From Symmachiella dynata (GTDB taxonomy: Bacteria > Planctomycetota > Planctomycetia > Planctomycetales > Planctomycetaceae), in assembly GCF_007747995.1 (NCBI RefSeq), contig NZ_CP036276.1, positions 6,252,001 to 6,316,000 on the forward strand: a DNA stretch of 64,000 nt, given 5' to 3'. Made by a program: the position numbers and the translations under genes. The notes below the pieces were generated by a model. It had not been told where the DNA came from and did not search any database. It worked only from the letters and a program-made list of their open reading frames with translations. Within the stretch, counting starts at the first letter, position 1; every line of letters begins with the position of its first letter. Below, piece by piece: positions 1 through 64,000 of the stretch.

Positions 1-21
1 AATTTTGACGCCCCATATTAG

Positions 22-40
22 CCCCCGGCTTTGCCGGGGG
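22..40. repeat. GC-rich hairpin repeat, family A
   Basis: CCCCCGGCTTTGCCGGGGG is a perfect 8-bp stem with a TTT loop, preceded by TTAG. Two further copies lie at 16327-16345 and 16385-16403, which makes this a dispersed intergenic repeat family and not a single terminator. The rest of bases 1-109 shows no gene. Confidence 0.7.
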
Positions 41-109
41 GCGGGGTGGACGCTGGCGGAGTGGGCCATTTCCGATGCGGTCGGCAGAATTTGCCTTGGA
101 ATTCGCGTG

Positions 110-646
110 TTAAAAGGGCCAGATGCCTTCGGCTTGCCAGCGGGTGATATCTTCGGGTCTGACGCTATCGAACGCTTCACCTGCTAATTCTCCATCATCA
201 TACCTAAATCGGTATTCTCGGTACCGAGGCGTCGCAAGCCCATCGACTTCAAGCAGGATGAAACGGGTGAGATGGGAATCACTTTTCAGGAATCGGAATT
301 CTCGGAACTTAGCGGAAGGCGAGTCACCGACTGAAAAAGAACTTGCGAGCATGCCGTCTCCCACTTCGTAGACCCACCCCGACGTCGTATCAGAAATTAG
401 GGCAACGACGTGTAAAGGGTCGACCGCAACGGTGGGGTCGTCCTGTGCATACTGTTCCAATATGTCGCCAGCTGAAGCGGGACTCAGGTCGATGATCTCT
501 TGGATCAAGCGCGCCTTGTCTTCCGCCGAGGGGGCGCGCTTTAACTGCGACATCAAACGCCGTTGGCGATAACTGGGATGCATCGCTACGACTACCACCA
601 ACACGATCGCAATCGCTGCGGCGATGTAGATCCCCCATTGTTTCAT
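110..646 (-). CDS. Hypothetical membrane-anchored protein
   Basis: I do not recognise a family for this 178-residue protein. An N-terminal hydrophobic segment (about residues 5-21, IYIAAAIAIVLVVVVAMHP) is followed by a basic stretch and a soluble, acidic remainder, as in a single-pass protein. I start at the ATG at 646 and not at the upstream ATG at 691, because the longer form would be read through the perfect terminator hairpin at 670-713 and would put charged residues before the membrane segment. It lies downstream of the DUF1549 gene on the same strand, but that terminator separates them, so it probably has its own transcript. Confidence 0.6.
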   Translation of the reverse strand: MKQWGIYIAAAIAIVLVVVVAMHPSYRQRRLMSQLKRAPSAEDKARLIQEIIDLSPASAGDILEQYAQDDPTVAVDPLHVVALISDTTSGWVYEVGDGMLASSFSVGDSPSAKFREFRFLKSDSHLTRFILLEVDGLATPRYREYRFRYDDGELAGEAFDSVRPEDITRWQAEGIWPF

Positions 647-669
647 GAGCGCTTGCCTTCGGTAGCATG

Positions 670-713
670 AAAAACGGCCCGCGAATTTCACTAAAAAATC
701 GCGGGCCGTTTTT
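670..713 (-). terminator. Rho-independent terminator of the PPC-DUF1549 pair
   Basis: AAAAACGGCCCGCGA (670-684) is the exact reverse complement of 699-713, giving a 15-bp GC-rich stem that ends in a T-run when read on the minus strand. It begins 15 bases after the stop of the DUF1549/DUF1553 gene. Confidence 0.85.
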
Positions 714-728
714 GATTGCTGACGGGAA

Positions 729-3200
729 TTAGTGTTGGAACAGGAATTCCTTCGAGTTCAACAGGGCCCACCCGACGTCTTCCAACGTCATACGGCGTTC
801 TTTGTCCTTGGTGTCGCCGACATGTTTTATGGCGGCGGCCAATTCTTCTTCGGCAGGTTGGCGGCTGAGGGCAGCCAGGTACAACTCGGTGATGATTGTC
901 GCATTGTCTTTGCCGGCGGCGATGGCTGCGGCGATGCGGCCTTTGTCGTCACGCAACTTGTTGTGCACGACCGGTCCGTTGATCATTTGCAGGGCTTGCG
1001 ACAGGTTCGACTCGTTGCTGCGTTCGCAGGCACAGGCCATTTCGCGTTGCGGTTGGCCGAAGATCTTCAAGAAGTAGTGATCGGTGGGCGGATCAGGCAA
1101 TTCGACGGCACGGAAACCGACCGGCAGGCCTTTGAAGTTTTCCGGAACCGAAGTCACTTGGCAAATCGCGTCGAGCAACTGTTCGGCGCTGAGCATGCGG
1201 GTGCCGGCGTGCGAGTTGTAGATTTCGTCGGTGTCGTTGAAATCGTTTTTCCGCGAACTGAGCTGGTACGTCCGGCTGTTCATGATCGTGCGAATCGCCC
1301 ATTTGCGGCTGTAGTTGTTGGCAATGAAATCTTCAGCCAACTTGTCGAGCAGCGGCGCGTTCGAGGGGGGATTGGAATCGCGGAAGTCGTCGACCGGTTC
1401 GACGATGCCCCGTCCCATCAGATGTCCCCAAATGCGATTGACGGCCACCTTGGCGAAGAAAGGGTTGTCCGCAGCAGTCAGCCACTCGGCGAAGACTTCG
1501 CGGCGATCCTGGCCCTCGGGAACATCGACGTCTCCCTTGAGCAACAGGTGCGGCTTCATGGTTTGTCCGGTCCGCGGTTGTTTGACCTCACCGGAGTTGC
1601 TGACGAAGATGATTTCGTCGTCCTTCTCGAAACCGGTCTTGCGACCGACGCGAGCGAAGACGGCGCCAATGCCGTAGTAATTGTCCTGCGTCCACTTCTC
1701 GAAGGGATGGTTGTGGCATTTGGCACATTGAATGCGAATGCCGAGGAAAAGTTGGGCTGTGGTTTCGGTAGCGTCCAACGGATCGCGACTGGCCCGCCAA
1801 TAGTTGGCCGGCGGGTTCTCAAACACGCTGCCCTGTGCGGTTAACAGTTCCCGCGTGAATTGGTCAATCGGTTTGTCGGTACGGACAGCATCGTAAATCC
1901 AACGGCGGAATTTGTGCACGCCTTTGGCATTCAGCTTTTTGCTATTGGACCGCAGAATGTCGCCCCATTTGAGCGTCCAATACGATGCGAAATCGTCGGT
2001 GTCCAGCAAATGGTCGATCAGCAGAGCGCGTTTGTTTTCCTCCGAACGGCTGAGGAAGGCTTGTGATTCCTCAATCGTGGGGAGCCGTCCCGTCGTATCC
2101 AGGTAGGCGCGGCGGAGGAATTCCTCATCCGAACAAAGCTCCGATGGCAGGATTTGTAGTTGGTTCAGTTTGGCGAAGACCAGCGAATCGACGAAGTTGT
2201 TTTCCGGAGGATTGTTCCAGGCAAACCCTTCGACGTCATCCAAGAAGGTGATGTAGGAGGTCTCCATTTTGTCCAAATAGCGGACCAGCACGGCGGACTC
2301 GCCGCGTGTGTGTTTCGAAACCAGACCCGCGTCACCCACCGTGGCGACCGATTCGTTGGACGAACTATAGACGGCAATGGCCGTGACGTCGCGGACAGTG
2401 CCATCGCTGAAATGGGCATCGACGCGGAGTTGTTGGCGGTCGCTGCCGGGTTGGAAGACGCGTTTGCTAGGGAAGACTTCGACCTTCACGACGTCTGGGA
2501 CGGATTCGGCATCGAGCCGCAATCCTTCGCCAATCCAATCGCGGAGGATCTTGTAACCGGGGTCGGTTTTATGAAGTCGCCGTCCGCCGCCATGGGCGAC
2601 TTGCATCAGCGGTTTAGTGAGAATCAGACTTTCTTCCGGAGCCATCGCATTGGTGCGGCGACCGAAGAATTCGGTGCGAAGCGTGACGATATCGAGCGCC
2701 GGATCATAGCCACGCAGCGACAACCGAAAACCAGCTTTGCCGGAGGGGGAACCGTGGCAGGCACCCATGTTGCAACCCGCTTTGGAGAGGGCGGCGATGG
2801 TGCCGTTTTTGAAGCTGACCGGTGAGGGCGTTTCCATCCCGGCGACTGTGACGGCGATCTTGGCGGTTTGCCCGCCGGCGGTTGCGGTGATTTCCGCCGT
2901 TCCGTTGGCGACCGGCAGAGCGACACCGTCGACGACTTTGACGATGGCTTCGTCGGACGACGTGAACTCGGCGGCTCCCGTCAAATCCCGGACGTTGTTT
3001 TCGGAGAGGATGCCCGACACCTGCAATTGCTGCGTCGCCCGGGTCCCGTTGAGTTGGACCTGCGCCGGTTCCAAAACGAGTTGGGACGGATTGCCGATCT
3101 CTTGTCCGCCCCAAGCCACAGGGCATGAGGCCAAAAGCAGAGCCATGCCACAGCACATGATCAGGGACGGAAACCGGAGTTTCTGTTCGGGCAGCCGCAT
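729..3200 (-). CDS. DUF1549/DUF1553 domain protein with Ig-like and cytochrome-like modules
   Basis: This 823-residue exported protein belongs to the planctomycete/verrucomicrobial PSCyt family; its biochemical role is unknown. After a signal peptide (MRLPEQKLRFPSLIMCCGMA) come an Ig-like BIG2 domain (about 40-120), a degenerate cytochrome motif GCNMGACHG (about 141-149), a second Ig-like domain (about 235-310), DUF1549 (about 340-545, containing CAKCHNHPF, a CXXCH haem-type site) and DUF1553 to the end. The start at 3200 is chosen because it gives a clean signal peptide and has GGAG about 10 bases upstream; in-frame ATGs at 3215 and 3266 are less likely. It follows the PPC gene by 99 bases on the same strand, the usual pairing in planctomycetes, and ends at a strong terminator. 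Confidence 0.9.
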   Translation of the reverse strand: MRLPEQKLRFPSLIMCCGMALLLASCPVAWGGQEIGNPSQLVLEPAQVQLNGTRATQQLQVSGILSENNVRDLTGAAEFTSSDEAIVKVVDGVALPVANGTAEITATAGGQTAKIAVTVAGMETPSPVSFKNGTIAALSKAGCNMGACHGSPSGKAGFRLSLRGYDPALDIVTLRTEFFGRRTNAMAPEESLILTKPLMQVAHGGGRRLHKTDPGYKILRDWIGEGLRLDAESVPDVVKVEVFPSKRVFQPGSDRQQLRVDAHFSDGTVRDVTAIAVYSSSNESVATVGDAGLVSKHTRGESAVLVRYLDKMETSYITFLDDVEGFAWNNPPENNFVDSLVFAKLNQLQILPSELCSDEEFLRRAYLDTTGRLPTIEESQAFLSRSEENKRALLIDHLLDTDDFASYWTLKWGDILRSNSKKLNAKGVHKFRRWIYDAVRTDKPIDQFTRELLTAQGSVFENPPANYWRASRDPLDATETTAQLFLGIRIQCAKCHNHPFEKWTQDNYYGIGAVFARVGRKTGFEKDDEIIFVSNSGEVKQPRTGQTMKPHLLLKGDVDVPEGQDRREVFAEWLTAADNPFFAKVAVNRIWGHLMGRGIVEPVDDFRDSNPPSNAPLLDKLAEDFIANNYSRKWAIRTIMNSRTYQLSSRKNDFNDTDEIYNSHAGTRMLSAEQLLDAICQVTSVPENFKGLPVGFRAVELPDPPTDHYFLKIFGQPQREMACACERSNESNLSQALQMINGPVVHNKLRDDKGRIAAAIAAGKDNATIITELYLAALSRQPAEEELAAAIKHVGDTKDKERRMTLEDVGWALLNSKEFLFQH

Positions 3201-3299
3201 GACTCGTATCTCCATGTGATTTGAACCTAAATTCGTGTGCGGGGATTCCGTACCGGGCGATTTCACAATTCTGCGATTCGTTGTTGCCGTCTTACTCTG

Positions 3300-5603
3300 T
3301 TACTGCACCGTCAATTCAAAGGCTGGGGATTTCCCAGGAATTTTGGTTTTGCCAACCAGACCTTCACCCTGACTTATCGTATTTTTCACAATTCCGACAG
3401 CAGCGTCTGCAGCGGCAGTCAATTCGACTTCCACCTCGTTTTTGCCAGCCTCGATTGTGGCCGGTGCTGCGGTGACCCCTTTGGGTAGATTAACAAATGT
3501 TAATATGATGGGGCCAGTGTAAGCCGGGTTTCGCACGGCGGTGACCTTCATTTTGGCTTTGGCACCGCGTGCAATCGTTATATTTTCCGCTTTGAGCGAA
3601 TAGGGGGCCTGCAATCTGATGCGGATTCCCGGAGCGGCTTGTGAACTGCTGGCTTTGCCTTTTTTACCGGTTCCTTTGAGCACGATGGTGAATTCGCCCA
3701 GCGGCGCTTTGGTTTTGGCCGAGACAACGATGGCGATTTCGTTTTTGCCCTTCTCAATCGGCTTGGCTGCGACGGCAACTTCCGGGGGCAGACCAGCTTT
3801 GGCCGGCTCGACTGCCAGGGCGATTGCTTCGCCAAAGTCTTTGGTACGATTCGCCTTAACGGTCACCGTTGCACTGAGATCCGGGCCAAGGACGACCGTG
3901 GCCGGATCGCTGGTCAGAGTAAAGAAGTTTGGTGCAGGTGCTGCCGCTAGGGCGACTTTCTCCGACAGGTTGAGCGGAGGCCAGGGCATGGCACTGAATA
4001 GGCCTTGTTGGGCGGTGGTGGCGGTGGCAACGGCTCGGTAATCGGCGTTGCCAATCTTGGCTGTGCCGATGAGGCGAATCTCGGAGATTGCTCCAGCGGC
4101 GGTTGTGCCGTTTTGAATCGTGACGACCGCATTGGGTCGGCCGGGACCGATAACGGCTGGCGTTACGGTCACTCCCTCGGGCAGGTTTTCGCCGGAGATT
4201 TCAATCGGTCCGTTGTAGCCGCGGCGTGTGGCGGTCACAGTGACGAACGCGGTTCCGCTGGCCGGGACATTGATGGTTTCCCCAGAGGTCGACAAGTCAA
4301 AACCGGGCTGATAGGGGGCCGTGGTGATGCGGTAGGCGAACTCCGGTCCGCCGCGGCGATGCAGGTCTTGGACTTCCAAGACATAATCTCCATCAGCGGG
4401 AAAAGTGTGATTGATCAATGCGTCGTTTTTTCCGGAATCCTCGGCGATCGCCAATTGTTTGCCGGTCGCATCCAACAGACGGACGTGCAAGTCGGTTGGA
4501 GCTCCCTGGCGGCGGGTGATGCCGGTGAAGAGAAATCGCTGCCCTTTGGCTGCCTTAAAGATAAAGCGATCAATATCGCCGGGGGTTTCGAAACGCCCGT
4601 TGATGTTGGCTCCTAATTCGACGCGGGTCGCTTGCGACTGGTCGTTGTTCGGTTCTTGTTCGACTGCTTCATCCTGGGGACTGACAGCCAACACGGCGAA
4701 GCCGCTGCTTTGACCATCCGCAGATTTTGCAGCCACCGGGATCCACTTGATGGACGGGTCGGAGGGGACGTTGACGCTGACCGGTTGTGCGTCGCGGAGA
4801 TGGCTGCCGGCAAATCCAATTGTGGCGGTCGTGCCCGCTTTGGCCCCCATGGGATAGGGTGCACTGACGCAAGGGAAATCGCCAATGCGCAAACGATAGC
4901 GATGTCCTGCGCCACCGGTGTAACTGATGTCGCGTAGCTCGACGAAATATTCACCGGCGTCTTTGAAGGTGTGGCAGAGACGGGCATCGCCCATTGTGCC
5001 GGCTGCGTCGTCGCTATAGGCCAACTCGCGTCCGGTGGCATCCAAAATGCGAATCAACGGGTCGAGCGGCGAACCGATGCGGCGGGCCAGGACTTCAAAC
5101 GAAACTGTTTGTCCCTGCTCGACGGAGAACTTGAAGTAGTGCCGCGCGAGGGCATCGACTGTCCCATCGACCGCGATGGGTAAGCTTAACGGTTGAGCGG
5201 CACCGGTGGAGTTGTTTGGTTTTTTCTCAGCCACCGACGCCAAATCGTCGACCAGAAATAAGACCGGTTTAGAAACACCGGTGGGAGTCACGGCACGAAT
5301 TGCATGGATCCCGGCGGGGGTTCCTTCGGGAACGGTGATGCGATAGGTCACTTGAGCGGCGTTGGTGCCGTTGTCTTTCACATCGGGAGATAAGGCAGCT
5401 TCGGCTGGAAAGCTGGTCCAGAGTTGCGTGGGACCGGCAAGGCTGCCTCCCTTGAGCACAACATCGACGGCAGCGCCCGGCATAGCCGCTTGGGGGGAGG
5501 TTGAGGTAATGGACGGTTGTTGAGCGGAGACAATTGAGGGCAGGGCGATCACGGCACAGAGCAGGAACCCGGTCATCGAGAAAAAACGGGCGGAAACCGT
5601 CAT
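3300..5603 (-). CDS. PPC-domain exported protein
   Basis: This is a 767-residue secreted protein. A signal peptide (MTVSARFFSMTGFLLCAVIA, cleavage near SAQQ) is followed by beta-rich modules. Two regions (about 140-235 and 320-425) have the bacterial pre-peptidase C-terminal look: HYFKFSVEQGQTVSFEVLAR and DRFIFKAAKGQRFLFTG, each closing on a YFVELRD or YVLEVQD strand. The C-terminal third is Ig-like sheet repeats with no catalytic motif. The start at 5603 has GGAG upstream and gives the signal peptide; the frame stays open to 5777 without a good start. It is the first gene of a two-gene unit with the DUF1549/DUF1553 gene and probably acts with it at the cell surface (inference). Confidence 0.85.
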   Translation of the reverse strand: MTVSARFFSMTGFLLCAVIALPSIVSAQQPSITSTSPQAAMPGAAVDVVLKGGSLAGPTQLWTSFPAEAALSPDVKDNGTNAAQVTYRITVPEGTPAGIHAIRAVTPTGVSKPVLFLVDDLASVAEKKPNNSTGAAQPLSLPIAVDGTVDALARHYFKFSVEQGQTVSFEVLARRIGSPLDPLIRILDATGRELAYSDDAAGTMGDARLCHTFKDAGEYFVELRDISYTGGAGHRYRLRIGDFPCVSAPYPMGAKAGTTATIGFAGSHLRDAQPVSVNVPSDPSIKWIPVAAKSADGQSSGFAVLAVSPQDEAVEQEPNNDQSQATRVELGANINGRFETPGDIDRFIFKAAKGQRFLFTGITRRQGAPTDLHVRLLDATGKQLAIAEDSGKNDALINHTFPADGDYVLEVQDLHRRGGPEFAYRITTAPYQPGFDLSTSGETINVPASGTAFVTVTATRRGYNGPIEISGENLPEGVTVTPAVIGPGRPNAVVTIQNGTTAAGAISEIRLIGTAKIGNADYRAVATATTAQQGLFSAMPWPPLNLSEKVALAAAPAPNFFTLTSDPATVVLGPDLSATVTVKANRTKDFGEAIALAVEPAKAGLPPEVAVAAKPIEKGKNEIAIVVSAKTKAPLGEFTIVLKGTGKKGKASSSQAAPGIRIRLQAPYSLKAENITIARGAKAKMKVTAVRNPAYTGPIILTFVNLPKGVTAAPATIEAGKNEVEVELTAAADAAVGIVKNTISQGEGLVGKTKIPGKSPAFELTVQ

Positions 5604-6182
5604 CGGCACATACTCCGGAATGAAAACGCGGGGCGTGATGGTGTTCGCTTTAGAAATCGTCGAAAACGATTCCTCGATCACGAACTTGGGGAGTCGACAT
5701 CCGTCGCCAACACATCTGTGGGAAATCGCAACAAGAGGCTGTTGAGTGTCTAGGAACAGCCGACAAAGTCGCAACACATCATCCTATCATCATAAGTTGA
5801 CGCAACCCCATTCGTCAAAGGAAAAACGGACTTTCAGGTCAATCTTACCCATGAATCTCAGCAACAGATATCTGGGGGTGTGAGCAAAACGGCGCGTGAA
5901 AACGCCCCCGCAGGTCAACTTTATTAGAGATGTGCATGATAAAAAATGCCGGAACGATAGCAAACTAGCGGGCCGACCAACGACTCCGATGCGGAACCGC
6001 TCGAAATTTACCGAATCGAATCACGATTGGATTTCAGGCAATTGCGACAGGGGGTTCCTTGCGTGTGAAGCAAATCCAGCAATAATAGCCAGCATTGATA
6101 AACAATGATGCGATTCTCCCGTCGGCAGCGTGATGCGACGGAAATCACCAGACAACCTATGATCCAGGAGCAGTGACCGGTT
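5604..6182. other. Divergent intergenic region, possible promoters
   Basis: This 579-base gap separates the minus-strand PPC gene from the plus-strand cupin gene, so it must hold two divergent promoters. I see no convincing ORF or RNA gene. The only clear symmetry is TTGACG-N10-CGTCAA at 5797-5818, which could be an operator; this is speculative. Confidence 0.4.
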
Positions 6183-7409
6183 ATGGCGGACGTGGCAAAA
6201 CTGGCAAGTGATGCATTGACTGCGGGCGGCGGAATTTTTCGATTGGCACCGAACTGGGTTCCCCGGTCGTTTCTGCAGCCGGGACGCCGCTTGAAACTGC
6301 ACCCGGCCGATTATTATGCACTGGGCATGAATCGCGGCGGCATCGACGAACGCTGGTTCGGCTCCACCACTCCCGCCGCCAACGAAGGGGCTCCCCCCGA
6401 TGAAGGTTTGAGTTACATCGAATTCGAAGGCTCACGCTTCACGTTGCGTGATGCGGTCGCCGAATTGGGGGCCACGATCGTAGGTGATTCGATCTGGGAC
6501 AAGTATTCCCGCTGGCCCGTCTACTCGAAGTTTTTCGACAACATGGGACCGATTCCGCACCACATGCACCAAAACGAGGAGCAAGCAGCGCTCGTCGGAC
6601 AGGAAGGCAAACCGGAGTCGTATTACTTCCCGCCGCAAATGAACGCCATCGGCGATAATTTCCCGTATACCTTCATGGGCCTGGAGCCGGGAACAACCAA
6701 GCAGGACGTGATCGATTGTCTGTCCCGTTGGAATGATGGCGACAACGGCATTTTGGATCTCTCGAAAGCGTATCGCCTCAAACCGGGCACCGGCTGGTTG
6801 ATTCCGCCATGTGTGCTGCATGCACCGGGAAGTCTGGTGACGTATGAGCCGCAATGGGGCAGCGACGTGTTTGGCATGTATCAATCGCTGGTCGAAGGCC
6901 GCGAAGTGCCTTGGTCGCTGTTGACGAAAGACTTCCCCGAAGAGAAGCACAACGACCTGGAATACCTGGTCGAGGCACTCGATTGGGAACAGAACGTCGA
7001 CACACACTTTAAGGACAACCATTACCTAGAACCGATTCCGGTAGCCGACACTGCCGCCGACGGATATGTCGACCGCTGGATTGTGTACGGCGATGTGAAT
7101 GGAAAACAGTGCTTCACCGCTAAAGAGTTAACCGTTGATCCCGGCGCGAAATTGACGCTCAAGGACACCGGCGCTTATGGCTGGATCACCGTTCAAGGAG
7201 AAGGCCACATTGGCAAACTGCGGTTGCAAACGCCGGCAATGATCCGGTTTGGGCAAATGACCGAAGACGAAGTCTTCGTCACCGCCTCAGCCGCCGCCGA
7301 GGGTGTCGTGGTAGAAAACACCGGCAGCGAGCCGCTGGTCTCACTACGCTACTTCGGCCCCGATGCTAACCCGACCGCTCCAGCCGTTGGGGATCACAAG
7401 AAACGCTAA
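6183..7409 (+). CDS. Cupin / mannose-6-phosphate isomerase-like protein
   Basis: This 408-residue cytoplasmic protein reads as a cupin related to class I phosphomannose isomerases. GPIPHHMHQNEEQA (about residues 121-134) supplies the His/Glu metal ligands of a cupin motif 1, and PGTGWLIPPCVLHAPGSL (about 200-217) looks like motif 2 with a further His. A second, shorter cupin-like half follows (about 300-400, TVQGEGHIGKL). AGGAG lies about 13 bases before the start. It heads a plus-strand set with a sugar isomerase/epimerase and a Gfo/Idh/MocA oxidoreductase, which suggests sugar or cyclitol metabolism. The substrate cannot be read from sequence. Confidence 0.75.
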   Translation: MADVAKLASDALTAGGGIFRLAPNWVPRSFLQPGRRLKLHPADYYALGMNRGGIDERWFGSTTPAANEGAPPDEGLSYIEFEGSRFTLRDAVAELGATIVGDSIWDKYSRWPVYSKFFDNMGPIPHHMHQNEEQAALVGQEGKPESYYFPPQMNAIGDNFPYTFMGLEPGTTKQDVIDCLSRWNDGDNGILDLSKAYRLKPGTGWLIPPCVLHAPGSLVTYEPQWGSDVFGMYQSLVEGREVPWSLLTKDFPEEKHNDLEYLVEALDWEQNVDTHFKDNHYLEPIPVADTAADGYVDRWIVYGDVNGKQCFTAKELTVDPGAKLTLKDTGAYGWITVQGEGHIGKLRLQTPAMIRFGQMTEDEVFVTASAAAEGVVVENTGSEPLVSLRYFGPDANPTAPAVGDHKKR

Positions 7410-7502
7410 TCACGTCGGCCGACAGAGGTCATCGCGCACGACCGCAAGCGGTCGGTTTGGGAAATGTCGTTTACGCACAATTAAAAAAAGGGAACACCAC
7501 AT

Positions 7503-8414
7503 ATGAAACGCACGTCAATCGGATCATGGGCCTACACGATCGGACCCTATGCCGACAATCCTGTCGACTTTGAGACCGTTTGCACCAAACTCAAGGAACT
7601 CGGATTCGACGGCGTCGAATTGGGTGGATTTCCCCCGCATCCCAATCCAGATGACTTGCCGGAAAAATCGCAGCGTGATGAACTCGTTGGCAAGATGAAA
7701 GAATGGGGACTCGACTTCAGCGGGTTGGCCGCCAATCTGTGGGGCGAGGAGCTGATCAATACGGCTGACCAGTCGAAATACATCGCCGAATTCGCCAAGA
7801 ACGCCCAATTCTGCGAGGACGTGGGCATTAAAGGGATTCGTGTCGATTGCGTACAACCACCGACCATTCTGGATGACGTCGACTACGACACGGCGTTTCA
7901 GCGTGTGACCGAAACCTGGAAAAAGTGCTGCCCGATCGCCGCCGATCACGGTCTGTACATCACCTGGGAATGCGAACCGGGGTTTGCGTTTAATAAACCG
8001 TCGGATGCGGTGAAGATCCTCGATGCGATTCCGAACGAGAATTTCGGTCTGCAATACGATACCTGTCACGGTCAAATGGTGGCCGTCAACGGGTCGCGGC
8101 ATTATGGTGAAAAAGAGATTTTGCCGGGCGGACAATTGGAGTTCATCAGCATGGTCTCGGGCCGGATCAATCACATTCACCTGATCGATTCGGACAACAA
8201 ATGCCACAAGGACGACAACGGCGAAGACGAAACGAGCAGCCATCCGCCATTCGGCGACGGCGTGTTGGATTTCGACGAAATCGTGCCCGCCCTGGCGAAA
8301 GAAAAATTGCCACACGACTGGTGGACGATCGACCTCTGTTTCTGGCCCAACGCCTGGGACGCCACCGCCAAATGCAAAAAGGCACTGGACGAATTGGTCG
8401 CCAAATACGGTTGA
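7503..8414 (+). CDS. Sugar phosphate isomerase/epimerase family TIM-barrel protein
   Basis: This is a 303-residue member of the xylose isomerase-like TIM-barrel family (AP endonuclease 2 superfamily). Supporting segments are LGFDGVELGGFPPHPNP (first strand, substrate loop), IKGIRVDCV, YITWECEPGF (probable metal-binding Glu), FGLQYDTCHG (Asp/His metal pair) and INHIHLIDSD (His). A purine-rich stretch (AAAAAAAGGGAAC, ending 11 bases before the ATG) serves as a ribosome site. Its stop codon overlaps the first base-paired arm of REP element copy 1 (TTGAGCACGGCTCAA). The next co-directional metabolic gene, the Gfo/Idh oxidoreductase, lies about 1 kb away beyond the RAYT locus, so the operon may have been split by it. 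Confidence 0.85.
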   Translation: MKRTSIGSWAYTIGPYADNPVDFETVCTKLKELGFDGVELGGFPPHPNPDDLPEKSQRDELVGKMKEWGLDFSGLAANLWGEELINTADQSKYIAEFAKNAQFCEDVGIKGIRVDCVQPPTILDDVDYDTAFQRVTETWKKCCPIAADHGLYITWECEPGFAFNKPSDAVKILDAIPNENFGLQYDTCHGQMVAVNGSRHYGEKEILPGGQLEFISMVSGRINHIHLIDSDNKCHKDDNGEDETSSHPPFGDGVLDFDEIVPALAKEKLPHDWWTIDLCFWPNAWDATAKCKKALDELVAKYG

Positions 8415-8545
8415 GCACGGCTCAATCCATCACAGCGAGAATCCCCGTAAACGGGGATCTGGCCTCATGTCACGGTCACGTATACCCCGCCGTAAACGGC
8501 GGGGCTAATACCGCTGGCGCGGGCAAGCCCGGTGAACCGGGCTGT
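8413..8545 (+). repeat. REP multi-hairpin element, copy 1
   Basis: This 133-base element is built of successive palindromes: GAGC-ACG-GCTC, ATCCCCGTAAACGGGGAT (8441-8458), CCCCGCCGTAAACGGCGGGG (8485-8504) and AGCCCGGTGAACCGGGCT (8526-8543). It matches 9240-9372 in length and order; only a spacer of about 23 bases and a few single positions differ. It begins inside the stop codon of the epimerase gene. Confidence 0.9.
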
Positions 8546-8663
8546 TGGCGGCCGGTGGCCTGAATTTGAAATCGTTAATACCGAATACATTCGTCAACCA
8601 ATATTGATCGACAGGAGACGTCAGATACGCCGGGGATGTGTCTGACAACCTACGGATTTGACA

Positions 8664-8790
8664 ACAGTCCCGTTTACGGGACTTGGCCGCGATAGCGGTC
8701 ATAGCCCCGCCATTTATGGCGGGGTTGTCTGTGGACAGAACCATTCTGGGGAGCCTCGTTTACGGGGCTTCTCGCCGTAACGGCTTTAGC
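8664..8790 (-). repeat. REP multi-hairpin element, inverted copy
   Basis: Read on the minus strand this is a diverged third copy of the same element, with the modules in the same order: a CGCCGTAACGGCT arm, AGCCCCGTAAACGAGGCT, CCCCGCCATAAATGGCGGGG, then GACCGCTATCGCGG and AGTCCCGTAAACGGGACT. Hairpins sit at 8666-8683, 8705-8724 and 8752-8769. It faces copy 1 and lies just before the transposase start. Bases 8546-8663 between the copies contain nothing I can identify. Confidence 0.8.
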
Positions 8791-8813
8791 CCTTGCTCGC
8801 GGGGGAAATCGGC

Positions 8814-9239
8814 ATGTCGCGGAATTTTTACAGCGAGATCAATCTGCACATCGTCTGGCATACGAAACAGAGTCGCCCATTGCTGTCACTGGAAATCGAA
8901 ACCGCAACGCACGCATTTTTGCGAAAGCGCTTGGTCGATTCGGAGGGCGTGTACGTCCACGAGATCGGTGGAACAGAAAATCACGTACATATTTGTTTGA
9001 CTGTGCTGCCGACGGTATTGGTTAGCGAATTGATCGGGCAACTCAAAGGGGCCTCGGCCCACGAGATGAATCAGAATCAGCCGACACGGGACAAGGTCCT
9101 GCAGTGGCAATCGGGCTACGGAGTCGTTAGTTTTGGAACCAAGGATCTGCCCTGGGTCCGCGAATATATACGGAATCAAAAACAGCATCATGCGGCAGGG
9201 AGCGTGCATGAGCGTTTGGAACGGATGACGCAGGATTGA
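8814..9239 (+). CDS. REP-associated tyrosine transposase (RAYT, IS200/IS605-like Y1)
   Basis: This 141-residue protein is a single-domain Y1 HUH transposase. It has the HUH motif HVH (residues 57-59, in GGTENHVHICL) and the candidate nucleophile Tyr118 in VREYIRNQKQHH, and it begins with the family signature NLHIVWHTKQ. GGGGGA lies 8 bases before the ATG at 8814, which supports this start over an in-frame one at 8793. RAYTs are single-strand DNA transposases that process REP hairpins and are usually domesticated single-copy genes. The copy is intact, and its stop is followed at once by REP copy 2. No accessory TnpB-like gene is present. Confidence 0.92.
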   Translation: MSRNFYSEINLHIVWHTKQSRPLLSLEIETATHAFLRKRLVDSEGVYVHEIGGTENHVHICLTVLPTVLVSELIGQLKGASAHEMNQNQPTRDKVLQWQSGYGVVSFGTKDLPWVREYIRNQKQHHAAGSVHERLERMTQD

Positions 9240-9372
9240 GAGCACGGCTCAAGCCATCACAGCGAGAATCCCCGTAAACGGGGATCGAGGTACACGCCAA
9301 ACCATCGATTACCCCGCCGTAAACGGCGGGGCTAATACCGCTATCGCGGGTAAGCCCGGTGAACCGGGCTGT
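9240..9372 (+). repeat. REP multi-hairpin element, copy 2
   Basis: This is a direct-orientation copy of 8413-8545 with the same length and the same hairpins; the ATCCCCGTAAACGGGGAT and CCCCGCCGTAAACGGCGGGG hairpins are identical, while the inter-hairpin spacer is unrelated. It starts immediately after the TGA of the transposase gene. Hairpins conserved while the spacer varies is what is expected of REP/BIME elements. Confidence 0.9.
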
Positions 9373-9459
9373 AAAACGGATTATAACAGTGGAATCACTC
9401 GTTTACATTGACTGATTGTTTCAACAAACCTAGCACCACCACACAACGAGAGCACAGCC

Positions 9460-10617
9460 ATGACCAAACCGTTGAATATTGGCCTGATCGGCTACGGATT
9501 TATGGGCCGGACGCATTCCAATGCGTATCGACAGGTCAGCAAGTTTTTTGATCTGGAGTATCAACCGGTTCTCAAAGCGTGTTGCGCCCGCAATGAGGAA
9601 AAGATCAAAGAGTTCGCGGAAAACTGGGGTTGGGAATCCTATGAGACCGATTGGCGGAAACTGATTGCCCGCGATGACATCGATGCGATCGACATCGGCT
9701 CGCCGAACAATACGCATTACGAAATGGCACTTGCCGCTGCTGAAGCGGGGAAAATGATTCTCTGTGAGAAGCCGCTGGCGATGGATGTGGCGCAGGCCGA
9801 AGCGATGACCGCTGCCGTGGAAAAAGCGGGCGTGGCCAATATGGTTTGGTACAACTACCGCCGCGTCCCGGCCATTACGCTCGCTCACCAACTGGTCAAA
9901 GAAGGCCGCATAGGTCGACCGTTTCATTATCGCGCGACCTATCTGCAGGACTGGACGATCGCCGAAGACGTTCCGCAAGGAGGAGCGACGTTATGGCGGT
10001 TGGATGCGGCTGTTGCCGGGAGCGGCGTGACGGGGGACCTGTTGGCCCACTCGATCGATACGGCGATTTGGCTCAACGGCCCGATCACCTCAGTCAGTGC
10101 TGCTACGGAAACGTTCGTCAAAGAACGGATGCATCAGGACACGGGCGAAATGCAACCGGTCAGCATCGACGATGCCTGCATGTTTCTGGCGCGTTTTGAA
10201 AACGGCTCGATGGGGACCTTTGAGAGTTCGCGTTATGCACGCGGCCGTAAGAATTACAACACGTTCGAAATGAACGGCGAAGATGGTTCGGTCTTCTTCG
10301 ATCTGGAAGACCCGCAGATTTTGCAATTCTTCGAATACGCCAATCCCACCACCGGCAAGAAAGTCGAAGACCACTTGACCGGTTGGCGGCGGATTCACGT
10401 GACGAACTTTGAGCATCCCTACATGGACCGCTGGTGGGTGCCGGGTTGCACGATCGGCTACGAACACACCTTCACCAACGCCCTGTCCGATTTCCTCAAA
10501 GGTCTGGAAACCGGCGAACCAGCGCAACCCACCTTCCGCGATGCCTTGCAAACACAAAAAGTCTGCGATGCCGTGCTGGAAAGCGCCCGGGAACGGATTT
10601 GGATTGATATCAACTAG
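9460..10617 (+). CDS. Gfo/Idh/MocA family oxidoreductase
   Basis: This 385-residue NAD(P)-dependent dehydrogenase is probably cytoplasmic (no signal). The N-terminal Rossmann fold carries [13 protein letters not shown] (residues 7-19), the EKP motif is in [11 protein letters not shown] (about 105), and the C-terminal alpha/beta domain contains [14 protein letters not shown] (about 192-205; Asp and His at the expected catalytic helix). It lies downstream of the cupin and sugar isomerase genes in the same direction, so it may oxidise a related sugar or inositol, with the RAYT locus inserted between them. An inverted repeat follows its stop. Confidence 0.9.
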
Positions 10618-10627
10618 CGTGGGTATT

Positions 10628-10760
10628 CACCACGGAGGCGGAAAAAGGCTGTAGGCTTTAGTCCGTAGACCTTAGGAAAAAACAGAGGCAATTCTGCCTA
10701 CAGTCTAAAGCCTAAGGTCTACAGTCTTTTTAACTCCGTGCCCTCCGTGTCTCCGTGGTG
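10628..10760. repeat. Long composite inverted repeat between convergent genes
   Basis: The outer arms CACCACGGAG (10628-10637) and CTCCGTGGTG (10751-10760) are exact reverse complements. Inside, two blocks (about 10648-10675 and 10697-10729) contain the words CTGTAGGCTTTAG and GTAGACCTTAGG and their complements in permuted order. The position between two convergent genes suggests a bidirectional terminator, but the sequence looks like a dispersed repeat. Confidence 0.7.
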
Positions 10761-10771
10761 ATTTTCAACGC

Positions 10772-12088
10772 TCAGTCCAATCGCTTGATCGCGATGTTGC
10801 GGAATTCGACGGGGTCCTTGTGGCCGGTTAAACCGAAGTAGCCCGTGGTGCGGTCTTTGCCGGGATGCTCGGTGTCGTCTTTGAACTCCGTGACTTGGCT
10901 GACGTCGCCGTCGACGATCACCGTACCGTTGAGTTCGACTTTGATCTTCGAACCCTTGACGGTCACTTCTTCATAGTTCCATTCGCCAACCGGTCGCAAG
11001 TAGCCGCGATGGGCGGGGATCATGCCGTAGACGGACCCGTTGTATTGCCGCGGGTCGAGTTTGGCGTATTTCTCAGCTGTATCATCCAGGATTTGAATTT
11101 CGGTCATCCCGACCGTCGAAGCTTGCCCTTTGCCCGGGTAGCGAATCGCCAAGCCATTATTGCCGCCGGGGGGGAGTTTGAATTCGATGCGGGCGACAAA
11201 ATCGCCGTATTCCTCTTCGGTGAAGAGCACACTCCCCGCTCCTTCTTTGCAGCGTAGCGTGCCGTCGATGACTTCGTAGCTATCCAAAGCGCCGGTCCAA
11301 CCGGTCAGGTCCTTGCCGTTAAACAGCGACGTAAAACCTTGGGCTTCGTCGTCGCCACGGAGGATTTCGTTGGCCTCTTCGCCGGGGATGTCCCGCACGG
11401 CGATATTCCGCCAACGGATTTCGCCACCATGAGTTTGCAGGTGAATCGGTCCGCGTGCGGGCAGCGGTTTTTTGCGGTCTTTGTCCCAATAGTTTTCCAT
11501 GATGGCATTCTCGACGACAAGTTTGTCGTTGAGATACACCCAGGTGCGGCTGCCGATTTGCCGGATGCGGAACTGGTTCCATTCGCCGAACGGCCGGTCG
11601 GCCAACACGAGCGGAAGTTGGCCCGGTGTATTGGCGCGGTTGTTGAACAGCCCGCCGGAACCTTTGTCGGCATTACGATCCCACTTGCCACCCTCTTCGG
11701 TATAGTCCCAAATTTGCACCTGTGGAGCGCCGCGTAGATAAATGCCGCTGTCTGCCTTCGCCACGGTTTTGTAGTCGATTAGAAAATCGATGTCGCCATA
11801 TTCCTCATCGGTGGTCGCGTACGGTCCGTGTCCGTCATTGACCAGTTCGCCGTTGTCCACACTCCAATGAGCGAGGAACTCCGCTTGTTGTGCCTCAATG
11901 GCTGCTTTTTTTTCCTCGGCGGGCGCTTTGGCCGTTTGGTGCGGATTGTCACCATGCCAACCGGTCAGATCTTTACCGTTGAATATTGCCCGGAACCCTT
12001 TGGGGGTGACCGGCTCAGCGGCCAATGCGCCGCCGCAAATGATTGCCGTTACGGCCAACACCGATGTCCATCCACTGAAACGTTTCAT
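10772..12088 (-). CDS. Secreted protein with two tandem DUF1080 domains
   Basis: This 438-residue exported protein starts with a signal peptide (about residues 1-23, ending GGALAAEP). It has two copies of the 3-keto-disaccharide hydrolase (DUF1080) beta-sandwich: about 30-222 (FRAIFNGKDLTGWHGDN ... GEIRWRNIAVRDIP) and about 245-437 (FTSLFNGKDLTGWTGA ... PVEFRNIAIKRLD). The family is a concanavalin-like fold linked to glycoside breakdown and very abundant in planctomycetes. AAAGG lies about 10 bases before the start. The minus-strand Gfo/Idh gene is just upstream (12258-13619), a pairing that fits oxidation of a sugar to a 3-keto intermediate followed by cleavage (inference). Confidence 0.9.
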   Translation of the reverse strand: MKRFSGWTSVLAVTAIICGGALAAEPVTPKGFRAIFNGKDLTGWHGDNPHQTAKAPAEEKKAAIEAQQAEFLAHWSVDNGELVNDGHGPYATTDEEYGDIDFLIDYKTVAKADSGIYLRGAPQVQIWDYTEEGGKWDRNADKGSGGLFNNRANTPGQLPLVLADRPFGEWNQFRIRQIGSRTWVYLNDKLVVENAIMENYWDKDRKKPLPARGPIHLQTHGGEIRWRNIAVRDIPGEEANEILRGDDEAQGFTSLFNGKDLTGWTGALDSYEVIDGTLRCKEGAGSVLFTEEEYGDFVARIEFKLPPGGNNGLAIRYPGKGQASTVGMTEIQILDDTAEKYAKLDPRQYNGSVYGMIPAHRGYLRPVGEWNYEEVTVKGSKIKVELNGTVIVDGDVSQVTEFKDDTEHPGKDRTTGYFGLTGHKDPVEFRNIAIKRLD

Positions 12089-12205
12089 CTCAAACAGCCT
12101 TTCGAATTCTAGTTGCAGTACGTCCGCGTTTGTTTCGTCATCATCCGCAGATTGAGGAGGCGGATGTGTTCTATTGATTGCGCTTTAGGGTGAGCTATTT
12201 TCGGC

Positions 12206-12251
12206 AGGGACGTCTTTCGTCCTACGCGAGAAAGGTGCGTCGCGACGCACC
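12206..12251. repeat. Two small hairpins including an 18-bp perfect palindrome
   Basis: GGTGCGTCGCGACGCACC (12234-12251) is a perfect palindrome, and GGACG-TCTTT-CGTCC precedes it at about 12207-12222. They lie between the Gfo/Idh stop and the DUF1080 start, so they could attenuate transcription between the two genes, but there is no T-run. Confidence 0.65.
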
Positions 12252-12257
12252 CTACTT

Positions 12258-13619
12258 TTAGGTGAGGCTCCAGCCTTTGCGGTAGTCGCGATGGATATAC
12301 CGTTCGGCTTCGGGGGCGTTGGTGGCTCGCATGTTCTCCGCGTCCCATTGCAATTTTTTACCGGTGCGGAAAGCGACGTTGCCTAAATGGTTGGCTTCGG
12401 TCAGCCAGCCGGCGTATTCGAAGTTGCAGGTCGTCGGCTCGCCCGTTTTGCAGGCGTGGATCCATTCACCGTAATGGCCGCGGGACTTGGGAATCGATTG
12501 TTCCGGCGGAGTAAAACCGGCGAACTGTTCTTCGGGAAGCAAGACATGCTTGCCGTAATCGGACAGCAGCATCCCTTTGTCTCCCACGAACAACACGCCG
12601 CTGCTCCAACGAGGGATTTGTTCCTCATGCCACATTTGCGGCTTGTAGGTGCCTTGATACCACGAGACCCGCACGGGTGGTAGATCGCCGCGTGCTCCGT
12701 ATTCGTAGACCGCTTGCATCGAGGCGGGAGCGATTTCCGGATGCGGTTGGGGACCGCTGGCTTCGATTGTCAGTGGGTGGTCGAGATTTAAAGCCCAAAA
12801 CGGCAGGTCGATCCAATGGCTCCCCAAGTCCGACATTGTGCCGTTTCCAAAGTCCCACCAGCGGTACCATTTGGGGCCGGGAAAATAGGTCGAGTGAAAA
12901 TCGCGTTTGGGAGCCGGTCCCAGCCACAAATCCCAATTCAACCCCGTCGGCACTTCCTCGGTTGTGAGCGGCCGTTCAGCAATGGCGTAGGGATCGCCCG
13001 CTTCTTGCCCCGCTTCTAGGCTATCATGCCGCCCCCACGCCCGCGAAACCCAGACGTGTACTTCACTCACGTCGCCAATCGCACCGGTTTGGATCAACTC
13101 CACGACGCGGCGATAGTTGTCGCCCGCGTGGATCTGTGTTCCCATTTGCGTTGCGACATTCGCGCGCCCGGCCGCCTCGCGAATTTTGCGGGCTTCCGCG
13201 ATGTTGTAGGTCAGCGGTTTTTCGCAATAGACATGCTTGCCCAGTTGCAACGCCGGCAGCGTGGCGAATGCGTGCGTGTGCTCGCAGGTGCTGACCACAA
13301 CGGCATCAAATTTGTTGGGATCCTCGTAGATCTTACGAAAATCGGTGAACTTCGCCGCCTGCGGATGTTTCTTAGCGGCGGCGTTCAGGTTGTTTTCGTT
13401 CACGTCGCATAGGGCAACGATGTTTTCTGATTTGACGCCGTTCAGATTGGCACCGCCGCGACCGCCGGACCCGACGATGGCGATGTTCAGCCGTTCATTC
13501 AAATTCCGCGCCCGCAAAATGGCCGGGGCGGCAAATGTGGCGGCTCCGGTTGCGAGCGCTGTTCCTAAAAAACGCCGCCGCGTGACCGCACTGCTACCGG
13601 ATTGTTGATTGTCTTGCAT
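12258..13619 (-). CDS. Tat-exported Gfo/Idh/MocA family oxidoreductase
   Basis: This 453-residue dehydrogenase has a twin-arginine signal ([20 protein letters not shown], residues 13-32), so it is probably exported folded with its cofactor. The Rossmann motif is [14 protein letters not shown] (about 45-58), and [15 protein letters not shown] (about 130) carries the EKP motif. The C-terminal region has the [13 protein letters not shown] and [19 protein letters not shown] segments typical of planctomycete paralogues. The start at 13619 has GAGGGA upstream and yields a complete Tat signal; an in-frame ATG at 13688 would bury it. It is followed by the double DUF1080 gene on the same strand. Confidence 0.92.
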
Positions 13620-13751
13620 CTGTTGTATTCCCTCAAAAGCAAATCGTCGGGATGGATGGAGAGCTTGCCGGTCGTGAGCGGGATACAAACGAATGATCCG
13701 CCGAAAACCGATATCACAGCATAACCGACGTTGCTGGTCGAGACTACCTAA

Positions 13752-13797
13752 CGGAGGCTTGAGGCGTGAGGGAATAGGCTTGAGGGTTTGTGGGGGG
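13752..13797. repeat. AGGCTTGAGG-type repeat
   Basis: GAGGCTTGAGG and AGGCTTGAGGG occur in close succession here. The same words recur at 17750-17821 in both orientations, which indicates a short dispersed intergenic repeat. Confidence 0.5.
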
Positions 13798-13810
13798 GAC
13801 GTCTGTTGCC

Positions 13811-14146
13811 CTAGTTTTCGAACAGACTGAAAATGATTACGACAACAACGAGCAGGGAAAATATGAGGACCCCGGCGATTCCAAGACGAATTGCCATTCG
13901 GCGATCACCGTAACTGTCGTACTCAACGGCATCAAGATCTTCGAAGTTTGTCTCGATGCTATCGCGACATTTCCGACAGACTCTTAAAGGGCCGTATTCC
14001 TGTTTGAGAAAATCAACGTCGATGTCCGGCGAGTCGAGTTCAAACTGTTCCAGCCACTCTAACTCATCCATCTCACTGACGAACGCATCTCCAGCGGAGA
14101 GAGTTTCGCGGCAGAACGCACAACGATATACCTCGCCTTGACTCAT
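13811..14146 (-). CDS. Small zinc-ribbon protein with C-terminal membrane anchor
   Basis: I do not recognise a named family for this 111-residue protein. Two CXXC knuckles (YRCAFCRET near the N-terminus and RVCRKCRDS in the middle) suggest one zinc site. An acidic linker lies between them, and a C-terminal hydrophobic helix ([20 protein letters not shown]) anchors it, with only about three residues outside. I start at the ATG at 14146 (AAGG 12 bases upstream); a GTG at 14155 is also possible. It sits 21 bases after the M20 amidohydrolase gene and may be co-transcribed with it. Confidence 0.7.
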
Positions 14147-14167
14147 GCTCGACACCTTGCCGCGACG

Positions 14168-15484
14168 CTATGGCGTTTTCGGTTGTTTCAATAATTCCAA
14201 CAACGCACTGGTCATCGCCGTGACACCGGTGCGCAATGTTTCTTTGGGCTCTGGGTAATACTGCGCCGAATGCAATGAGGGGAGTGGGCGGCCGGCAGAT
14301 TTGGCTTCGGCCATTCGCGCGGGGTCGATGCTGCCGAGGCGAAACATCATTATGGGAATTCCTGCGCGGCCGTAACGGCTGAAATCTTCACCACCCATCG
14401 AGCGGGCCGACTCCAACACGTTTTCCGCTCCCAATGCCTGTTGAAAGACTGGGACGATGCGGTCGACCAGCCGTTCGTTGTTGAAGAGCGACGGTGTGCC
14501 CATGTCGTACTTGATCACCGGTTCCGGCGCGCGAAAACTTTTGGCAACTGCCTGCGTTTTGCGGATGATGGCTTCCTTCAAATGTGCGCGGACCGTTTCG
14601 CTGTAGCTGCGAATCGTCAATTGCAGATGACAACTGTCGGGGATAATGTTGTGTTTGGTGCCCCCGTGAATCGATCCCACCGTGATCACCGCCGGTTCCA
14701 ACGGTGCAATTTCGCGACTGACGATGGTTTGCAAATCGACGATCAGATAAGCCGCTAGCACGATCGGGTCGATCGTCCCTTGGGGATACGAACCATGTCC
14801 GCCGCGGCCGCGGACGGTGATGTCGCAGCTATCGACATTGGCCAATGAAAACCCGGCCCGGTAGCCAACCTTGCCGGTCTCTAAAAAACTATCGACATGC
14901 AGGGCCATCGCATAGTCCGGTCGGGGAAAATGCTTAAACAAACCGTCGTCCAGCATCGCTTTGGCGCCCGCCCCCTTCTCCTCAGCCGGTTGCCCGATCA
15001 TGACGAGCGTTCCTTGCCACTGATCGCGGTGTGCGGCCATATACCGCGCCACGCCGATGAAATTCGTGATATGAATATCGTGCCCGCAGGCATGCATGAC
15101 TCCCACCTGCTCGCCGTTTTCGTTCGTGGTTTTCACCTTCGAGGCATAGGGCAGTTCCGTCGCTTCGGTGACCGGCAATCCGTCGAGATCGGCGCGCAAC
15201 ATGACCGTGGGGCCTTTGCCGTTTTTTAGAATGGCGACGATACCATGCCCGCCGACTCCCGTTTCGACTTCTGCGCCGAGGGCTTTGAGTTCCTGGGCCA
15301 ACTTGGCGGCGGTTTCTTGCTCTTCAAACGAAAGTTCCGGGTGCGCATGAAACTGTTTATAGAGCGCAACCAGTTCGTCGACATGCGCATCGGTCCACGT
15401 TTTGACGTCCTCTGCATTGGCTGTGGATGCAGTCGTTACGGCAACGGTCAGTAGTAAAACTGCCATGATCATTCGTTTGAACAT
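14168..15484 (-). CDS. M20 family amidohydrolase, exported
   Basis: This 438-residue zinc amidohydrolase is of the hippurate / IAA-amino-acid hydrolase type (M20D). A signal peptide (residues 1-24, ending STANAED) indicates export. HACGHDIH (about 129-136) supplies zinc ligands, and QPAEEKGAGAKAM (about 163-175) the catalytic Glu-Glu pair. HGGTKHNIIPDSC and SMGGEDFSRYGRAGIPIMMF are the usual dimer and C-terminal lid segments. Such enzymes hydrolyse N-acyl amino acids; the substrate is not predictable. It lies 45 bases after the E1-like gene on the same strand. Confidence 0.9.
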   Translation of the reverse strand: MFKRMIMAVLLLTVAVTTASTANAEDVKTWTDAHVDELVALYKQFHAHPELSFEEQETAAKLAQELKALGAEVETGVGGHGIVAILKNGKGPTVMLRADLDGLPVTEATELPYASKVKTTNENGEQVGVMHACGHDIHITNFIGVARYMAAHRDQWQGTLVMIGQPAEEKGAGAKAMLDDGLFKHFPRPDYAMALHVDSFLETGKVGYRAGFSLANVDSCDITVRGRGGHGSYPQGTIDPIVLAAYLIVDLQTIVSREIAPLEPAVITVGSIHGGTKHNIIPDSCHLQLTIRSYSETVRAHLKEAIIRKTQAVAKSFRAPEPVIKYDMGTPSLFNNERLVDRIVPVFQQALGAENVLESARSMGGEDFSRYGRAGIPIMMFRLGSIDPARMAEAKSAGRPLPSLHSAQYYPEPKETLRTGVTAMTSALLELLKQPKTP

Positions 15485-15529
15485 GTCTCGTCTCCCTTCG
15501 ACTCAGTTTGATGGCCCGAACTCGATCCC

Positions 15530-16285
15530 TTACCCAATATTGCCGCAGTCGGCACAGGTGGGATTGCGTAACAAATTGCGGCGGCGAAATGTCATATCTC
15601 GTAGGTCGTAGGTCACCATCCGTCCTGCGAGCGGTTCGCCCAAACCGGAAATGACTTTGATCGCCTCCATGGCGCCCATGCACCCGACAGTTCCTGAGAC
15701 GGCGCCGAAGACGGGAAATTCCCGCTTCCAGGCCGGCGGTGGTTCGGGATGCAAGCAGCGGAGGCAGGGGGTTTTTCCGGGAATGATGGTGGTGATCTGT
15801 CCTTCTAGTTCATACATCGCGCATTCAATCAGTGGCTTGTTTTGCGCCAAGGCTTGCTGGTTCATGGCGAAACGTTCTTCGAACAGCGGCGCGCAATCGA
15901 CGATCACATCGGCTTGCGCCACGATCCATTCGGCGTTTTCTTCGGAAATGTTTTCGCCAATGGGTTCGATTTCTAGCCGCGGATTGAGTTCCAGCAACCG
16001 CTGTGTCGCCGATTCCACCCGCGGTTTGCCCAACCAGTCGTGCGTCATCAACAGTTGTCGATTGAGGTCGCTGTGTTTGACGTTGCCGGCATGTGCCAAC
16101 ACCAACTTGCCAATCCCCGCCGCTGCCAGTTCATAGGCCACGACACTGCCCAGTCCCCCGACCCGGGAGACAAGCACCGAGGCCCCCCGCAGTTTCTCCT
16201 GCCCCGCTTCGCCGAAACCGGGCGTCCACATTTGCCACTGATAGGTGGCGCGTTCTTCATCGGTGAGTGGTTGGGATTTGATCAT
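15530..16285 (-). CDS. Divergent ThiF/MoeB/HesA-family E1-like protein
   Basis: This 251-residue protein has the E1-like fold used to adenylate the C-terminus of ThiS/MoaD-type sulfur carriers. The zinc pairs CLRC and CADC, the Arg finger in DLNRQ (Arg76) and the GTVGCMGAMEAIK helix are present. Against E. coli MoeB as I recall it, the first Gly of the GXGGXG loop is Arg (RVGGLG, 41-46), the DFD ribose-binding stretch is HAG (65-67), the DCTDN magnesium Asp is lost (DCAPL), and the N-terminal RYXRQ Arg is absent (YQWQM). It may have lost adenylation or use another ligand. The start at 16285 is the first that matches family length. The LarA-like gene lies 124 bases upstream, across a hairpin-repeat pair. 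Confidence 0.85.
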   Translation of the reverse strand: MIKSQPLTDEERATYQWQMWTPGFGEAGQEKLRGASVLVSRVGGLGSVVAYELAAAGIGKLVLAHAGNVKHSDLNRQLLMTHDWLGKPRVESATQRLLELNPRLEIEPIGENISEENAEWIVAQADVIVDCAPLFEERFAMNQQALAQNKPLIECAMYELEGQITTIIPGKTPCLRCLHPEPPPAWKREFPVFGAVSGTVGCMGAMEAIKVISGLGEPLAGRMVTYDLRDMTFRRRNLLRNPTCADCGNIG

Positions 16286-16326
16286 GATCAATGGGGGTGG
16301 TGAATTTTCGTGTTGTGCAGCGCGAC

Positions 16327-16403
16327 CCCCCGGCAAAGCCGGGGGCTGGGGGATGCATGTCTCGAATGTGTTTTTTTCCATCAGCCCCCGGCTCCGCCGG
16401 GGG
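16327..16403. repeat. Inverted pair of family A hairpin repeats
   Basis: CCCCCGGC-AAA-GCCGGGGG (16327-16345) and CCCCCGGC-TCC-GCCGGGGG (16385-16403) face each other; each also carries the flanking AGCCC word seen at 22-40. The pair fills the gap between the co-directional LarA-like and E1-like genes, where it could form one large cruciform or affect read-through. Confidence 0.75.
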
Positions 16404-16409
16404 GTATGG

Positions 16410-17687
16410 TCAGACGCCCACCGGTTGTTCGGCGACGGCCGCCAAGTTTCCGTTGGCATCAAATTGCATTTCGCTGGGACCGTCGATGATTTCCAAATCG
16501 TCGCGGCTTTTGATCTCAGCCAGATAGGCTTCGCTAACCAGCACTTCGCCGACATGCAATGTGTTGGATATATGAATCACCCGCGCATCCGGCGCATCGG
16601 CCAGTCCCGTTGTTGGCAAGGCCGCATCGAGCACTTCGCGGTCGCTGTCATAATGCACCGGAATCATCGCTGCTGAGGGGTGTCCACCGGTGAGCGAGTT
16701 GATCGTCGTGATGTTCTGATCGACGCTCTGGACCGTGCGGGAATTCGTAAATTCTGCCAGCCCCAGACCGCAGGCATTGCCGTGCGTTTCGTAGGTTAGC
16801 CCCCGCACAAAAATGCGTTTCACGCTGACGTCGTCTTTGTCCGTCGCGCAGTGATCGCTGTATTTGCGGCCGATCACGTTGGTGTCCATGCCCGATCCGC
16901 TGATGTCCTTGCCGATTTCATCGATGATCAACAGGCCGACTTTGTCAAACGGCAAACGCGGCATCCATTGTTTGGCCTGTTTGAGCAATTCTTTTTCGCG
17001 GCTGACAAAATTCTCCGGCGCCACAGCGGCCAATAGCGCGGTTTGATCGTAGGCATTTTCCACAATCGCCAAACCGGCGACAATGCCGCACTTGTCTAAC
17101 ACCGAATCGGCGACAGCGGTGATGATCTCGCCGAAGCTATAATCCAAAATGGCCCGGTGATAGATCTTGGCTCCCGCATGTTTGCCCAGACCGATCAGCA
17201 TCATTTTGAGCAATCCGCTCTCGATTTCACCGACAAACCCGGTATGCGGTTTCACGCGTCCGCAGACCAACACATGGTCGGCGTCGTAGGCGTGCTTGTC
17301 AAAATGTACGGGAATCCCTTGCGGCGTTTTGTCGACGATGACTGTTTCCATCGACGAGCGGATCTCTGCGCCCGTGTAATCCTCCGTGATCCCATACCCT
17401 TCGACGATGCCCCGCTGTCCTTCAGGCGTCCCGCCGCCATGGCTGCCCATCGCCGGCACGATAAACGGAACGGCCCCTAGTGATTTGATATGGTCGACGG
17501 CGGCTTTGATGATGACTGCGATATTCGCGATGCCGCGGCTACCAGCGGTAATGGCGACCGTTTCGCCCGGTTTGATTTTCTCCCCCAACTGCAGCGAGGC
17601 GAGTTGAGCTTCAACGGTCGCTGGAATATCCTCGACGCACGGGCCCTCAAAGTGTTGCTTAATGCGTAACATCCGCGGATAGGTCAT
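16410..17687 (-). CDS. LarA-like (DUF2088) nickel-pincer racemase superfamily protein
   Basis: This 425-residue cytoplasmic protein is of the LarA superfamily, whose characterised members racemise or epimerise hydroxy acids using a nickel-pincer nucleotide. Residues at plausible cofactor positions are His83 (MGSHGGGTPEG), His148 (GRVKPHTGF), Lys161 (LLKMML) and His177 (KIYH); the Lys161-His177 spacing equals that of the lactate racemase pair I recall. MTYPRM at 17687 with GGAG upstream is the preferred start. No larB, larC or larE cofactor gene is in the window, so the cofactor would come from elsewhere or may not be used. The E1-like and M20 genes follow on the same strand; a CbiMQO nickel/cobalt importer is 15 kb away. 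Confidence 0.8.
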   Translation of the reverse strand: MTYPRMLRIKQHFEGPCVEDIPATVEAQLASLQLGEKIKPGETVAITAGSRGIANIAVIIKAAVDHIKSLGAVPFIVPAMGSHGGGTPEGQRGIVEGYGITEDYTGAEIRSSMETVIVDKTPQGIPVHFDKHAYDADHVLVCGRVKPHTGFVGEIESGLLKMMLIGLGKHAGAKIYHRAILDYSFGEIITAVADSVLDKCGIVAGLAIVENAYDQTALLAAVAPENFVSREKELLKQAKQWMPRLPFDKVGLLIIDEIGKDISGSGMDTNVIGRKYSDHCATDKDDVSVKRIFVRGLTYETHGNACGLGLAEFTNSRTVQSVDQNITTINSLTGGHPSAAMIPVHYDSDREVLDAALPTTGLADAPDARVIHISNTLHVGEVLVSEAYLAEIKSRDDLEIIDGPSEMQFDANGNLAAVAEQPVGV

Positions 17688-18080
17688 CTGAGTTAACTCC
17701 AAGTGTACGAGGGTTGCTGGCAGTGGAGGCTTGGGGGGTAAGGAGTGAGGCTTGAGGGGACAGGCTTGAGAAGTCGTTTCGTCAAGCCTCAAGTCTCAGG
17801 ACTCTAGCCTCAAGCCTGTCCGTATTGTGATCCCCGCACCGGAATCACGCAACTGATCGGCTGTTGCTGAGCGGATTTCTGATAATTCAGCCTACCTCGT
17901 GCGAATTCATCGTGACTTGGCCGGGGCGCTTCGCTTGTCAAACAATGGCCGGCTAGCAGCCCGTTGAAAAGCCGAATCGCATTCAAGAGTCTCGTGCCAC
18001 GACGACCTTGCCAAGCACTGTTTTGCCGGGCGCACGTTCCGCACTGGCGGACAAGCCGCCAGTGGCACCCTTTTTCAACG
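17688..18080. other. Repeat-rich intergenic region upstream of the LarA-like gene
   Basis: No gene is seen. GGACAGGCTTGAG (17758-17770) and its exact reverse complement (17809-17821) form an inverted repeat of the AGGCTTGAGG type. A second hairpin, CACTGGCGG-ACAAG-CCGCCAGTG, is at 18042-18064. AGCAGCCCGTTGAAAA (17956-17971) is matched in inverse by TTTTTCAACG...GGCTGCT (18071-18090), which runs into the last codons of the membrane-protein gene and may act as its terminator. Confidence 0.65.
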
Positions 18081-18800
18081 TCAGGCTGCTTTGCGTGCGG
18101 ATGGACGCGCAGGTCCGGCAACCGATTGCGGCGGGTGGAACGGTGATACCTCGTCGATTGCGGCGGAATGACTTCGCTCGATTGAGAGTCTGCCCGTGCG
18201 GGACAGCACCTCCGAAACGACGATCGTCAATAACAGCATCAACCGCCCGGACAGCATCATGGCTGAGTTTACGCGGTACGGCCAAAGCCCGACGCGGACG
18301 CCCCAACTCCAGACTTCGGATGTCATGAGCATGGGCAGGCACTGACACAACAGGCTCGCCACCAAGAGACTGACCACCAGCCGATTTTGTAGATAGGGTC
18401 GCAGATCGTCAAACTTTGCCAAGGCGTAACAAATCAGAATGGTTAGGACGAGGGCCGTTCCCAGCTTACCTGCTGACATATCCACTGAGCGGTACCAAAA
18501 GCAACCGGTCAAATAAATCAGCCAACGGTGAAATAAATCACCGCGCAACACCCAGCAGGTCGCCGCTGTCATAAACGATGTCGCAGCCAGTGCGGTAGTG
18601 AAGGGTAACAAGAGACTCGGCTGGCCTGCCGGCCAAAAGTAACCGTACAGACTGCCCATGGTGGAGGCGATGGCGATCGCCGGCACAACCAACACCCAGG
18701 GGGAGAAGTGCCGCATGACGGCTCGCAAGCGGAGCATGTGCGCGACGACCGAAAACAGGATTCGGCCAACAATGCTGGCTTGCACTTTCGATGCACTCAT
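18081..18800 (-). CDS. Uncharacterised multi-pass membrane protein
   Basis: I do not recognise a family for this 239-residue protein. About six hydrophobic segments are visible, among them FSPWVLVVPAIAIASTMGSL, LLPFTTALAATSFMTAATCW, LGTALVLTILICYALA, LVVSLLVASLLCQCLPML and LMLLLTIVVSEVLS. The C-terminus is a short hydrophilic tail. I start at the ATG at 18800, which has AAGGA 8 bases upstream; the frame is open far upstream but that part has no hydrophobic or domain character. Neighbours do not suggest a role. Confidence 0.6.
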   Translation of the reverse strand: MSASKVQASIVGRILFSVVAHMLRLRAVMRHFSPWVLVVPAIAIASTMGSLYGYFWPAGQPSLLLPFTTALAATSFMTAATCWVLRGDLFHRWLIYLTGCFWYRSVDMSAGKLGTALVLTILICYALAKFDDLRPYLQNRLVVSLLVASLLCQCLPMLMTSEVWSWGVRVGLWPYRVNSAMMLSGRLMLLLTIVVSEVLSRTGRLSIERSHSAAIDEVSPFHPPQSVAGPARPSARKAA

Positions 18801-19133
18801 CCGCATTTTCCTTGCTGAGAACGTTTCCCGCAAAATTGCGTCAGCCGACGAAGTGGGCAGGACCTTGGCCACGGCGACTCGCCCATTCGACTCGCACCGG
18901 ACACAGCAATCTCGGGGTCCACTGTCACGTGCTCGTAGGTGGGTCAATGATGATGCGGGGGAATCGTACCCGCGATTCCAAAACAGCGGAACCTCAATTG
19001 GCGGCCGCCATCTCAAATCCGCCTCCGCTCTAAGGAGCATAGTTGCGCCGCAACCAACATTTGTGCATAATGGGACCAATCCAAACCGCTGGGTGCCAAG
19101 CAATTTTCCCGTTTAAGAGCAACATTAGAAACG
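18801..19133. other. Divergent intergenic region
   Basis: This 333-base gap separates the minus-strand membrane-protein gene from the plus-strand ornithine cyclodeaminase gene. It should hold both promoters. I see no ORF, hairpin or repeat that I would call. Confidence 0.4.
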
Positions 19134-20087
19134 ATGGCCATCCCACTTTTCACTGACGACGATGTGCGGCACAAGCTCGATATGCCGACCGCTATCGAGG
19201 TGATGCAGCAAGCCTTTGGGCGACAAGCGGCCGGAACTCTTGCTGCTCCTGCCCGTTTGCAGGCGGACTTGGAGGTGGGCAAGTTGGTCTTCACCACCGG
19301 CGCCGCCACCGACATCCCAACATGCCTGGGGTTTCGCGTGTACGATGTGACGCAACTGCATTCGCCCGGTCGCGCTGAATTGACTGCTGTGTTCAATACC
19401 GACGATGGCGGCTTGAAAGGCATGGTCGTTGGCCCGTTGTTGGGAGCGTTGCGGACCGGTGCCATTGGGGGCGTGGCGATCAAGTGGCTATCGCGTCCCG
19501 ACGCGCGGGTCCTGGGCATCCTGGGGAGTGGGTACCAAGCACGAACGCAATTAGAGGCGGCGGTGTCGGTCCGCGAATTTTCGGAAATCCGCGTTTATAG
19601 CCGTTCCGCCGAACGCTGTGCTGCGTTTGCGGAGGAAGCGTCGAAAATGACGACCGCGAATGTGCAGCTCTGTCCCTCAGCCCGCGAGGTGGTTGAAGCA
19701 GCGGACGTTTTGATTTGCGCTACAGCTAGTAGCGTGCCGGTATTTGATTCCGCCTGGCTGCGCCGTGGCGTGCACATCAACACGATCGGACCCAAATTTC
19801 ACTCAGCCAGCGAGGTCGAAGCGAGCATTGCGGGAAAATCACAGCGGCTCGTCACCGATTCTCTTGCGCAGGCAGCCGCGTTTGGTGAAGATTTTATTCT
19901 GTATGGGAGCGACGACTTCGCCCGATTGACGTCCCTCAGCGATATCATTTCCGGAAACAAACCGGCGCCGCGGGCCGCCGAGGAGATTTCGCTATTTTAT
20001 TCACTGGGACTGGCGGGAACGGAAGTGCTGTTGGCTAACCGGTTGTTCGAGTTGGCTGCTGCTGCCGACGATTCGCCGCTGGAGTAA
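19134..20087 (+). CDS. Ornithine cyclodeaminase / mu-crystallin family protein
   Basis: This 317-residue NAD-dependent enzyme has the family's full length. GPLLGALRTGAIGGVAIKWL (about 101-120) is the substrate-binding and hinge region with the conserved Arg-Thr-Gly. VLGILGSGYQARTQLEA (about 125-141) is the nucleotide-binding loop, followed by FSEIRVYSRS. Relatives include ornithine cyclodeaminase, alanine dehydrogenase, and enzymes acting on imines or N-(carboxy)amino acids; the specificity here is open. It converges on the next gene with only 10 bases between stops. Confidence 0.88.
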   Translation: MAIPLFTDDDVRHKLDMPTAIEVMQQAFGRQAAGTLAAPARLQADLEVGKLVFTTGAATDIPTCLGFRVYDVTQLHSPGRAELTAVFNTDDGGLKGMVVGPLLGALRTGAIGGVAIKWLSRPDARVLGILGSGYQARTQLEAAVSVREFSEIRVYSRSAERCAAFAEEASKMTTANVQLCPSAREVVEAADVLICATASSVPVFDSAWLRRGVHINTIGPKFHSASEVEASIAGKSQRLVTDSLAQAAAFGEDFILYGSDDFARLTSLSDIISGNKPAPRAAEEISLFYSLGLAGTEVLLANRLFELAAAADDSPLE

Positions 20088-20097
20088 TATCAACAAG

Positions 20098-20421
20098 TCA
20101 CATCACACGATCCACCGCCCAGGCGTAACGGCGGCCCGTTTTGAATTCCTTGTAGTCGGCCTCGGTTGGTTCGTGGATCCGTTCCCGTTTATAAGCCGTG
20201 TTGACGGTATCGAGAATCTTGGTGATTTCGGGTTGCGAGTACCCCAGTCCACGAATCTCGAAGTAATCGCCGTTGATATCAAACAGGCAAAACCGGTCGT
20301 TCCAAACGCGGACCCTGCGCAGCATCCGCAGTTCACTCCGCGAACGTTTTAAAAACGCAAGGGCATCATCCAGCGTTCCGGATGCGAAATCGTAACTTGC
20401 CAACGGTGTGGTTTCGGCCAT
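20098..20421 (-). CDS. Hypothetical small protein
   Basis: This 107-residue soluble protein has no family I recognise. It is rich in charged residues with a central beta-hairpin-like stretch (RVRVWNDRFCLFDINGDYFEIRG, in part) and a C-terminal helix. The start is uncertain: ATG at 20421 has no good ribosome site, while ATG at 20454 has GGAGGA directly abutting it, too close for normal use. It follows the AsmA-like gene on the same strand by about 60 bases and may be co-transcribed. Confidence 0.55.
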   Translation of the reverse strand: MAETTPLASYDFASGTLDDALAFLKRSRSELRMLRRVRVWNDRFCLFDINGDYFEIRGLGYSQPEITKILDTVNTAYKRERIHEPTEADYKEFKTGRRYAWAVDRVM

Positions 20422-20481
20422 GGTTCTGCAACTGTGCTTCTCGGACGTTAACATTCCTCCAGGATGGCGAGGCGACCTCCA

Positions 20482-21858
20482 CTACTTATTTTTCTTGTTT
20501 TTGTTCTTATTTTTGTTTCGCTTTTTAGCATCCCGTGCCGAGCGGATGATATTGATGACATCTTTGGCGGTCGATTCGACATCGATTTTCTTCACGCCGT
20601 CATCCTTTTTCTCGGTCAATCCTCCCACCAATTCGATGACGGAATTCCCGATTGGTTTGGGCTCCTCCAGGGGTTGATTCTTACCGTTGAGCCGACCAGC
20701 CAGTTCATCCAAGAGGTCTTGTCCCTCGGCGAATCCGACGATCGGCGCGTCCAAGGTTCCATGCACGACCAAAGTCAAAGGGCGTTGGGTTAATTTCTCC
20801 AGAACCGGGACACCGACTGTCATTTGGCTGGGAAGTGCGACTTCGATTTTCAGGTCCAACTGCCGATCCACGCCGACCAATCCGCTGGTGCGTATCACCA
20901 GTTCCTCGGAGATGTCCGGCAAGACAAACGCCATCCCTTCGTGGTACACCCCCTCTTTGGCAACGTGAAAATGGACGCGAGAATTTTCTAACACGCGAAT
21001 CGTTTCCGGCGGCGGTTTGTTGAGCAGGCCGGCGACCAATTTCGTGATCTCGACTAAAATCGGATTTCGCAAATTCGACCGCACATGGTGTAGCGCCACG
21101 CTGCCGGTAATCCGCATACGATCATCCGCTTCATCCGTTTCAGTTTGTTCGACAGGAAGCAAAAACTCCTCGATTTCGACAGAGACTTCTCCTTCGACGG
21201 TTGCCGCATCGGCCAAAACCGGTGCAACCAGATGCAGGCCGCGGTCGCACAGTTCCGGCGTCAATGCCTGATGGTCCAACACCACGGCGGGGTCGATCAC
21301 AAGTTCGCGTCCCGATTCCGATCGGCGGAGTCTCAACATCAACGTCACATTATCGACATCGACAATCGATTCGTCGGCATCCACCGTGCTGACCACAATC
21401 CCTGCCTTGCTCACAGCAGCCACAAACGTTGATTCTGGTGGATCTCTGTCCTTAACCGCGTCGGCCAAATCGTCGAGCGGTAACTCTTGGCTACCCTGCC
21501 GCAATGTGAATTCCAAACGTGGCTGTTCAATTTCAATGCCGCCGATATCGGGCAATGCGAGCAGCAGTCCGAGCAATGAGCGTTCAACCAGCACACGGTC
21601 GATCGTGACCAACATTCGATCGTCGTCGCGAACGACTTGCATCTGGTTCAGAGAGGCGCTCGAGGTCCAACCAAACGAAGCGGAACCGACGGAGGCCTGC
21701 AACCGTGGATCATCGATCGCGCGATTGACCAACGTATTGCGAAGCGGAGTATTGGCGACAATCGTCGGCAGGCAGGCTATCACCAACACAACCACACCGA
21801 CAACAGCCAGTCCGATTCGCAACCAGCGTCTTTTCGGTTTTGGCGTCTCTTCGTTCAT
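20482..21858 (-). CDS. AsmA-like single-pass protein with Lys/Asn-rich tail
   Basis: This 458-residue protein has an N-terminal membrane helix (LRIGLAVVGVVVLVIACLPTI, residues 13-33 in part) behind a basic stretch, then a long beta-rich region. Segments such as LQASVGSASFGWTSSASLNQ and RVLVERSLLGLLLALPDIGG, IEIEQPRLEFTL resemble AsmA/DUF748 proteins, which span the periplasm and are linked to outer-membrane lipid transport. The last 15 residues are low-complexity (AKKRNKNKNKNKKNK), unlike the rest. Family assignment is by overall pattern only. Confidence 0.6.
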   Translation of the reverse strand: MNEETPKPKRRWLRIGLAVVGVVVLVIACLPTIVANTPLRNTLVNRAIDDPRLQASVGSASFGWTSSASLNQMQVVRDDDRMLVTIDRVLVERSLLGLLLALPDIGGIEIEQPRLEFTLRQGSQELPLDDLADAVKDRDPPESTFVAAVSKAGIVVSTVDADESIVDVDNVTLMLRLRRSESGRELVIDPAVVLDHQALTPELCDRGLHLVAPVLADAATVEGEVSVEIEEFLLPVEQTETDEADDRMRITGSVALHHVRSNLRNPILVEITKLVAGLLNKPPPETIRVLENSRVHFHVAKEGVYHEGMAFVLPDISEELVIRTSGLVGVDRQLDLKIEVALPSQMTVGVPVLEKLTQRPLTLVVHGTLDAPIVGFAEGQDLLDELAGRLNGKNQPLEEPKPIGNSVIELVGGLTEKKDDGVKKIDVESTAKDVINIIRSARDAKKRNKNKNKNKKNK

Positions 21859-22146
21859 TGTACCCCATCCTCACAGCGACTTACGTTATTAATCAGGCAA
21901 CGCACGATTGTAACAGATCGAGGAACCTGCTGGGAATCGTGCATGCGCCCGCCCAGTTACTTTGCCGTATAAGAAATGTTGTCGGAGAGAATTCCCAGCC
22001 CGTTAAGGTCGACGCAGTTTCCATAGCCGGACCGGTTTGCAGCGAGTAGCGGCTTTCCGGCATTTTCGTTTTGGAATTAGGTAGCGCCCCACTTTAGAAA
22101 AGAGACTGGCAATTCGGTCGGTCATCAAGGGGGGGGGGGCGGAGAG
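21859..22146. other. Intergenic region with an 11-G tract
   Basis: This is the gap between the AsmA-like gene (minus) and a small plus-strand ORF. The striking feature is an uninterrupted run of 11 G at 22129-22139, seven bases before the ATG of that ORF. Nothing else is called. Confidence 0.6.
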
Positions 22147-22443
22147 ATGCGCAAGTTCATTGGCGAATTCGTATTGGTCTGTCTGATTCTGCAAATGGTG
22201 ATCCTGGTTCAATTGGACACGCGAACCTCGGATACGAAATCAGGAGCTGGAGCTATCACCACTGCGCCCGCCCCCCGCTACGTCCAGCGCAGCATCGCCC
22301 CAGCGGCGGCCTCGTCGTGGGAGGGGAACGAAACATTGACAGATGCGAGCTTCAGTGAGGCGGAATTGCAATCGCACACACGCGTGGCTGGAGAACTCTC
22401 CCTGCAAAAGGTGTCGCTACCGGCGACGGTACCAGCCCCTTAA
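22147..22443 (+). CDS. Possible small membrane-anchored protein
   Basis: This possible 98-residue protein opens with a strong hydrophobic helix (FIGEFVLVCLILQMVILVQL) and continues as a low-complexity Ala/Ser/Thr-rich segment. GCGGAGAG just before the ATG is a plausible ribosome site and follows the 11-G tract. No family is recognised, and the open frame could be fortuitous in GC-rich DNA; the membrane helix and the ribosome site are the only arguments for it. Confidence 0.35.
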   Translation: MRKFIGEFVLVCLILQMVILVQLDTRTSDTKSGAGAITTAPAPRYVQRSIAPAAASSWEGNETLTDASFSEAELQSHTRVAGELSLQKVSLPATVPAP

Positions 22444-22599
22444 AACGATGCGCAGCGATCATCTGCCGTTGCAGCCCCCTACTGCTGCGGCTTCGAGGGA
22501 CGGGGAGATTCTGGCCTCGGCTCCCTGCTTTTGGTAATCTATCCGACTCGGCGTCGACTTCACGCCCAATCGCGATAACTTCCCAGATCATGGCTGCGC

Positions 22600-25545
22600 A
22601 TGCGTATGATGAAATCCAAACACAGGGTGTGGGCGGCATTATTATTATTGGCCCCCCTGACAGCAACAGCGGATGAACCGGCAGCGAAACCAACGGCCGA
22701 GGCGCCGTTTGGCTTGCCGCAACGTCAACAATGGACCACGTCCCGCATCACCGGTTCTCCCGAGCCGCCCCAACCGTACACCGTGGAGCGGGTCTTTCCG
22801 GAGTTGTCGTTTGAAAATCCAGTCGAATTGACGCCGGCGCCGGGTAGCGACCGTCTCTTCCTGCTGGAATTGCACGGCAAGATCTACTCGTTTCCCAACC
22901 GCGATGACGTCGAAAAACCGGACTTGGTGGTTGATTTGCACAAGACGCTCACCAAAGCAGGCAATTTCTACGGTTTGGAATTTCATCCTGATTTTGAGCA
23001 GAATCGTTACTGCTATGTCTGTTACGTCATTGGTTCAAACATTCCGGACGGCTCGCACGTTTCGCGGTTCACAGTGAGCGATACCGATCCGCCCACGATT
23101 GATCCGGCCAGTGAAAAGCCGATCATCACCTGGCCCTCGGGGGGACACAACGGAGGGTGTTTGAAGTTCGGTCACGATGGGTATCTGTATGTCTCCACGG
23201 GTGACGGTACGGGACCGAATCCGCCGGACATACTGAAAACCGGACAGGATATTAGTGACCTGTTGTCGTCGGTGTTGCGGATCGATGTCGATCAGGCGGC
23301 CGAGGGCAAGGGATATGCGATTCCGGCGGACAATCCATTTGTTGACATCGAAGATGCGCGGCCGGAAATTTGGGCGTATGGATTTCGCAATCCCTGGAAG
23401 ATGAATTTCGACACGCGTAGCGGGCGATTGTGGATGGGCGATGTGGGCTGGGAATTGTGGGAGATGGTTTACCACGTCCGTCGCGGCGGAAATTATGGCT
23501 GGAGCGCCGTGGAAGGTCCGCAACCGATTCACACAAGCGTCGACCGCGGTCCGTCGCCGATTTCTCCGCCGACCGTTGCGCATCCGCACTCCGAATCCGC
23601 TTCGATCACTGGCGGTCATGTGTATCACGGCACGCGATTGGGGGAACTCTCCGGCAAGTATCTGTACGGCGATTTCGAAACCGGAAAAATGTGGGCTGTG
23701 GGATACGATGGCGAACGGGTCACCTCGCAAGAGGAGATCGCCGATACGACACTCAAACTGGTCTGTTTCGGAACCGATCATGCAAGTGAATTTTACGTCG
23801 TGGGATATACCCCCGGTGAGATCTATCGCTTGATCCCCAACCCGGCCGCCCGTTCGCCAGTCGAATTTCCGCATAAACTTAGCGAAACAGGATTGTTGCA
23901 TTCGGTGGCCGACCATATTCCAGCGGAGGGGGTGATCCCGTATTCCATCAACGCCGAAGCATGGGCCGATGGCGCAACGGCACAGCGCTATGTCGCAATA
24001 CCGGGCGACGGCACGGTCACCACCAAAAGCAGTCCGTGGGTTTTTCCCAAAGATTCCGTTTTGGCGAAGACAATTTCACTCGACATGCAACCGGGCAGTG
24101 ACAATGGCCGCCGCCGCATTGAGACGCAGATTCTGCATTACGACGGCAGTGCCTGGCAGGGATACAGCTATCGTTGGAATCCGGAACAGACCGACGCAAC
24201 GTTAGTCGCCGCTGAGGGCGTGGATGTGCCATTGGACATTCAGGACCCGACCGCTCCTGGTGGACACCGGCAACAGACGTGGCATTTCTCCAGCCGGACG
24301 GAGTGCATGCGCTGCCACAATCCCTGGGCGGGAAACGCGTTGGCGTTCAATGCGCCTCAATTGAATCGACAACATCATTATGAAGCGGCGGCTGATAACC
24401 AACTTCGCTCGTTCGCGCATGTGGATTTGCTCGACCAGGATTTGTCGGAGCCGACTGACAAACCTGTCCTCGTTAATCCCCACGATCCGGCGGCCGATCA
24501 GAATTTGCGCGCGCGGTCGTATCTGCATACGAACTGTGCGCATTGCCACCGTATGCATGCGGGGAGTTCAGTCCTCTCCAAAATGCAATACGATTTGGAA
24601 TTGCCAAAGACGACCATGCTCAACGAGCGTCCCTCGCAAGGGACATTCAGCATACCGACCGCGCGGGTGATTGCTCCCGGTGATCCGTACCGGTCGGTCC
24701 TGTGGTACCGCATGTCCAAATTGGGACGAGGACGTATGCCGCACATCGGTTCCACGATGGTGGATGACGCTGGAGTGGAGCTGATCTACGATTGGATTTC
24801 ACAATTACCAGCAACGACCGATAGCGAATCCCCCGCTACAGCGACGGATAATCTCCTGGCTGCTGTCAATAACAGTGATGCGACGACTGACCAACAAGCC
24901 GTCGCCGTGACGCAACTGCTCTCAACAACGACAGGCGCACTTCGCGCGCTGCGTGCGGTGCAACAGTCGTCGCTGGATGAAACGGTGCGCCGCAACATCA
25001 TCGAACAGGCTCTTGCGCATTCCGACAGCCAAGTCCGCGATCTGTTTGAACGGTTTCTGCCGGAGGAACAGCGTGTGAAGCGGTTGGGGAGCATTATCAA
25101 ACCCGAACAAATCCTCGCCCTAAAGGGGGATGCGAATCGTGGGCGCATGTTGTTTGAAAAAAATGCGAGTGTGACCTGTCGTAACTGCCACCGCATCGAC
25201 AAAACCGGCGAAATGCTGGGGCCGGATCTACGCAAGGTCGCCCAGAAGAAGACCGCTGCGCAACTTTTAGAAGGGATGCTCAGTCCCTCGACCAAGATCG
25301 AACCTGAGTTTGCTACGTTCCTGATCGAAACAATAAAGGGCCGCGTGTTTACGGGAATTGTCGTCAGCAAAACGGACAGCGAAATTGTGCTAAAGGACGC
25401 CTCGCTCAAGGAAACGCGCGTGCCGGTCGAGCAGGTGGAATTGATGGAGCAACAGACGACTTCGCTCATGCCCGATCTTCTATTGCGGGACATGACCGCT
25501 CAAGAAGTCGCCGATTTACTGGCTTATTTTACGTCGCTCAAATAA
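22600..25545 (+). CDS. PQQ-dependent sugar dehydrogenase fused to c-type cytochrome modules
   Basis: This is a 981-residue exported fusion. A signal peptide (ends TATADEP) is followed by a glucose/sorbosone dehydrogenase-type beta-propeller (about 50-415: GLEFHPDF, GGHNGGCLKFGHDGYLYVS, WAYGFRNPWKMNFD, GDVGWELWEMV). A middle region has two CXXCH haem sites, CMRCH (about 569) and CAHCH (about 647). The C-terminal Pirellula/Verrucomicrobium-type haem domain has CRNCH (about 864) and ends EVADLLAYFTSLK. Electrons from sugar oxidation could pass through the three haems of one chain (inference). It ends 40 bases before addB. Confidence 0.88.
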   Translation: MRMMKSKHRVWAALLLLAPLTATADEPAAKPTAEAPFGLPQRQQWTTSRITGSPEPPQPYTVERVFPELSFENPVELTPAPGSDRLFLLELHGKIYSFPNRDDVEKPDLVVDLHKTLTKAGNFYGLEFHPDFEQNRYCYVCYVIGSNIPDGSHVSRFTVSDTDPPTIDPASEKPIITWPSGGHNGGCLKFGHDGYLYVSTGDGTGPNPPDILKTGQDISDLLSSVLRIDVDQAAEGKGYAIPADNPFVDIEDARPEIWAYGFRNPWKMNFDTRSGRLWMGDVGWELWEMVYHVRRGGNYGWSAVEGPQPIHTSVDRGPSPISPPTVAHPHSESASITGGHVYHGTRLGELSGKYLYGDFETGKMWAVGYDGERVTSQEEIADTTLKLVCFGTDHASEFYVVGYTPGEIYRLIPNPAARSPVEFPHKLSETGLLHSVADHIPAEGVIPYSINAEAWADGATAQRYVAIPGDGTVTTKSSPWVFPKDSVLAKTISLDMQPGSDNGRRRIETQILHYDGSAWQGYSYRWNPEQTDATLVAAEGVDVPLDIQDPTAPGGHRQQTWHFSSRTECMRCHNPWAGNALAFNAPQLNRQHHYEAAADNQLRSFAHVDLLDQDLSEPTDKPVLVNPHDPAADQNLRARSYLHTNCAHCHRMHAGSSVLSKMQYDLELPKTTMLNERPSQGTFSIPTARVIAPGDPYRSVLWYRMSKLGRGRMPHIGSTMVDDAGVELIYDWISQLPATTDSESPATATDNLLAAVNNSDATTDQQAVAVTQLLSTTTGALRALRAVQQSSLDETVRRNIIEQALAHSDSQVRDLFERFLPEEQRVKRLGSIIKPEQILALKGDANRGRMLFEKNASVTCRNCHRIDKTGEMLGPDLRKVAQKKTAAQLLEGMLSPSTKIEPEFATFLIETIKGRVFTGIVVSKTDSEIVLKDASLKETRVPVEQVELMEQQTTSLMPDLLLRDMTAQEVADLLAYFTSLK

Positions 25546-25585
25546 CCGAGGCGGACGACACCGCGCATTTCAGGGAACGATACGC

Positions 25586-28500
25586 ATGACCGCCGAGATT
25601 CAAGTATTAACCGGTCCAGCGAGCAGCGGCAAAACAGGCCGCATGCTGGGGCGATACCGCGCCCATTTGCACGATGCGGCCGACAAGCTAGAAATCGGTC
25701 GCGGCCTGTGGCTGACGCCGACTCATTACAGCGCGGCGTTCATCCGCGAAAATCTGTTGGCCGACGATCTGGCTGCCTGTTTCAATCCGCAGGTGTTCAC
25801 GTTTTCGGGGTTTGCGGACCGCGTGTTGCGCGACAGTCCCGCAGCGGTCACACCGATTTCTCGCATGCTGCAACGGGTGCTTGTCCGCGGCATTATCGAA
25901 AAGTTGAACGCCGACAATGCGCTGCGGCATTTCTCGCCGATTGCGGTGACGACCGGATTCATTGATCAGGTGTTGGCATTCATCAGCGAGTTGAAACAGG
26001 CGGAGATTTGGCCGGAACATTTTGAAGAGGTAATCGCCGGCGACAACCCGCATCCCCGCGATGCGGAACTGGCGATGATTTATCGTGTCTATCAACAGCA
26101 CCTGCTGGCGCATGAATTGTACGACGGGGAAGGTCGGTTTTGGTCGGCCCGCGATCAACTCACTCAAGGGCATTGGGGAACATTTGCTGATTTGGACTTT
26201 GTGGTCGTCGACGGGTTTAGCGACTTCACCAAAACCCAATACGAGATTCTCCAGCTATTGGCAGGCAAGGTGACGGAGATGTTTGTCACCCTGCCGCTGG
26301 AGTCGCCGTTACAGCGTGCGGACCTGTTCGCCAAGCCGCTCGGTGCGTTAAAACAACTCGAGCTACACACGAACGTGCAGCGTGACAAATGTGTCGAGAT
26401 CGACGAAAACTGTCCGGCTGCTTTTTCCCAAATCGCCGCGAAACTATTTCAAAATCCCCGTGACGTCGTGCCGTGCGGAACCGCTGCGGATGTTTCTGTG
26501 ATCGAAGCAACCGGGCAACAGGGTGAGGTTCGCGCGATGGCCTCGCAGATCAAAACGCTATTGGCGGCCGGGACAGCGCCGATGGATATTGTTGTTACTT
26601 TCCGGTCAATGACGGATTATGCCGATTTGCTGCACGAAACGTTTACGAACGCCGGTATTCCTTACATCTGCAAGTCATCCGAGTCGTTGGCCACCAGTCC
26701 CGTGATCAAGGCCTTGATGGCGCTGTTGCAAGTCGCCACCGAGGATTGGCCGTTTGAACGGCTCTTGCCGCTGTTGCAGAACAACTACTTTCATCCCGAT
26801 TGGCCCGAGTATGCGGAAGGGGAGGCAACGCGGGACGTGGCGGCGCAGTTGCGGCGGCTGCAATTGCGCGGGGGACGGCGCGAGATTCTCAAACGGATCT
26901 ACCGTGCCGCTCAACCGTCAGAAACCGACGAATTGCTTTCCGGCTCGAAATTGGAAAAACGCCGCGTCCAACAGCAATCGGCCGCAGCGGCGGGAGATTT
27001 TTTGACGCGATTGGCGACAACTTTAGAACCGCTGCAAAAACAGCATACCCGCAGCGGTTGGGCGGAGATCCTGGTCCGGATCGGACGGGAAATGCGTTTC
27101 GACCCACGGACGCTGCCGGCGCTCACCGATGAGGGGGAGCGTGACATGCGTGCGCGGGATACGGATGCCTGGCAGGCGTTTGAGAACATGCTGTATGCGG
27201 CGGCAGGATTTGATGAGCGTGTCCATGAGAATGGTCACTCGATTGATTTCCCACGGATGCTCACTGAACTGACGGATCTGATTCATCAGACGGAACTTTT
27301 AAACCGTGACTCGGCCGTGGGTAAGGTGCGCGTGCTGGATGCGACGCAAGTCCGCAACCTGGACATTCCGATTTTATTCGTGGGCGGATTGACCGAGACG
27401 GGATTTCCGCAGCGGCGCGGGGACGATTGTTTTTTCAGCGAAGCGGATCGCCGTGATTTCAACGAACGGGGCCTGCCGCTCCAGCATCGCACATCGCGGA
27501 CGCAGGACGAGATGCTGCTGTTTTACGGAGTCGTGACCCGCGCCCGCCAACGGTTGATCTTGAGTTATCCGGCGATGAATTCCACCGGACAACCGCTCCT
27601 GCCCAGCCCCTATCTGCTCACGCTGCAACATCTGTTCGACGAAGGGGCCGTCCCGATTCTGCGGCGGATGGAACTCGATCCGGTGCCCCCGATTTCGGAG
27701 ATGCTCACCGAGGCGGACCTCCGCGTCGTGGCTGTTGAGCAAGCGCTGAACAAGGACGCCGGTCCGCTGCGTTCACTGTCTGAGTTACCGGGACACGAAC
27801 CGCTGGTTCGTAATATTCTCGCAGCAGCAACGATGGCCGACCACCGCTTCCGCATTCACGGTTTCACGCCCTACGAAGGTCTGATTCCCAGCGCCAAGCA
27901 TCAGATTCTATTAGGCAAACGGTATTCGATAGCCCACGAATTCAGTGCGACGGAATTGGAAGCATACGCGAATTGTCCGTTTCAATATTTCGCGGGACAT
28001 ATTTTAAACGTGAACACGCTCGATGCCCCGGAGGTAAAAACAGATTACAAGCAACGGGGAAATGTGGTGCACGATGTGCTTAAGAAATTGCACCAGCAAT
28101 ATCTCGCCGTGAGTACGGAAAATGGCGACGCCCCCCCATCGGACGAAGAGTTGTCCGCACAATTCGATGAGCTACTGCAGACGTTGTTGCGGCAACACGC
28201 GGATGATCCGAAATTGATGCAGACTTTAACCGAAATCGAAACGCGACTGCTGTCGGAATGGGGTGAGGAATACGCCAGGCAATGGGCCGAGTATTCCAAG
28301 GATTCGGAGAAGAATTGGGACGAACCGCCGCAACCGGTGCGATACGAGGTCGGATTCGGCGCTGCACCGGGGGGTGATCCGGCGACGGATGCTGCGGAAA
28401 CGGCCGAATGTTTGGTGTTGGGCGTCGCACATCGGGCGGTGCGGATTCGTGGACGGATTGATCGAATCGACGTTGGAGAAATCGCGGGAACGCCGGCGTT

Positions 28501-28927
28501 TAACGTGGTGGATTATAAAACCGGGACCTCGACCAAATTCACAGCGAAAAAAATCTCGGAAGGAGGTTTGATTCAATTGCCGTTGTATGCGATGGCTGCT
28601 GAGCGGTTGGGAATGGTCGCCGCCGGCGCGCAACCGATGGAACTGGGCTATTGGTTCGTAAAGGAAACCGGATTCAAAAGTAAGCTCACCGCCGGGCAGG
28701 TCAACGAAGGGGAATTCACAGCCAGCGAAGTCTGGGAGCATTTGCAGGCGACGCTCGAAGAATCAATTCCGCAAATGGCAGCGGGAATTCGTCGCGGACA
28801 ATTCCCGGTTTACAACGAGGACACAAATTGCACAACGAACTGTCCTTTCAGTACGACTTGCCGTGTGGGGCAAATCCGGCCGTTGGCCGACACGCTGCAT
28901 AAAACTTGGAAACTCAGCGATCAATAA
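25586..28927 (+). CDS. addB: AddB-type helicase-nuclease subunit
   Basis: This 1113-residue protein is the AddB (RexB) subunit of the recombination helicase-nuclease that processes double-strand breaks. An N-terminal Walker A (GPASSGKT, residues 10-17) opens an inactivated UvrD-like helicase fold; FVGGLTETGFPQRRGDDCFF and LLFYGVVTRARQRLILSYP are typical. The C-terminal PD-(D/E)XK nuclease has VVDYKTG (about 974). Cys in YANCPFQYF (about 797) plus three Cys in CTTNCPFSTTCR (about 1081-1092) fit the four-Cys iron-sulfur staple of AddB. The partner addA follows after 54 bases. Confidence 0.9.
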   Translation: MTAEIQVLTGPASSGKTGRMLGRYRAHLHDAADKLEIGRGLWLTPTHYSAAFIRENLLADDLAACFNPQVFTFSGFADRVLRDSPAAVTPISRMLQRVLVRGIIEKLNADNALRHFSPIAVTTGFIDQVLAFISELKQAEIWPEHFEEVIAGDNPHPRDAELAMIYRVYQQHLLAHELYDGEGRFWSARDQLTQGHWGTFADLDFVVVDGFSDFTKTQYEILQLLAGKVTEMFVTLPLESPLQRADLFAKPLGALKQLELHTNVQRDKCVEIDENCPAAFSQIAAKLFQNPRDVVPCGTAADVSVIEATGQQGEVRAMASQIKTLLAAGTAPMDIVVTFRSMTDYADLLHETFTNAGIPYICKSSESLATSPVIKALMALLQVATEDWPFERLLPLLQNNYFHPDWPEYAEGEATRDVAAQLRRLQLRGGRREILKRIYRAAQPSETDELLSGSKLEKRRVQQQSAAAAGDFLTRLATTLEPLQKQHTRSGWAEILVRIGREMRFDPRTLPALTDEGERDMRARDTDAWQAFENMLYAAAGFDERVHENGHSIDFPRMLTELTDLIHQTELLNRDSAVGKVRVLDATQVRNLDIPILFVGGLTETGFPQRRGDDCFFSEADRRDFNERGLPLQHRTSRTQDEMLLFYGVVTRARQRLILSYPAMNSTGQPLLPSPYLLTLQHLFDEGAVPILRRMELDPVPPISEMLTEADLRVVAVEQALNKDAGPLRSLSELPGHEPLVRNILAAATMADHRFRIHGFTPYEGLIPSAKHQILLGKRYSIAHEFSATELEAYANCPFQYFAGHILNVNTLDAPEVKTDYKQRGNVVHDVLKKLHQQYLAVSTENGDAPPSDEELSAQFDELLQTLLRQHADDPKLMQTLTEIETRLLSEWGEEYARQWAEYSKDSEKNWDEPPQPVRYEVGFGAAPGGDPATDAAETAECLVLGVAHRAVRIRGRIDRIDVGEIAGTPAFNVVDYKTGTSTKFTAKKISEGGLIQLPLYAMAAERLGMVAAGAQPMELGYWFVKETGFKSKLTAGQVNEGEFTASEVWEHLQATLEESIPQMAAGIRRGQFPVYNEDTNCTTNCPFSTTCRVGQIRPLADTLHKTWKLSDQ

Positions 28928-28981
28928 ACCCGGTGCGGATAGCAAAATTATTTCTACAACGATGATGAGCTGGCAAATTCC

Positions 28982-31900
28982 ATGACGGACGACGCTTCAA
29001 CACTCACGCCGCAACAGGCCGCTGCGATTTCCATGCGCGACTATTCCGTCGGCCTCTCGGCGGGGGCCGGTTGTGGAAAAACCTTTGTACTCACGCGACG
29101 GTTTTTGTCGCACCTGGAACCGGGGCCGCACCAAACCGATTTGAGCAAGTTGGTGGCGATCACGTTTACCGATCGGGCCGCGAGCGAAATGCGCGGGCGA
29201 ATTCGTGAGGAATGCCACCGACGGTTGCAAACCTGTCCCAGTGACGAGGTGCCGCATTGGCTGGACATCGTCCGCGATCTGGAAACGGCCCGCATCAGTA
29301 CGATTCACGGATTCTGCGCGTCCCTGCTCAGAACGCACGCCGTCGAAGCAGCGGTCGATCCTGGTTTTACGTCGCTGGATCAAAATGCCAGCAACGCAGT
29401 GCTACGTCATGCAGTGAATGAATCGTTACTCACGCAACTGGAACAGGACGACGAAGATGCCAAGGCCTTTGTCTTGCAGCATGGCCTGGAGCGTGCTCGG
29501 ACGATTTTGGAACGGTTCGTTACGCTAAGATTTCGCGTCGACTTCGAGCATTGGTCGCACGTGACGGTTGAGGAATGTCTCGACAACTGGACCACGCAGG
29601 CCAATGAGGAGTTGCGTGAAGCATTGGTCGAATTGCGATGCACACCGGAGGCGCGGGATGCATTGCAATTGATGACCGAATACTGTCCGCCTGACCAGAA
29701 ATGGCTCGGGCCGCGGCGGACAATTTTGCTGGATGCCCTTCCTGAAGAGGCTTCCACCAAAAACCCGGCAGCGATGCTGCAGGCGATCGCAAAAAACGCG
29801 ACGTTGAGCTATGCGACAACTGCGAAGTATTGGCCGTCGCCAGAGATTCATCAACGTGTCCGAGACACGTTGAAAGCCCTCAAGGATTTGGCGGGCGCCG
29901 GGGCAAAAATCAAGTTTGGCGACGAGGACGATCTGCAACAGGCCGCCACGTGCGGATTGTTGGCACTGCGTGTCGCCCGGTATGCGGTGGCTGCGTATGA
30001 ACGCCAAAAACAGCAAGCCGGGGCACTCGACTTCGACGATCTGTTATTGCGGGCGCGGAATTTGTTGCGCGATTCGCCTCGCGTCCAGCGGAGTGCCGCG
30101 GCGGGGATATCGTTGTTGATGGTCGATGAATTTCAGGACACTGATCCGATTCAAGCGGAAATCGTCGAAGCGTTGTGCGGAGACCGTCTCATCAACGGCA
30201 ATCTCTTTTTGGTGGGGGACAAGAAGCAATCGATTTACCGGTTTCGTCGCGCCGACCCGGCGGTGTTCACCGACTTACGCAACAAGCTGCACAAAGACGC
30301 GCAGTTACCGCTGAGCATGAATTTTCGCAGCCAACCGGCGATTTTGGATTTCGTCAACGCGCTGTTTGCTGATGAACTGGGAGACGATTACGAACCGCTC
30401 ATCCCGCACGTCGAACAACTCTCACCAGCTCCTTCGGTCGAATTCCTGTGGGCGACGCCCGATGTCTCTGACGAAGAGCCTGCGAAAACTGCAGTGGAAC
30501 AACGTCGCAGCATCGAAGCCGATTGGATTGCTCGACGTTTGCATCAACTACTCCACGACGGCGTGCCCCGGATTCGCACGAAGAACCCGGAAACGGGGCA
30601 GGCTGAACTGCGCCCGGTGGAACCGGGCGACATTTGTATTTTGCTGCGGGCGATGACTGATGTGCGGTACTATGAACAAGCGCTGCGTGAGTATGGATTG
30701 GACTATTACTTGGTGGGGGGTCGGGCTTTCTATGCACAGCAAGAAGTCTACGACATTGCCAATCTGTGCCAATTCCTGGGCGATCCCGACGACGACGTCA
30801 GTCTGCTGGGGATTCTACGATCGCCGTTTTTTGGACTGCGGGACGATACGCTGTTTGCGATGGTTCAAAATTCGGGGACGCTGTCGGCAGCCCTTGCCGC
30901 CGCACCGCCGGAGAATATCGAGGAACAACAACAAGAACAGGTCCGCAATGCCTCGACGGTGCTAGCGGAATTGCGCCGCGAAAAAGACCGCATCCCGTTG
31001 CATCATTTGTTGAGTCTGGCGCTGGAGCGGACCGGCTATGATGCGGCACTTCTCACGGAGTTTATGGGCCGCCGCAAATTGGCCAATTTGCGAAAACTGG
31101 TCGAGATGGCGCGGCAACACGAGCGGACGGGGCTGTTGACGATGGCTGATTTCGTGCAGCGGTTGCAACAAGCGGTCGCCGATGAGGAGCAAGAAGAACT
31201 CGCGGCCACGCATCCCGAAACCAGCGACGTGATCCGCATTATGACGATCCATAAATCTAAGGGGTTGGAGTTCCCGGTGGTGGTCGTTGCCGACCTGGAC
31301 CGCGGCGCCGAGTCGCGCCTCGACACGGTGGAGTTTGATTCGCAATTGGGGCCGCTGGTTTCGGTTCCTCCTAAATTCGGCCGAAAGTTCGAGCATCTGG
31401 GCAAGAACCTATTCAAAGCTGAGGAATTGCGACAGGATGATGCGGAACGGAAACGGTTGTTGTACGTGGCACTCACCCGCGCCGCCGACCATTTGATTCT
31501 CTCCGCCAATCTGGAGGCCATCGACAAACTGTCGTCGCCCTGGATGAAGATCGTGGCAAAGTATTTCGATCTGGAAACCGGAAAACCGAGCCTCGACGAA
31601 GAAACCGGGGCGGCCATCATTCCCGCAGACTATTTGCTCGCTGTTCCCGAAGTAGCCGTCTGCACGTCGCAGCCGGAGATCCCCCACATCAAGAAAGAAT
31701 CAGTCACCGGGTTGTTACCGCTGAACCAACTGGCTGACGAATTGGCACAAGCCGAAGCAATGGTCTTGCCGGACTCGTTGCGGAGATTTGCCCCCAATTC
31801 TTCCGAGCGGCGGCAGTTTAGTGTGTCGGAGTTGGAACAGATCGACGCCCAACTGCACTCTCGTCCGGCAGCCATGCTCGATCAGGTTCGTCGACAAGAT

Positions 31901-32506
31901 GATGACGAACCGCCGATGACTGCTGATGCGGCAACCATTTTAGGAACGTTGGTGCATGCGGCGCTGGAACAGGTCAATTTCCAAAACTTCGGCGACGTCG
32001 CAGCTCTCGTCGAGGAGTGCAGTCTCACCTTGGCTGATGGGGCGACCGAAGAGATTCGTCATCGCGCGGCGGAGATGATTCGTGGTTTCGAGCAGTCACC
32101 ACTCGGCCGTGAATTGAGCGCTGCCCGACGGATTTTCCGCGAATTGGAGTTTCAATGGCGCTGTTCCAGCGAGGGAGACAGCCCGCTGCGTTACATTGCC
32201 GGCTTTATCGATTGCCTGTTTGAATCCTCCGACGGAACTTGGACGATCATTGATTACAAAACCGGACGGACAACGCATCACGGGGACGAAGCGGCGCAAT
32301 TGGCTGCCTATGAATTGCAATTGGGGACCTATGCGCTCGCAGCGCGGCAACTGCTGGGACGTCTTCCTGATCGTGTGGAGTTGGTCCTCTTAGCGGACGA
32401 TTGCCGACGACTTTCGTTGGAGGTGACCGAAGATCGACTGACAGCGATCCAGCAGCGATTAAGCGCAGCCATGGCGGTGGTCATCAACGGGGCTGCCACC
32501 CATTGA
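28982..32506 (+). CDS. addA: AddA-type UvrD-like helicase-nuclease subunit
   Basis: This 1174-residue protein is the AddA subunit: an SF1A 3'-5' helicase plus nuclease. Motifs in order are Q-motif LTPQQAAAI, Walker A GAGCGKT (28-34), Ia ITFTDRAASEMRGRI, II VDEFQDTDPIQ (about 380), III VGDKKQSIYRFRRADP (about 411), V TIHKSKGLEFPVVVVADL (about 755), VI RLLYVALTRAADHLIL (about 825). The C-terminal PD-(D/E)XK nuclease has LVHAALEQ, GFIDCLFE (about 1074) and IIDYKTG (about 1089). It pairs with addB in the usual order and converges with cbiO across a long inverted repeat. Confidence 0.95.
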   Translation: MTDDASTLTPQQAAAISMRDYSVGLSAGAGCGKTFVLTRRFLSHLEPGPHQTDLSKLVAITFTDRAASEMRGRIREECHRRLQTCPSDEVPHWLDIVRDLETARISTIHGFCASLLRTHAVEAAVDPGFTSLDQNASNAVLRHAVNESLLTQLEQDDEDAKAFVLQHGLERARTILERFVTLRFRVDFEHWSHVTVEECLDNWTTQANEELREALVELRCTPEARDALQLMTEYCPPDQKWLGPRRTILLDALPEEASTKNPAAMLQAIAKNATLSYATTAKYWPSPEIHQRVRDTLKALKDLAGAGAKIKFGDEDDLQQAATCGLLALRVARYAVAAYERQKQQAGALDFDDLLLRARNLLRDSPRVQRSAAAGISLLMVDEFQDTDPIQAEIVEALCGDRLINGNLFLVGDKKQSIYRFRRADPAVFTDLRNKLHKDAQLPLSMNFRSQPAILDFVNALFADELGDDYEPLIPHVEQLSPAPSVEFLWATPDVSDEEPAKTAVEQRRSIEADWIARRLHQLLHDGVPRIRTKNPETGQAELRPVEPGDICILLRAMTDVRYYEQALREYGLDYYLVGGRAFYAQQEVYDIANLCQFLGDPDDDVSLLGILRSPFFGLRDDTLFAMVQNSGTLSAALAAAPPENIEEQQQEQVRNASTVLAELRREKDRIPLHHLLSLALERTGYDAALLTEFMGRRKLANLRKLVEMARQHERTGLLTMADFVQRLQQAVADEEQEELAATHPETSDVIRIMTIHKSKGLEFPVVVVADLDRGAESRLDTVEFDSQLGPLVSVPPKFGRKFEHLGKNLFKAEELRQDDAERKRLLYVALTRAADHLILSANLEAIDKLSSPWMKIVAKYFDLETGKPSLDEETGAAIIPADYLLAVPEVAVCTSQPEIPHIKKESVTGLLPLNQLADELAQAEAMVLPDSLRRFAPNSSERRQFSVSELEQIDAQLHSRPAAMLDQVRRQDDDEPPMTADAATILGTLVHAALEQVNFQNFGDVAALVEECSLTLADGATEEIRHRAAEMIRGFEQSPLGRELSAARRIFRELEFQWRCSSEGDSPLRYIAGFIDCLFESSDGTWTIIDYKTGRTTHHGDEAAQLAAYELQLGTYALAARQLLGRLPDRVELVLLADDCRRLSLEVTEDRLTAIQQRLSAAMAVVINGAATH

Positions 32507-32519
32507 TGAGAAACGCCCC

Positions 32520-32632
32520 GGGAGGGCGAAGCTCCTGCTGAGCCGCATCGGTACGCTGGAGATGGTTTGCGAATTGGTCAGACGAATGACACGTTTCGAT
32601 CGCGTGCGGCTCGGCGGGAGCCTCGCCCTCCC
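32520..32632. repeat. 27-bp inverted repeat between convergent genes
   Basis: The block at 32520-32546 (GGGAGGGCGAAGCTCC then TGCTGAGCCGC) is matched in reverse complement at 32606-32632 with three mismatches out of 27. The arms are separated by about 59 bases. The element lies between addA and cbiO, which converge, and could terminate both; the sequence also looks like a mobile-repeat footprint. Confidence 0.75.
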
Positions 32633-32652
32633 TTTTCGGTCAACGTGATTTG

Positions 32653-33447
32653 TTATCGCTTGCCATAGCGGATGCTGAGCGGGAGTTCTAAACCGTGCAG
32701 CTCCATGAGTCGCTGGTTGGAGAAGATGGTTGCCGGTTCACCGTCCGCTTGGATTCGTCCTCGGTCCAACACCATCACGCGGGTGCACAGGTCGAGAATC
32801 AACTCCAAATCGTGACTGGCAATGAGCTGAGCCGCGGGACAGTCTTCTAACAAACGCATGAAACCACGGCGGGCGCGGGGGTCGAGATTGCTGGAGGGTT
32901 CATCCAGCGCCAAGACGTTCGGCTGGCAGGCAAGGATCCCGGCTAAACAGACGCGTTTGCGTTCGCCAAAACTGAGCTGCATTGTGCTGCGGTTTTCCAC
33001 GTCGGTCAGCCCCATCGCGGCAAGTTGTGTTGCCACGCGCTGGAGCACTTCTTCACGACTCAGGCCCAAATTCAATGGGCCGAAGGCGACGTCTTCGCGG
33101 ACTGTGGAACAGAACAGTTGATCGTCGGGATCCTGAAACAGAAAGCCTACGTGTTGACGAATCGCCGGCAGGTTTTTCTGCAGCGCAGGCAGGCCGGAGA
33201 CCCGTACTGGATAACTGGCCTCCGCTGATTGTCCATCGGCGACTGGAAGATCATACCCCGGCAACAGGCCGTTGAGGTGCAACAGCAGTGTGGTCTTGCC
33301 GGCGCCATTGGGGCCCACCAACCCGATGCGCTCTCCCGGCTGGATGTCGAAACTAATATCCGTTAGCGCCGCTTGCCCGTTGGGGTAGCGGTACGACAGT
33401 TTGTCGACGCTGAGCACGGGTGAATTTATGGACGGGTCGTCGGACAT
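32653..33447 (-). CDS. cbiO: ECF-type nickel/cobalt transporter ATP-binding protein
   Basis: This 264-residue ABC ATPase powers the importer encoded with it. Walker A is GPNGAGKTTLLLHLNG (about 39-54), the Q-loop is FLFQDPDDQLF, the signature is LSFGERKRVCLAG (about 158), Walker B is VLALDEPSSNLDPRARRG (about 177) and the H-loop is IASHDLELILDL. FQDPDDQLF is characteristic of CbiO/EcfA proteins. It follows cbiQ by 55 bases as the last gene of a cbiM-cbiQ-cbiO unit. Confidence 0.92.
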   Translation of the reverse strand: MSDDPSINSPVLSVDKLSYRYPNGQAALTDISFDIQPGERIGLVGPNGAGKTTLLLHLNGLLPGYDLPVADGQSAEASYPVRVSGLPALQKNLPAIRQHVGFLFQDPDDQLFCSTVREDVAFGPLNLGLSREEVLQRVATQLAAMGLTDVENRSTMQLSFGERKRVCLAGILACQPNVLALDEPSSNLDPRARRGFMRLLEDCPAAQLIASHDLELILDLCTRVMVLDRGRIQADGEPATIFSNQRLMELHGLELPLSIRYGKR

Positions 33448-33502
33448 GAATCTTGTAAAATACCCTACTACACTATTGGCCCGCTATTACACAGTTGGCC
33501 CG

Positions 33503-34150
33503 TTACGAATCGAGCGTACGGATTTCGCCGTCGAATCCGCGGGCACACATCGCGCCATGGACCCGCTCAGCGCGGTTCATTGAGCGAATCAGCAACATGC
33601 CGATCAACTGCGCGTTTGTCTTCCAAGCGGCCAATAGGCCCTGCTTCGAAAACGTGCGTGCCCGGCGGCCTTCGCGCATCCGCTCGAGTTCGTCAAAGAC
33701 GACGAAAATATACCGATACATGAATGCCAAGATCGCTGCGAGCATTTGCGGTAGCCCGAGTTGTCGCAGTGCCACCAACAACCGGTCAAACGGCGTCACA
33801 TTCACCAGCCACAACACCCCCATGAATGACAACGTACCCCGCAGCAACACGGTGGCCATCACGTCCCAGCCTTTTGTGAAACCGGTCGAAGCGGGCACGG
33901 CGATGGCCAGGCCCATGATCATGGGGAAAAAAAACATCAGCCGCACCAGTAAATACCGCAGAGGAATCCCGGCCAATGTCATCGCTAAAAAGACCGCGGC
34001 CGCCATGCAGCCATGCACGGGCCAATTCTCCGGCGGAACGAACAACGCGGTGATGATCATTGCCAGAACGAGCAGTATCTTGAGGCGATCCGGCAAGCGG
34101 TGGCAAATGGAGTTTCCACGGCTGTACGGATCCAGGAAGTCACGTGGCAT
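33503..34150 (-). CDS. cbiQ: ECF transporter transmembrane protein CbiQ/EcfT
   Basis: This 215-residue integral membrane protein couples the substrate-capture subunit to the ATPase. Hydrophobic segments include LLVLAMIITALFVPP, AAVFLAMTLAGIPLRYLLV and MFFFPMIMGLAIAVPA. The cytoplasmic region contains VVFDELERMREGRRART and MCARGFDGEI, where the ARG is the coupling-helix motif of EcfT proteins. Its start overlaps the end of the upstream cbiM gene by 11 bases, indicating translational coupling. Confidence 0.9.
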   Translation of the reverse strand: MPRDFLDPYSRGNSICHRLPDRLKILLVLAMIITALFVPPENWPVHGCMAAAVFLAMTLAGIPLRYLLVRLMFFFPMIMGLAIAVPASTGFTKGWDVMATVLLRGTLSFMGVLWLVNVTPFDRLLVALRQLGLPQMLAAILAFMYRYIFVVFDELERMREGRRARTFSKQGLLAAWKTNAQLIGMLLIRSMNRAERVHGAMCARGFDGEIRTLDS

Positions 34151-35144
34151 GGCCAGCCTCAGCGCCCGGTTTTAAGCCGCGCCCCAACAGCAGGGCGATC
34201 GCGAAGACTGCCAACGTCCCCCCGATGCCGGCAATCGAGACGGAGAGTTTGCTCATGAACCAGGACTCTTCGCTGCCCAACGGGACTTGATATTCATCCA
34301 AGACCAACACCTGTGGGTCGGCATCGACCTGCGCATCGAATCCCATTTTCTCGGCGACTGCTTCTAGGCCGTCGGAGTACCCCGAGGCAAACGGCGCCAA
34401 AAATCCCGCCACCGCCAATGCGATCATCAAACCGATCACAGCAGTCCGCAACGGAGTCGCCTGCCAAGAGCGCCGCGGTGGCTCAGTTTCCATAATATCG
34501 AGGCTCGGTTGGCCATACACCAAATCGGGCCGTTGATCGAGTACGACACTTAACACAAAGCCGGTGATCAGCGCTTCGCCCAAACCGATGAGGCTATGGA
34601 AGGTGGTCATCAGCGCAAATAGATTCGGCAAGCTATAGTCACGGTGTCCCGAGAGTGCGAATTCCAGGCAAAACATCGTCGATGCCGCCAAGACGCTGAG
34701 CCAAGCAGCAATGATTGCCGATGTGATTGTGCCGCGCGGACTGGGCATCCAACGTCGCAAACCGGCGTAGACCGCATAGCCCCCCAGCGCGCCAACCACG
34801 CCCATGTTGAAGACATTGACCCCTAAAGCGACCATCCCGCCATCGGCAAAAAGCGCCCATTGGACGACCAACACCAAAGTCACCACCAAACACCCGGCCC
34901 AGGGGCCGAGAATCACCGATGCCAACACCCCACCCAGCAAATGTCCGGAAACGGGAGCGACGACCAACGGAAAGTTGACCATCTGACCGGCGAATACCAA
35001 AGCGCCCATCATGCCGGTGAGTGGAATTGTCTTGGTGGTCTCGGTTTTTTTCAGTTGCCGCAGGCTGAACCCCACTGCACCGGCGGAGGCAACTGCCATA
35101 CCGGCACAAACTTCGGGGCTTATAATTCCATCAGCGATGTGCAT
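34140..35144 (-). CDS. cbiM: Nickel/cobalt ECF substrate-specific protein CbiM with fused CbiN-like domain
   Basis: This 334-residue protein combines CbiM and a CbiN/PDGLE-like part. The start at 35144 is chosen because family members begin Met-His, with the N-terminal amine and His2 binding the metal (here MHIADGIISPEV). Membrane helices fill about 1-220, with a His-rich loop HSLIGLGEALITGFV. A linker is followed by the C-terminal CbiN-like unit with two helices (VIGLMIALAVAGFLAPFASG and the last 30 residues) flanking an extracytoplasmic domain. Ni2+ and Co2+ cannot be told apart by sequence. I see no cobalamin or NiCo riboswitch upstream. Confidence 0.88.
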   Translation of the reverse strand: MHIADGIISPEVCAGMAVASAGAVGFSLRQLKKTETTKTIPLTGMMGALVFAGQMVNFPLVVAPVSGHLLGGVLASVILGPWAGCLVVTLVLVVQWALFADGGMVALGVNVFNMGVVGALGGYAVYAGLRRWMPSPRGTITSAIIAAWLSVLAASTMFCLEFALSGHRDYSLPNLFALMTTFHSLIGLGEALITGFVLSVVLDQRPDLVYGQPSLDIMETEPPRRSWQATPLRTAVIGLMIALAVAGFLAPFASGYSDGLEAVAEKMGFDAQVDADPQVLVLDEYQVPLGSEESWFMSKLSVSIAGIGGTLAVFAIALLLGRGLKPGAEAGHAT

Positions 35145-35294
35145 GATTCTTCGTCGGTTTTCTGGCAAGGAGGAGGTACTGGGACCTCAGAACAATCGTG
35201 TGCGAGGCTCAAACTAATCTAGCCGAGTGAATCATTGATTGCAATTCGGTATACTTGCCTCTGTGGTGCTAATCAAACCGTGGAGAGGTTCCCT

Positions 35295-35732
35295 ATGTTC
35301 CAGCGAAACCTGACAATTTTTGCCCTGATATCGGCTCTCACGATTTCACTCGGCTGCGACGTGAATATGAAACGCCCCGACGATCTTTCTGCGGACGAAA
35401 AATGGCCGGGGAGACTGAGGGCCGGAATTGCCCTCCCTCAAACCTTGCCAGATGGCACGCAGATCGGATTTTCTGTGGATTACCGATTTCGGACCTACAC
35501 GCCCGATCCCCAGGCACGGTATGTCTGGGAGATCCGTCAAGGGAACGGCAACATCGAACGGCTGGATGTGCAAATCACGGAGAAAAAGGGGACGCTCAGC
35601 CAGTTTCTGCCTCTCCAACCGCAGCAGGGGCCGTTTACTTCACGGATTTGTGTTATGGAAGAGCAGGAAGGGGCTGTGGAAGGGCAGGAGGGGCAATTGA
35701 CGCCCTTGACCGATTGGACTTCGATGCAATGA
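35295..35732 (+). CDS. Small predicted lipoprotein
   Basis: This 145-residue protein has a lipoprotein signal (MFQRNLTIFALISALTISLG followed by Cys), so it is probably lipid-anchored in the periplasm. The mature part is about 120 residues with alternating strands (IGFSVDYRFRTY, ARYVWEIRQG, RLDVQITEKKG) and no named family. The start at 35295 has GGAGAGG nine bases upstream. Its stop overlaps the start of the methyltransferase gene (ATGA at 35729-35732), so the two are translationally coupled although their functions seem unrelated. Confidence 0.75.
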   Translation: MFQRNLTIFALISALTISLGCDVNMKRPDDLSADEKWPGRLRAGIALPQTLPDGTQIGFSVDYRFRTYTPDPQARYVWEIRQGNGNIERLDVQITEKKGTLSQFLPLQPQQGPFTSRICVMEEQEGAVEGQEGQLTPLTDWTSMQ

Positions 35733-36919
35733 GCGGGCGTACTCCGGAATTGGCTGACTGGCAACAATGGCAGTTGTTGCATCAATTACGGAGCCAACCC
35801 CACATCTTGGAAGCCGCCGCTGCTCAGACGGGCGATGCGATGCGGGTGCAGCAACAATTGCGGCGCGAGTTTCCCGCGGATTTGGTGCGTGCTGCATTGA
35901 CGTTGATCGAATTGCGGCAGAAGGCGGCGGAGAAATTTACTGCCGCTGAGCAAATGTGGTTCGATCGCCAAGGCATGGAACAGGCGACCTCGGAAATTGT
36001 TGCCGCTCACAAAGCCCAGCGGTTTACCGGCGATGTCATTGATTTGTGCAGTGGCATCGGCGCGGATGCCATCGCGCTGGCGGCCCGCTGCAATGTCGTG
36101 GCCGTGGATCGCAATCCCTTGGCCTGTTTGCGAACGCAATGGAATGCGGAAGTCGCGGGGGTTGCCGACCGACTGCAACCACTCTGCGCCGATGCAGAGC
36201 AGACTCCGCTTGCTGGACAACTCGTGCACATTGACCCCGACCGCCGCGCTAAAGGACCGGCACGGTCGATTAAATTGGAGGACTATCGTCCTGATCTGGA
36301 GTTTCTCCAAGGTCTACCAGCGCATGCCCGCGGCGGGGCGATGAAACTCAGTCCGGCCTCGAATTTTGGTGGGAAGTTTCCCCACTGCGAAATCGAATTG
36401 ATCAGCCTCAGCGGGGAGTGCAAAGAGGCCACCGTGTGGTTTGGCGAACTGGCCGGCCCCAAGTCATGGCGGGCGACGGTGTTACCCAGCGGCGCGACTT
36501 TGACCGGCAATGATTTGGAAGTTTTCGCCGAACAGTCTCCGTTGGGCGGGTATTTGTTCGATCCCGACCCGGCGGTCGTTCGCGCGGGGTTGATTGACTT
36601 GGCGGCCAGTGAGTTGGGGTTAGCGCGGCTGGATGATGCGGAAGAATACTTGACCGGGGAACAGCCGATTCAATCGCCGTTTGTACGGGGCTTTGAAGTG
36701 TTGGCCGATCTTCCGAACAACGACAAAGAGATTCGCCGGTATTTCCGGCAAGCAGACTTCGGTCAAGTCGAAATTAAATGCCGACACATTCCAATCCAAG
36801 CCGAGGCCATCCGCAAAAAGCTACCGTTGCCCGGCACGCAGGCCGGGGTGTTGATCTTTGCCCGTGTCGCGGGAAAGGCCCGAGGGATTGTCTGCCGACG
36901 TCTGGCGGATCGCGATTAG
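35729..36919 (+). CDS. THUMP-like domain class I methyltransferase
   Basis: This 396-residue protein is a SAM-dependent methyltransferase of the THUMP-like family, probably acting on RNA. The SAM-binding motif is VIDLCSGIGADAIALA (about 103-118) followed by VVAVDRNPLACLRTQWNA. Motif IV-like VHIDPDRRAKG (about 168-178) and KLSPASNFGG follow. The C-terminal third (about 290-395) matches the position of the THUMP-like domain, with YFRQADFGQVEIKCRHI. I use the ATG at 35729 (ATGA overlap with the lipoprotein gene); the frame is open upstream but there it only duplicates the lipoprotein gene in another frame. Confidence 0.85.
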   Translation: MSGRTPELADWQQWQLLHQLRSQPHILEAAAAQTGDAMRVQQQLRREFPADLVRAALTLIELRQKAAEKFTAAEQMWFDRQGMEQATSEIVAAHKAQRFTGDVIDLCSGIGADAIALAARCNVVAVDRNPLACLRTQWNAEVAGVADRLQPLCADAEQTPLAGQLVHIDPDRRAKGPARSIKLEDYRPDLEFLQGLPAHARGGAMKLSPASNFGGKFPHCEIELISLSGECKEATVWFGELAGPKSWRATVLPSGATLTGNDLEVFAEQSPLGGYLFDPDPAVVRAGLIDLAASELGLARLDDAEEYLTGEQPIQSPFVRGFEVLADLPNNDKEIRRYFRQADFGQVEIKCRHIPIQAEAIRKKLPLPGTQAGVLIFARVAGKARGIVCRRLADRD

Positions 36920-36938
36920 CGGGCCGGTCAAATACGAA

Positions 36939-36977
36939 AAACGGCCGGGCGTCCTGTTGGATGACACCCGACCGTTT
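36939..36977. terminator. Bidirectional hairpin terminator
   Basis: AAACGGCCGGGCGTC (36939-36953) pairs with GACACCCGACCGTTT (36963-36977) with two G-T type mismatches, leaving a short loop. It is flanked by A-rich and T-rich bases and lies between two convergent genes, 20 bases after the methyltransferase stop. Confidence 0.7.
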
Positions 36978-37016
36978 CGAGACTCGTGAGTTTGCTGATC
37001 AAAATCGCCAGCTCGC

Positions 37017-37529
37017 CTATTGGACATCTGCCTGTCGGAAGGGGAACTGGGAGACCGGTGTCAACTCTTGGAGTGCGGCCTGACGGGTGGTCCGCTCCCA
37101 CGAAAAGGCATAACTACGGACCATGCCGGAGGTGAGTTCGGCGATGTAGATGATGCCCGGAGCGGTCTGCACTCGAACGCCCGGTTTGTTCTGCAACTGT
37201 GCATACCCGGCCACGATCGCGAACTGAGGTTTGCCCCCCAAGTTTTGCAGATCGAAGTCCTGAGCGACATTGCGGAAATAAAATGCGGTGAACGTCGCCG
37301 CTTGGGGATCAAGCACGGCTCCCCGCACTTGGCCGGTGATGTGATCAAATACAAACACCCCTTCATTTCCTGCCGTTGCGGCGGGACAGGTGATCATCTC
37401 GAATTTTTCCGCGCGGCTATTGGTGATGGCCTGTGCCGGTTCGTGGGGCCAAAGATAGGAGACCGCCACTCCGAATATCAGCCCCAATCCCATCCAAGTT
37501 GTGCGTTGGTTCACAAGACGATTTCGCAT
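37017..37529 (-). CDS. Hypothetical exported protein
   Basis: This 170-residue protein has an N-terminal hydrophobic segment (MGLGLIFGVAVSYLWP) and a probable cleavage near AQAITNS. The mature part reads as a small beta-rich domain: GNEGVFVFDHITGQVRGAVL, FTAFYFRNVAQDF, QFAIVAGYAQ, GIIYIAELTSGMVRSYAFSW. Each unit could be a propeller-like strand. I know no name for the family. It stands alone between a terminator and a long empty region. Confidence 0.65.
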   Translation of the reverse strand: MRNRLVNQRTTWMGLGLIFGVAVSYLWPHEPAQAITNSRAEKFEMITCPAATAGNEGVFVFDHITGQVRGAVLDPQAATFTAFYFRNVAQDFDLQNLGGKPQFAIVAGYAQLQNKPGVRVQTAPGIIYIAELTSGMVRSYAFSWERTTRQAALQELTPVSQFPFRQADVQ

Positions 37530-38063
37530 AGCGGCGCCCTTTTAAGATAAATGTTTTAAACCGTGACGAATCCGCCTCTCGCGTTGAATTTTGGAGGCGA
37601 ATCGAAAAAGTAGTTTCCAAAGCCCATTTCTGGCCGGATGAAGCCCTAATTTTCGGGACCGGCCAGTACGTTCTTCAAAGTTTTTGAACTGCGACCGTAG
37701 TGTATCGCAGACGTTTTTTTTCCGCTAGATGCAAATCGTTTTCTGAGGCGAGCATTGTGTTTTGAGATTTGGTACAACTGGTGCTTCCCAAAAAGATTAC
37801 GAAAGGTCTAGCACCGAAATCTCACCCGATTCGGTAAGGATGACCCATTCACCGAAATCGTTAGCATCGGTTGGGCTCAGAATTGGATGCGCAACAATTC
37901 TCAGGCCACGACTAATCCGTCATCCACAGGGAACGACTTTTTTGCCAAGGATTCACACCAAACCAAAAATATTTTTGACAACCCAGCTTGATGGCAGGCA
38001 AGAGCCTGCCCTACGGCTACGCGGACTGTTCATCCGAGAGATTTTTTCAGGAGTATCAAGACG
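37530..38063. other. Intergenic region with one hairpin
   Basis: This 534-base gap between divergent genes has no convincing ORF. GGCAGGC-AAGA-GCCTGCC (37993-38010) is a hairpin repeat of the same type as 47557-47574. AT-rich stretches around 37680-37760 could hold promoters but I cannot assign them. Confidence 0.5.
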
Positions 38064-39260
38064 ATGGCAACCAACGGAGATTTGAATCGCAAATTACGCA
38101 TGGCTTTGGTCGGCGGGGGCGCGGGGTCGTTTATCGGCCGCGTGCATGCCACAGCCGCTGTGCTTGATAACCGGGCCGAACTCGTTGCCGGAGCGCTCTC
38201 CTCCGATCCTGAGCGGGCCAAAGCATCGGCGCCGGATTACGACATCAAACCCGACCGGGCGTATGGCTCGGTGGATGAGTTGCTCTCCAGCGAAGCGGCG
38301 CTGCCGGAAGACAAACGGATTGACTTTGTCTCGGTCGCCACACCAAACCACACGCATTTTGCGATTGCCAAAGCCGCACTCGAAGCGGGATTCAATGTCG
38401 TCTGCGATAAGCCGATGACGTTTGATCTTGAACAAGCCGAGGAGTTGGCGACGTTGGTGGAAAAATCGGGAGCGGTCTTCGCGCTCTCCCACAACTACAC
38501 TGGTTACCCGCTGATTCGCCAAGCGCGGGAAATGATTCTCAGCGGCGAACTTGGCGAGATTCAAGCCTTCCGTTCCAACTACATGCAAGGTTGGTTGCGT
38601 TCGCGCTTGGAAGACGACGACCAAAAACAAGCTGCTTGGCGGACTGATCCGGCCAAGTCCGGCGCCGCGGGCGCGTTTGGCGACATCGGCACGCACGCCT
38701 ACAATCTGGCCCGCTATATGACGGGACTGTTGCCCGAGGAAGTCTCGAGCCATCTAAAGATCTTCGCACCCGGCCGACGGTTGGATGACTACGGACACGC
38801 CGTCATTCGCCTCGAAAACGGCGGACTGGGAACCGTAACGGCCAGTCAAATCTCCCATGGCCGTGAGAACGACCTGTTCATCGAAGTCGATGGCACCAAG
38901 GGAGCCTTGCAGTGGCGACAGGAAGACCCGAACCAAATGATGGTCCGCCGCAACGGTCAGCCGCACCAAGTTTACACGCGCGACCCCAACGCCCCGTTTA
39001 CGAACGCATCGGGCGCTGCCGCTTGCCGGTTGCCAGCGGGACACCCCGAAGCCTTTTTCGAAGCCTTCGCCAATGTCTATCGCTTTGCCTACGATGCGAT
39101 GGCCGACCGTGCCTTGGGCAAGTCGTTTGAGAAGACCGACACCATTTATCCCAACGTGGCTGATGGCGTCGAAGGGATGTATTTCATCCAACAGTGCGTC
39201 GCCAGCAGCGCCGAAAACGGGGCGTGGTTGCCGCTCAAACATCCACTGGCTCGCAAGTAA
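38064..39260 (+). CDS. Gfo/Idh/MocA family oxidoreductase
   Basis: This 398-residue cytoplasmic dehydrogenase has a Rossmann loop [20 protein letters not shown] (about 11-30) and [18 protein letters not shown], and carries [18 protein letters not shown] (about 112-129), where the usual EKP is DKP. The C-terminal domain includes [19 protein letters not shown] with the catalytic-helix Asp and His. It is a paralogue of the two oxidoreductases at 9.4 and 12.2 kb but differs in the glycine loop. The symporter gene follows by 71 bases, so transport and oxidation may be coupled. Confidence 0.9.
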
Positions 39261-39331
39261 AGTGATCGGCCGTTTCAGACGCTTTGCAACATTTCCATCC
39301 CGTTTAAAAAAACTCGTCAGGACCGCATTTT

Positions 39332-40981
39332 ATGAAACGTCCGGCGCTGCACATTCAGATCCTCATCGCGCTGATCGTGGGCGCTTGTCTTGGCTTGGCC
39401 TTCAATCTGGGGTTTAGTTCGGGAGCCTCGAATCTTGAGCTACCTGATGCGGTGATACGTATCCGGCCGAATTTGGATGTGATCACGCTTTCGCTGCAGG
39501 AATTGGGACCTGAGGACAAGTTGGTCACCAAGACTTTGTTTCGCGACGAACTGGACGGGCTGTCTGATTTTCAAAAAACCTATCCGCATATCGCGGAGGA
39601 AATCAAAGCGGCGTGGGATGCTGATCCGGAAACGGCCCAGATTGAAGTCACTGACCGCCGGATCGATATCGAAGAAAATCTGGACAAAATCACCGCCACC
39701 TATTCGCGGCGCGAAGCAGGGGCGGAAGAGTCGACGACATTTACGGGAAAAAACGTCGCGGAGTTTCAAAAAAACGCGCCTGACTGGGTGTTTGACGTCT
39801 ATGAGACAATCGGCGGTACGCCGTCGTTGACGGTGGCCGGTTGGGCCAAAGCGATCGGCGATTTGTTTTTGCGGCTGCTAAAAATGATCACAATCCCGCT
39901 GATTGTGACGTCGCTGGTGACCGGCGTCGCCGGTTTGGGTGATACCAGTCGGCTTGGCAAGCTGTTCACCAAAACCATGCTGTACTACTTCACGACCAGC
40001 GTGTTGGCCATTACCACCGGGATCATCATGGTCAACCTGATCCAACCGGGGGTCGGGGAGCAATTGCCGGGGAATGATCACGCGATCGTCGGCGGAGCGG
40101 ACCAGTCACTCACCGGGGTGTTTGGCGGGTTGATCCAAAACATGATCCCGTCCAATCCCATCGAATCGCTCGCCTCGGCCAACTTTTTGTCGATCATCAC
40201 GTTCAGCATTCTGCTGGGCGTGTTCATCATCAAGGCAGGAGAAAAGGGGGACGGGCTGCGAAACCTGTTTGCCTCGGCCTTTGAAGTGATCATGGGGATG
40301 ACCATGTTCGTCATTTCATTGGCGCCGATCGGGGTGTGCGCATTCATGGTTTATGCCACCGCGTCGCAGGGGATCGACATTTTCATGACCTTGGCCAAAT
40401 ACATGCTGACCGTGTTTTTGGCCTTGCTGGTCCATGCTGTGATTGTGTTGCCTTTGATTGTGAAGTTTGTCGCGCGGCGATCTCCCTGGGAATTCGCGCG
40501 GGCGATGAGTCCGGCGTTGATGACGGCCTTTTCCACGGCCTCTTCCAACGGCACCTTGCCATTGACCTTGGCCAGTGTCGAGAATCGGGGCGGAGTCCCG
40601 AATCGTGTGAGTTCGTTTGTGCTCCCGCTGGGAGCGACAATCAACATGGACGGCACGGCGCTTTACGAAGCGGTCGCTGTATTGTTTATCGCACAAGCGA
40701 CCCCGGGCTTCGATATGTCACTGCAATCGCAGATCATTGTGGCTGTGACCGCGCTGATGGCGAGCGTGGGGGCGGCGGGGATTCCGCATGCGGGGTTGGT
40801 GATGATGGCCATCATTTTGCAGGCGGTCGATTTGCCGATCGAAGCACAGGGCGTAATCATCGCCGTCGACCGTGTGTTGGACATGTGCCGCACGTCGGTC
40901 AACGTTTGGAGCGATTCTTGCGGCTGTGCCGTTGTGGCAAGATTTGACGCTCCCGACAACGATAGCGAAGCGGGCGGTTGA
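39332..40981 (+). CDS. Dicarboxylate/amino acid:cation symporter (DAACS, SLC1-like) with large insertion
   Basis: This 549-residue sodium- or proton-coupled symporter is of the GltP/GltPh family, which is usually about 420-450 residues. The core motifs are present: STASSNGTLPLTLA (about 398-411, hairpin 1 serine-rich tip), GATINMDGTALYEAV (about 433-447, TM7 NMDGT), AAGIPHAGLVMM (hairpin 2) and VDRVLDMCRTSVNVWSDSCG (TM8 with Asp and Arg binding the amino-acid/carboxylate substrate). Between TM1 (about 7-28) and TM2 (about 180) lie about 120 extra hydrophilic residues (32-155), probably periplasmic. AGGA precedes the start. It follows a Gfo/Idh gene by 71 bases. Confidence 0.9.
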   Translation: MKRPALHIQILIALIVGACLGLAFNLGFSSGASNLELPDAVIRIRPNLDVITLSLQELGPEDKLVTKTLFRDELDGLSDFQKTYPHIAEEIKAAWDADPETAQIEVTDRRIDIEENLDKITATYSRREAGAEESTTFTGKNVAEFQKNAPDWVFDVYETIGGTPSLTVAGWAKAIGDLFLRLLKMITIPLIVTSLVTGVAGLGDTSRLGKLFTKTMLYYFTTSVLAITTGIIMVNLIQPGVGEQLPGNDHAIVGGADQSLTGVFGGLIQNMIPSNPIESLASANFLSIITFSILLGVFIIKAGEKGDGLRNLFASAFEVIMGMTMFVISLAPIGVCAFMVYATASQGIDIFMTLAKYMLTVFLALLVHAVIVLPLIVKFVARRSPWEFARAMSPALMTAFSTASSNGTLPLTLASVENRGGVPNRVSSFVLPLGATINMDGTALYEAVAVLFIAQATPGFDMSLQSQIIVAVTALMASVGAAGIPHAGLVMMAIILQAVDLPIEAQGVIIAVDRVLDMCRTSVNVWSDSCGCAVVARFDAPDNDSEAGG

Positions 40982-41192
40982 GGCACAGTTCCGGCGCGCA
41001 AACAGCACCCGAATCCTCGTTGAGGGATCGCCTTACGGCATCACTGATCGTTATCAACGGCGCAATCGATGCATGTTCGGGCGCCCTCATTGCAGTTGTG
41101 GGCATTGGTCGATGGTACTGAAACAGCACCCGCCTTGGGGGCTGCAATATCATTCCCCCTTAGAAATCGACACCTGCCGGACGTCACGTATT

Positions 41193-42731
41193 ATGACCGC
41201 ACTGGTGACAGATTATCGCCGACTCGTTTTGCTCATCTGCCGACAGTTTTCCGAAGCGACTGGCTGGGTATTGCGTTTCACCCCCGCCACGGAAGAGACG
41301 GCTGAAGCGGTGTTGGACCAGTTGAACACCGATGCCTGCTGCTGTTGGCATGCGGAGATTCGTGACGAATTAGCCATCGCCGGCTACTTACATCTCGATG
41401 TCCCGGAATTCAACGAGCCGAATTCGTCGCTGGAATCGGTGACAGCGCTAGGGCAAACGTTGGCGAACCTGATTTCGGAATTGGTCTCCGCCGCACACCA
41501 GATCGATGCGTCCTCACGCGATTTGTCGACATTGGTCGACTTAAAATGCGCAGTCCGCGAGGGCACGGACCTGCCACGCACGATGTCGGATTTGCTGACC
41601 GCTGCGGCCCAATTGACCGAATCGTGGGGAGCGACGTTCTTTCTGCTCAACCCCACCACGAACTCATTGCGCTTGCGGGCCGTTTATCGTCAAGGGGTAG
41701 AGACGATTCCGCTGAAGACCCGCGAATTACGATCGGGGCAACCGGACTTCCAAGCATTGATTCATGGGCCGATCGTAGTGCAACGGGACGATCCGCACGG
41801 TGAACGACTCTTGCCGTCCGATGCGCTTTCGGGATTGTGCGTTCCGGTGATGGCGGAAAATGTGCCGTTGGGGACGATGTGGGTCTATGACCGGCGACAG
41901 CGGGAATTTATTGACCGGCAGATCCATGTTTTGCAGTCGATCGCCATTCAAACCGCTGCCATTTTGGAACGTATGGTGTTGTTGCGGGAAAGCGAAGTGC
42001 AACACCGACTGTCGCGCGAACTGCAGGTCGCCTCGGAGAATCAACCGGATGATTTTGTCAATCACGCCATTGATGACCCGATGTTCGAAGTCGCCGCCTT
42101 TTGCATCAGCGCGCATGAACTGGGGGGAGATTTGTGTGAGTCGATTCCGCTGTCATCTAATCGCACGGGGATCGCCGTGGGCGATGCCTCAGGAAATAGC
42201 ATCCCGGCCGCCATGGTGAAGGCGACCGCGCGGGGGGCGCTGCGCACTCAGCAAGTGGAAGATCCTGACGTTGCTGGCGTCATGCAGCGCGTCAATGCGG
42301 CACTGCACACATTGACACATTCGCAGCACTTTATGAGCCTGGTCTATGGTGTGCTCGATTCCGAAAAGCGAACATTCACCTACTCCAATGCCGGCCATTG
42401 CAATCCGATCTTTATTCGTGGAGACAACGTCACCACGTTGGAGTCACACGGTCTGCTGTTAGGGGTTCTAGGCGATACCGAGTACGGGCATTCGGTGGTC
42501 GATCTGCAACCCGGCGACGTGCTGGTCATCTATAGCGACGGCATTAGCGAAGCGATGAACCGTTCGCGGGAATTGTTCCGCTCCAAAGGCATCATCGCCG
42601 CTGTCCGAGAATGCCGCGAAGGGACGGCTGCTGAAATCCTGCAAAACATCTGGGGCCGCGCCGAAGCGCATTGCGATGGTGATTCGCTTCCCGATGACCG
42701 GACCTTGATGGTGGTCAAGATTCGAGAATAG
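41193..42731 (+). CDS. GAF-domain PP2C (SpoIIE/RsbU-type) phosphatase
   Basis: This 512-residue signalling phosphatase has a GAF domain (about 105-260; ESWGATFFLLNPTTNSLRLR, GPIVVQRDDP, GLCVPVMAENVPLGTMWVYD). A short helix then leads to a SpoIIE-type PP2C (about 290-512) with metal-binding GGDLCES and GIAVGDASGNSIPAAM, YSNAGHCNPIF, and GDVLVIYSDGISEAMN. Relatives dephosphorylate anti-anti-sigma factors; no partner kinase or STAS gene is next to it. I start at the ATG at 41193; the frame is open into the symporter gene but those residues are not domain-like. Confidence 0.88.
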   Translation: MTALVTDYRRLVLLICRQFSEATGWVLRFTPATEETAEAVLDQLNTDACCCWHAEIRDELAIAGYLHLDVPEFNEPNSSLESVTALGQTLANLISELVSAAHQIDASSRDLSTLVDLKCAVREGTDLPRTMSDLLTAAAQLTESWGATFFLLNPTTNSLRLRAVYRQGVETIPLKTRELRSGQPDFQALIHGPIVVQRDDPHGERLLPSDALSGLCVPVMAENVPLGTMWVYDRRQREFIDRQIHVLQSIAIQTAAILERMVLLRESEVQHRLSRELQVASENQPDDFVNHAIDDPMFEVAAFCISAHELGGDLCESIPLSSNRTGIAVGDASGNSIPAAMVKATARGALRTQQVEDPDVAGVMQRVNAALHTLTHSQHFMSLVYGVLDSEKRTFTYSNAGHCNPIFIRGDNVTTLESHGLLLGVLGDTEYGHSVVDLQPGDVLVIYSDGISEAMNRSRELFRSKGIIAAVRECREGTAAEILQNIWGRAEAHCDGDSLPDDRTLMVVKIRE

Positions 42732-42776
42732 TCCTGCAGGCGGGCCGACGCGTCAGCGTACTGACCAGGAGGATGC

Positions 42777-43307
42777 CTACCAAGGGGTTTCCATCATCTG
42801 CACGATTTCGCGGGCCATTTCGTCCAACGCCACTTGATAGGCGGTCGCTAACGATTGCCCGACTTCCGGGGCGAAATCGCCTTCGGACATCAAGTGCACC
42901 ACGTCCGGCGCCAAGGCCACTTCTTGTTCCTGAAGCAGCTCGCCTGTTCGCTGATCGACCCAGGTGACATGGATCCGCAAATCGAGTTCCAATTGCCGCG
43001 CCTCGTCGTAACTGCTTTGCCCCAACGTATGTTTTCTGGAGCTGACAATCCGTCCCGACAGTTTGGTATCGGCATCCGCGCAACTTGCTAGGCGAAGCGG
43101 CGTCTGCGTTTGGACTTGCCGCTGAATCGCCTCGGTCAACTGAATCTCGATGCCACGGCGAAACAAATCGGTGTTGAAAGTTTCGACGTAGACCGTGTGG
43201 ACTTCGTTGTCAAACGCCGGCCCCACCGCGTAGCCGCAACCGCTCAGCGTGAATGCCAGCAGCATTAACGTCACGGCGCCTACAGTTCGTTGAACGGTGC
43301 GAATCAC
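42777..43307 (-). CDS. lptE: LptE-like outer-membrane lipoprotein
   Basis: This 176-residue lipoprotein has the signal MIRTVQRTVGAVTLMLLAFT with lipobox LSGC. The mature part, starting GYAVGPAFDNEVHTVYVETF, fits the LptE family, which plugs the LptD barrel for lipopolysaccharide insertion. The ordered features are the GY start after Cys, the VYVETFNTDLFRRGIEIQLT strand-helix, TKLSGRIVSSRKHTL and the amphipathic ELDLRIHVTWVDQRTGELL. No lptD is in the window. It follows the BamD-like gene on the same strand across a 284-base repeat-bearing gap and converges with the PP2C gene. Confidence 0.85.
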   Translation of the reverse strand: MIRTVQRTVGAVTLMLLAFTLSGCGYAVGPAFDNEVHTVYVETFNTDLFRRGIEIQLTEAIQRQVQTQTPLRLASCADADTKLSGRIVSSRKHTLGQSSYDEARQLELDLRIHVTWVDQRTGELLQEQEVALAPDVVHLMSEGDFAPEVGQSLATAYQVALDEMAREIVQMMETPW

Positions 43308-43417
43308 GGTCTATTTTACCATTGGGTCAGGGGAGGGGACGGAACGAGTTTCATACGACGAACGTTTAAAAAGCTTTGTACTTCTCGCATTTATTGAAGT
43401 TTTATTTCGAAAAAGAT

Positions 43418-43556
43418 AAACCACGAAAGACGCGAAACACACGAAAATGATGTAGTGAAACCACGAAGAATTGCGACGATTCTGTTGAATTCAAATCAAA
43501 AGATCGGATTAAAAAACGTATATTCTTTTTCGTGTCTTTCGTCTTTTTCGTGGTTA
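43418..43556. repeat. Inverted repeat of CACGAAAGA type
   Basis: The left arm at 43418-43446 (AAACCACGAAAGACGCGAAA then CACACGAAA) is complemented by the right arm at 43527-43556 (TTTTTCGTGTCTTTCGTC then TTTTTCGTGGTT). A third word, AACCACGAAGAA, lies between them. It fills the gap between the BamD-like and LptE-like genes and contains no ORF I support. Confidence 0.7.
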
Positions 43557-43591
43557 ATTTTTCTGTAATTGCGACCGAAGGCCGCGCTAGG

Positions 43592-44911
43592 TTATTCCGT
43601 CGGTAAGTTTTCGAAGAGATCCGGGACGTCTGAGAAATCGGGCGGGGCAATCGTATCTTCGGATTCGACCGTTTCGCCCTCTTCACTATCCCCGATGTAA
43701 AATTCACCGACCTCGCCGTCATACGATTCCTCGTATTTGGGCAATTCCGGTTGGACCAATTCTTCTGAGGGATCGATACCGGAGCGTTGCAAACGTTCCG
43801 CTCGCAATTCTTCCATTGTCTGCTTCGCCAATTCGGCAAATGCTGAATCGGGATGCTCCTGCAACAACGCCACGCAGTTGATTTCGGCTGCTTCCCGTTG
43901 CCCTTTGCCTAAACGGTATTGAACCCGTTCCCAGGACTTGCGGGCCTTTTCGTGATTGATATAGGCCAATGATTTTTGCAGTCGCTCTCGATTGACCTTG
44001 TCCGGAAACAGACTCAGCGTGCTCTCGGTGAGCTCGATCGCCTTGTCCAGCCCTCTCCCGTCATAGGCGGGGCCTTGATAGATCAACTGCTCGACATGCG
44101 CTCCGAATTGATAGGCGTTCGCTGCGTGGGGGCTGTTGGGGTACTGTTCGCGAAGCATTTCGAAGAAATGGCCAGCTTCCAAATAGTTGCCGGTGCGGTA
44201 GTGATGCACACCTGACAACATCACGGCATCGTCCGCCAATTTACCGGTGGGGTGATTCAACCAAATCGACTTGAGCGCTTCCAGGGCGCGCCCGTCGGTA
44301 TCGAACGCAGGACGTTTGTTGTCCGTGATATTCGGAATCAATGGGAACGGCCGTTTTTGTTTCTCAATTCTGACGACACCCGATTCGGGATTCTCGCCAC
44401 CCGAGGCTTGAATGACTTCTTGCTCTTGAACCGGGGCGGGGCCATCCAACCAGTCCCGCGCAATGGTGAACAGGCGGAATGTGGCCTGGTCCATATAGCG
44501 CGAGCCTTCGTATTTGTTCAACAGACGGTTATAGGAATCTTCCGCCTTGGGAAACCGCTCCTGTTGAAACTGGCTTTCGGCCAGCATGAACAAGGCTTCT
44601 TCCTCGATGGGGCGGTCTTCATATTTTTTGGTGACTTTTTTGAACGCCTTTTCCGCTTCCTCAAAATTCTTGGCGGCATACAGTTTTTTTGCCGCATTGA
44701 ATTCGTCCTGACCTTCCATGGGGGCCAGAGAACCGTCGGCCAACAGGCGTTCCTCAGCGGTCCGCGTGCTTGACCCGAACATGGTGCCGATTTTCTCGCG
44801 TCCCGATTCGACTGTGGAACATCCAGCCAGATAGGGCAACCCCATCACGGCCCATCCCACCATCAAAAAGAAATGCGGGAGCAAGTTTCGATTTTTTAGG
44901 TTTTTAGGCAT
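43592..44911 (-). CDS. BamD-like TPR lipoprotein
   Basis: This 439-residue protein is a lipoprotein with tetratricopeptide repeats. The signal (LPHFFLMVGWAVMGLPYLAG then CSTVESG) carries a lipobox. TPR-like helices read LYAAKNFEEAEKAFKKVTKK and ALFMLAESQFQQERFPKAED, SYNRLLNKYEGSRYMDQA, then MLSGVHHYRTGNYLEAGHFF, QKSLAYINHEKARKSWERVQ and DSAFAELAKQTMEELRAER. BamD is the essential lipoprotein of the outer-membrane beta-barrel assembly complex, usually about 245 residues; this one has a long acidic C-terminal tail, so the role is likely but not certain. I start at ATG 44911, just before the signal. Confidence 0.78.
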   Translation of the reverse strand: MPKNLKNRNLLPHFFLMVGWAVMGLPYLAGCSTVESGREKIGTMFGSSTRTAEERLLADGSLAPMEGQDEFNAAKKLYAAKNFEEAEKAFKKVTKKYEDRPIEEEALFMLAESQFQQERFPKAEDSYNRLLNKYEGSRYMDQATFRLFTIARDWLDGPAPVQEQEVIQASGGENPESGVVRIEKQKRPFPLIPNITDNKRPAFDTDGRALEALKSIWLNHPTGKLADDAVMLSGVHHYRTGNYLEAGHFFEMLREQYPNSPHAANAYQFGAHVEQLIYQGPAYDGRGLDKAIELTESTLSLFPDKVNRERLQKSLAYINHEKARKSWERVQYRLGKGQREAAEINCVALLQEHPDSAFAELAKQTMEELRAERLQRSGIDPSEELVQPELPKYEESYDGEVGEFYIGDSEEGETVESEDTIAPPDFSDVPDLFENLPTE

Positions 44912-45145
44912 GACAATCACGGCGGCGACAACGCCTGTTCTTATATCGTGCGGTCCAACGTCAAAGGCACTTTGGTTGCGACTGACGGAACTTCCGCCAG
45001 GGCAAAGCGCACGAAGAACGCCGGCCATACGAACATGGTGAGATTTGATAAATCGAGACGTGAGATGGGGAGAACAGGTTTGGGTCGCGGGGAGAGATGA
45101 GAGTGTGTCGCAAATCTGCGACGAAACGCTTTTTGGATTCGTGTA

Positions 45146-45895
45146 TTAAGTGAACTTCAAAAACTTCAACGTTTTAGGTCGCCGTCCCAATGCTTGCCGA
45201 ATGGCTGCGTCGAGAACGTGGCGAATTTCTGTGAACTGTTGACGTGTTACGCTGACGCGCGATTGTGGCGATGTTGTTTCTTCCGACAGGCGCCGCAAGA
45301 CAGCCACCGCTCCGGCGGTTAACCGGTGAAAATATTCTTCTTGTGCCAGACAAGAACGGCAAACCACGCCGCCCAAACTGGATTTCATTCCATACCAAGC
45401 CGCTGGTTCCACCTGCCGACCGCACCGCACACAAATATCCCATGCGGGCAACTGGCCGATTTCACGCAGCAGGCCTAACTCAAAACGCAAAATAGCTGTC
45501 GCAGCATTTCCAGCGACAGAAAACGCTTCTAAGGTCGCGACCACATCGTCGTATAATTGAGGATGCGGATCGTATTCTTCATTCAGTCCATTCAGCAATT
45601 CCGCGACATAATACCCGCCGTACAGGCCGGTTAAGTCGCGATCGTTTGACTGAAATCGTCTTTTGAGTTGAGCTTCGGTCAGTATGTCCAACCCGCCGGA
45701 CGATTTGCGGATGAACACTATATTGTAAACGCTTAACAGGTCAAGACCAGCCTCGAACGCGCTCTTCGCGCGCTTGGCACCTTTGGCGACCGCCGACAAC
45801 TTGCCAAACTCCCGTGAAAAGCAGGTGACCACGCGGCTGCTTTCACTGAAATCGGCCAACCGAATCACAATCGCTTCCGTCTGTTCAGTCGACAA
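45146..45895 (-). CDS. recO: DNA repair protein RecO
   Basis: This 249-residue recombination mediator loads RecA with RecR. The OB fold opens TEAIVIRLADFSESSRVVTC, FSREFGKLSAVAKGAKRAKS, and the helical domain carries the zinc Cys pairs CVRCG and CRSCL. The best start is the TTG at 45895: AGGTG lies seven bases upstream and the protein then begins as RecO usually does. An in-frame ATG at 46153 would add 86 residues read through intergenic repeats. The C-terminal RRPKTLKFLKF is family-typical. A minor putative membrane-peptide gene precedes it on the same strand. Confidence 0.92.
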   Translation of the reverse strand: MSTEQTEAIVIRLADFSESSRVVTCFSREFGKLSAVAKGAKRAKSAFEAGLDLLSVYNIVFIRKSSGGLDILTEAQLKRRFQSNDRDLTGLYGGYYVAELLNGLNEEYDPHPQLYDDVVATLEAFSVAGNAATAILRFELGLLREIGQLPAWDICVRCGRQVEPAAWYGMKSSLGGVVCRSCLAQEEYFHRLTAGAVAVLRRLSEETTSPQSRVSVTRQQFTEIRHVLDAAIRQALGRRPKTLKFLKFT

Positions 45896-45929
45896 AGATC
45901 GGTCACCTTTAAGAACGTTGATTCCCCCA

Positions 45930-46030
45930 CCAAGAGGAAGGGGCCACAAAACATTTCTCCCTCTCGCGCGGAGAAGGGCAATAACTGTTTTCTCCCTCTC
46001 CCCCTGGGAGAGGGCCGGGGTGAGGGTTTT
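45930..46030. repeat. CCCTCTCC-type palindromic repeat
   Basis: CCCTCTCCC-CCT-GGGAGAGGG (45994-46014), continued by CCGGGGTGAGGG, is the kind of short repeat found in many bacterial intergenic gaps. A related TCCCTCTCGCGCGGAGAAGGG-like palindrome lies just before it (about 45957-45977). Both sit in the recO leader. Confidence 0.7.
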
Positions 46031-46049
46031 CAAACCACCATAAACCCCA

Positions 46050-46277
46050 TCACTCCTGCCGTTCATCCCCGGCCGGTCTATCCAATGCCTGCAGCGGCAC
46101 AAACCCCGATGAGGATTCTTCCGCAGTTGAACTGCCGGATGGACAATCCCCACAACCGCCAGACTGGCAGCCTCCCGAGCGTCCCCGCGCTAACTGCACG
46201 AAATCGCGGGTCAGTAGATAAACCGCCCAGGCGACGATCACTCCGCACACAACAAATTGCCAGCCAATTTCCGGCAT
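46050..46277 (-). CDS. FeoB-associated-like Cys-rich small membrane protein
   Basis: This 75-residue peptide has one membrane helix (WQFVVCGVIVAWAVYLLTRD) followed by a short Cys-rich motif CQSGGCGDCPSG. The combination resembles FeoB-associated Cys-rich membrane proteins, which accompany ferrous iron transporters. No feoA or feoB is in the window, so the assignment is tentative. A longer C-terminal tail than usual follows the Cys cluster. Confidence 0.6.
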   Translation of the reverse strand: MPEIGWQFVVCGVIVAWAVYLLTRDFVQLARGRSGGCQSGGCGDCPSGSSTAEESSSGFVPLQALDRPAGDERQE

Positions 46278-46321
46278 CAGTGGTTTCTCATCTCAGAATC
46301 AAAATCTGCAGTGTAATACTT

Positions 46322-46499
46322 TAGCCGTCTGATGCATTTTTGGCCGAAGGTCATTCTCGAAACTCCAGCCATTTTTGCGGGCAGCCCATTTGTGAATATG
46401 GCCTTCGGCCAAAGCCGCTTCGTGAGCCTCACCATCCAGGGGCGTTGCCCCTGGCTAAGATGAAACAGGCCTTCGGCCAAAAATGCTTCGAACGGCTAA
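46322..46499. repeat. GGCCTTCGGCC repeat cluster with ~29-bp inverted arms
   Basis: The left arm at 46322-46350 (TAGCCGT...GCATTTTTGGCCGAAGG) is matched in inverse at 46470-46498 (CCTTCGGCCAAAAATGC...ACGGCTA) with a few mismatches. Between them are a further GGCCTTCGGCC (46400-46410) and the hairpin CCAGGGGCGTTGCCCCTGG (46436-46454). The remainder of 46278-46612 has no ORF I support. It lies downstream of the ThuA gene and upstream of the Cys-rich peptide gene. Confidence 0.75.
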
Positions 46500-46612
46500 A
46501 TTGTGACCCTGCATTTTATTTTCAGCGACGTTCACAAATTGTGGCAGGCAACCTGGGACTGTCAATTGGACGCGGACGGAAATTCACGAATCTGACAGCG
46601 TATTCAGGAAAA

Positions 46613-47536
46613 TCACTTGCCAGGATCGACACTCACCACGTCCGGTTTGGGGAAATTCTTTGGAATCGGCAACGTCACTTCGCCCGTCGCTGCCCATTCG
46701 CAACCGCGATTCATCACCGTTTGAAAGCCGATACAACGCAGCGACGTGATGTCCTCGCCGCCAACGTGTCCCAGCACCGTGGTGAAGACGCGTCCTTTGC
46801 CGTAGGGAATCACCCACACCATCGGCTCATGCGTGCCGGTGCCGCCGGTGGCCTTGTCGGAAAAAGCCGTTGCCAAAATTTGCATGTTCAGCGCCGGGCC
46901 GCGTTGGCCGTGATACAACTCGTCCTTGGTGTGCATCCATTCACGGGGCATGCCACGGGTGACGGGATGGTCCGGATCGCGCGTCACGATTGCATACTCG
47001 TGTTGCCGACCATGTCCCGCACCGGGGCCTTTGCCGGCAGAGACCCGCTGGATCTTGCCCTTGTCATCCAATGCAACCCGTTCACCAAACTCTTTACCGC
47101 GCCACCCCAGACCGATCATCTCATTCCATTGCGGCCATTTGGGAAACGCGTTATTTGCCGCATGGATAATCACCAAGCCCCCGCCCCCTTTGACGTAGGC
47201 GGTGAGATCTTTCTGTACCTGTTGTGGCCAAGGTTGACCGTTGTAATTGCTCAGCACAGCGTCGTATTTTGAGAACTCAGGCAGGAAAGCATCCCAAGCA
47301 GCCGCCGGCGCATTTTTGGGAGGAGTCGTGACAACGTCGACGGTAAACCGACCGGTGTTTTCCAAGACCTGACTCATGTAAGGCGTCATCACATGCCAGT
47401 CGTGATTGTTCTGGCCATCGACGATCAGAATGTCGAGTTTCTCTGCCGCACGCAATTCGGCATTGCCATTGCAGATTCCAGCAACAAACAAGACCACCAA
47501 AGCCAGCACCTGATTCAACCGATACCACATAACCAA
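46613..47536 (-). CDS. ThuA-like domain protein, exported
   Basis: This 307-residue protein has a ThuA (trehalose utilisation, glutamine-amidotransferase-like) fold. The signal peptide is WYRLNQVLALVVLFVAGIC; the first ATG is at 47536 or 47530. The domain begins LDILIVDGQNNHDWHVMTPY, continues YDAVLSNYNGQPWPQQVQ, and has GGGLVIIHAANNAFPKWPQW, WMHTKDELYHGQRG and GKGRVFTTVLGHVGGE. In planctomycetes such genes often accompany Gfo/Idh and DUF1080 genes, and sugar turnover is assumed. Here it stands between repeats and the M28 peptidase gene. Confidence 0.88.
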   Translation of the reverse strand: MVMWYRLNQVLALVVLFVAGICNGNAELRAAEKLDILIVDGQNNHDWHVMTPYMSQVLENTGRFTVDVVTTPPKNAPAAAWDAFLPEFSKYDAVLSNYNGQPWPQQVQKDLTAYVKGGGGLVIIHAANNAFPKWPQWNEMIGLGWRGKEFGERVALDDKGKIQRVSAGKGPGAGHGRQHEYAIVTRDPDHPVTRGMPREWMHTKDELYHGQRGPALNMQILATAFSDKATGGTGTHEPMVWVIPYGKGRVFTTVLGHVGGEDITSLRCIGFQTVMNRGCEWAATGEVTLPIPKNFPKPDVVSVDPGK

Positions 47537-47556
47537 GACTCCCCCACTCCAAGTAG

Positions 47557-47574
47557 GGCAGGCTCCCGCCTGCC
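47557..47574. repeat. GGCAGGC hairpin repeat
   Basis: GGCAGGC-TCCC-GCCTGCC is a perfect 7-bp stem with a four-base loop, preceded by AAGTAG. It is the same stem as at 37993-38010 with another loop, in the gap between the M28 peptidase and ThuA genes. Confidence 0.6.
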
Positions 47575-47689
47575 GTGAATTCTACGAACCGTTACCTTCC
47601 CAAACGTCACGGCCAACCAACGTCGATGACGATGGTAGAGCCGTCGGTTTGGGAGAGGGTTTCTCCCGCCGCTTTGGTCGCCGCTGCGA

Positions 47690-49231
47690 TCAACGATTCG
47701 GCAGCTCCGGAATCTGGATGTCGACCGATTTTAAAAAGCCGTGCCGTTCGACGAGCAATTCCAGTTGCGGCGTTTGATAAAACGCGTCGCCCCCGATCGT
47801 TTCGAAATCGGCGACCTCCCGTTCCCCAATTTTGTAGATTCGGTCGTTCAACCGCAACCCGGCTTGTCCTGCCGGTGAGCCGGGGACCACGCGCGTCAGA
47901 ACCAGACAACCGGGATCGGCGGGATCGATCCGCCAACTGATGCCTAACCGCGTCGGTGTCCCGTCCAGTGCGACCGTGATCGTTTTCGGCTCAGGGTCTT
48001 CGCCGCGGCGAATTACAAAGTCCGTCGGACTGGCTGCTGCCAAGACAGCGACCAGGAAGTCGCTGCCTTTGGTCACCGCTGTTCCTCCCACCTCGACTAT
48101 CACATCCCCCACAACTAGCCCTGCGCGGGCGGCGGCGGAGCCGGGGCGGATTTGGTCCACGCGTATGCCGGGTGAAGGGGCGTCGACTTCACTCCAGCGC
48201 ACCCCCAGTCGACTGGGACGCGGCGGAAGTCCGCGTTCGGTTTGTTTTTGGACGGCGACGGTTTCACCCAGCACGGAGCGACGAAACGGGGTGATTTCTT
48301 CTCGATTGGCCAGGTCCCACGTGACGTGAAACATCAATCGCGTAATGTCGCGAATTCCGTCGTAATTCAGTTTGTCGAGATCGTCGGCCGGCGTGTGGTA
48401 ATCGTTGTGCAATCCCGTGTGAAACATCATTGCCGGCACCTGCCGCTGAAGAAACGGCCAGTGGTCGCTGTTGTCGGGCAACTCCCAGGTGTAGTCCAAC
48501 TTCAAGGACTCGACGTGGTTGTTGTCGCTGATGATCCGCCGTAGTCCGGGAATGGTGCGGGCGCCGTAACAGGTTAAGACGCCACGACGCAACCGGCCAA
48601 TCATGTCGACGTTGATCAGCATTTTGACTTTGTCACGGGGCACCGTCGGCGATTTGATCCAATGCTCCGAACCCCACAATCCCTTTTCCTCAGCATCCCA
48701 CAACGCGAACAGTATCGTCCGCCGCGGCGGTGTGTTGAGGTTGGAAATCGCTGCGGCCAATTCGATCAGCGCCGCTGTCCCACTGGCGTTATCGTCCGCT
48801 CCGTTGTGGATGTAGCCGGTCGGTCCGCGACTATTGCCGCTGTTGCCGTATCCCACATGGTCGTAATGCGCGCTGACCATGACCACCTCGTCCCCCAAGA
48901 TGGGATCCGTACCGCGGATCACTCCCAGAATGTTGCGGTAGTTGCCGTTGAAGGATTGGTAATAGCGATTGTCTTTGGTACCGCCGGCCAGTTTGAGCTT
49001 TTGGTACTGTTCACCCAAATAAACCCCCGCAGCCATCCCGCCCTGTGAACCGGCTTCCCGTCCTTCGAACGTGTCGCTGGCCAGCACGTTGACATGCTCC
49101 TTGATGTCGGCGACCGTAATCGAATCTTCCGCCTGGGTTATCGAAAAATTCCCCGCTGCACGCGCGTCAGCTACGATGCCAAAGCAGAGGAAGAGACCAA
49201 TCCAAACGTTGCGTATCAAGGTGGTGGACAT
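47690..49231 (-). CDS. M28 family zinc aminopeptidase with two PDZ domains
   Basis: This 513-residue exported peptidase begins with a signal peptide (IRNVWIGLFLCFGIVADARA). The catalytic M28 domain shows the metal ligands and catalytic residues: MVSAHYDHVGYG, NGADDNASGTAALIELA, LFALWDAEEKGLWGSEHW, INVDMIGR and HNDYHTPADDLDKLNY. Two PDZ domains follow (about 335-415 with GIRVDQIRPGSAAARAGLVV, and 420-505 with VLTRVVPGSPAGQAGLRLND). The PDZ pair suggests recognition of exposed protein termini. The ATG at 49231 gives the signal peptide; the frame is open 28 codons further upstream. Confidence 0.9.
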   Translation of the reverse strand: MSTTLIRNVWIGLFLCFGIVADARAAGNFSITQAEDSITVADIKEHVNVLASDTFEGREAGSQGGMAAGVYLGEQYQKLKLAGGTKDNRYYQSFNGNYRNILGVIRGTDPILGDEVVMVSAHYDHVGYGNSGNSRGPTGYIHNGADDNASGTAALIELAAAISNLNTPPRRTILFALWDAEEKGLWGSEHWIKSPTVPRDKVKMLINVDMIGRLRRGVLTCYGARTIPGLRRIISDNNHVESLKLDYTWELPDNSDHWPFLQRQVPAMMFHTGLHNDYHTPADDLDKLNYDGIRDITRLMFHVTWDLANREEITPFRRSVLGETVAVQKQTERGLPPRPSRLGVRWSEVDAPSPGIRVDQIRPGSAAARAGLVVGDVIVEVGGTAVTKGSDFLVAVLAAASPTDFVIRRGEDPEPKTITVALDGTPTRLGISWRIDPADPGCLVLTRVVPGSPAGQAGLRLNDRIYKIGEREVADFETIGGDAFYQTPQLELLVERHGFLKSVDIQIPELPNR

Positions 49232-49319
49232 AGACGTTGGCGGGACCTTGTGGAATGGGTGGGGCCACAGTGAATTCATAGATTCCAATTTAGCATCCGT
49301 AGGAACCTGCGGCAAAGCT

Positions 49320-50261
49320 TTAAGGCAACTCGTCTGCCGCGCAAGATCCCCAAACCGAAGAGGATGTCCAAACTATCGAGCATCCAGGGAGGGACTCAGC
49401 CAGCTTATCCATTTTGGGCTGCGTGACTTGCGTCATTTCGAGGGACAGGTGTTTTAACTTGGTCAGCCCTGATAAATGCTTTACGCCAGCATCGGATAAC
49501 TGGTTGCAATCCAAACGCAATATCTGGAGCTCGGTGAACTTCGCCAGATGTGCGAGCCCCGCGTCGGTAATTTTTGTCCCCGAGAGGTTGAGTGTGACGA
49601 GGCTGGTCAACCCGGCAAGTTGTTTCAGACTGGTATCGGTGACGGGGCAATTCTCAAGACTCACATGCTTGAGGGGGGGTGAACCGTGAAAGTGGGAGAA
49701 TCCCGTTCCCGTAATCTTCGTGCCGTTGAGCGACAAATGTTCCAGCGACGTCAGCGCAGCCAGCTGCGCCAACCCGGTATCCGTGACTTCAGTTTTATCT
49801 AGATCTAGCGATACTAAGCCATTCAACTGACGCAAATGAGTCATCCCCGCATCACCGACGCCGGTTTCTCTGAGCGATAGGAGCTCCAGGCCAAACAGTT
49901 CGCTGACATGAATCAGCCCGGCATCTGTTATCGGTGTTCGCCCAAGTCCCAGTCGTCGCAACTTGTGCATATCTTGCAAGCGTTTCAGTTGTTCCGCAGT
50001 AACCGACCGATGATTGAGAGACAGCACGTCGGCGTGAGAAAACGCCTGTATGTATTTTTCGTCCACTGCTTCCGGGATCAAGGCAGGACGTTCGAGCTCT
50101 GTGGATACAAATCCTTCAAACTCGGCAATCGCCTGTTGCTCCCGGTAGTGTGGCCACCAGATCGGCAATACGATGGCGATCACCAATAACACCAAGCCCA
50201 TGAAAATCAACAGCCCGGTGCGAGGAACATGCGATTTGCGGGTGTCGGGATCGGACATCAT
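49320..50261 (-). CDS. Leucine-rich repeat protein with N-terminal membrane anchor
   Basis: This 313-residue protein has an N-terminal helix (TGLLIFMGLVLLVIAIVLPI) and then about nine LRR units of 24 residues, such as LQDMHKLRRLGLGRTPITDA and GLAQLAALTSLEHLSLNGTKI. The repeats have the ITDAGL pattern of the RI-like/planctomycete class. It is probably an exposed or periplasmic binding protein. The start is taken at the ATG at 50261, which has GAGGAG 12 bases upstream; an in-frame ATG at 50294 is also possible. It lies downstream of the M28 gene's promoter side and has no clear partner. Confidence 0.82.
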   Translation of the reverse strand: MMSDPDTRKSHVPRTGLLIFMGLVLLVIAIVLPIWWPHYREQQAIAEFEGFVSTELERPALIPEAVDEKYIQAFSHADVLSLNHRSVTAEQLKRLQDMHKLRRLGLGRTPITDAGLIHVSELFGLELLSLRETGVGDAGMTHLRQLNGLVSLDLDKTEVTDTGLAQLAALTSLEHLSLNGTKITGTGFSHFHGSPPLKHVSLENCPVTDTSLKQLAGLTSLVTLNLSGTKITDAGLAHLAKFTELQILRLDCNQLSDAGVKHLSGLTKLKHLSLEMTQVTQPKMDKLAESLPGCSIVWTSSSVWGSCAADELP

Positions 50262-50450
50262 TAGTGCTTCATTCTCCTCATAGTTTAAAAACATAAATGA
50301 GGTCGTCGCTGTTTGACGTGAGCTTACAGTATCACGTTTGGCAAAGGATTCTAGACGAAAATCAGTCCGTGCAAGCTGGTGCAGCGACTGCGAGAATGTT
50401 AATTTTTAGTGGAGTTGCCACATCTCCCCCAGCAAAAAGGCTCGACTGCC

Positions 50451-51851
50451 ATGTTTTTGCGTGCCGCTTTGATCTTTGTTGTTGTCTCCCAGATCGCAGG
50501 CTGGACCGAGCCACTTTTGGCGGCGACGGACAAGCCGAATATTGTGTTTATTTTCGCCGACGATTTGGGTTGGACCGATCTGGGCTGCTACGGCAGCGGG
50601 TTTTACAAAACGCCCCACATCGACCGGCTGAGCGAGCAAGGGCTGAAATTCACCTGCGCCTATACAAATGCCCCGAACTGCGCTCCCACGCGGGCCTGTT
50701 TGATGAGTGGACGCTATTCGCCCCGGCACGGCATCTATACCGTCAGTACGGGCGCTCGGGGGGATGAAAAGTTCCGCAAGATGATTCCGGTCAAGAACAT
50801 CACTGACCTGCCGCTCAACGAAGTCACCATGGCTGATGCCATGAAACAGGCGGGGTATGTGACCGGTATGTTCGGCAAATGGCATCTCGGTAAGGGGCCG
50901 AAACATCATCCGTCGCAGCGCGGCTTTGACGAAGCGATCTCGGCGTCGCGGGGACACTTTGGTTTCAAAACCACACCTCATGTTCCGGTCGACGAAGACG
51001 AGTATCTGGCTGATTTCTTAACCGACCAAGCGGTGTCGTTTATTGAGCGACATCAGGACGAGCCGTTCTTTTTGTATCTGCCCCATAACGCCGTCCACAC
51101 TCCGATTCATGCCAAAGAGACTTCGACCGCCAAGTTCCAAGGCAAAGCACCCGTCGGCGGGCATCATAATCCGGTCTATGCCGGGATGATTGACAGTGTC
51201 GACGAAGGGGTCGGGCGGATTATGGCCAAGTTGGATGAGTTGAAGCTGGCCGACAACACGATTGTGATTTTCTATTCCGATAACGGCGGGTTGGGCGGAT
51301 ACGGAGAATTGGGCGGCTCCACCGGGCGGAACATCACCAACAATGCCCCGCTGCGCGGCGGCAAGGGCATGTTGTACGAAGGAGGCGTGCGGGTGCCGTT
51401 GATTATTCGTTGGCCCAAAACCATTCCGGCAGGAACGGTCTGTGACGAACCGGTGATCTCCATCGATTTCTATCCCACGTTCCTCGAAGTGGCCGCCGCC
51501 CAGCCCAATACGACACACGAACTCGACGGCATTAGTTTTTTGCCGCTGCTCAAATCGGGCGGGAAAGCCAAACTGGATCGCGACGCGCTGTATTGGCATT
51601 TCCCTGGCTATCTGCAAGCGGACGTTAAAGCAGGTACTTGGCGGACCACCCCCGCCGGTGCGATCCGCGTGGGGGATTACAAACTGTTGGAATTCTTCGA
51701 GGATGATCACGTGGAGCTATACAACCTCCGTGACGACCTCAGCCAGCAACGAGACTTGGCGGCCAAGCTGCCGGACAAGGCAAACGCGTTGCGCGACCAA
51801 TTGCACCAGTGGCGAAAAAGTGTGAATGCTCCCATGCCGACGCCTAAATAG
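50451..51851 (+). CDS. Sulfatase (formylglycine type), exported
   Basis: This 466-residue arylsulfatase-family protein has a signal peptide (LRAALIFVVVSQIAGWTEPL, ending LLAATDKP). The active-site motif NCAPTRACLMSGRYSPRHG has Cys77 in C-A-P-T-R, a C-X-P-X-R site for formylglycine modification. Calcium ligands are in FIFADDLGWTDLGCYGSG (about 34-51) and IFYSDNGG. MFGKWHLGKGP holds the Lys-His pair. Planctomycetes use many such enzymes on sulfated polysaccharides; the modifying enzyme is not in the window. It converges on recG with 15 bases between stops. Confidence 0.93.
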   Translation: MFLRAALIFVVVSQIAGWTEPLLAATDKPNIVFIFADDLGWTDLGCYGSGFYKTPHIDRLSEQGLKFTCAYTNAPNCAPTRACLMSGRYSPRHGIYTVSTGARGDEKFRKMIPVKNITDLPLNEVTMADAMKQAGYVTGMFGKWHLGKGPKHHPSQRGFDEAISASRGHFGFKTTPHVPVDEDEYLADFLTDQAVSFIERHQDEPFFLYLPHNAVHTPIHAKETSTAKFQGKAPVGGHHNPVYAGMIDSVDEGVGRIMAKLDELKLADNTIVIFYSDNGGLGGYGELGGSTGRNITNNAPLRGGKGMLYEGGVRVPLIIRWPKTIPAGTVCDEPVISIDFYPTFLEVAAAQPNTTHELDGISFLPLLKSGGKAKLDRDALYWHFPGYLQADVKAGTWRTTPAGAIRVGDYKLLEFFEDDHVELYNLRDDLSQQRDLAAKLPDKANALRDQLHQWRKSVNAPMPTPK

Positions 51852-51866
51852 CCGGCATCTCACAGT

Positions 51867-53948
51867 TCAACCACTGCCGACCAGATCCATCTGCTCGCGG
51901 AACCTCTCCAACACGCGGATCTTGAGCGGCGCGTAATCGGGATCGTCGAATCGCCCGGAGTCGACCAATTGAAAGGCCACTTTGCGGGCTTCGCGGAGGA
52001 CGGCTGCGTCGGTGGTGAGGTCAGCGACGCGGAGCGGGAGGTCGCCGTGTTGCCGCGTGCCCAACACATCGCCCGGGCCGCGGAGTTCGAAATCGGTCTC
52101 GGCAATCTCAAAGCCGTTCGCCGTGCGCTCCATCGCCTGCAGCCGACTGACCGCTTCGGGGTTGTCGGTTTCGGAAAACAAAAAGCAGTAACCGTCGAAA
52201 CGGCCCCGCGCAATCCGGCCCCGCAGTTGATGCAGTTGCGACAGGCCGAATCGCTCGGCTTGATAAATCACCATCAGCGTCGCATTGGGAACATCGACGC
52301 CGACTTCGACCACAGTTGTGGAGACGATTGCCTGGATCTCTCCGCTACGAAACGCCTCCATCGCGGCTGCTTTGCGTTCGCGATCCATTTGGCCATGCAC
52401 AAGCCCCACACGAAAGCCGCTCAGTTCGCCGTCGCTCAATTTGCGAAAGACCGCTTCGGCGCTGGCGTCTTCCGTTTCGGCATCCGATTCATTCGCTTGG
52501 ACGCGGGGGCAGACGATGTAGGCTTGGCGGCCCGATTGCAGTTTGCGGCGGATGAACTCCCAGGCTTTCTTGCGCGCGGCGGCGGTATAGACGCGGCTCG
52601 ATGTCACCTTGCAGCGACCGGGCGGCATGTCGGAGACGACCGACAGGTCCAAATCGCCGAATTGTGTCAGGCACAGGCTGCGCGGGATGGGGGTCGCCGT
52701 CATCACCAAGACATGGGGCACCCGATCGCCGCTGGAAAAATGCGCCCGCTGCATCACGCCGAATTTGTGTTGCTCATCGATGACCACCAGCCCCAGGTTG
52801 GCGAAGTTCACGTCTTTTTGAATCACCGCTTGCGTGCCGACGATCAATTGCACCGCGCCGGAAGAAATGTCAGCCAATGCCTGCCGCCGTTCGCCGGCCG
52901 TCAAGCTGCCAGTTAGTAGCAAGCGGTTTACGCGGCTATGGGCCAAGATGGCTTCGACGGTCCCCCAATGTTGCGTCGCCAACAATTCCGTCGGCGCCAT
53001 CAACACCGCCTGATAGCCGGCGGCGATGGCGACCAACGTTGCATAAATCGCCACAGCGGTTTTTCCCGCACCGACGTCGGCTTGCAATAAGCGGTGCATG
53101 GCGTGTCCCGAATCGAGATCCTGCACGATATCGGCAACCGCCGAGTTTTGTCCAGCAGTGAATTCAAACGGAAACAACCGCCGAATCCGCGCATCGATTT
53201 TCGACGTCGTGGGCATCTTGGCTGAGATCGGCTGTTGGGTCCGCAATCGGCGACGCAGCGCCAGTCCCAATTGAAACTCCAACAAATCCTGAAACACCAA
53301 CCGCCGCCGAGCCGCATCGCGCTGTTCGATCGTCTGTGGAAAATGGACGCCGTGCAGCGCTGCGGTGATTGGCATCAAATCCGTGTATTGGCGAAACTTT
53401 TCCGGCAATTCTTCCGGGACGAACTCCGCATGCGATTCCAAGGTCTGGCGTGTGATGCGACGCATGGCTTGCATGTTCAGCCCTTCGGTGAGGCGATAAA
53501 TCGGCAACACCCCGCCACCCGCCTCCGCATCCTCCTCGTCGAGCCATTGAATCATGGGGTGCGACATTTCCCAACGTCCCGAGGCGCGTTTGACCTTGGC
53601 GGAAAAGAGCACCAGATCGTGGGGTTGAAATCGCTTGAGCACCCAATGCTGGTTGAACCACACGCCGCGAACGAAATCGCCGTCGCAATCCAACAACACC
53701 GCCGAGAGCGTACGATTGCCGGAGATTTTTTTGCCGTCGAGATCCACCACGCGACCGCGGACCGTCTGCACCTGCCCCTCTTCCAACTCCGCCACCGGCT
53801 TGACGACGGTCAGATCGAGATAATCCCGCGGCAAATCAAACAACACATCCTCAGCCGTCCGGACGTCCAGCTTTTCCAACAACTCCGCGCGCGCCGGCCC
53901 CACTCCTTTCAGGAATTGCACCGGAGTTTGCAGGGGATCATCGGACAT
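51867..53948 (-). CDS. recG: ATP-dependent DNA helicase RecG
   Basis: This 693-residue SF2 helicase regresses stalled replication forks. Its wedge domain begins TPVQFLKGVGPARAELLEKL and the OB fold holds QTVRGRVVDLDGKKISG. Motifs are I ADVGAGKTAVAIYA (about 290), II VIDEQHKFGV (about 391), III VMTATPIPRSLCLT (about 414), and V-VI STTVVEVGVDVPNATLM and LHQLRGRIARG. The ATG at 53948 matches the usual RecG start; the frame is open 44 codons upstream without domain character. It diverges from the ankyrin gene. Confidence 0.95.
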   Translation of the reverse strand: MSDDPLQTPVQFLKGVGPARAELLEKLDVRTAEDVLFDLPRDYLDLTVVKPVAELEEGQVQTVRGRVVDLDGKKISGNRTLSAVLLDCDGDFVRGVWFNQHWVLKRFQPHDLVLFSAKVKRASGRWEMSHPMIQWLDEEDAEAGGGVLPIYRLTEGLNMQAMRRITRQTLESHAEFVPEELPEKFRQYTDLMPITAALHGVHFPQTIEQRDAARRRLVFQDLLEFQLGLALRRRLRTQQPISAKMPTTSKIDARIRRLFPFEFTAGQNSAVADIVQDLDSGHAMHRLLQADVGAGKTAVAIYATLVAIAAGYQAVLMAPTELLATQHWGTVEAILAHSRVNRLLLTGSLTAGERRQALADISSGAVQLIVGTQAVIQKDVNFANLGLVVIDEQHKFGVMQRAHFSSGDRVPHVLVMTATPIPRSLCLTQFGDLDLSVVSDMPPGRCKVTSSRVYTAAARKKAWEFIRRKLQSGRQAYIVCPRVQANESDAETEDASAEAVFRKLSDGELSGFRVGLVHGQMDRERKAAAMEAFRSGEIQAIVSTTVVEVGVDVPNATLMVIYQAERFGLSQLHQLRGRIARGRFDGYCFLFSETDNPEAVSRLQAMERTANGFEIAETDFELRGPGDVLGTRQHGDLPLRVADLTTDAAVLREARKVAFQLVDSGRFDDPDYAPLKIRVLERFREQMDLVGSG

Positions 53949-54058
53949 GGTTCTCTGGAGGCGCGATGGACGGCGAGTTTGGGGAATATCTTCAGCATAA
54001 CTTACCGGCAACGGCCGTTGGCGTCCAATGGGGGGGGATCCAGCAAAACGATGATCGC

Positions 54059-54088
54059 TTGGCAAATGAATTTCTACCATTCTACAAT
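54059..54088 (+). promoter_or_regulatory. Sigma70-like promoter for the ankyrin gene
   Basis: TTGGCA (54059-54064) and TACAAT (54083-54088) are separated by 18 bases. A start about seven bases after the -10 box would fall at 54095, exactly on the proposed ATG, implying a leaderless transcript. Confidence 0.45.
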
Positions 54089-54094
54089 GCAGTC

Positions 54095-55528
54095 ATGTCA
54101 TGCTCTTCTTCATTGCCGACTCGGATCGAGATCAATGCCTTATGGACAGGGTTTGCGTCACCGCAGAGGTCAGGCCGGCTAGTCTTGCGGCAGGAGGAGG
54201 ATGGTGATTGGACCTCGCATGATGAAGTCACGCTTGCGCTAAGTACTGTGACGCAGGGGCAGATTACTCGCTTCTTGAACGCGATTGATGACATCGCGAC
54301 CGAACCTGACCCAATTCGGTTTGGTAGAACAACGGCCGAGCTTGATTATCATTTTGGTAGTCGCAGAACAAACGACTCGCCGACGATGCTGATCGAACTG
54401 CACAATAACGACCATGACCTCCGGCGCATAAGAACGACATCAAATCACGCGCATCTTCTGCCATGGACAATCGAAGGGGAAGATGGTTCTGACAACTTCA
54501 ACCCTGAAATCAGTATTGCGATAGCGGCAATTCTGCCTGACGGTTGGATGTTCAAGGAAAGGCTTCAATCATCGAGTCGCATTTTCGATACTGAAAATGA
54601 AATTCGTGCCGAGTTCGAGAAACAAGAACAAGAGCAGGTGCCGGATGATCGCCCCACCGAGACGTACGAGCAACAGATGGCGAAGTTCAATGAGGCTATG
54701 AATCAGTTGGCCGATGCAACGATACACGGCGAAGAAACCGAATTTGTGAAAGAGAAGCGCGACTACACTGCGAACCAACTCAGACGATTGTCCGCGACAG
54801 AGCTATCTGAATTAGTGGCAGCTGGATTCGACCTTTCGACCAGTGACGAAACCGGACAAACTGCTTTAATGATGGCGGCATCTCCGCCTTTCAATCGCGA
54901 ACAATTTGAAAAACTGATCTTCGCCGGTGCCGACATGAATGCGAAACGGGCCGATTCGATGACGGGAATTATGCAGGCTTGCGCCGGAGGCATGGAAAAA
55001 ACGGTTCCATTCTGGATCAATGCCGGCGCGGATATCAGCCTGCGCGGCCCCCACGGTTGCACGGCACTCATGCTTGGTGCGAAAAATTCTGAAATCGTGC
55101 GAAGTTTGCTCAAATATGGAGCCGACGCAACTTACAAAGATAACGATGGGGATACGGCTCTGGATTATGCGATGGACGAACTCAACATCATGAGTGCTGG
55201 CAAACGGTTGCAATCGATCGACCTATTAGCTCACGAAATTGGTCGGGTGGATTTACCCTCATTGAAGCGTTCACTTGATCGTGCGATCGAGGCATCCCGC
55301 ATCACGAGAGTTCATAACCAAGTATTGTCGAGCTTGGAAAGACGCCCAATGTCGGAAAATTTATTTGAGGGCCGAAAGAAAGCAGACCAAAGTGAAGCGA
55401 TTCGGAAGTATTACGCTGACATGGATGAATTTATTGACCTAGAAATCACTGAAATCGAATTGGCTGACAGGATCGTCGCAGTCCTAAGAGAAGTTGTCAC
55501 CGAGTTTGCAGCATCTGCAAACGGATAG
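54095..55528 (+). CDS. Ankyrin-repeat protein
   Basis: This 477-residue protein has an N-terminal domain of no family I know (about 1-190) and then ankyrin repeats (about 225-370): LVAAGFDLSTSDETGQTALM, LIFAGADMNAKRADSMTGIM, WINAGADISLRGPHGCTALM and LLKYGADATYKDNDGDTALD. A helical, charged tail ends it. The start is uncertain: ATG at 54095 sits where the promoter at 54059-54088 would begin transcription, and ATG at 53966 adds 43 residues. Hand counts of two 60-base samples gave 30 and 25 G/C, against 39 in one recG sample, so base use differs from its neighbour. Confidence 0.8.
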   Translation: MSCSSSLPTRIEINALWTGFASPQRSGRLVLRQEEDGDWTSHDEVTLALSTVTQGQITRFLNAIDDIATEPDPIRFGRTTAELDYHFGSRRTNDSPTMLIELHNNDHDLRRIRTTSNHAHLLPWTIEGEDGSDNFNPEISIAIAAILPDGWMFKERLQSSSRIFDTENEIRAEFEKQEQEQVPDDRPTETYEQQMAKFNEAMNQLADATIHGEETEFVKEKRDYTANQLRRLSATELSELVAAGFDLSTSDETGQTALMMAASPPFNREQFEKLIFAGADMNAKRADSMTGIMQACAGGMEKTVPFWINAGADISLRGPHGCTALMLGAKNSEIVRSLLKYGADATYKDNDGDTALDYAMDELNIMSAGKRLQSIDLLAHEIGRVDLPSLKRSLDRAIEASRITRVHNQVLSSLERRPMSENLFEGRKKADQSEAIRKYYADMDEFIDLEITEIELADRIVAVLREVVTEFAASANG

Positions 55529-55696
55529 TTCGATAAAGATCCAAGGGTAAAGTGGCCCAACTGCGGTCGACAGCGAATAGACAAAGGGAGGGAACCAGCC
55601 AACAGGCGGATTTGGGTCACGAGAATTCGCGTCGGTGCGTGTCGCTGAATCACGCGGGCTACAATTGACTTCGCATCTAGGACGCAGCTGTAACGC

Positions 55697-56395
55697 TTAA
55701 AGCTGTTTGAGGTAGATGTCCTTAAACTGCACGGTCATGGGCTTGCCTGCCCGCAGTTGTAATCCGAGGAAGCCTTTCAGGTCGAAGTGCCCTTTTTCCT
55801 GGTCGATCAGTTCGGAGCACTTCACGCCGTTGATCCGGAGTATGATGTGCTGGCCTTTGGCCGTGATGTGATAGTCGTTCCATTCTCCCTGCGGTTTCAT
55901 GGTCGCCTTCGCGTCCAGGTTGGTAACCGTTCGTTTACCCGCTGCGTCGATGACGGTCTTTGTGCCATTGGCGGTTAACAGTTCGTGGCCTTTGCGATTG
56001 TGCATTTCATCGCAGACGCCGCCGAGATACGGTCCGCTTTGATAAATATCGGCCTGATAGCCGACTGCCAGTCCATTGGGCTTGAGTACACTACGAAACT
56101 GAACCCCCGAATTCCCGCCATTTCCCTCTACGCGGAATTTGAGTTTGAGTTCGAAATCGGCGACGTCGCCGCCTTGCCAGACCATGAATTGATTAGCGGT
56201 GCACGGGTTCTCCGGCGTCGATTGCCCCGTGATCGCCCCATCCCGCACCGACCAGTAACTCATCTCCAGCGCCTTCCAGCCTTTCAATGACTTGCCGTCA
56301 AAGATCGACTCAAATTCCGCCGCCGAAAGCGACCCGGCGGTCAAGACGACGGATAGGCATAAAACCAAACGCGTGAACAGAGAGATTGTTTTCAT
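55697..56395 (-). CDS. Secreted DUF1080 (3-keto-disaccharide hydrolase) protein
   Basis: This 232-residue protein is a signal peptide (MKTISLFTRLVLCLSVVLTA, cleavage near LSAAEF) plus a single DUF1080 domain. FESIFDGKSLKGWKALEMSY opens it, LKLKFRVEGNGGNSGVQFRS and GEWNDYHITAKGQHIILRIN are core strands, and MTVQFKDIYLKQL closes it. It is one-domain, unlike the two-domain paralogue at 10.8 kb. I start at ATG 56395; the frame is open to 56575 but those residues lack domain features. Confidence 0.9.
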   Translation of the reverse strand: MKTISLFTRLVLCLSVVLTAGSLSAAEFESIFDGKSLKGWKALEMSYWSVRDGAITGQSTPENPCTANQFMVWQGGDVADFELKLKFRVEGNGGNSGVQFRSVLKPNGLAVGYQADIYQSGPYLGGVCDEMHNRKGHELLTANGTKTVIDAAGKRTVTNLDAKATMKPQGEWNDYHITAKGQHIILRINGVKCSELIDQEKGHFDLKGFLGLQLRAGKPMTVQFKDIYLKQL

Positions 56396-56779
56396 GATAA
56401 GCAACTTACTGAATTTCGAAATAGATTTCCCAGCGACATTGGCAATGATCTCAAGTCCTATCGCACATAGCAACACTACCCAATCCCGCAGCAATTCGAT
56501 CGTGAGCAGTTGTGGGAGGTTGTGATTCATTGGGAAGATGTGAGCACCTACCGGAAAACGACTAACGCGTACCAAACCAACTCAGGCAAGATGGCTAGCC
56601 ACTGGCGACGCCAGCGTCGATGGCTTTGACTACCCACCAGTCGTGCGGCCGCTATAATTGCTGCGGTCAGTCTCCGTTTGCCTGTGCGGCAGTCCCCACT
56701 GATCCTATTGATCCGCTGGAATCAGGCCTGCTTTTTCGTCCTGTGGGGCTGCCGAATTCATCCATGACTTGCAACACCG
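56396..56779. other. Divergent intergenic region
   Basis: This 384-base gap holds the promoters of the DUF1080 (minus) and BioC-like (plus) genes. I see no ORF I support. CTGGCGACGCCAG (56602-56614) is a small palindrome that shares its arm with the hairpin at 18042-18064. Confidence 0.4.
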
Positions 56780-57538
56780 ATGACTGCCGACGTTTCCAAT
56801 TCTGATGCGCTCCTGCCGCGATTCAATGACCGGGCCGATTCTTATACTCAAGCGGCTGTGGTGCAGCGGTCTCTTGCCAAGTGGCTTGCGGAATGGATTG
56901 AGCCGATTGAGCAGACGCGCTGGCTGACGGCGCTGGAGTTGGGGCCGGGCGATGGCCTGTTCACGCGTGAGCTGGCTCCGCGGTTTGATTCTCTCACCGC
57001 TGTGGATAACGCGCCGCAAATGGTCGAACGGGGTCGCTGCGCATTGCCAGACGTGAAGTGGCTGGTCGGTGACGCATGGCAGATCGAGCGTCTTGGGTTC
57101 GACCGGGTGTACTCCGCTAGTTTTCTCCAGTGGTGTGACGACCCGCTGCCGGTGCTGAGCAATTGGCACTCTCTTGCTAAACCGGGGGCGCGCATGCTGC
57201 ATGGGTTTTACGTCGCCCCCACGCTCAAAGAATGGCAAACGATTGCGCTGAGCCGCTCGCCCATTCGATGGCGCAGTGCGGAGGAATGGGTTGCTTGTTT
57301 TCGTGAAGCCGGTTGGAAGGTACTGCGAAGCGATTCACACAGTCATACACAACGGTTTCCCTCCGCCCTCGAACTGGTTCGCTTCTTTCATCGCACGGGA
57401 GCAACAACGGCGCGACAGACTTCTGCCAGCGGACTGCGGAAAATGATCTCAGACTATGAGACTCGATTCCCCGCCGCGGACGGATCTCCCGGAGTCGAGA
57501 GCCAGTGGACCTTCTTCCGCATCGAAGTGGCTAAATAA
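56780..57538 (+). CDS. BioC-like class I SAM-dependent methyltransferase
   Basis: This 252-residue protein resembles malonyl-ACP O-methyltransferase BioC, which primes pimelate synthesis for biotin. The N-terminus RFNDRADSYTQAAVVQRSLA has the BioC pattern. SAM motif I is ALELGPGDGLFTRELA (about 49-64), then LTAVDNAPQMVERG, LVGDAW and FDRVYSASFLQWCDD. LRFFHRTGAT-like LVRFFHRTGATTARQ matches the BioC C-terminal segment. No other bio gene is adjacent, so the name is not given. Confidence 0.75.
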   Translation: MTADVSNSDALLPRFNDRADSYTQAAVVQRSLAKWLAEWIEPIEQTRWLTALELGPGDGLFTRELAPRFDSLTAVDNAPQMVERGRCALPDVKWLVGDAWQIERLGFDRVYSASFLQWCDDPLPVLSNWHSLAKPGARMLHGFYVAPTLKEWQTIALSRSPIRWRSAEEWVACFREAGWKVLRSDSHSHTQRFPSALELVRFFHRTGATTARQTSASGLRKMISDYETRFPAADGSPGVESQWTFFRIEVAK

Positions 57539-57690
57539 TTGCCGACAATATGCGTTTATCGGTCCCACAAAAAAAGGGGACCACTGCTGGTGCCGCCGGA
57601 TACGATTCCGGGCAGGCTCAGAAAAATTTGGTATCATGCCTGCAACCATCCATGATTCAGTTTTCAATTCTTTCGGAGGAGGGCACGATA

Positions 57691-58224
57691 ATGACCGATT
57701 TGTCGGAAGCCGAAATGGTGCGTTTGTGGGAGTTGCATACGCAATTGGAATTTGAAACGAAAGATGCGGTTGCCACCGTCGCCACAATGGCGCCGGGCAA
57801 CTATGTGAATCATGTCCCCACGATGACCGGCGGGCGTGGTCACGACGAGATGATTGAGTTCTACGGCAAACATTTCATTCCCAAGATGCCGGCCGATACC
57901 ACGCAGCGGGTTCTCGCGCGGACGGTGGGCAAAGATCGGTTGATAGATGAGTTCGTGTTTTCCTTCACGCATGATATTGAAATGGATTGGATGTTGCCGG
58001 GTATTGCACCGACTCACCGGAAGGTCGAAGTGCCGTTGGTGGTCGTCGTGCAATTTGAAGGGGCTAAAATCGCCTGTGAACGAATTTATTGGGACCAAGC
58101 TTCGGTCCTCGCGCAGATTGGTCTGCTTGATCCGTCGGGCCTGCCGGTGGCCGGAGTTGAACAGGCGCGTAAATTTGAGGATCCTCAACTTCCGTCCAAC
58201 GAATTGATGCAACGCAGCGATTAG
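57691..58224 (+). CDS. NTF2-like (SnoaL-type) protein
   Basis: This 177-residue cytoplasmic protein has an NTF2-like cone fold: an N-terminal helix (EAEMVRLWELHTQLEFETKD), NYVNHVPTMTGGRGHDEMIE, FYGKHFIPKMPADTTQRVLA and sheet strands DEFVFSFTHDIEMDWMLPGI and KVEVPLVVVVQFEGAKIACE. Such proteins can be isomerases or binding proteins; the function is open. GGAGGAGG lies 11 bases before the ATG at 57691, which decides the start. It lies between the BioC-like and rpiB genes. Confidence 0.78.
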   Translation: MTDLSEAEMVRLWELHTQLEFETKDAVATVATMAPGNYVNHVPTMTGGRGHDEMIEFYGKHFIPKMPADTTQRVLARTVGKDRLIDEFVFSFTHDIEMDWMLPGIAPTHRKVEVPLVVVVQFEGAKIACERIYWDQASVLAQIGLLDPSGLPVAGVEQARKFEDPQLPSNELMQRSD

Positions 58225-58319
58225 CAGTTCGGACCGAGAGCGTTGCACCGTTTTCATTTTCTCATGGGCGCACAGCCCACACCCGCGTCATTAACAATCG
58301 AATACTGGAAAGAACAGTC

Positions 58320-58778
58320 ATGCGCGTCGGTATCGCTACAGATCATGGAGCGTTTGAGTTGAAGCAATATCTAGCCGACCAACTCCGAGGAGCGGGGCAT
58401 GAGGTGACCGATTTTGGCGCCCCCAGTCTGAACCAGGACGACGACTATCCCGACTTTGTCATCCCGCTGGCCCAAGCGGTAGCTGCTGGTACTATAGATC
58501 GTGGAATTGCCCTCTGCGGCAGCGGCGTCGGCGCCTCCGTCTGTGCGAACAAAGTCTCCGGGATCCGCGCCGCTCTGATTCATGATCACTTTTCAGCGCA
58601 ACAAGGCGTTGAAGACGATCACATCAACATCCTCTGCATGGGGGGCCGGGTTGTCGGGATCGCGGTTGCGTGGGACGTGACGCGCACGTTCCTAGCCGCC
58701 GAATTCAGCCAAGCTGAACGTCATCAGCGGCGTCTGGGAAAAGTGTCGTCCCTGGAGACGGGGCTTCCCCCCGACTAA
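58320..58778 (+). CDS. rpiB: Ribose-5-phosphate isomerase B (RpiB/LacAB family)
   Basis: This 152-residue isomerase interconverts ribose 5-phosphate and ribulose 5-phosphate in the pentose phosphate pathway. Family residues seen are GIATDHGAFELKQYL (Asp8 and His9), YPDFVIPLAQAV, and LCGSGVGASVCANKVSGIRA with Cys66 as the proton-abstraction residue, followed by VEDDHINILCMGGRVVG. Length and order match the E. coli protein. The position of catalytic Cys supports RpiB or allose-type activity and not LacA/LacB alone. Confidence 0.92.
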   Translation: MRVGIATDHGAFELKQYLADQLRGAGHEVTDFGAPSLNQDDDYPDFVIPLAQAVAAGTIDRGIALCGSGVGASVCANKVSGIRAALIHDHFSAQQGVEDDHINILCMGGRVVGIAVAWDVTRTFLAAEFSQAERHQRRLGKVSSLETGLPPD

Positions 58779-58883
58779 TCTCTGTGCCGCCCCACGCCCG
58801 CAGATATTGTGAGCTGCGATAAACCTGGATCGGCAAATCCGAATTCACAGCGAAGATGTTCAGGGAAATAAGGAGCGCTCTGC

Positions 58884-59882
58884 ATGACTTGGTTTGAATC
58901 GCTCACTGGATTTCCAGAAGAATCCGCTGAGCACGTTCGTGCGAACATCACGATCGACGGCACGACGATGACGTCGGCGGCCAATGGGCGACAGATGACC
59001 TTCGGTCGGCTGGAAACACCCACTTTGGCGGAACTTCGTTCACGCGCACAGTCGGTTCCGCGGTTGAAAGCTGGGCTGAAAGTGTCGGAGGTACTGGGTG
59101 ATGTGCAAGAACTGCATCAGGAACCAGCTCATGCCGGCGCGTTATTCCAAGTCGCATCGCAATTCAACCTGTTAGAAATGGTCGGGCCCTCCGCAACGCC
59201 GGAATATGGAGTGGGCATTTACGAAAACGACCGAACACAGGGTCCCGCCTGCGCAATTGCTTGTGGAGCGGGAACGATCTATCGAAATTATTTCGCCGAT
59301 GTCAACGGTCGCACAGGACAAACATCGGAGAACCAAATCGACTGCCTGAACGATTTGGGCCTCGCCCTTGGGAATACTGAAAATCAATTGTGGACGATGC
59401 GAAATGGCTACGCACTCGCATCGGAGAATGGACTGCAAGAGATTTCTGCTCGGTTGACGGCCTGTAGTGAAGCGGAACGCGATGCGTTGCGACAACGATT
59501 GCGGATTGGCATTCAATGGGAATCAGAAGTCACGCTGGGAAATAATCCGCAGACGGTCTCTCAAGCGTATTGCTCGGCGCTGCCGGTGGCTTATTCTGTT
59601 TTGCCAGCCGATCAGTGGGCTGGTTTTGCGCAGTTGGTCCTCGAAGCGGCCTACGAAGCCACCTTTTGTGCCGCTATTTTGAACGCGGAATTGACCGGCA
59701 ACAAGCGGCTCTTTCTCACGTTGTTGGGTGGCGGAGCATTCGGCAATCGTGACGACTGGATCTTTGCCGCCATAAAGCGCGCGCTCGACCTCTATGCGGA
59801 TTTCGATCTCGACGTTGCCATTGTCAGTTATCGTTCGCCGAGACCGGGTGTTCAAGAACTCATCGATCGTAGAGGATCGTAA
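58884..59882 (+). CDS. Uncharacterised protein with macro-domain-like glycine loop
   Basis: This 332-residue protein has no signal or membrane segment. The C-terminal third contains LFLTLLGGGAFGNRDDWIF (about 275-293), a strand, then GGGxFGN, then a helix, which resembles the phosphate-binding loop of macro domains. Other notable segments are NPQTVSQAYCSALPVAYSVL and YEATFCAAILNAELTGNKRL. In the N-terminal half, FQVASQFNLLEMVGPSATPE and GVGIYENDRTQGPACAIACG suggest a nucleotide- or sugar-binding fold. I cannot name the family. It lies between rpiB and a SnoaL-like gene. Confidence 0.65.
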   Translation: MTWFESLTGFPEESAEHVRANITIDGTTMTSAANGRQMTFGRLETPTLAELRSRAQSVPRLKAGLKVSEVLGDVQELHQEPAHAGALFQVASQFNLLEMVGPSATPEYGVGIYENDRTQGPACAIACGAGTIYRNYFADVNGRTGQTSENQIDCLNDLGLALGNTENQLWTMRNGYALASENGLQEISARLTACSEAERDALRQRLRIGIQWESEVTLGNNPQTVSQAYCSALPVAYSVLPADQWAGFAQLVLEAAYEATFCAAILNAELTGNKRLFLTLLGGGAFGNRDDWIFAAIKRALDLYADFDLDVAIVSYRSPRPGVQELIDRRGS

Positions 59883-59992
59883 GACTCTGAAACAAGGAAG
59901 GTGTGTTCCTCAACAGCGAAGATTCATGGCAATTCTCACGACTGCTTGCTTTCAAGGGCGACGCGAAGGGCGGGTGGATAAATCGCGTTGCT

Positions 59993-60418
59993 TCAACTCT
60001 CTCCAACCATCCCTAGTTGCTCGAGAAAACCATACTTATCCCAGTCGACCCAACTCTCTACGAGTTTGCCGCCTTCGTAACGATCGGTATGCACGCCAGT
60101 CCAACTGGTTGTTTTTCCGGTCGCCGCAAGCTCATTGAATGTCCCGGTATGCTTGGCGGTCATTCGCCATCGCGAACAGACGTAGTCCCCTTCGGCAACC
60201 TGCAGCAGAACTTCCATCTTCACGTCCGAGAAACCTGTATGGAAATCGGCGATCAGGGATCTCCATTCGGCAAGTGATTTCGTCGACACCCCGGCAGCGG
60301 CATCGGGCATTTGATGATTGACGTAATCGGCCGACAAGTAGTCGTCTGATTTGTGCAGAGCGTTGTCACCCCATAATTCCAGCAGATGTTTAGAGGTGCT
60401 TTTGTGGTTGGCCGACAT
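59993..60418 (-). CDS. SnoaL-like ester cyclase family protein
   Basis: This 141-residue protein is of the SnoaL/ester-cyclase NTF2-like family. Supporting segments are ADYVNHQMPDAAAGVSTKSL, EWRSLIADFHTGFSDVKMEV, GDYVCSRWRMTAKHTGTFN, TGKTTSWTGVHTDRYEGGKL, and ESWVDWDKYGFLEQLG, with the His and Asp positions typical of the group. It is a distant relative of the NTF2-like protein at 57.7 kb. It converges with the macro-like gene and is not in an obvious operon. Confidence 0.88.
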   Translation of the reverse strand: MSANHKSTSKHLLELWGDNALHKSDDYLSADYVNHQMPDAAAGVSTKSLAEWRSLIADFHTGFSDVKMEVLLQVAEGDYVCSRWRMTAKHTGTFNELAATGKTTSWTGVHTDRYEGGKLVESWVDWDKYGFLEQLGMVGES

Positions 60419-60573
60419 GTGCTTTTTCCTCTGATAGGATGCTTTTGGAAATTCTGCGTGTGCAGAAACAATTCCGCTGAACGCTCGACTCCAGCCTGAA
60501 AGCCTAACAGAGTTCGTGTGCTATTTCGAATTTTTTATTTTCGAGTACCAATCACCCACCCGGGCCATTCCTA

Positions 60574-60612
60574 TAAAAAAACGAAGGCCGATCATCGAGG
60601 ATCGACCTTCGT
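60574..60612 (-). terminator. Rho-independent terminator of the YHS-like gene
   Basis: ACGAAGG...GATC (60581-60592) pairs with GATC...CCTTCGT (60599-60612) with two unpaired or mismatched positions, and read on the minus strand it is followed by a seven-base T-run (60574-60580). It lies about 40 bases after the stop of the YHS-like gene. Confidence 0.85.
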
Positions 60613-60649
60613 CTCATTTCAGAGGGGATTCGTTACGACTCTCAAGCGG

Positions 60650-61627
60650 TTAGCGGGGCACTGCAAACCGGGTGGGATCGGAGAGGAATTCTTCTTGGTT
60701 TTGGGTCGAGCGAAACAAGTAGAAGCGTCCATCATAATCGCAACTGAACGACAGATAACCTTCGACGTGACGACCTGTGCGTCGCATTTCGATCACATCG
60801 ATCCCTTGCAACACCGGGGCATATGGATCCGGGTTGCGGACGAACTCGTTCAGAGCTTCCTGGGAAGCAAACCGATAGGTACGGCCCAGATAGACAGTGC
60901 TGAACTCGGGCTTGCCTCGTTGGAATTTTCCAGCCCGTAGATTGACCGGGCAATACCCCAATAGGTGTTTGACTTCCGGCGCTGTCTCTTGCTGTTGAGC
61001 AGCACGGGTGATTTTGCGGGTCACCACGGGACTTGCGGCGGTCACAGCTGCATCGATCACTTTCCCAGCCGATTTGTCCAACGGCTCGTCGAAGTTGAAA
61101 TCCGCGAACGGATTATCCGTCTCGATTTCGGAAGCGGCAGCGACCACTTTTTCGGCCTGCCGTTTCACATCGTTGAAGTCAACCTTGGTCTGCGGGATTT
61201 GCTGCACAGTTTGGGGCAATGATCGTTGCACCGTTTTGGGCAGAGAAATACTTGGCGCCGTTAAAGGCTGTGTCGATTTGCTAACGATCGCCCCAGCGGG
61301 ACGCGGCGGCATAAAGGGATCCCGCGTGCGACGGGCGGTTTCATGGGCGATCCGCTGTTGATCAATCTGTTGCGAGACGACCGGCAAAGGAGCCTTCGGC
61401 AGTTCGGGCACGGGAGTGGCTTCCTCCTCGTCGCGGCCAAACAGTTTGGAGACGCCGCGCTTCAGGCCGCTGAAAATACGCTTGGGATGCAAACGTGATC
61501 GTTGTTCAGTTTCAGCCTGCTCCGGCTCTGCGCCGCTGACAATACTAGCGGTCGAAATCGTGATGAAAATCGCTGTCAGCACAAGCCCGGCAGCGAGAAC
61601 CCGTCTGTTGAGTATGCGGAAGTTCAT
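60650..61627 (-). CDS. Exported protein with two tandem YHS-like modules
   Basis: This 325-residue protein has an N-terminal signal or anchor (LNRRVLAAGLVLTAIFITIS). A low-complexity Ala/Pro/Gln-rich linker fills the middle. The C-terminus (about 215-320) has two YHS-like units: LLGYCPVNLRAGKFQRGKPE, then YLGRTYRFASQEALNEFVRN with DPYAPVLQG, and then YDGRFYLFRSTQNQEEFLSD with PTRFA. Only the first unit keeps the CP motif; the second has CDYDG. YHS domains bind metals or metal-linked partners. GGAGGG lies six bases before the ATG at 61627. Confidence 0.75.
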   Translation of the reverse strand: MNFRILNRRVLAAGLVLTAIFITISTASIVSGAEPEQAETEQRSRLHPKRIFSGLKRGVSKLFGRDEEEATPVPELPKAPLPVVSQQIDQQRIAHETARRTRDPFMPPRPAGAIVSKSTQPLTAPSISLPKTVQRSLPQTVQQIPQTKVDFNDVKRQAEKVVAAASEIETDNPFADFNFDEPLDKSAGKVIDAAVTAASPVVTRKITRAAQQQETAPEVKHLLGYCPVNLRAGKFQRGKPEFSTVYLGRTYRFASQEALNEFVRNPDPYAPVLQGIDVIEMRRTGRHVEGYLSFSCDYDGRFYLFRSTQNQEEFLSDPTRFAVPR

Positions 61628-62015
61628 GGAACCCTCCTGGTTGCAAAACCTCGGCTGCAGCCGTCGTGGCGGCTGTAGTCCAGCAGTTTTTTCGTCAGCG
61701 CCGCAAAGTGCCCGCGGCGCAAAGTAATACGCATTGAGACATGGTCTGCGAGAGCGGCTTCGCGACTTCCTTGGCGAATCAGCCATCTCAGACCTAAGTT
61801 TCCTCAGTCCCACTGTTTCCGTGACAGCGCATAGGACGTAGAAACTTATGCCTCGTGGCGTTTGTCATCGTCGCACCTACTGTCCCGACTTTGCAGGTTC
61901 CAGCGGTTTGCGCGGAATAGGCGTTTGACCGGCCGGACTAGCCCGCATAACCGTTACAGACGATGCGTCCCTAACCGTATAGACCCGCAGATTCAGGAAT
62001 ACGAACGGTTCGCAA
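61628..62015. other. Intergenic region without a supported gene
   Basis: This 388-base gap precedes the YHS-like gene and follows the stop of the thermonuclease gene, both minus. I see only a small palindrome, CGGCTGCAGCCG (about 61651-61662), in the leader of the YHS-like gene. Confidence 0.4.
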
Positions 62016-62600
62016 TCAATTCCGGACGCGCGTCGATCCGTTTTGAGAGGCCGGTCGTTTAGGCTGTCGCTTGCGATCCGACGCCGGAAGAGACCAGATC
62101 CCTCGTTGTTCGCGTTTGGCATCCTGCTCTGCCTGGCGAAACAGCCGTTTCTTCGCCGCAGAAAAAGGGAAATGCGTAATCGCGCGGCCGTATCCCCCTC
62201 GGATCAACTCTTCGTTGAGCATCGCATCGTTGATGTAGACGTACGCTAAAATGCGGCCATGCCGGTCCTCGCGCTCTTTGTCGAATTCCAGCCGCACCCG
62301 TTTTCCCTCGACCCGGTTCCGCGTGTATTCACTCGCCTCGGGCCCAAAGGGTTGGACGGGAAGGTCGGGGTGTTTGGTTTCCGGTGTATCGACACCGATC
62401 AGCCGCACGCGATTGCCGTTGTCCAATAGCAACGTATCGCCATCGACAGCCCGCTTGACGACGAACTCGCCCGATGCAGCGGGTGGGAGTGGGGGAGCTT
62501 CCGGGGGGCGGGTCAACCAACGTCCGACGACCAACAGGATGATGATCACCACGGCCAGCAGCGGGGGGGTGGGACGGCGCCTAGAAAACCTGCGTGGCAT
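62016..62600 (-). CDS. Membrane-anchored thermonuclease (SNase) family protein
   Basis: This 194-residue protein is a staphylococcal-nuclease-like domain behind an N-terminal helix (PLLAVVIIILLVVGRWL). Catalytic features are DGDTLLLDNGNRVRLIGVDT (Asp pair and first Arg), PETKHPDLPVQPFGPEASEY, VRLEFDKEREDRHGRILAYV (DRXGR with the second Arg) and LNEELIRGGYGRAI. These are Ca2+-dependent endonucleases acting outside the cytoplasm. The ATG at 62600 has basic residues just before the helix; an in-frame ATG at 62624 is possible. Confidence 0.9.
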   Translation of the reverse strand: MPRRFSRRRPTPPLLAVVIIILLVVGRWLTRPPEAPPLPPAASGEFVVKRAVDGDTLLLDNGNRVRLIGVDTPETKHPDLPVQPFGPEASEYTRNRVEGKRVRLEFDKEREDRHGRILAYVYINDAMLNEELIRGGYGRAITHFPFSAAKKRLFRQAEQDAKREQRGIWSLPASDRKRQPKRPASQNGSTRVRN

Positions 62601-62682
62601 GTCCGCCCTGCCTCCGGGACCCATCTAAGAACTGCAGTGGTTCGGACAAAGCTGCCGAACTGCTGATGAACACCTTACAAGT

Positions 62683-62760
62683 AGTTTCAAAACCCTCTGA
62701 CGCGTCACGCAAACACTGGTATTATAGATTCCTGAACAGGCGCAACCGGGTTTTGAAACT
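62683..62760. repeat. Inverted repeat AGTTTCAAAACCC
   Basis: AGTTTCAAAACCC (62683-62695) is exactly complemented by GGGTTTTGAAACT (62748-62760), with about 52 bases between. It lies upstream of the thermonuclease gene and downstream of the zinc-ribbon gene, both minus, so it could end the latter. Confidence 0.7.
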
Positions 62761-62821
62761 GGTTCTAGTGAAATCTGTGCGTGGCTATTTCACCGTATAT
62801 TTTCACCGTACATTCGCGACT

Positions 62822-63109
62822 TTAATTCTCACTGAATTTGAGTTGCCGCCAACTGTTTTTTCCCAAGGGATCTCGGCAGTATTTATCGCGACATTTCGGA
62901 CACAAATCGTAACGAAAACCTTGCCGGTCTTCCTCAGTGGCAATGTCGTCGCCTGCGGCCAAAATTTCGGCGATCTGTTCCAAATGGTCGGCGTCTAAAT
63001 CCGCTTCGCTAATGATCTCCGGGTCGATAGCGGGCGCAACTTCCACTTTGACCACGTAGCGTTGTTCGTCTAGCCGCACACCACAAGCATCGCACGTGTA
63101 GTGCAACAT
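62822..63109 (-). CDS. Small zinc-ribbon protein
   Basis: This 95-residue soluble protein has one CXXC at the N-terminus (YTCDACGVRLDEQRYVV) and another near the C-terminus (DLCPKCRDKYCRDPLG), consistent with one zinc site across an acidic spacer rich in Asp, Glu and Ala. It resembles the small planctomycete zinc-ribbon family without a known function. The membrane helix of the related protein at 13.8 kb is absent here. Confidence 0.7.
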   Translation of the reverse strand: MLHYTCDACGVRLDEQRYVVKVEVAPAIDPEIISEADLDADHLEQIAEILAAGDDIATEEDRQGFRYDLCPKCRDKYCRDPLGKNSWRQLKFSEN

Positions 63110-63305
63110 AAGGCCCGAGTCCTCTCAAGTATGACGATAGTGCTCCAACACATCTCAATACTCGATTTAACCACAAATCCCTCAGTCGGGAAAGCCCTTT
63201 GGTCAATTTTGCCCTGAACTTTTTGTCCCGGCAATTTTTTGCAGTTGCAAATAATGCTGAGAGGCGCTTGTTGCGCAAGGCCCTCAAAATTCGTGAGGCT
63301 GAACG
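63110..63305. other. Short gap without features
   Basis: I see no ORF, repeat or hairpin between the zinc-ribbon and DUF1570 genes, beyond ordinary intergenic sequence. Confidence 0.35.
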
Positions 63306-64000
63306 TTACCGTTGCTCCATGGAGGCTGCCAGTTTCTTCATGTACCTCAAGAATTGTGCATCCAAAACGGCAAGGTTTTTCCCGAACGCCCCCTCAAAAT
63401 CCTTGAGGCGTTCAGCGGCCCCGTACGGTTTCAGCGGATCGCGATGCGCCACAGCATTGAGAAAGCGGGCGTACGCTGACGAGCGGGTTTGGATCAAATA
63501 AAAGCTGAGTGCCCAGGCATGACTGTAGCCATCCAGCAAGGAGGCGTTGAATGCGTTGTCCCCAGCGACAAAATTGCGCAAGGCCCCTTTGGGTCGACGC
63601 GTTTGAGCATAATTCATGAACCAGACAAAGCGATCTCGATTGATCTGATCGGCCGTCTTTGTGTGCGAACCGCCGTCGCGAATTCCGGGCGCCTCGTAGA
63701 CCGTCGCTAAGCCTTCGACAATCCATTTGGGATTTTCGCCGATTCGAGAATGCAATCCCGTATTGAATGCGATCTGGTGCGTTGCTTCATGAATCATGGT
63801 GTCGCGCAATCCACTCTCCGATGAACCCGTGCTCGCCGCGATTGCGCCGGTGAATCCCGAAAAGGATTGTTGCTCGCGGGGAAAGCCGGTCCATGCTGGT
63901 AACTGATAATCGTAGCCAGCATCGATCGCTGCAACGCTGTCTCCGGGATCAAACAAGGCGACGCGATTAGTATGGTGGTGGTAATACCCCATCAGCCCCC
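63306..64000 (-). CDS. DUF1570 putative zinc metallopeptidase, N-terminally truncated by the window
   Basis: The window holds at least the last 231 residues of a DUF1570 protein. The zinc site is TMIHEATHQIAFNTG (HEATH fits HEXXH), with a downstream Glu in WIVEGLATVYEAPG as third ligand. GYYHHHTNRVALFD just upstream is conserved in the family, so the frame continues past 64000 and the ATG at 63992 is internal. LDGYSHAWALSFYLI and DFEGAFGKNLAVLDAQFLRY are typical of the C-terminus. Substrate and localisation are unknown; most relatives are exported. Confidence 0.85.
   Translation of the reverse strand, partial: GLMGYYHHHTNRVALFDPGDSVAAIDAGYDYQLPAWTGFPREQQSFSGFTGAIAASTGSSESGLRDTMIHEATHQIAFNTGLHSRIGENPKWIVEGLATVYEAPGIRDGGSHTKTADQINRDRFVWFMNYAQTRRPKGALRNFVAGDNAFNASLLDGYSHAWALSFYLIQTRSSAYARFLNAVAHRDPLKPYGAAERLKDFEGAFGKNLAVLDAQFLRYMKKLAASMEQR

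Follow-up and report, generated by a model that had tools for sequence, protein, structure and literature searches.

A probable REPtron-like Y1 transposase locus with compound, asymmetric multi-hairpin ends in Symmachiella dynata

What kind of system is a single Y1 transposase gene set among large palindromic repeats, and do the gene and the repeats belong together? We address this question for a locus in the window analysed here, the 64,000-nucleotide stretch at positions 6252001-6316000 of the closed 7.77 Mb genome of Symmachiella dynata. An initial annotation described the locus as a RAYT embedded in three copies of one four-hairpin REP element. That three module copies surround an intact Y1 transposase gene is confirmed by the repeat identities, the intact ORF, a match to PF01797 and folding relative to shuffles. 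Between the two flanking genes, the order is a right-end-type module on the forward strand, 118 nt, a left-end-type module on the reverse strand, the Y1 gene on the forward strand and a right-end module on the forward strand, such that the transposase gene sits exactly between a left end (LE) and a right end (RE) (Table 1). The nearest NCBIfam model of the flanking oxidoreductase is levoglucosan dehydrogenase, with a score under that model's cut-off.

Table 1. Features of the transposase locus, in positions of the window; R1 is a covariance model of hairpins 3 and 4
Feature	Positions	Strand	Evidence
Xylose-isomerase-like TIM barrel protein gene, flanking	7503-8414	+	PF01261, E 3.1e-33
Extra right-end module (copy 1)	8413-8545	+	R1 match 8484-8544; abuts isomerase stop codon (8412-8414)
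Left end (LE), inverted module (copy 2), type-1 hairpin 4 (AGTCCCGTAAACGGGACT read on - strand)	about 8664-8790	-	R1 match 8665-8725, E 3.6e-15
Y1 (HuH) transposase gene, 141 aa	8814-9239	+	PF01797, E 1e-23; NF033573 above cut-off
Right end (RE), type-2 hairpin 4 (copy 3)	9240-9372	+	R1 match 9311-9371, E 2.6e-17
RE hairpin 2	9268-9285		
RE hairpin 3	9312-9331		
RE hairpin 4	9353-9370		
Gfo/Idh/MocA oxidoreductase gene, flanking	9460-10617	+	PF01408, PF22725, PF02894

The two direct copies (copies 1 and 3) are 86% identical over 133 nt, with 95% (63 nt) and 98% (47 nt) identity in their hairpin blocks, and the inverted copy 2 (8664-8791 in this comparison) matches at 73%. Folded as single-stranded DNA, copies 1, 2 and 3 have z values of -4.3, -4.86 and -5.18, respectively, and for each of them 0/200 shuffles were as stable as the real module. 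From the inside outwards, a module consists of hairpin 1 (GGCTNAAGCC-like), a CAGCGAGAA-like stretch, hairpin 2, a spacer, hairpin 3 (CCCCGCCGTAAACGGCGGGG), CTAATA, a small hairpin and hairpin 4. The four hairpins first described are thus present, but each copy also contains a fifth, minor one (CCGC..GCGG) located between the third and the fourth. Hairpin 4 exists in two types, type 1 at the left end (AGTCCCGTAAACGGGACT) and type 2 at the right end (GCCCGGTGAACCGGGC or ACGCCGGTNAACCGGCGT). Rather than being a merely diverged copy, as first proposed, the inverted module is a distinct end type and one partner in 11/11 outward-pointing pairs of the genome, and the locus is better described as a left end and a right end plus an additional right-end module than as one element in three copies.

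The hairpins are also supported by covariation. In an alignment of the outer half-module (30 of 31 pattern-derived sequences), 7 of the 14 base pairs vary in both partners, and pairing is seen in 91.0% of cells versus 80.7% in shuffles, with 0/500 shuffles reaching either value; the structure was drawn from the same sequences and is favoured by that alone. For further pair types, the alignment did not exceed shuffles (10 versus 10.4, with 424/500 shuffles as high). At gathering thresholds, Rfam gave no match within the window, and therefore no described RNA family accounts for the hairpins.

Using R1, we find 42 matches in the genome at E <= 0.01. The 33 strong outer half-modules (E <= 2.3e-11) are spread over 21 sites, while 8 of the 9 weak matches (3.9e-5 to 3.9e-3) lie within or overlap units already counted. 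A copy search returned 32 places, bearing out the expectation that the element has copies elsewhere in the genome. Twelve neighbouring pairs lie within 800 nt of each other, and in 11 of these hairpin 4 points outwards, the twelfth consisting of window copies 1 and 2. All 11 outward pairs, the gene-bearing pair of the window and ten gene-free ones, are made of one type-1 and one type-2 end; given a genomic tally of 15 type-1 and 18 type-2 ends, the chance of this result is near 0.0006. The inner gap is 140-148 nt in the seven full pairs, 93, 93 and 75 nt in the three shortened pairs, and 586 nt in the window pair because of the gene inside. The ten gene-free outward units look like non-autonomous, REPIN-like units. 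At 9/21 sites, there is no full outward pair or just a single module, for which decay is assumed. One pair of near-identical shortened units, ~1.2 kb apart at G000:C1 2712416-2712630 and 2713660-2713874, is the sole unit pair with clearly alike spacers and, judging by the sequence, looks like a local duplication.

The initial annotation also placed the start of copies at a stop codon or immediately behind one. This is true of the two direct copies (stops at 8412-8414 and 9237-9239) but not as a general rule: at 20/21 sites (all but 718k) checked with crude ORF calling, several with short overlapping ORFs, placement is mostly between ORFs, and the window site alone touches an ORF 3' end. On this ORF context, we rejected stop-codon targeting as a rule. 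By eye, no conserved tetranucleotide is seen flanking the ends on the outside, and no cleavage motif emerged.

Within full units, the hairpin 2 types differ between the two arms (GCCTCG versus CCCCCG, ATCCCC or ACTCCC, e.g., in L082, L074 and L092). The types are mixed in 8/8 measured units here and in 3/3 of a sister genome (G152), yet tied to neither side, which excludes hairpin 2 as a left/right marker; differing arms may avoid long perfect inverted repeats. Alike stretches are found 5' of hairpins, CGAGAA before hairpin 2 and CTAAT before the small hairpin (the latter also in the Terriglobia locus L034), and these are candidate guide sequences.

The transposase ORF is intact, with a start at 8793 or 8814 and an end at 9239, and its product contains H57-V58-H59 (NHVH), W98-Q99 and Y118 within YIRNQKQHH. 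Canonical RAYTs (class 2) are described as having a Y---NP motif and GT[AG]G-headed REPs (PMC6006769). The window protein has the HuH motif and catalytic Tyr of this class (HVH, YIRNQ), and its gene lies between inverted dispersed repeats, but YIRNQKQHH takes the place of Y---NP and, judged by eye, none of 54 modules has a GT[AG]G head at its hairpin feet. NCBIfam instead places the protein with the IS200/IS605 family transposases (NF033573, 79.5 bits versus a cut-off of 55), and its solved structural relatives in the PDB are IS200/IS605-type TnpA chains, with which the HVH and tyrosine regions align. The RAYT label is in the strict sense not supported. By its motifs, the protein carries the signature of TnpA-Y1 subclass 1.2 rather than that of a canonical RAYT: this subclass, of ~150 aa and low copy number and near the IS200 transposases, is characterised by HuH (given as DH[IV]H), WQ and Y---Q--HH (PMC6006769), all of which are present here, the first as NHVH. 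A C-terminal domain specific to subclass 1.2 is a further criterion; the C-terminus of the window protein stops soon after the Y motif with an HERLE tail, unlike those of L032, L033 and L045-L067.

Consistent with the low copy number of subclass 1.2, the genome contains one close copy of the transposase; two further Y1 genes encode proteins of 29% and 26% identity. These distant genes (L032 and L033, at G000:C1 about 1408910 and 6836759) are each flanked by their own, different inverted hairpin arrays, and the L032 flank matches 19 places in the genome, constituting a separate repeat family.

Relatives of the transposase are common in the family, with a Y1 match at E <= 0.001 in 86/170 genomes; at E <= 1e-30, a match is found in 2 of a spread of 392 phylum genomes. 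Y---Q--HH is present by pattern in 34/37 fetched proteins, the three exceptions being L034, in which Phe replaces the Tyr, L044, whose sequence becomes different beyond the W motif, and L065, which has RH instead of HH. In a FastTree tree of 37 proteins (L044 excluded, L163 added), the window protein is sister to L034 from a Terriglobia contig, its nearest relative by identity (59%), inside a clade with L039-L043 and L163 (support 0.996). We then compared flanks at the 34/37 loci with enough flanking sequence, which are the best-scoring loci and no random sample. Perfect stems of at least 8 bp occur at means of 1.06 upstream and 0.76 downstream per 300 nt. The corresponding means are 0.04 and 0.03 for shuffled flanks, and 0.03 and 0.06 for stretches at a distance of 900-1200 nt. 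Such stems are found on both sides at 17/34 loci, with two on both sides at 5/34, and in 28/34 the upstream flank, compared with the reverse complement of the downstream one, scores above the 95th percentile of comparisons between loci (medians of 35.75 and 9.0).

The hairpins at these loci differ in type. R1 recognises both gene ends of L034 (51.7 and 36.1 bits), scores at most 16 bits on the other loci of the 36 and finds nothing in L163. In L040-L042 and L163, CCACCAGCT..AGCTGGTGG-like hairpins occupy the corresponding position, with 22-26 nt to the next hairpin inside. Hairpin type tracks the transposase tree in the clade examined. The L034 gene itself (3001-3411) has Phe at the catalytic Tyr position (FVRNQKEHH) and two left-end-like arrays upstream, and is either inactive or an assembly error.

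An alternative explanation is a conventional IS200-type insertion sequence, autonomous and mobile together with its gene; the modules would then be copies of it that have decayed or suffered deletions (MITEs), and there would be no lasting partnership. The IS200/IS605-type NCBIfam and PDB relatives would fit such an element, as would the gene's position between two defined, differing ends and a nearest relative in another phylum. However, there is one close gene copy versus 33 half-modules, each end has several hairpins and not one, and Y---Q--HH marks a low-copy subclass that the classification in PMC6006769 sets apart from IS elements. We consider this explanation improbable.

Two sister genomes provide a view of the locus without the gene. 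G151, with 86-96% DNA identity at shared loci, has no Y1 match in its genome, and G152, with 77-79% identity at the window locus, has one distant Y1 match (3.1e-9). R1 nevertheless detects modules in both, with 7 strong and 2 weak matches in G151 and, in G152, 14 strong and 6 weak ones. The initial annotation had named a transposase present at every orthologous locus, with unrelated flanks, as evidence against its reading; instead, the orthologous locus in both genomes (L103 of G151, L116 of G152) has one right-end module directly 3' of the isomerase stop, without the left end and without the gene. The single G151 module has the spacer of copy 1 and a small hairpin like that of copy 3, and the direct repeat in the window fits both a crossover between copies 1 and 3 with loss in the sister and a gain here, in which the gene unit recombined into a module already in place. 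In its inner part (8413-8460, hairpins 1 and 2), copy 1 is closer to copy 3 than to L103 while its spacer is orthologous, which suggests local conversion between copies 1 and 3.

Alternatively, the modules could serve chiefly as regulatory elements or as structures at mRNA ends (terminators or stabilisers) under host selection, with the transposase a chance neighbour. A module lies directly 3' of the isomerase stop in 3/3 genus genomes, 6/7 strong modules of G151 are at loci where the present genome also has one, and several sites are between convergent ORFs (by crude ORF calling), all of which speak for this view. Yet the same correspondence holds for only 1/10 sites in G152, LE and RE are paired in 11/11 cases, and the module type tracks the transposase across phyla; we regard this alternative as very unlikely. 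A second locus shared with G152 (L098/L029) was rejected because the neighbouring proteins are merely 46% identical, versus 88-93% at the true shared locus. Pairs in G152 are again outward (4/4) and 3 are mixed by the pattern used, the fourth (C15:382k) being scored as type 2/type 2, though one hairpin 4 is type-1-like by eye.

Comparison with G151 further reveals units that are reduced or missing there. Unit lengths here versus in G151 are 339 nt versus 0 (5582k), 229 versus 0 (1227k), 442 versus 4 (7416k), 394 versus 16 (3506k) and 511 versus 163 (2654k), and there is an internal deletion at 5969k. None of these comparisons within the genus gave a clean empty site with joined flanks, and at five loci the borders of the difference from G151 lie elsewhere than at hairpin 4, so that these loci do not prove insertion. 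The G151 junction at 5582k falls in a short stretch of similarity, and a deletion in G151 fits too.

At E <= 1e-4 and with stricter filters, R1 matches 6/170 family genomes, the three of the genus and G061, G070 and G084; a close transposase is found in the window's genome alone among these six, with two of the three other-genus genomes being fragmentary assemblies. The best listed transposase identities are 32% in G061 and 29% in G070. In these two genomes of other genera, there are outward R1-recognised pairs (L159, L162 and L160), and their assemblies contain no close transposase.

The spacer between hairpins 2 and 3 behaves differently from the hairpins. As first noted, its sequence is unrelated between the window copies, although its length is not 23 bases but 26, 27 and 26 nt. 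Measurable in 39/54 modules, it is 25-30 nt long here (n=25), 26-27 nt in G151 (n=2) and 21-24 nt in G152 (n=12), and 21-26 nt around relatives with other hairpins. The 25 spacers here are about as unlike one another as shuffled ones (0.384 versus 0.370), with one copy pair at 70% or above and, by eye, short stretches common to a few modules (left ends of 5582k and 3506k), while outer half-modules of one type have a mean identity of 80% and a maximum of 98% between loci. REPINs offer a precedent for a spacer that is constant in length but not in sequence (PMC3116915). Hairpin 3 differs by genome in its inner pair, which is G-C in 29/33 modules here and 4/7 in G151 and A-T in 14/14 in G152, among them the module that follows the orthologous isomerase gene.

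One reading of these patterns, which we hold only tentatively and think unlikely, is that hairpins rather than whole units are copied, with cassettes homogenised per genome as dialects with paired changes and the spacer keeping its length alone. The transposase would then mediate single-strand exchange of hairpins between sites and gauge the spacer. With one locus in common with G152, the evidence for concerted change is thin, and strong selection on the hairpins of old copies could give much the same picture. The earlier proposal that selection or gene conversion acts on structure fits the covariation and spacer data with either cause.

Taken together, we consider it likely that the locus is a REPtron-like unit, in which an IS200/IS605-related transposase of the subclass 1.2 type lies between multi-hairpin ends and is accompanied by gene-free REPIN-like units, which are probably internally deleted derivatives. 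In this respect the initial annotation, with its Y1 transposase and inverted palindromic modules dispersed through the genome, was right in kind, and the sister genomes lack the gene at this locus. The 33 strong half-modules, the mixed composition of 11/11 pairs, the one close gene copy, the covariation, a hairpin type that follows the tree, and the stem-rich flanks of relatives, inverted-similar at 28/34 loci, argue for this assignment, as does the fact that the close gene has its own repeat family and the distant Y1 gene of the genome a different one. Against it stand spacers common to few copies, whereas copying of whole units predicts sharing in young ones, modules without a close transposase in 5/6 module-bearing family genomes, and the combination of no clean empty site, no flanking tetranucleotide and 9/21 incomplete sites. 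From the biochemistry of IS200/IS605 and REP systems, as presented in PMC8266576, we infer single-strand recognition, tyrosine cleavage and action in trans. When the DNA is single-stranded, e.g., on the lagging-strand template, the ends would fold into hairpins and be recognised by the transposase, which would cut and rejoin single strands through Tyr118; LE-RE units would be moved or exchanged in trans, whereas the gene itself would remain single-copy. Genomes without the gene, such as those of the two sister species, would retain modules that partly decay.

When compared to REPtron/RAYT systems with their REPINs and BIMEs, as described in PMC2817692, PMC3116915 and PMC8266576, the locus shares a single-copy Y1 gene in inverted palindromes, gene-free intergenic inverted doublets, compensatory changes, a variable spacer of fixed length and repeats that track the transposase. 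Two inverted repeats as a dispersed unit, one feature of a REPIN, are seen here in 11 outward pairs. Movement or excision of such units, the other feature, is predicted here; the presence/absence differences between species have unclear borders. In contrast to the RAYT systems described there, Y---NP is absent, no GT[AG]G head was seen, the left and right end types differ, the ends are ~130 nt with five hairpins rather than one hairpin of 20-40 nt, and copies number in the tens rather than hundreds. Subclass 2.6 is described as likewise being without a GT[AG]G head (PMC6006769). The protein family, fold relatives and differing ends are shared with IS200/IS605 (subclass 1.1), from which the present system differs in having more than one hairpin at each end, a single gene copy, numerous units without the gene and Y---Q--HH rather than Y---Q alone. 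TnpA-Y1 class 3 is similar in its occurrence in Planctomycetes and Acidobacteria, its several atypical structures around the gene and its repeats elsewhere in the genome, but is characterised by YV[VI][AENY]EQ, W[TA] and a CnGA foot (PMC6006769); with WQ and YIRNQKQHH, the window protein does not match this class. The GTAG- and CGTC-tagged single-hairpin repeats described from genomes including Planctomycetes (PMC3733652) are unlike the present modules.

The closest protein match, subclass 1.2, is the most informative comparison. Motifs, low copy number and closeness to IS200 are alike, whereas Quentin et al. 2018 (PMC6006769) tabulate this subclass with REP 'no', generally without terminal secondary structures and mostly from Cyanobacteria and Bacteroidetes; here, the ends are built of compound hairpins, the repeats form a dispersed family, and such transposases are frequent in this bacterial family. 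The window protein also lacks the longer C-terminal tail of most other fetched relatives. Among the open-licence papers listed by our literature searches, we found no report of repeats tied to subclass 1.2. The system thus looks, from comparative sequence data, like a REPtron/REPIN-type system whose transposase belongs to the IS200 branch (subclass 1.2-type) and whose ends are compound, asymmetric and multi-hairpin. It would represent a further branch of a known bacterial partnership between transposase and repeats, not a system of a new kind. A subclass tabulated as repeat-free has inverted palindromic flanks at most loci examined in this family and dispersed repeats in the present genome. 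If it works as proposed, a RAYT-like partnership of transposase and repeats would exist in a second Y1 branch, with asymmetric ends of multiple hairpins. The three genus species, with the gene in one, absent in two and modules in all, form a natural series on what keeps repeats alive. Finally, the flanks of the 1227k and 1952k sites contain two more short dispersed repeats (GGGAGGGCGAGGCTCC..-like and CTGGCGG..CCGCCAG-like), which are present in many places here and in G151.
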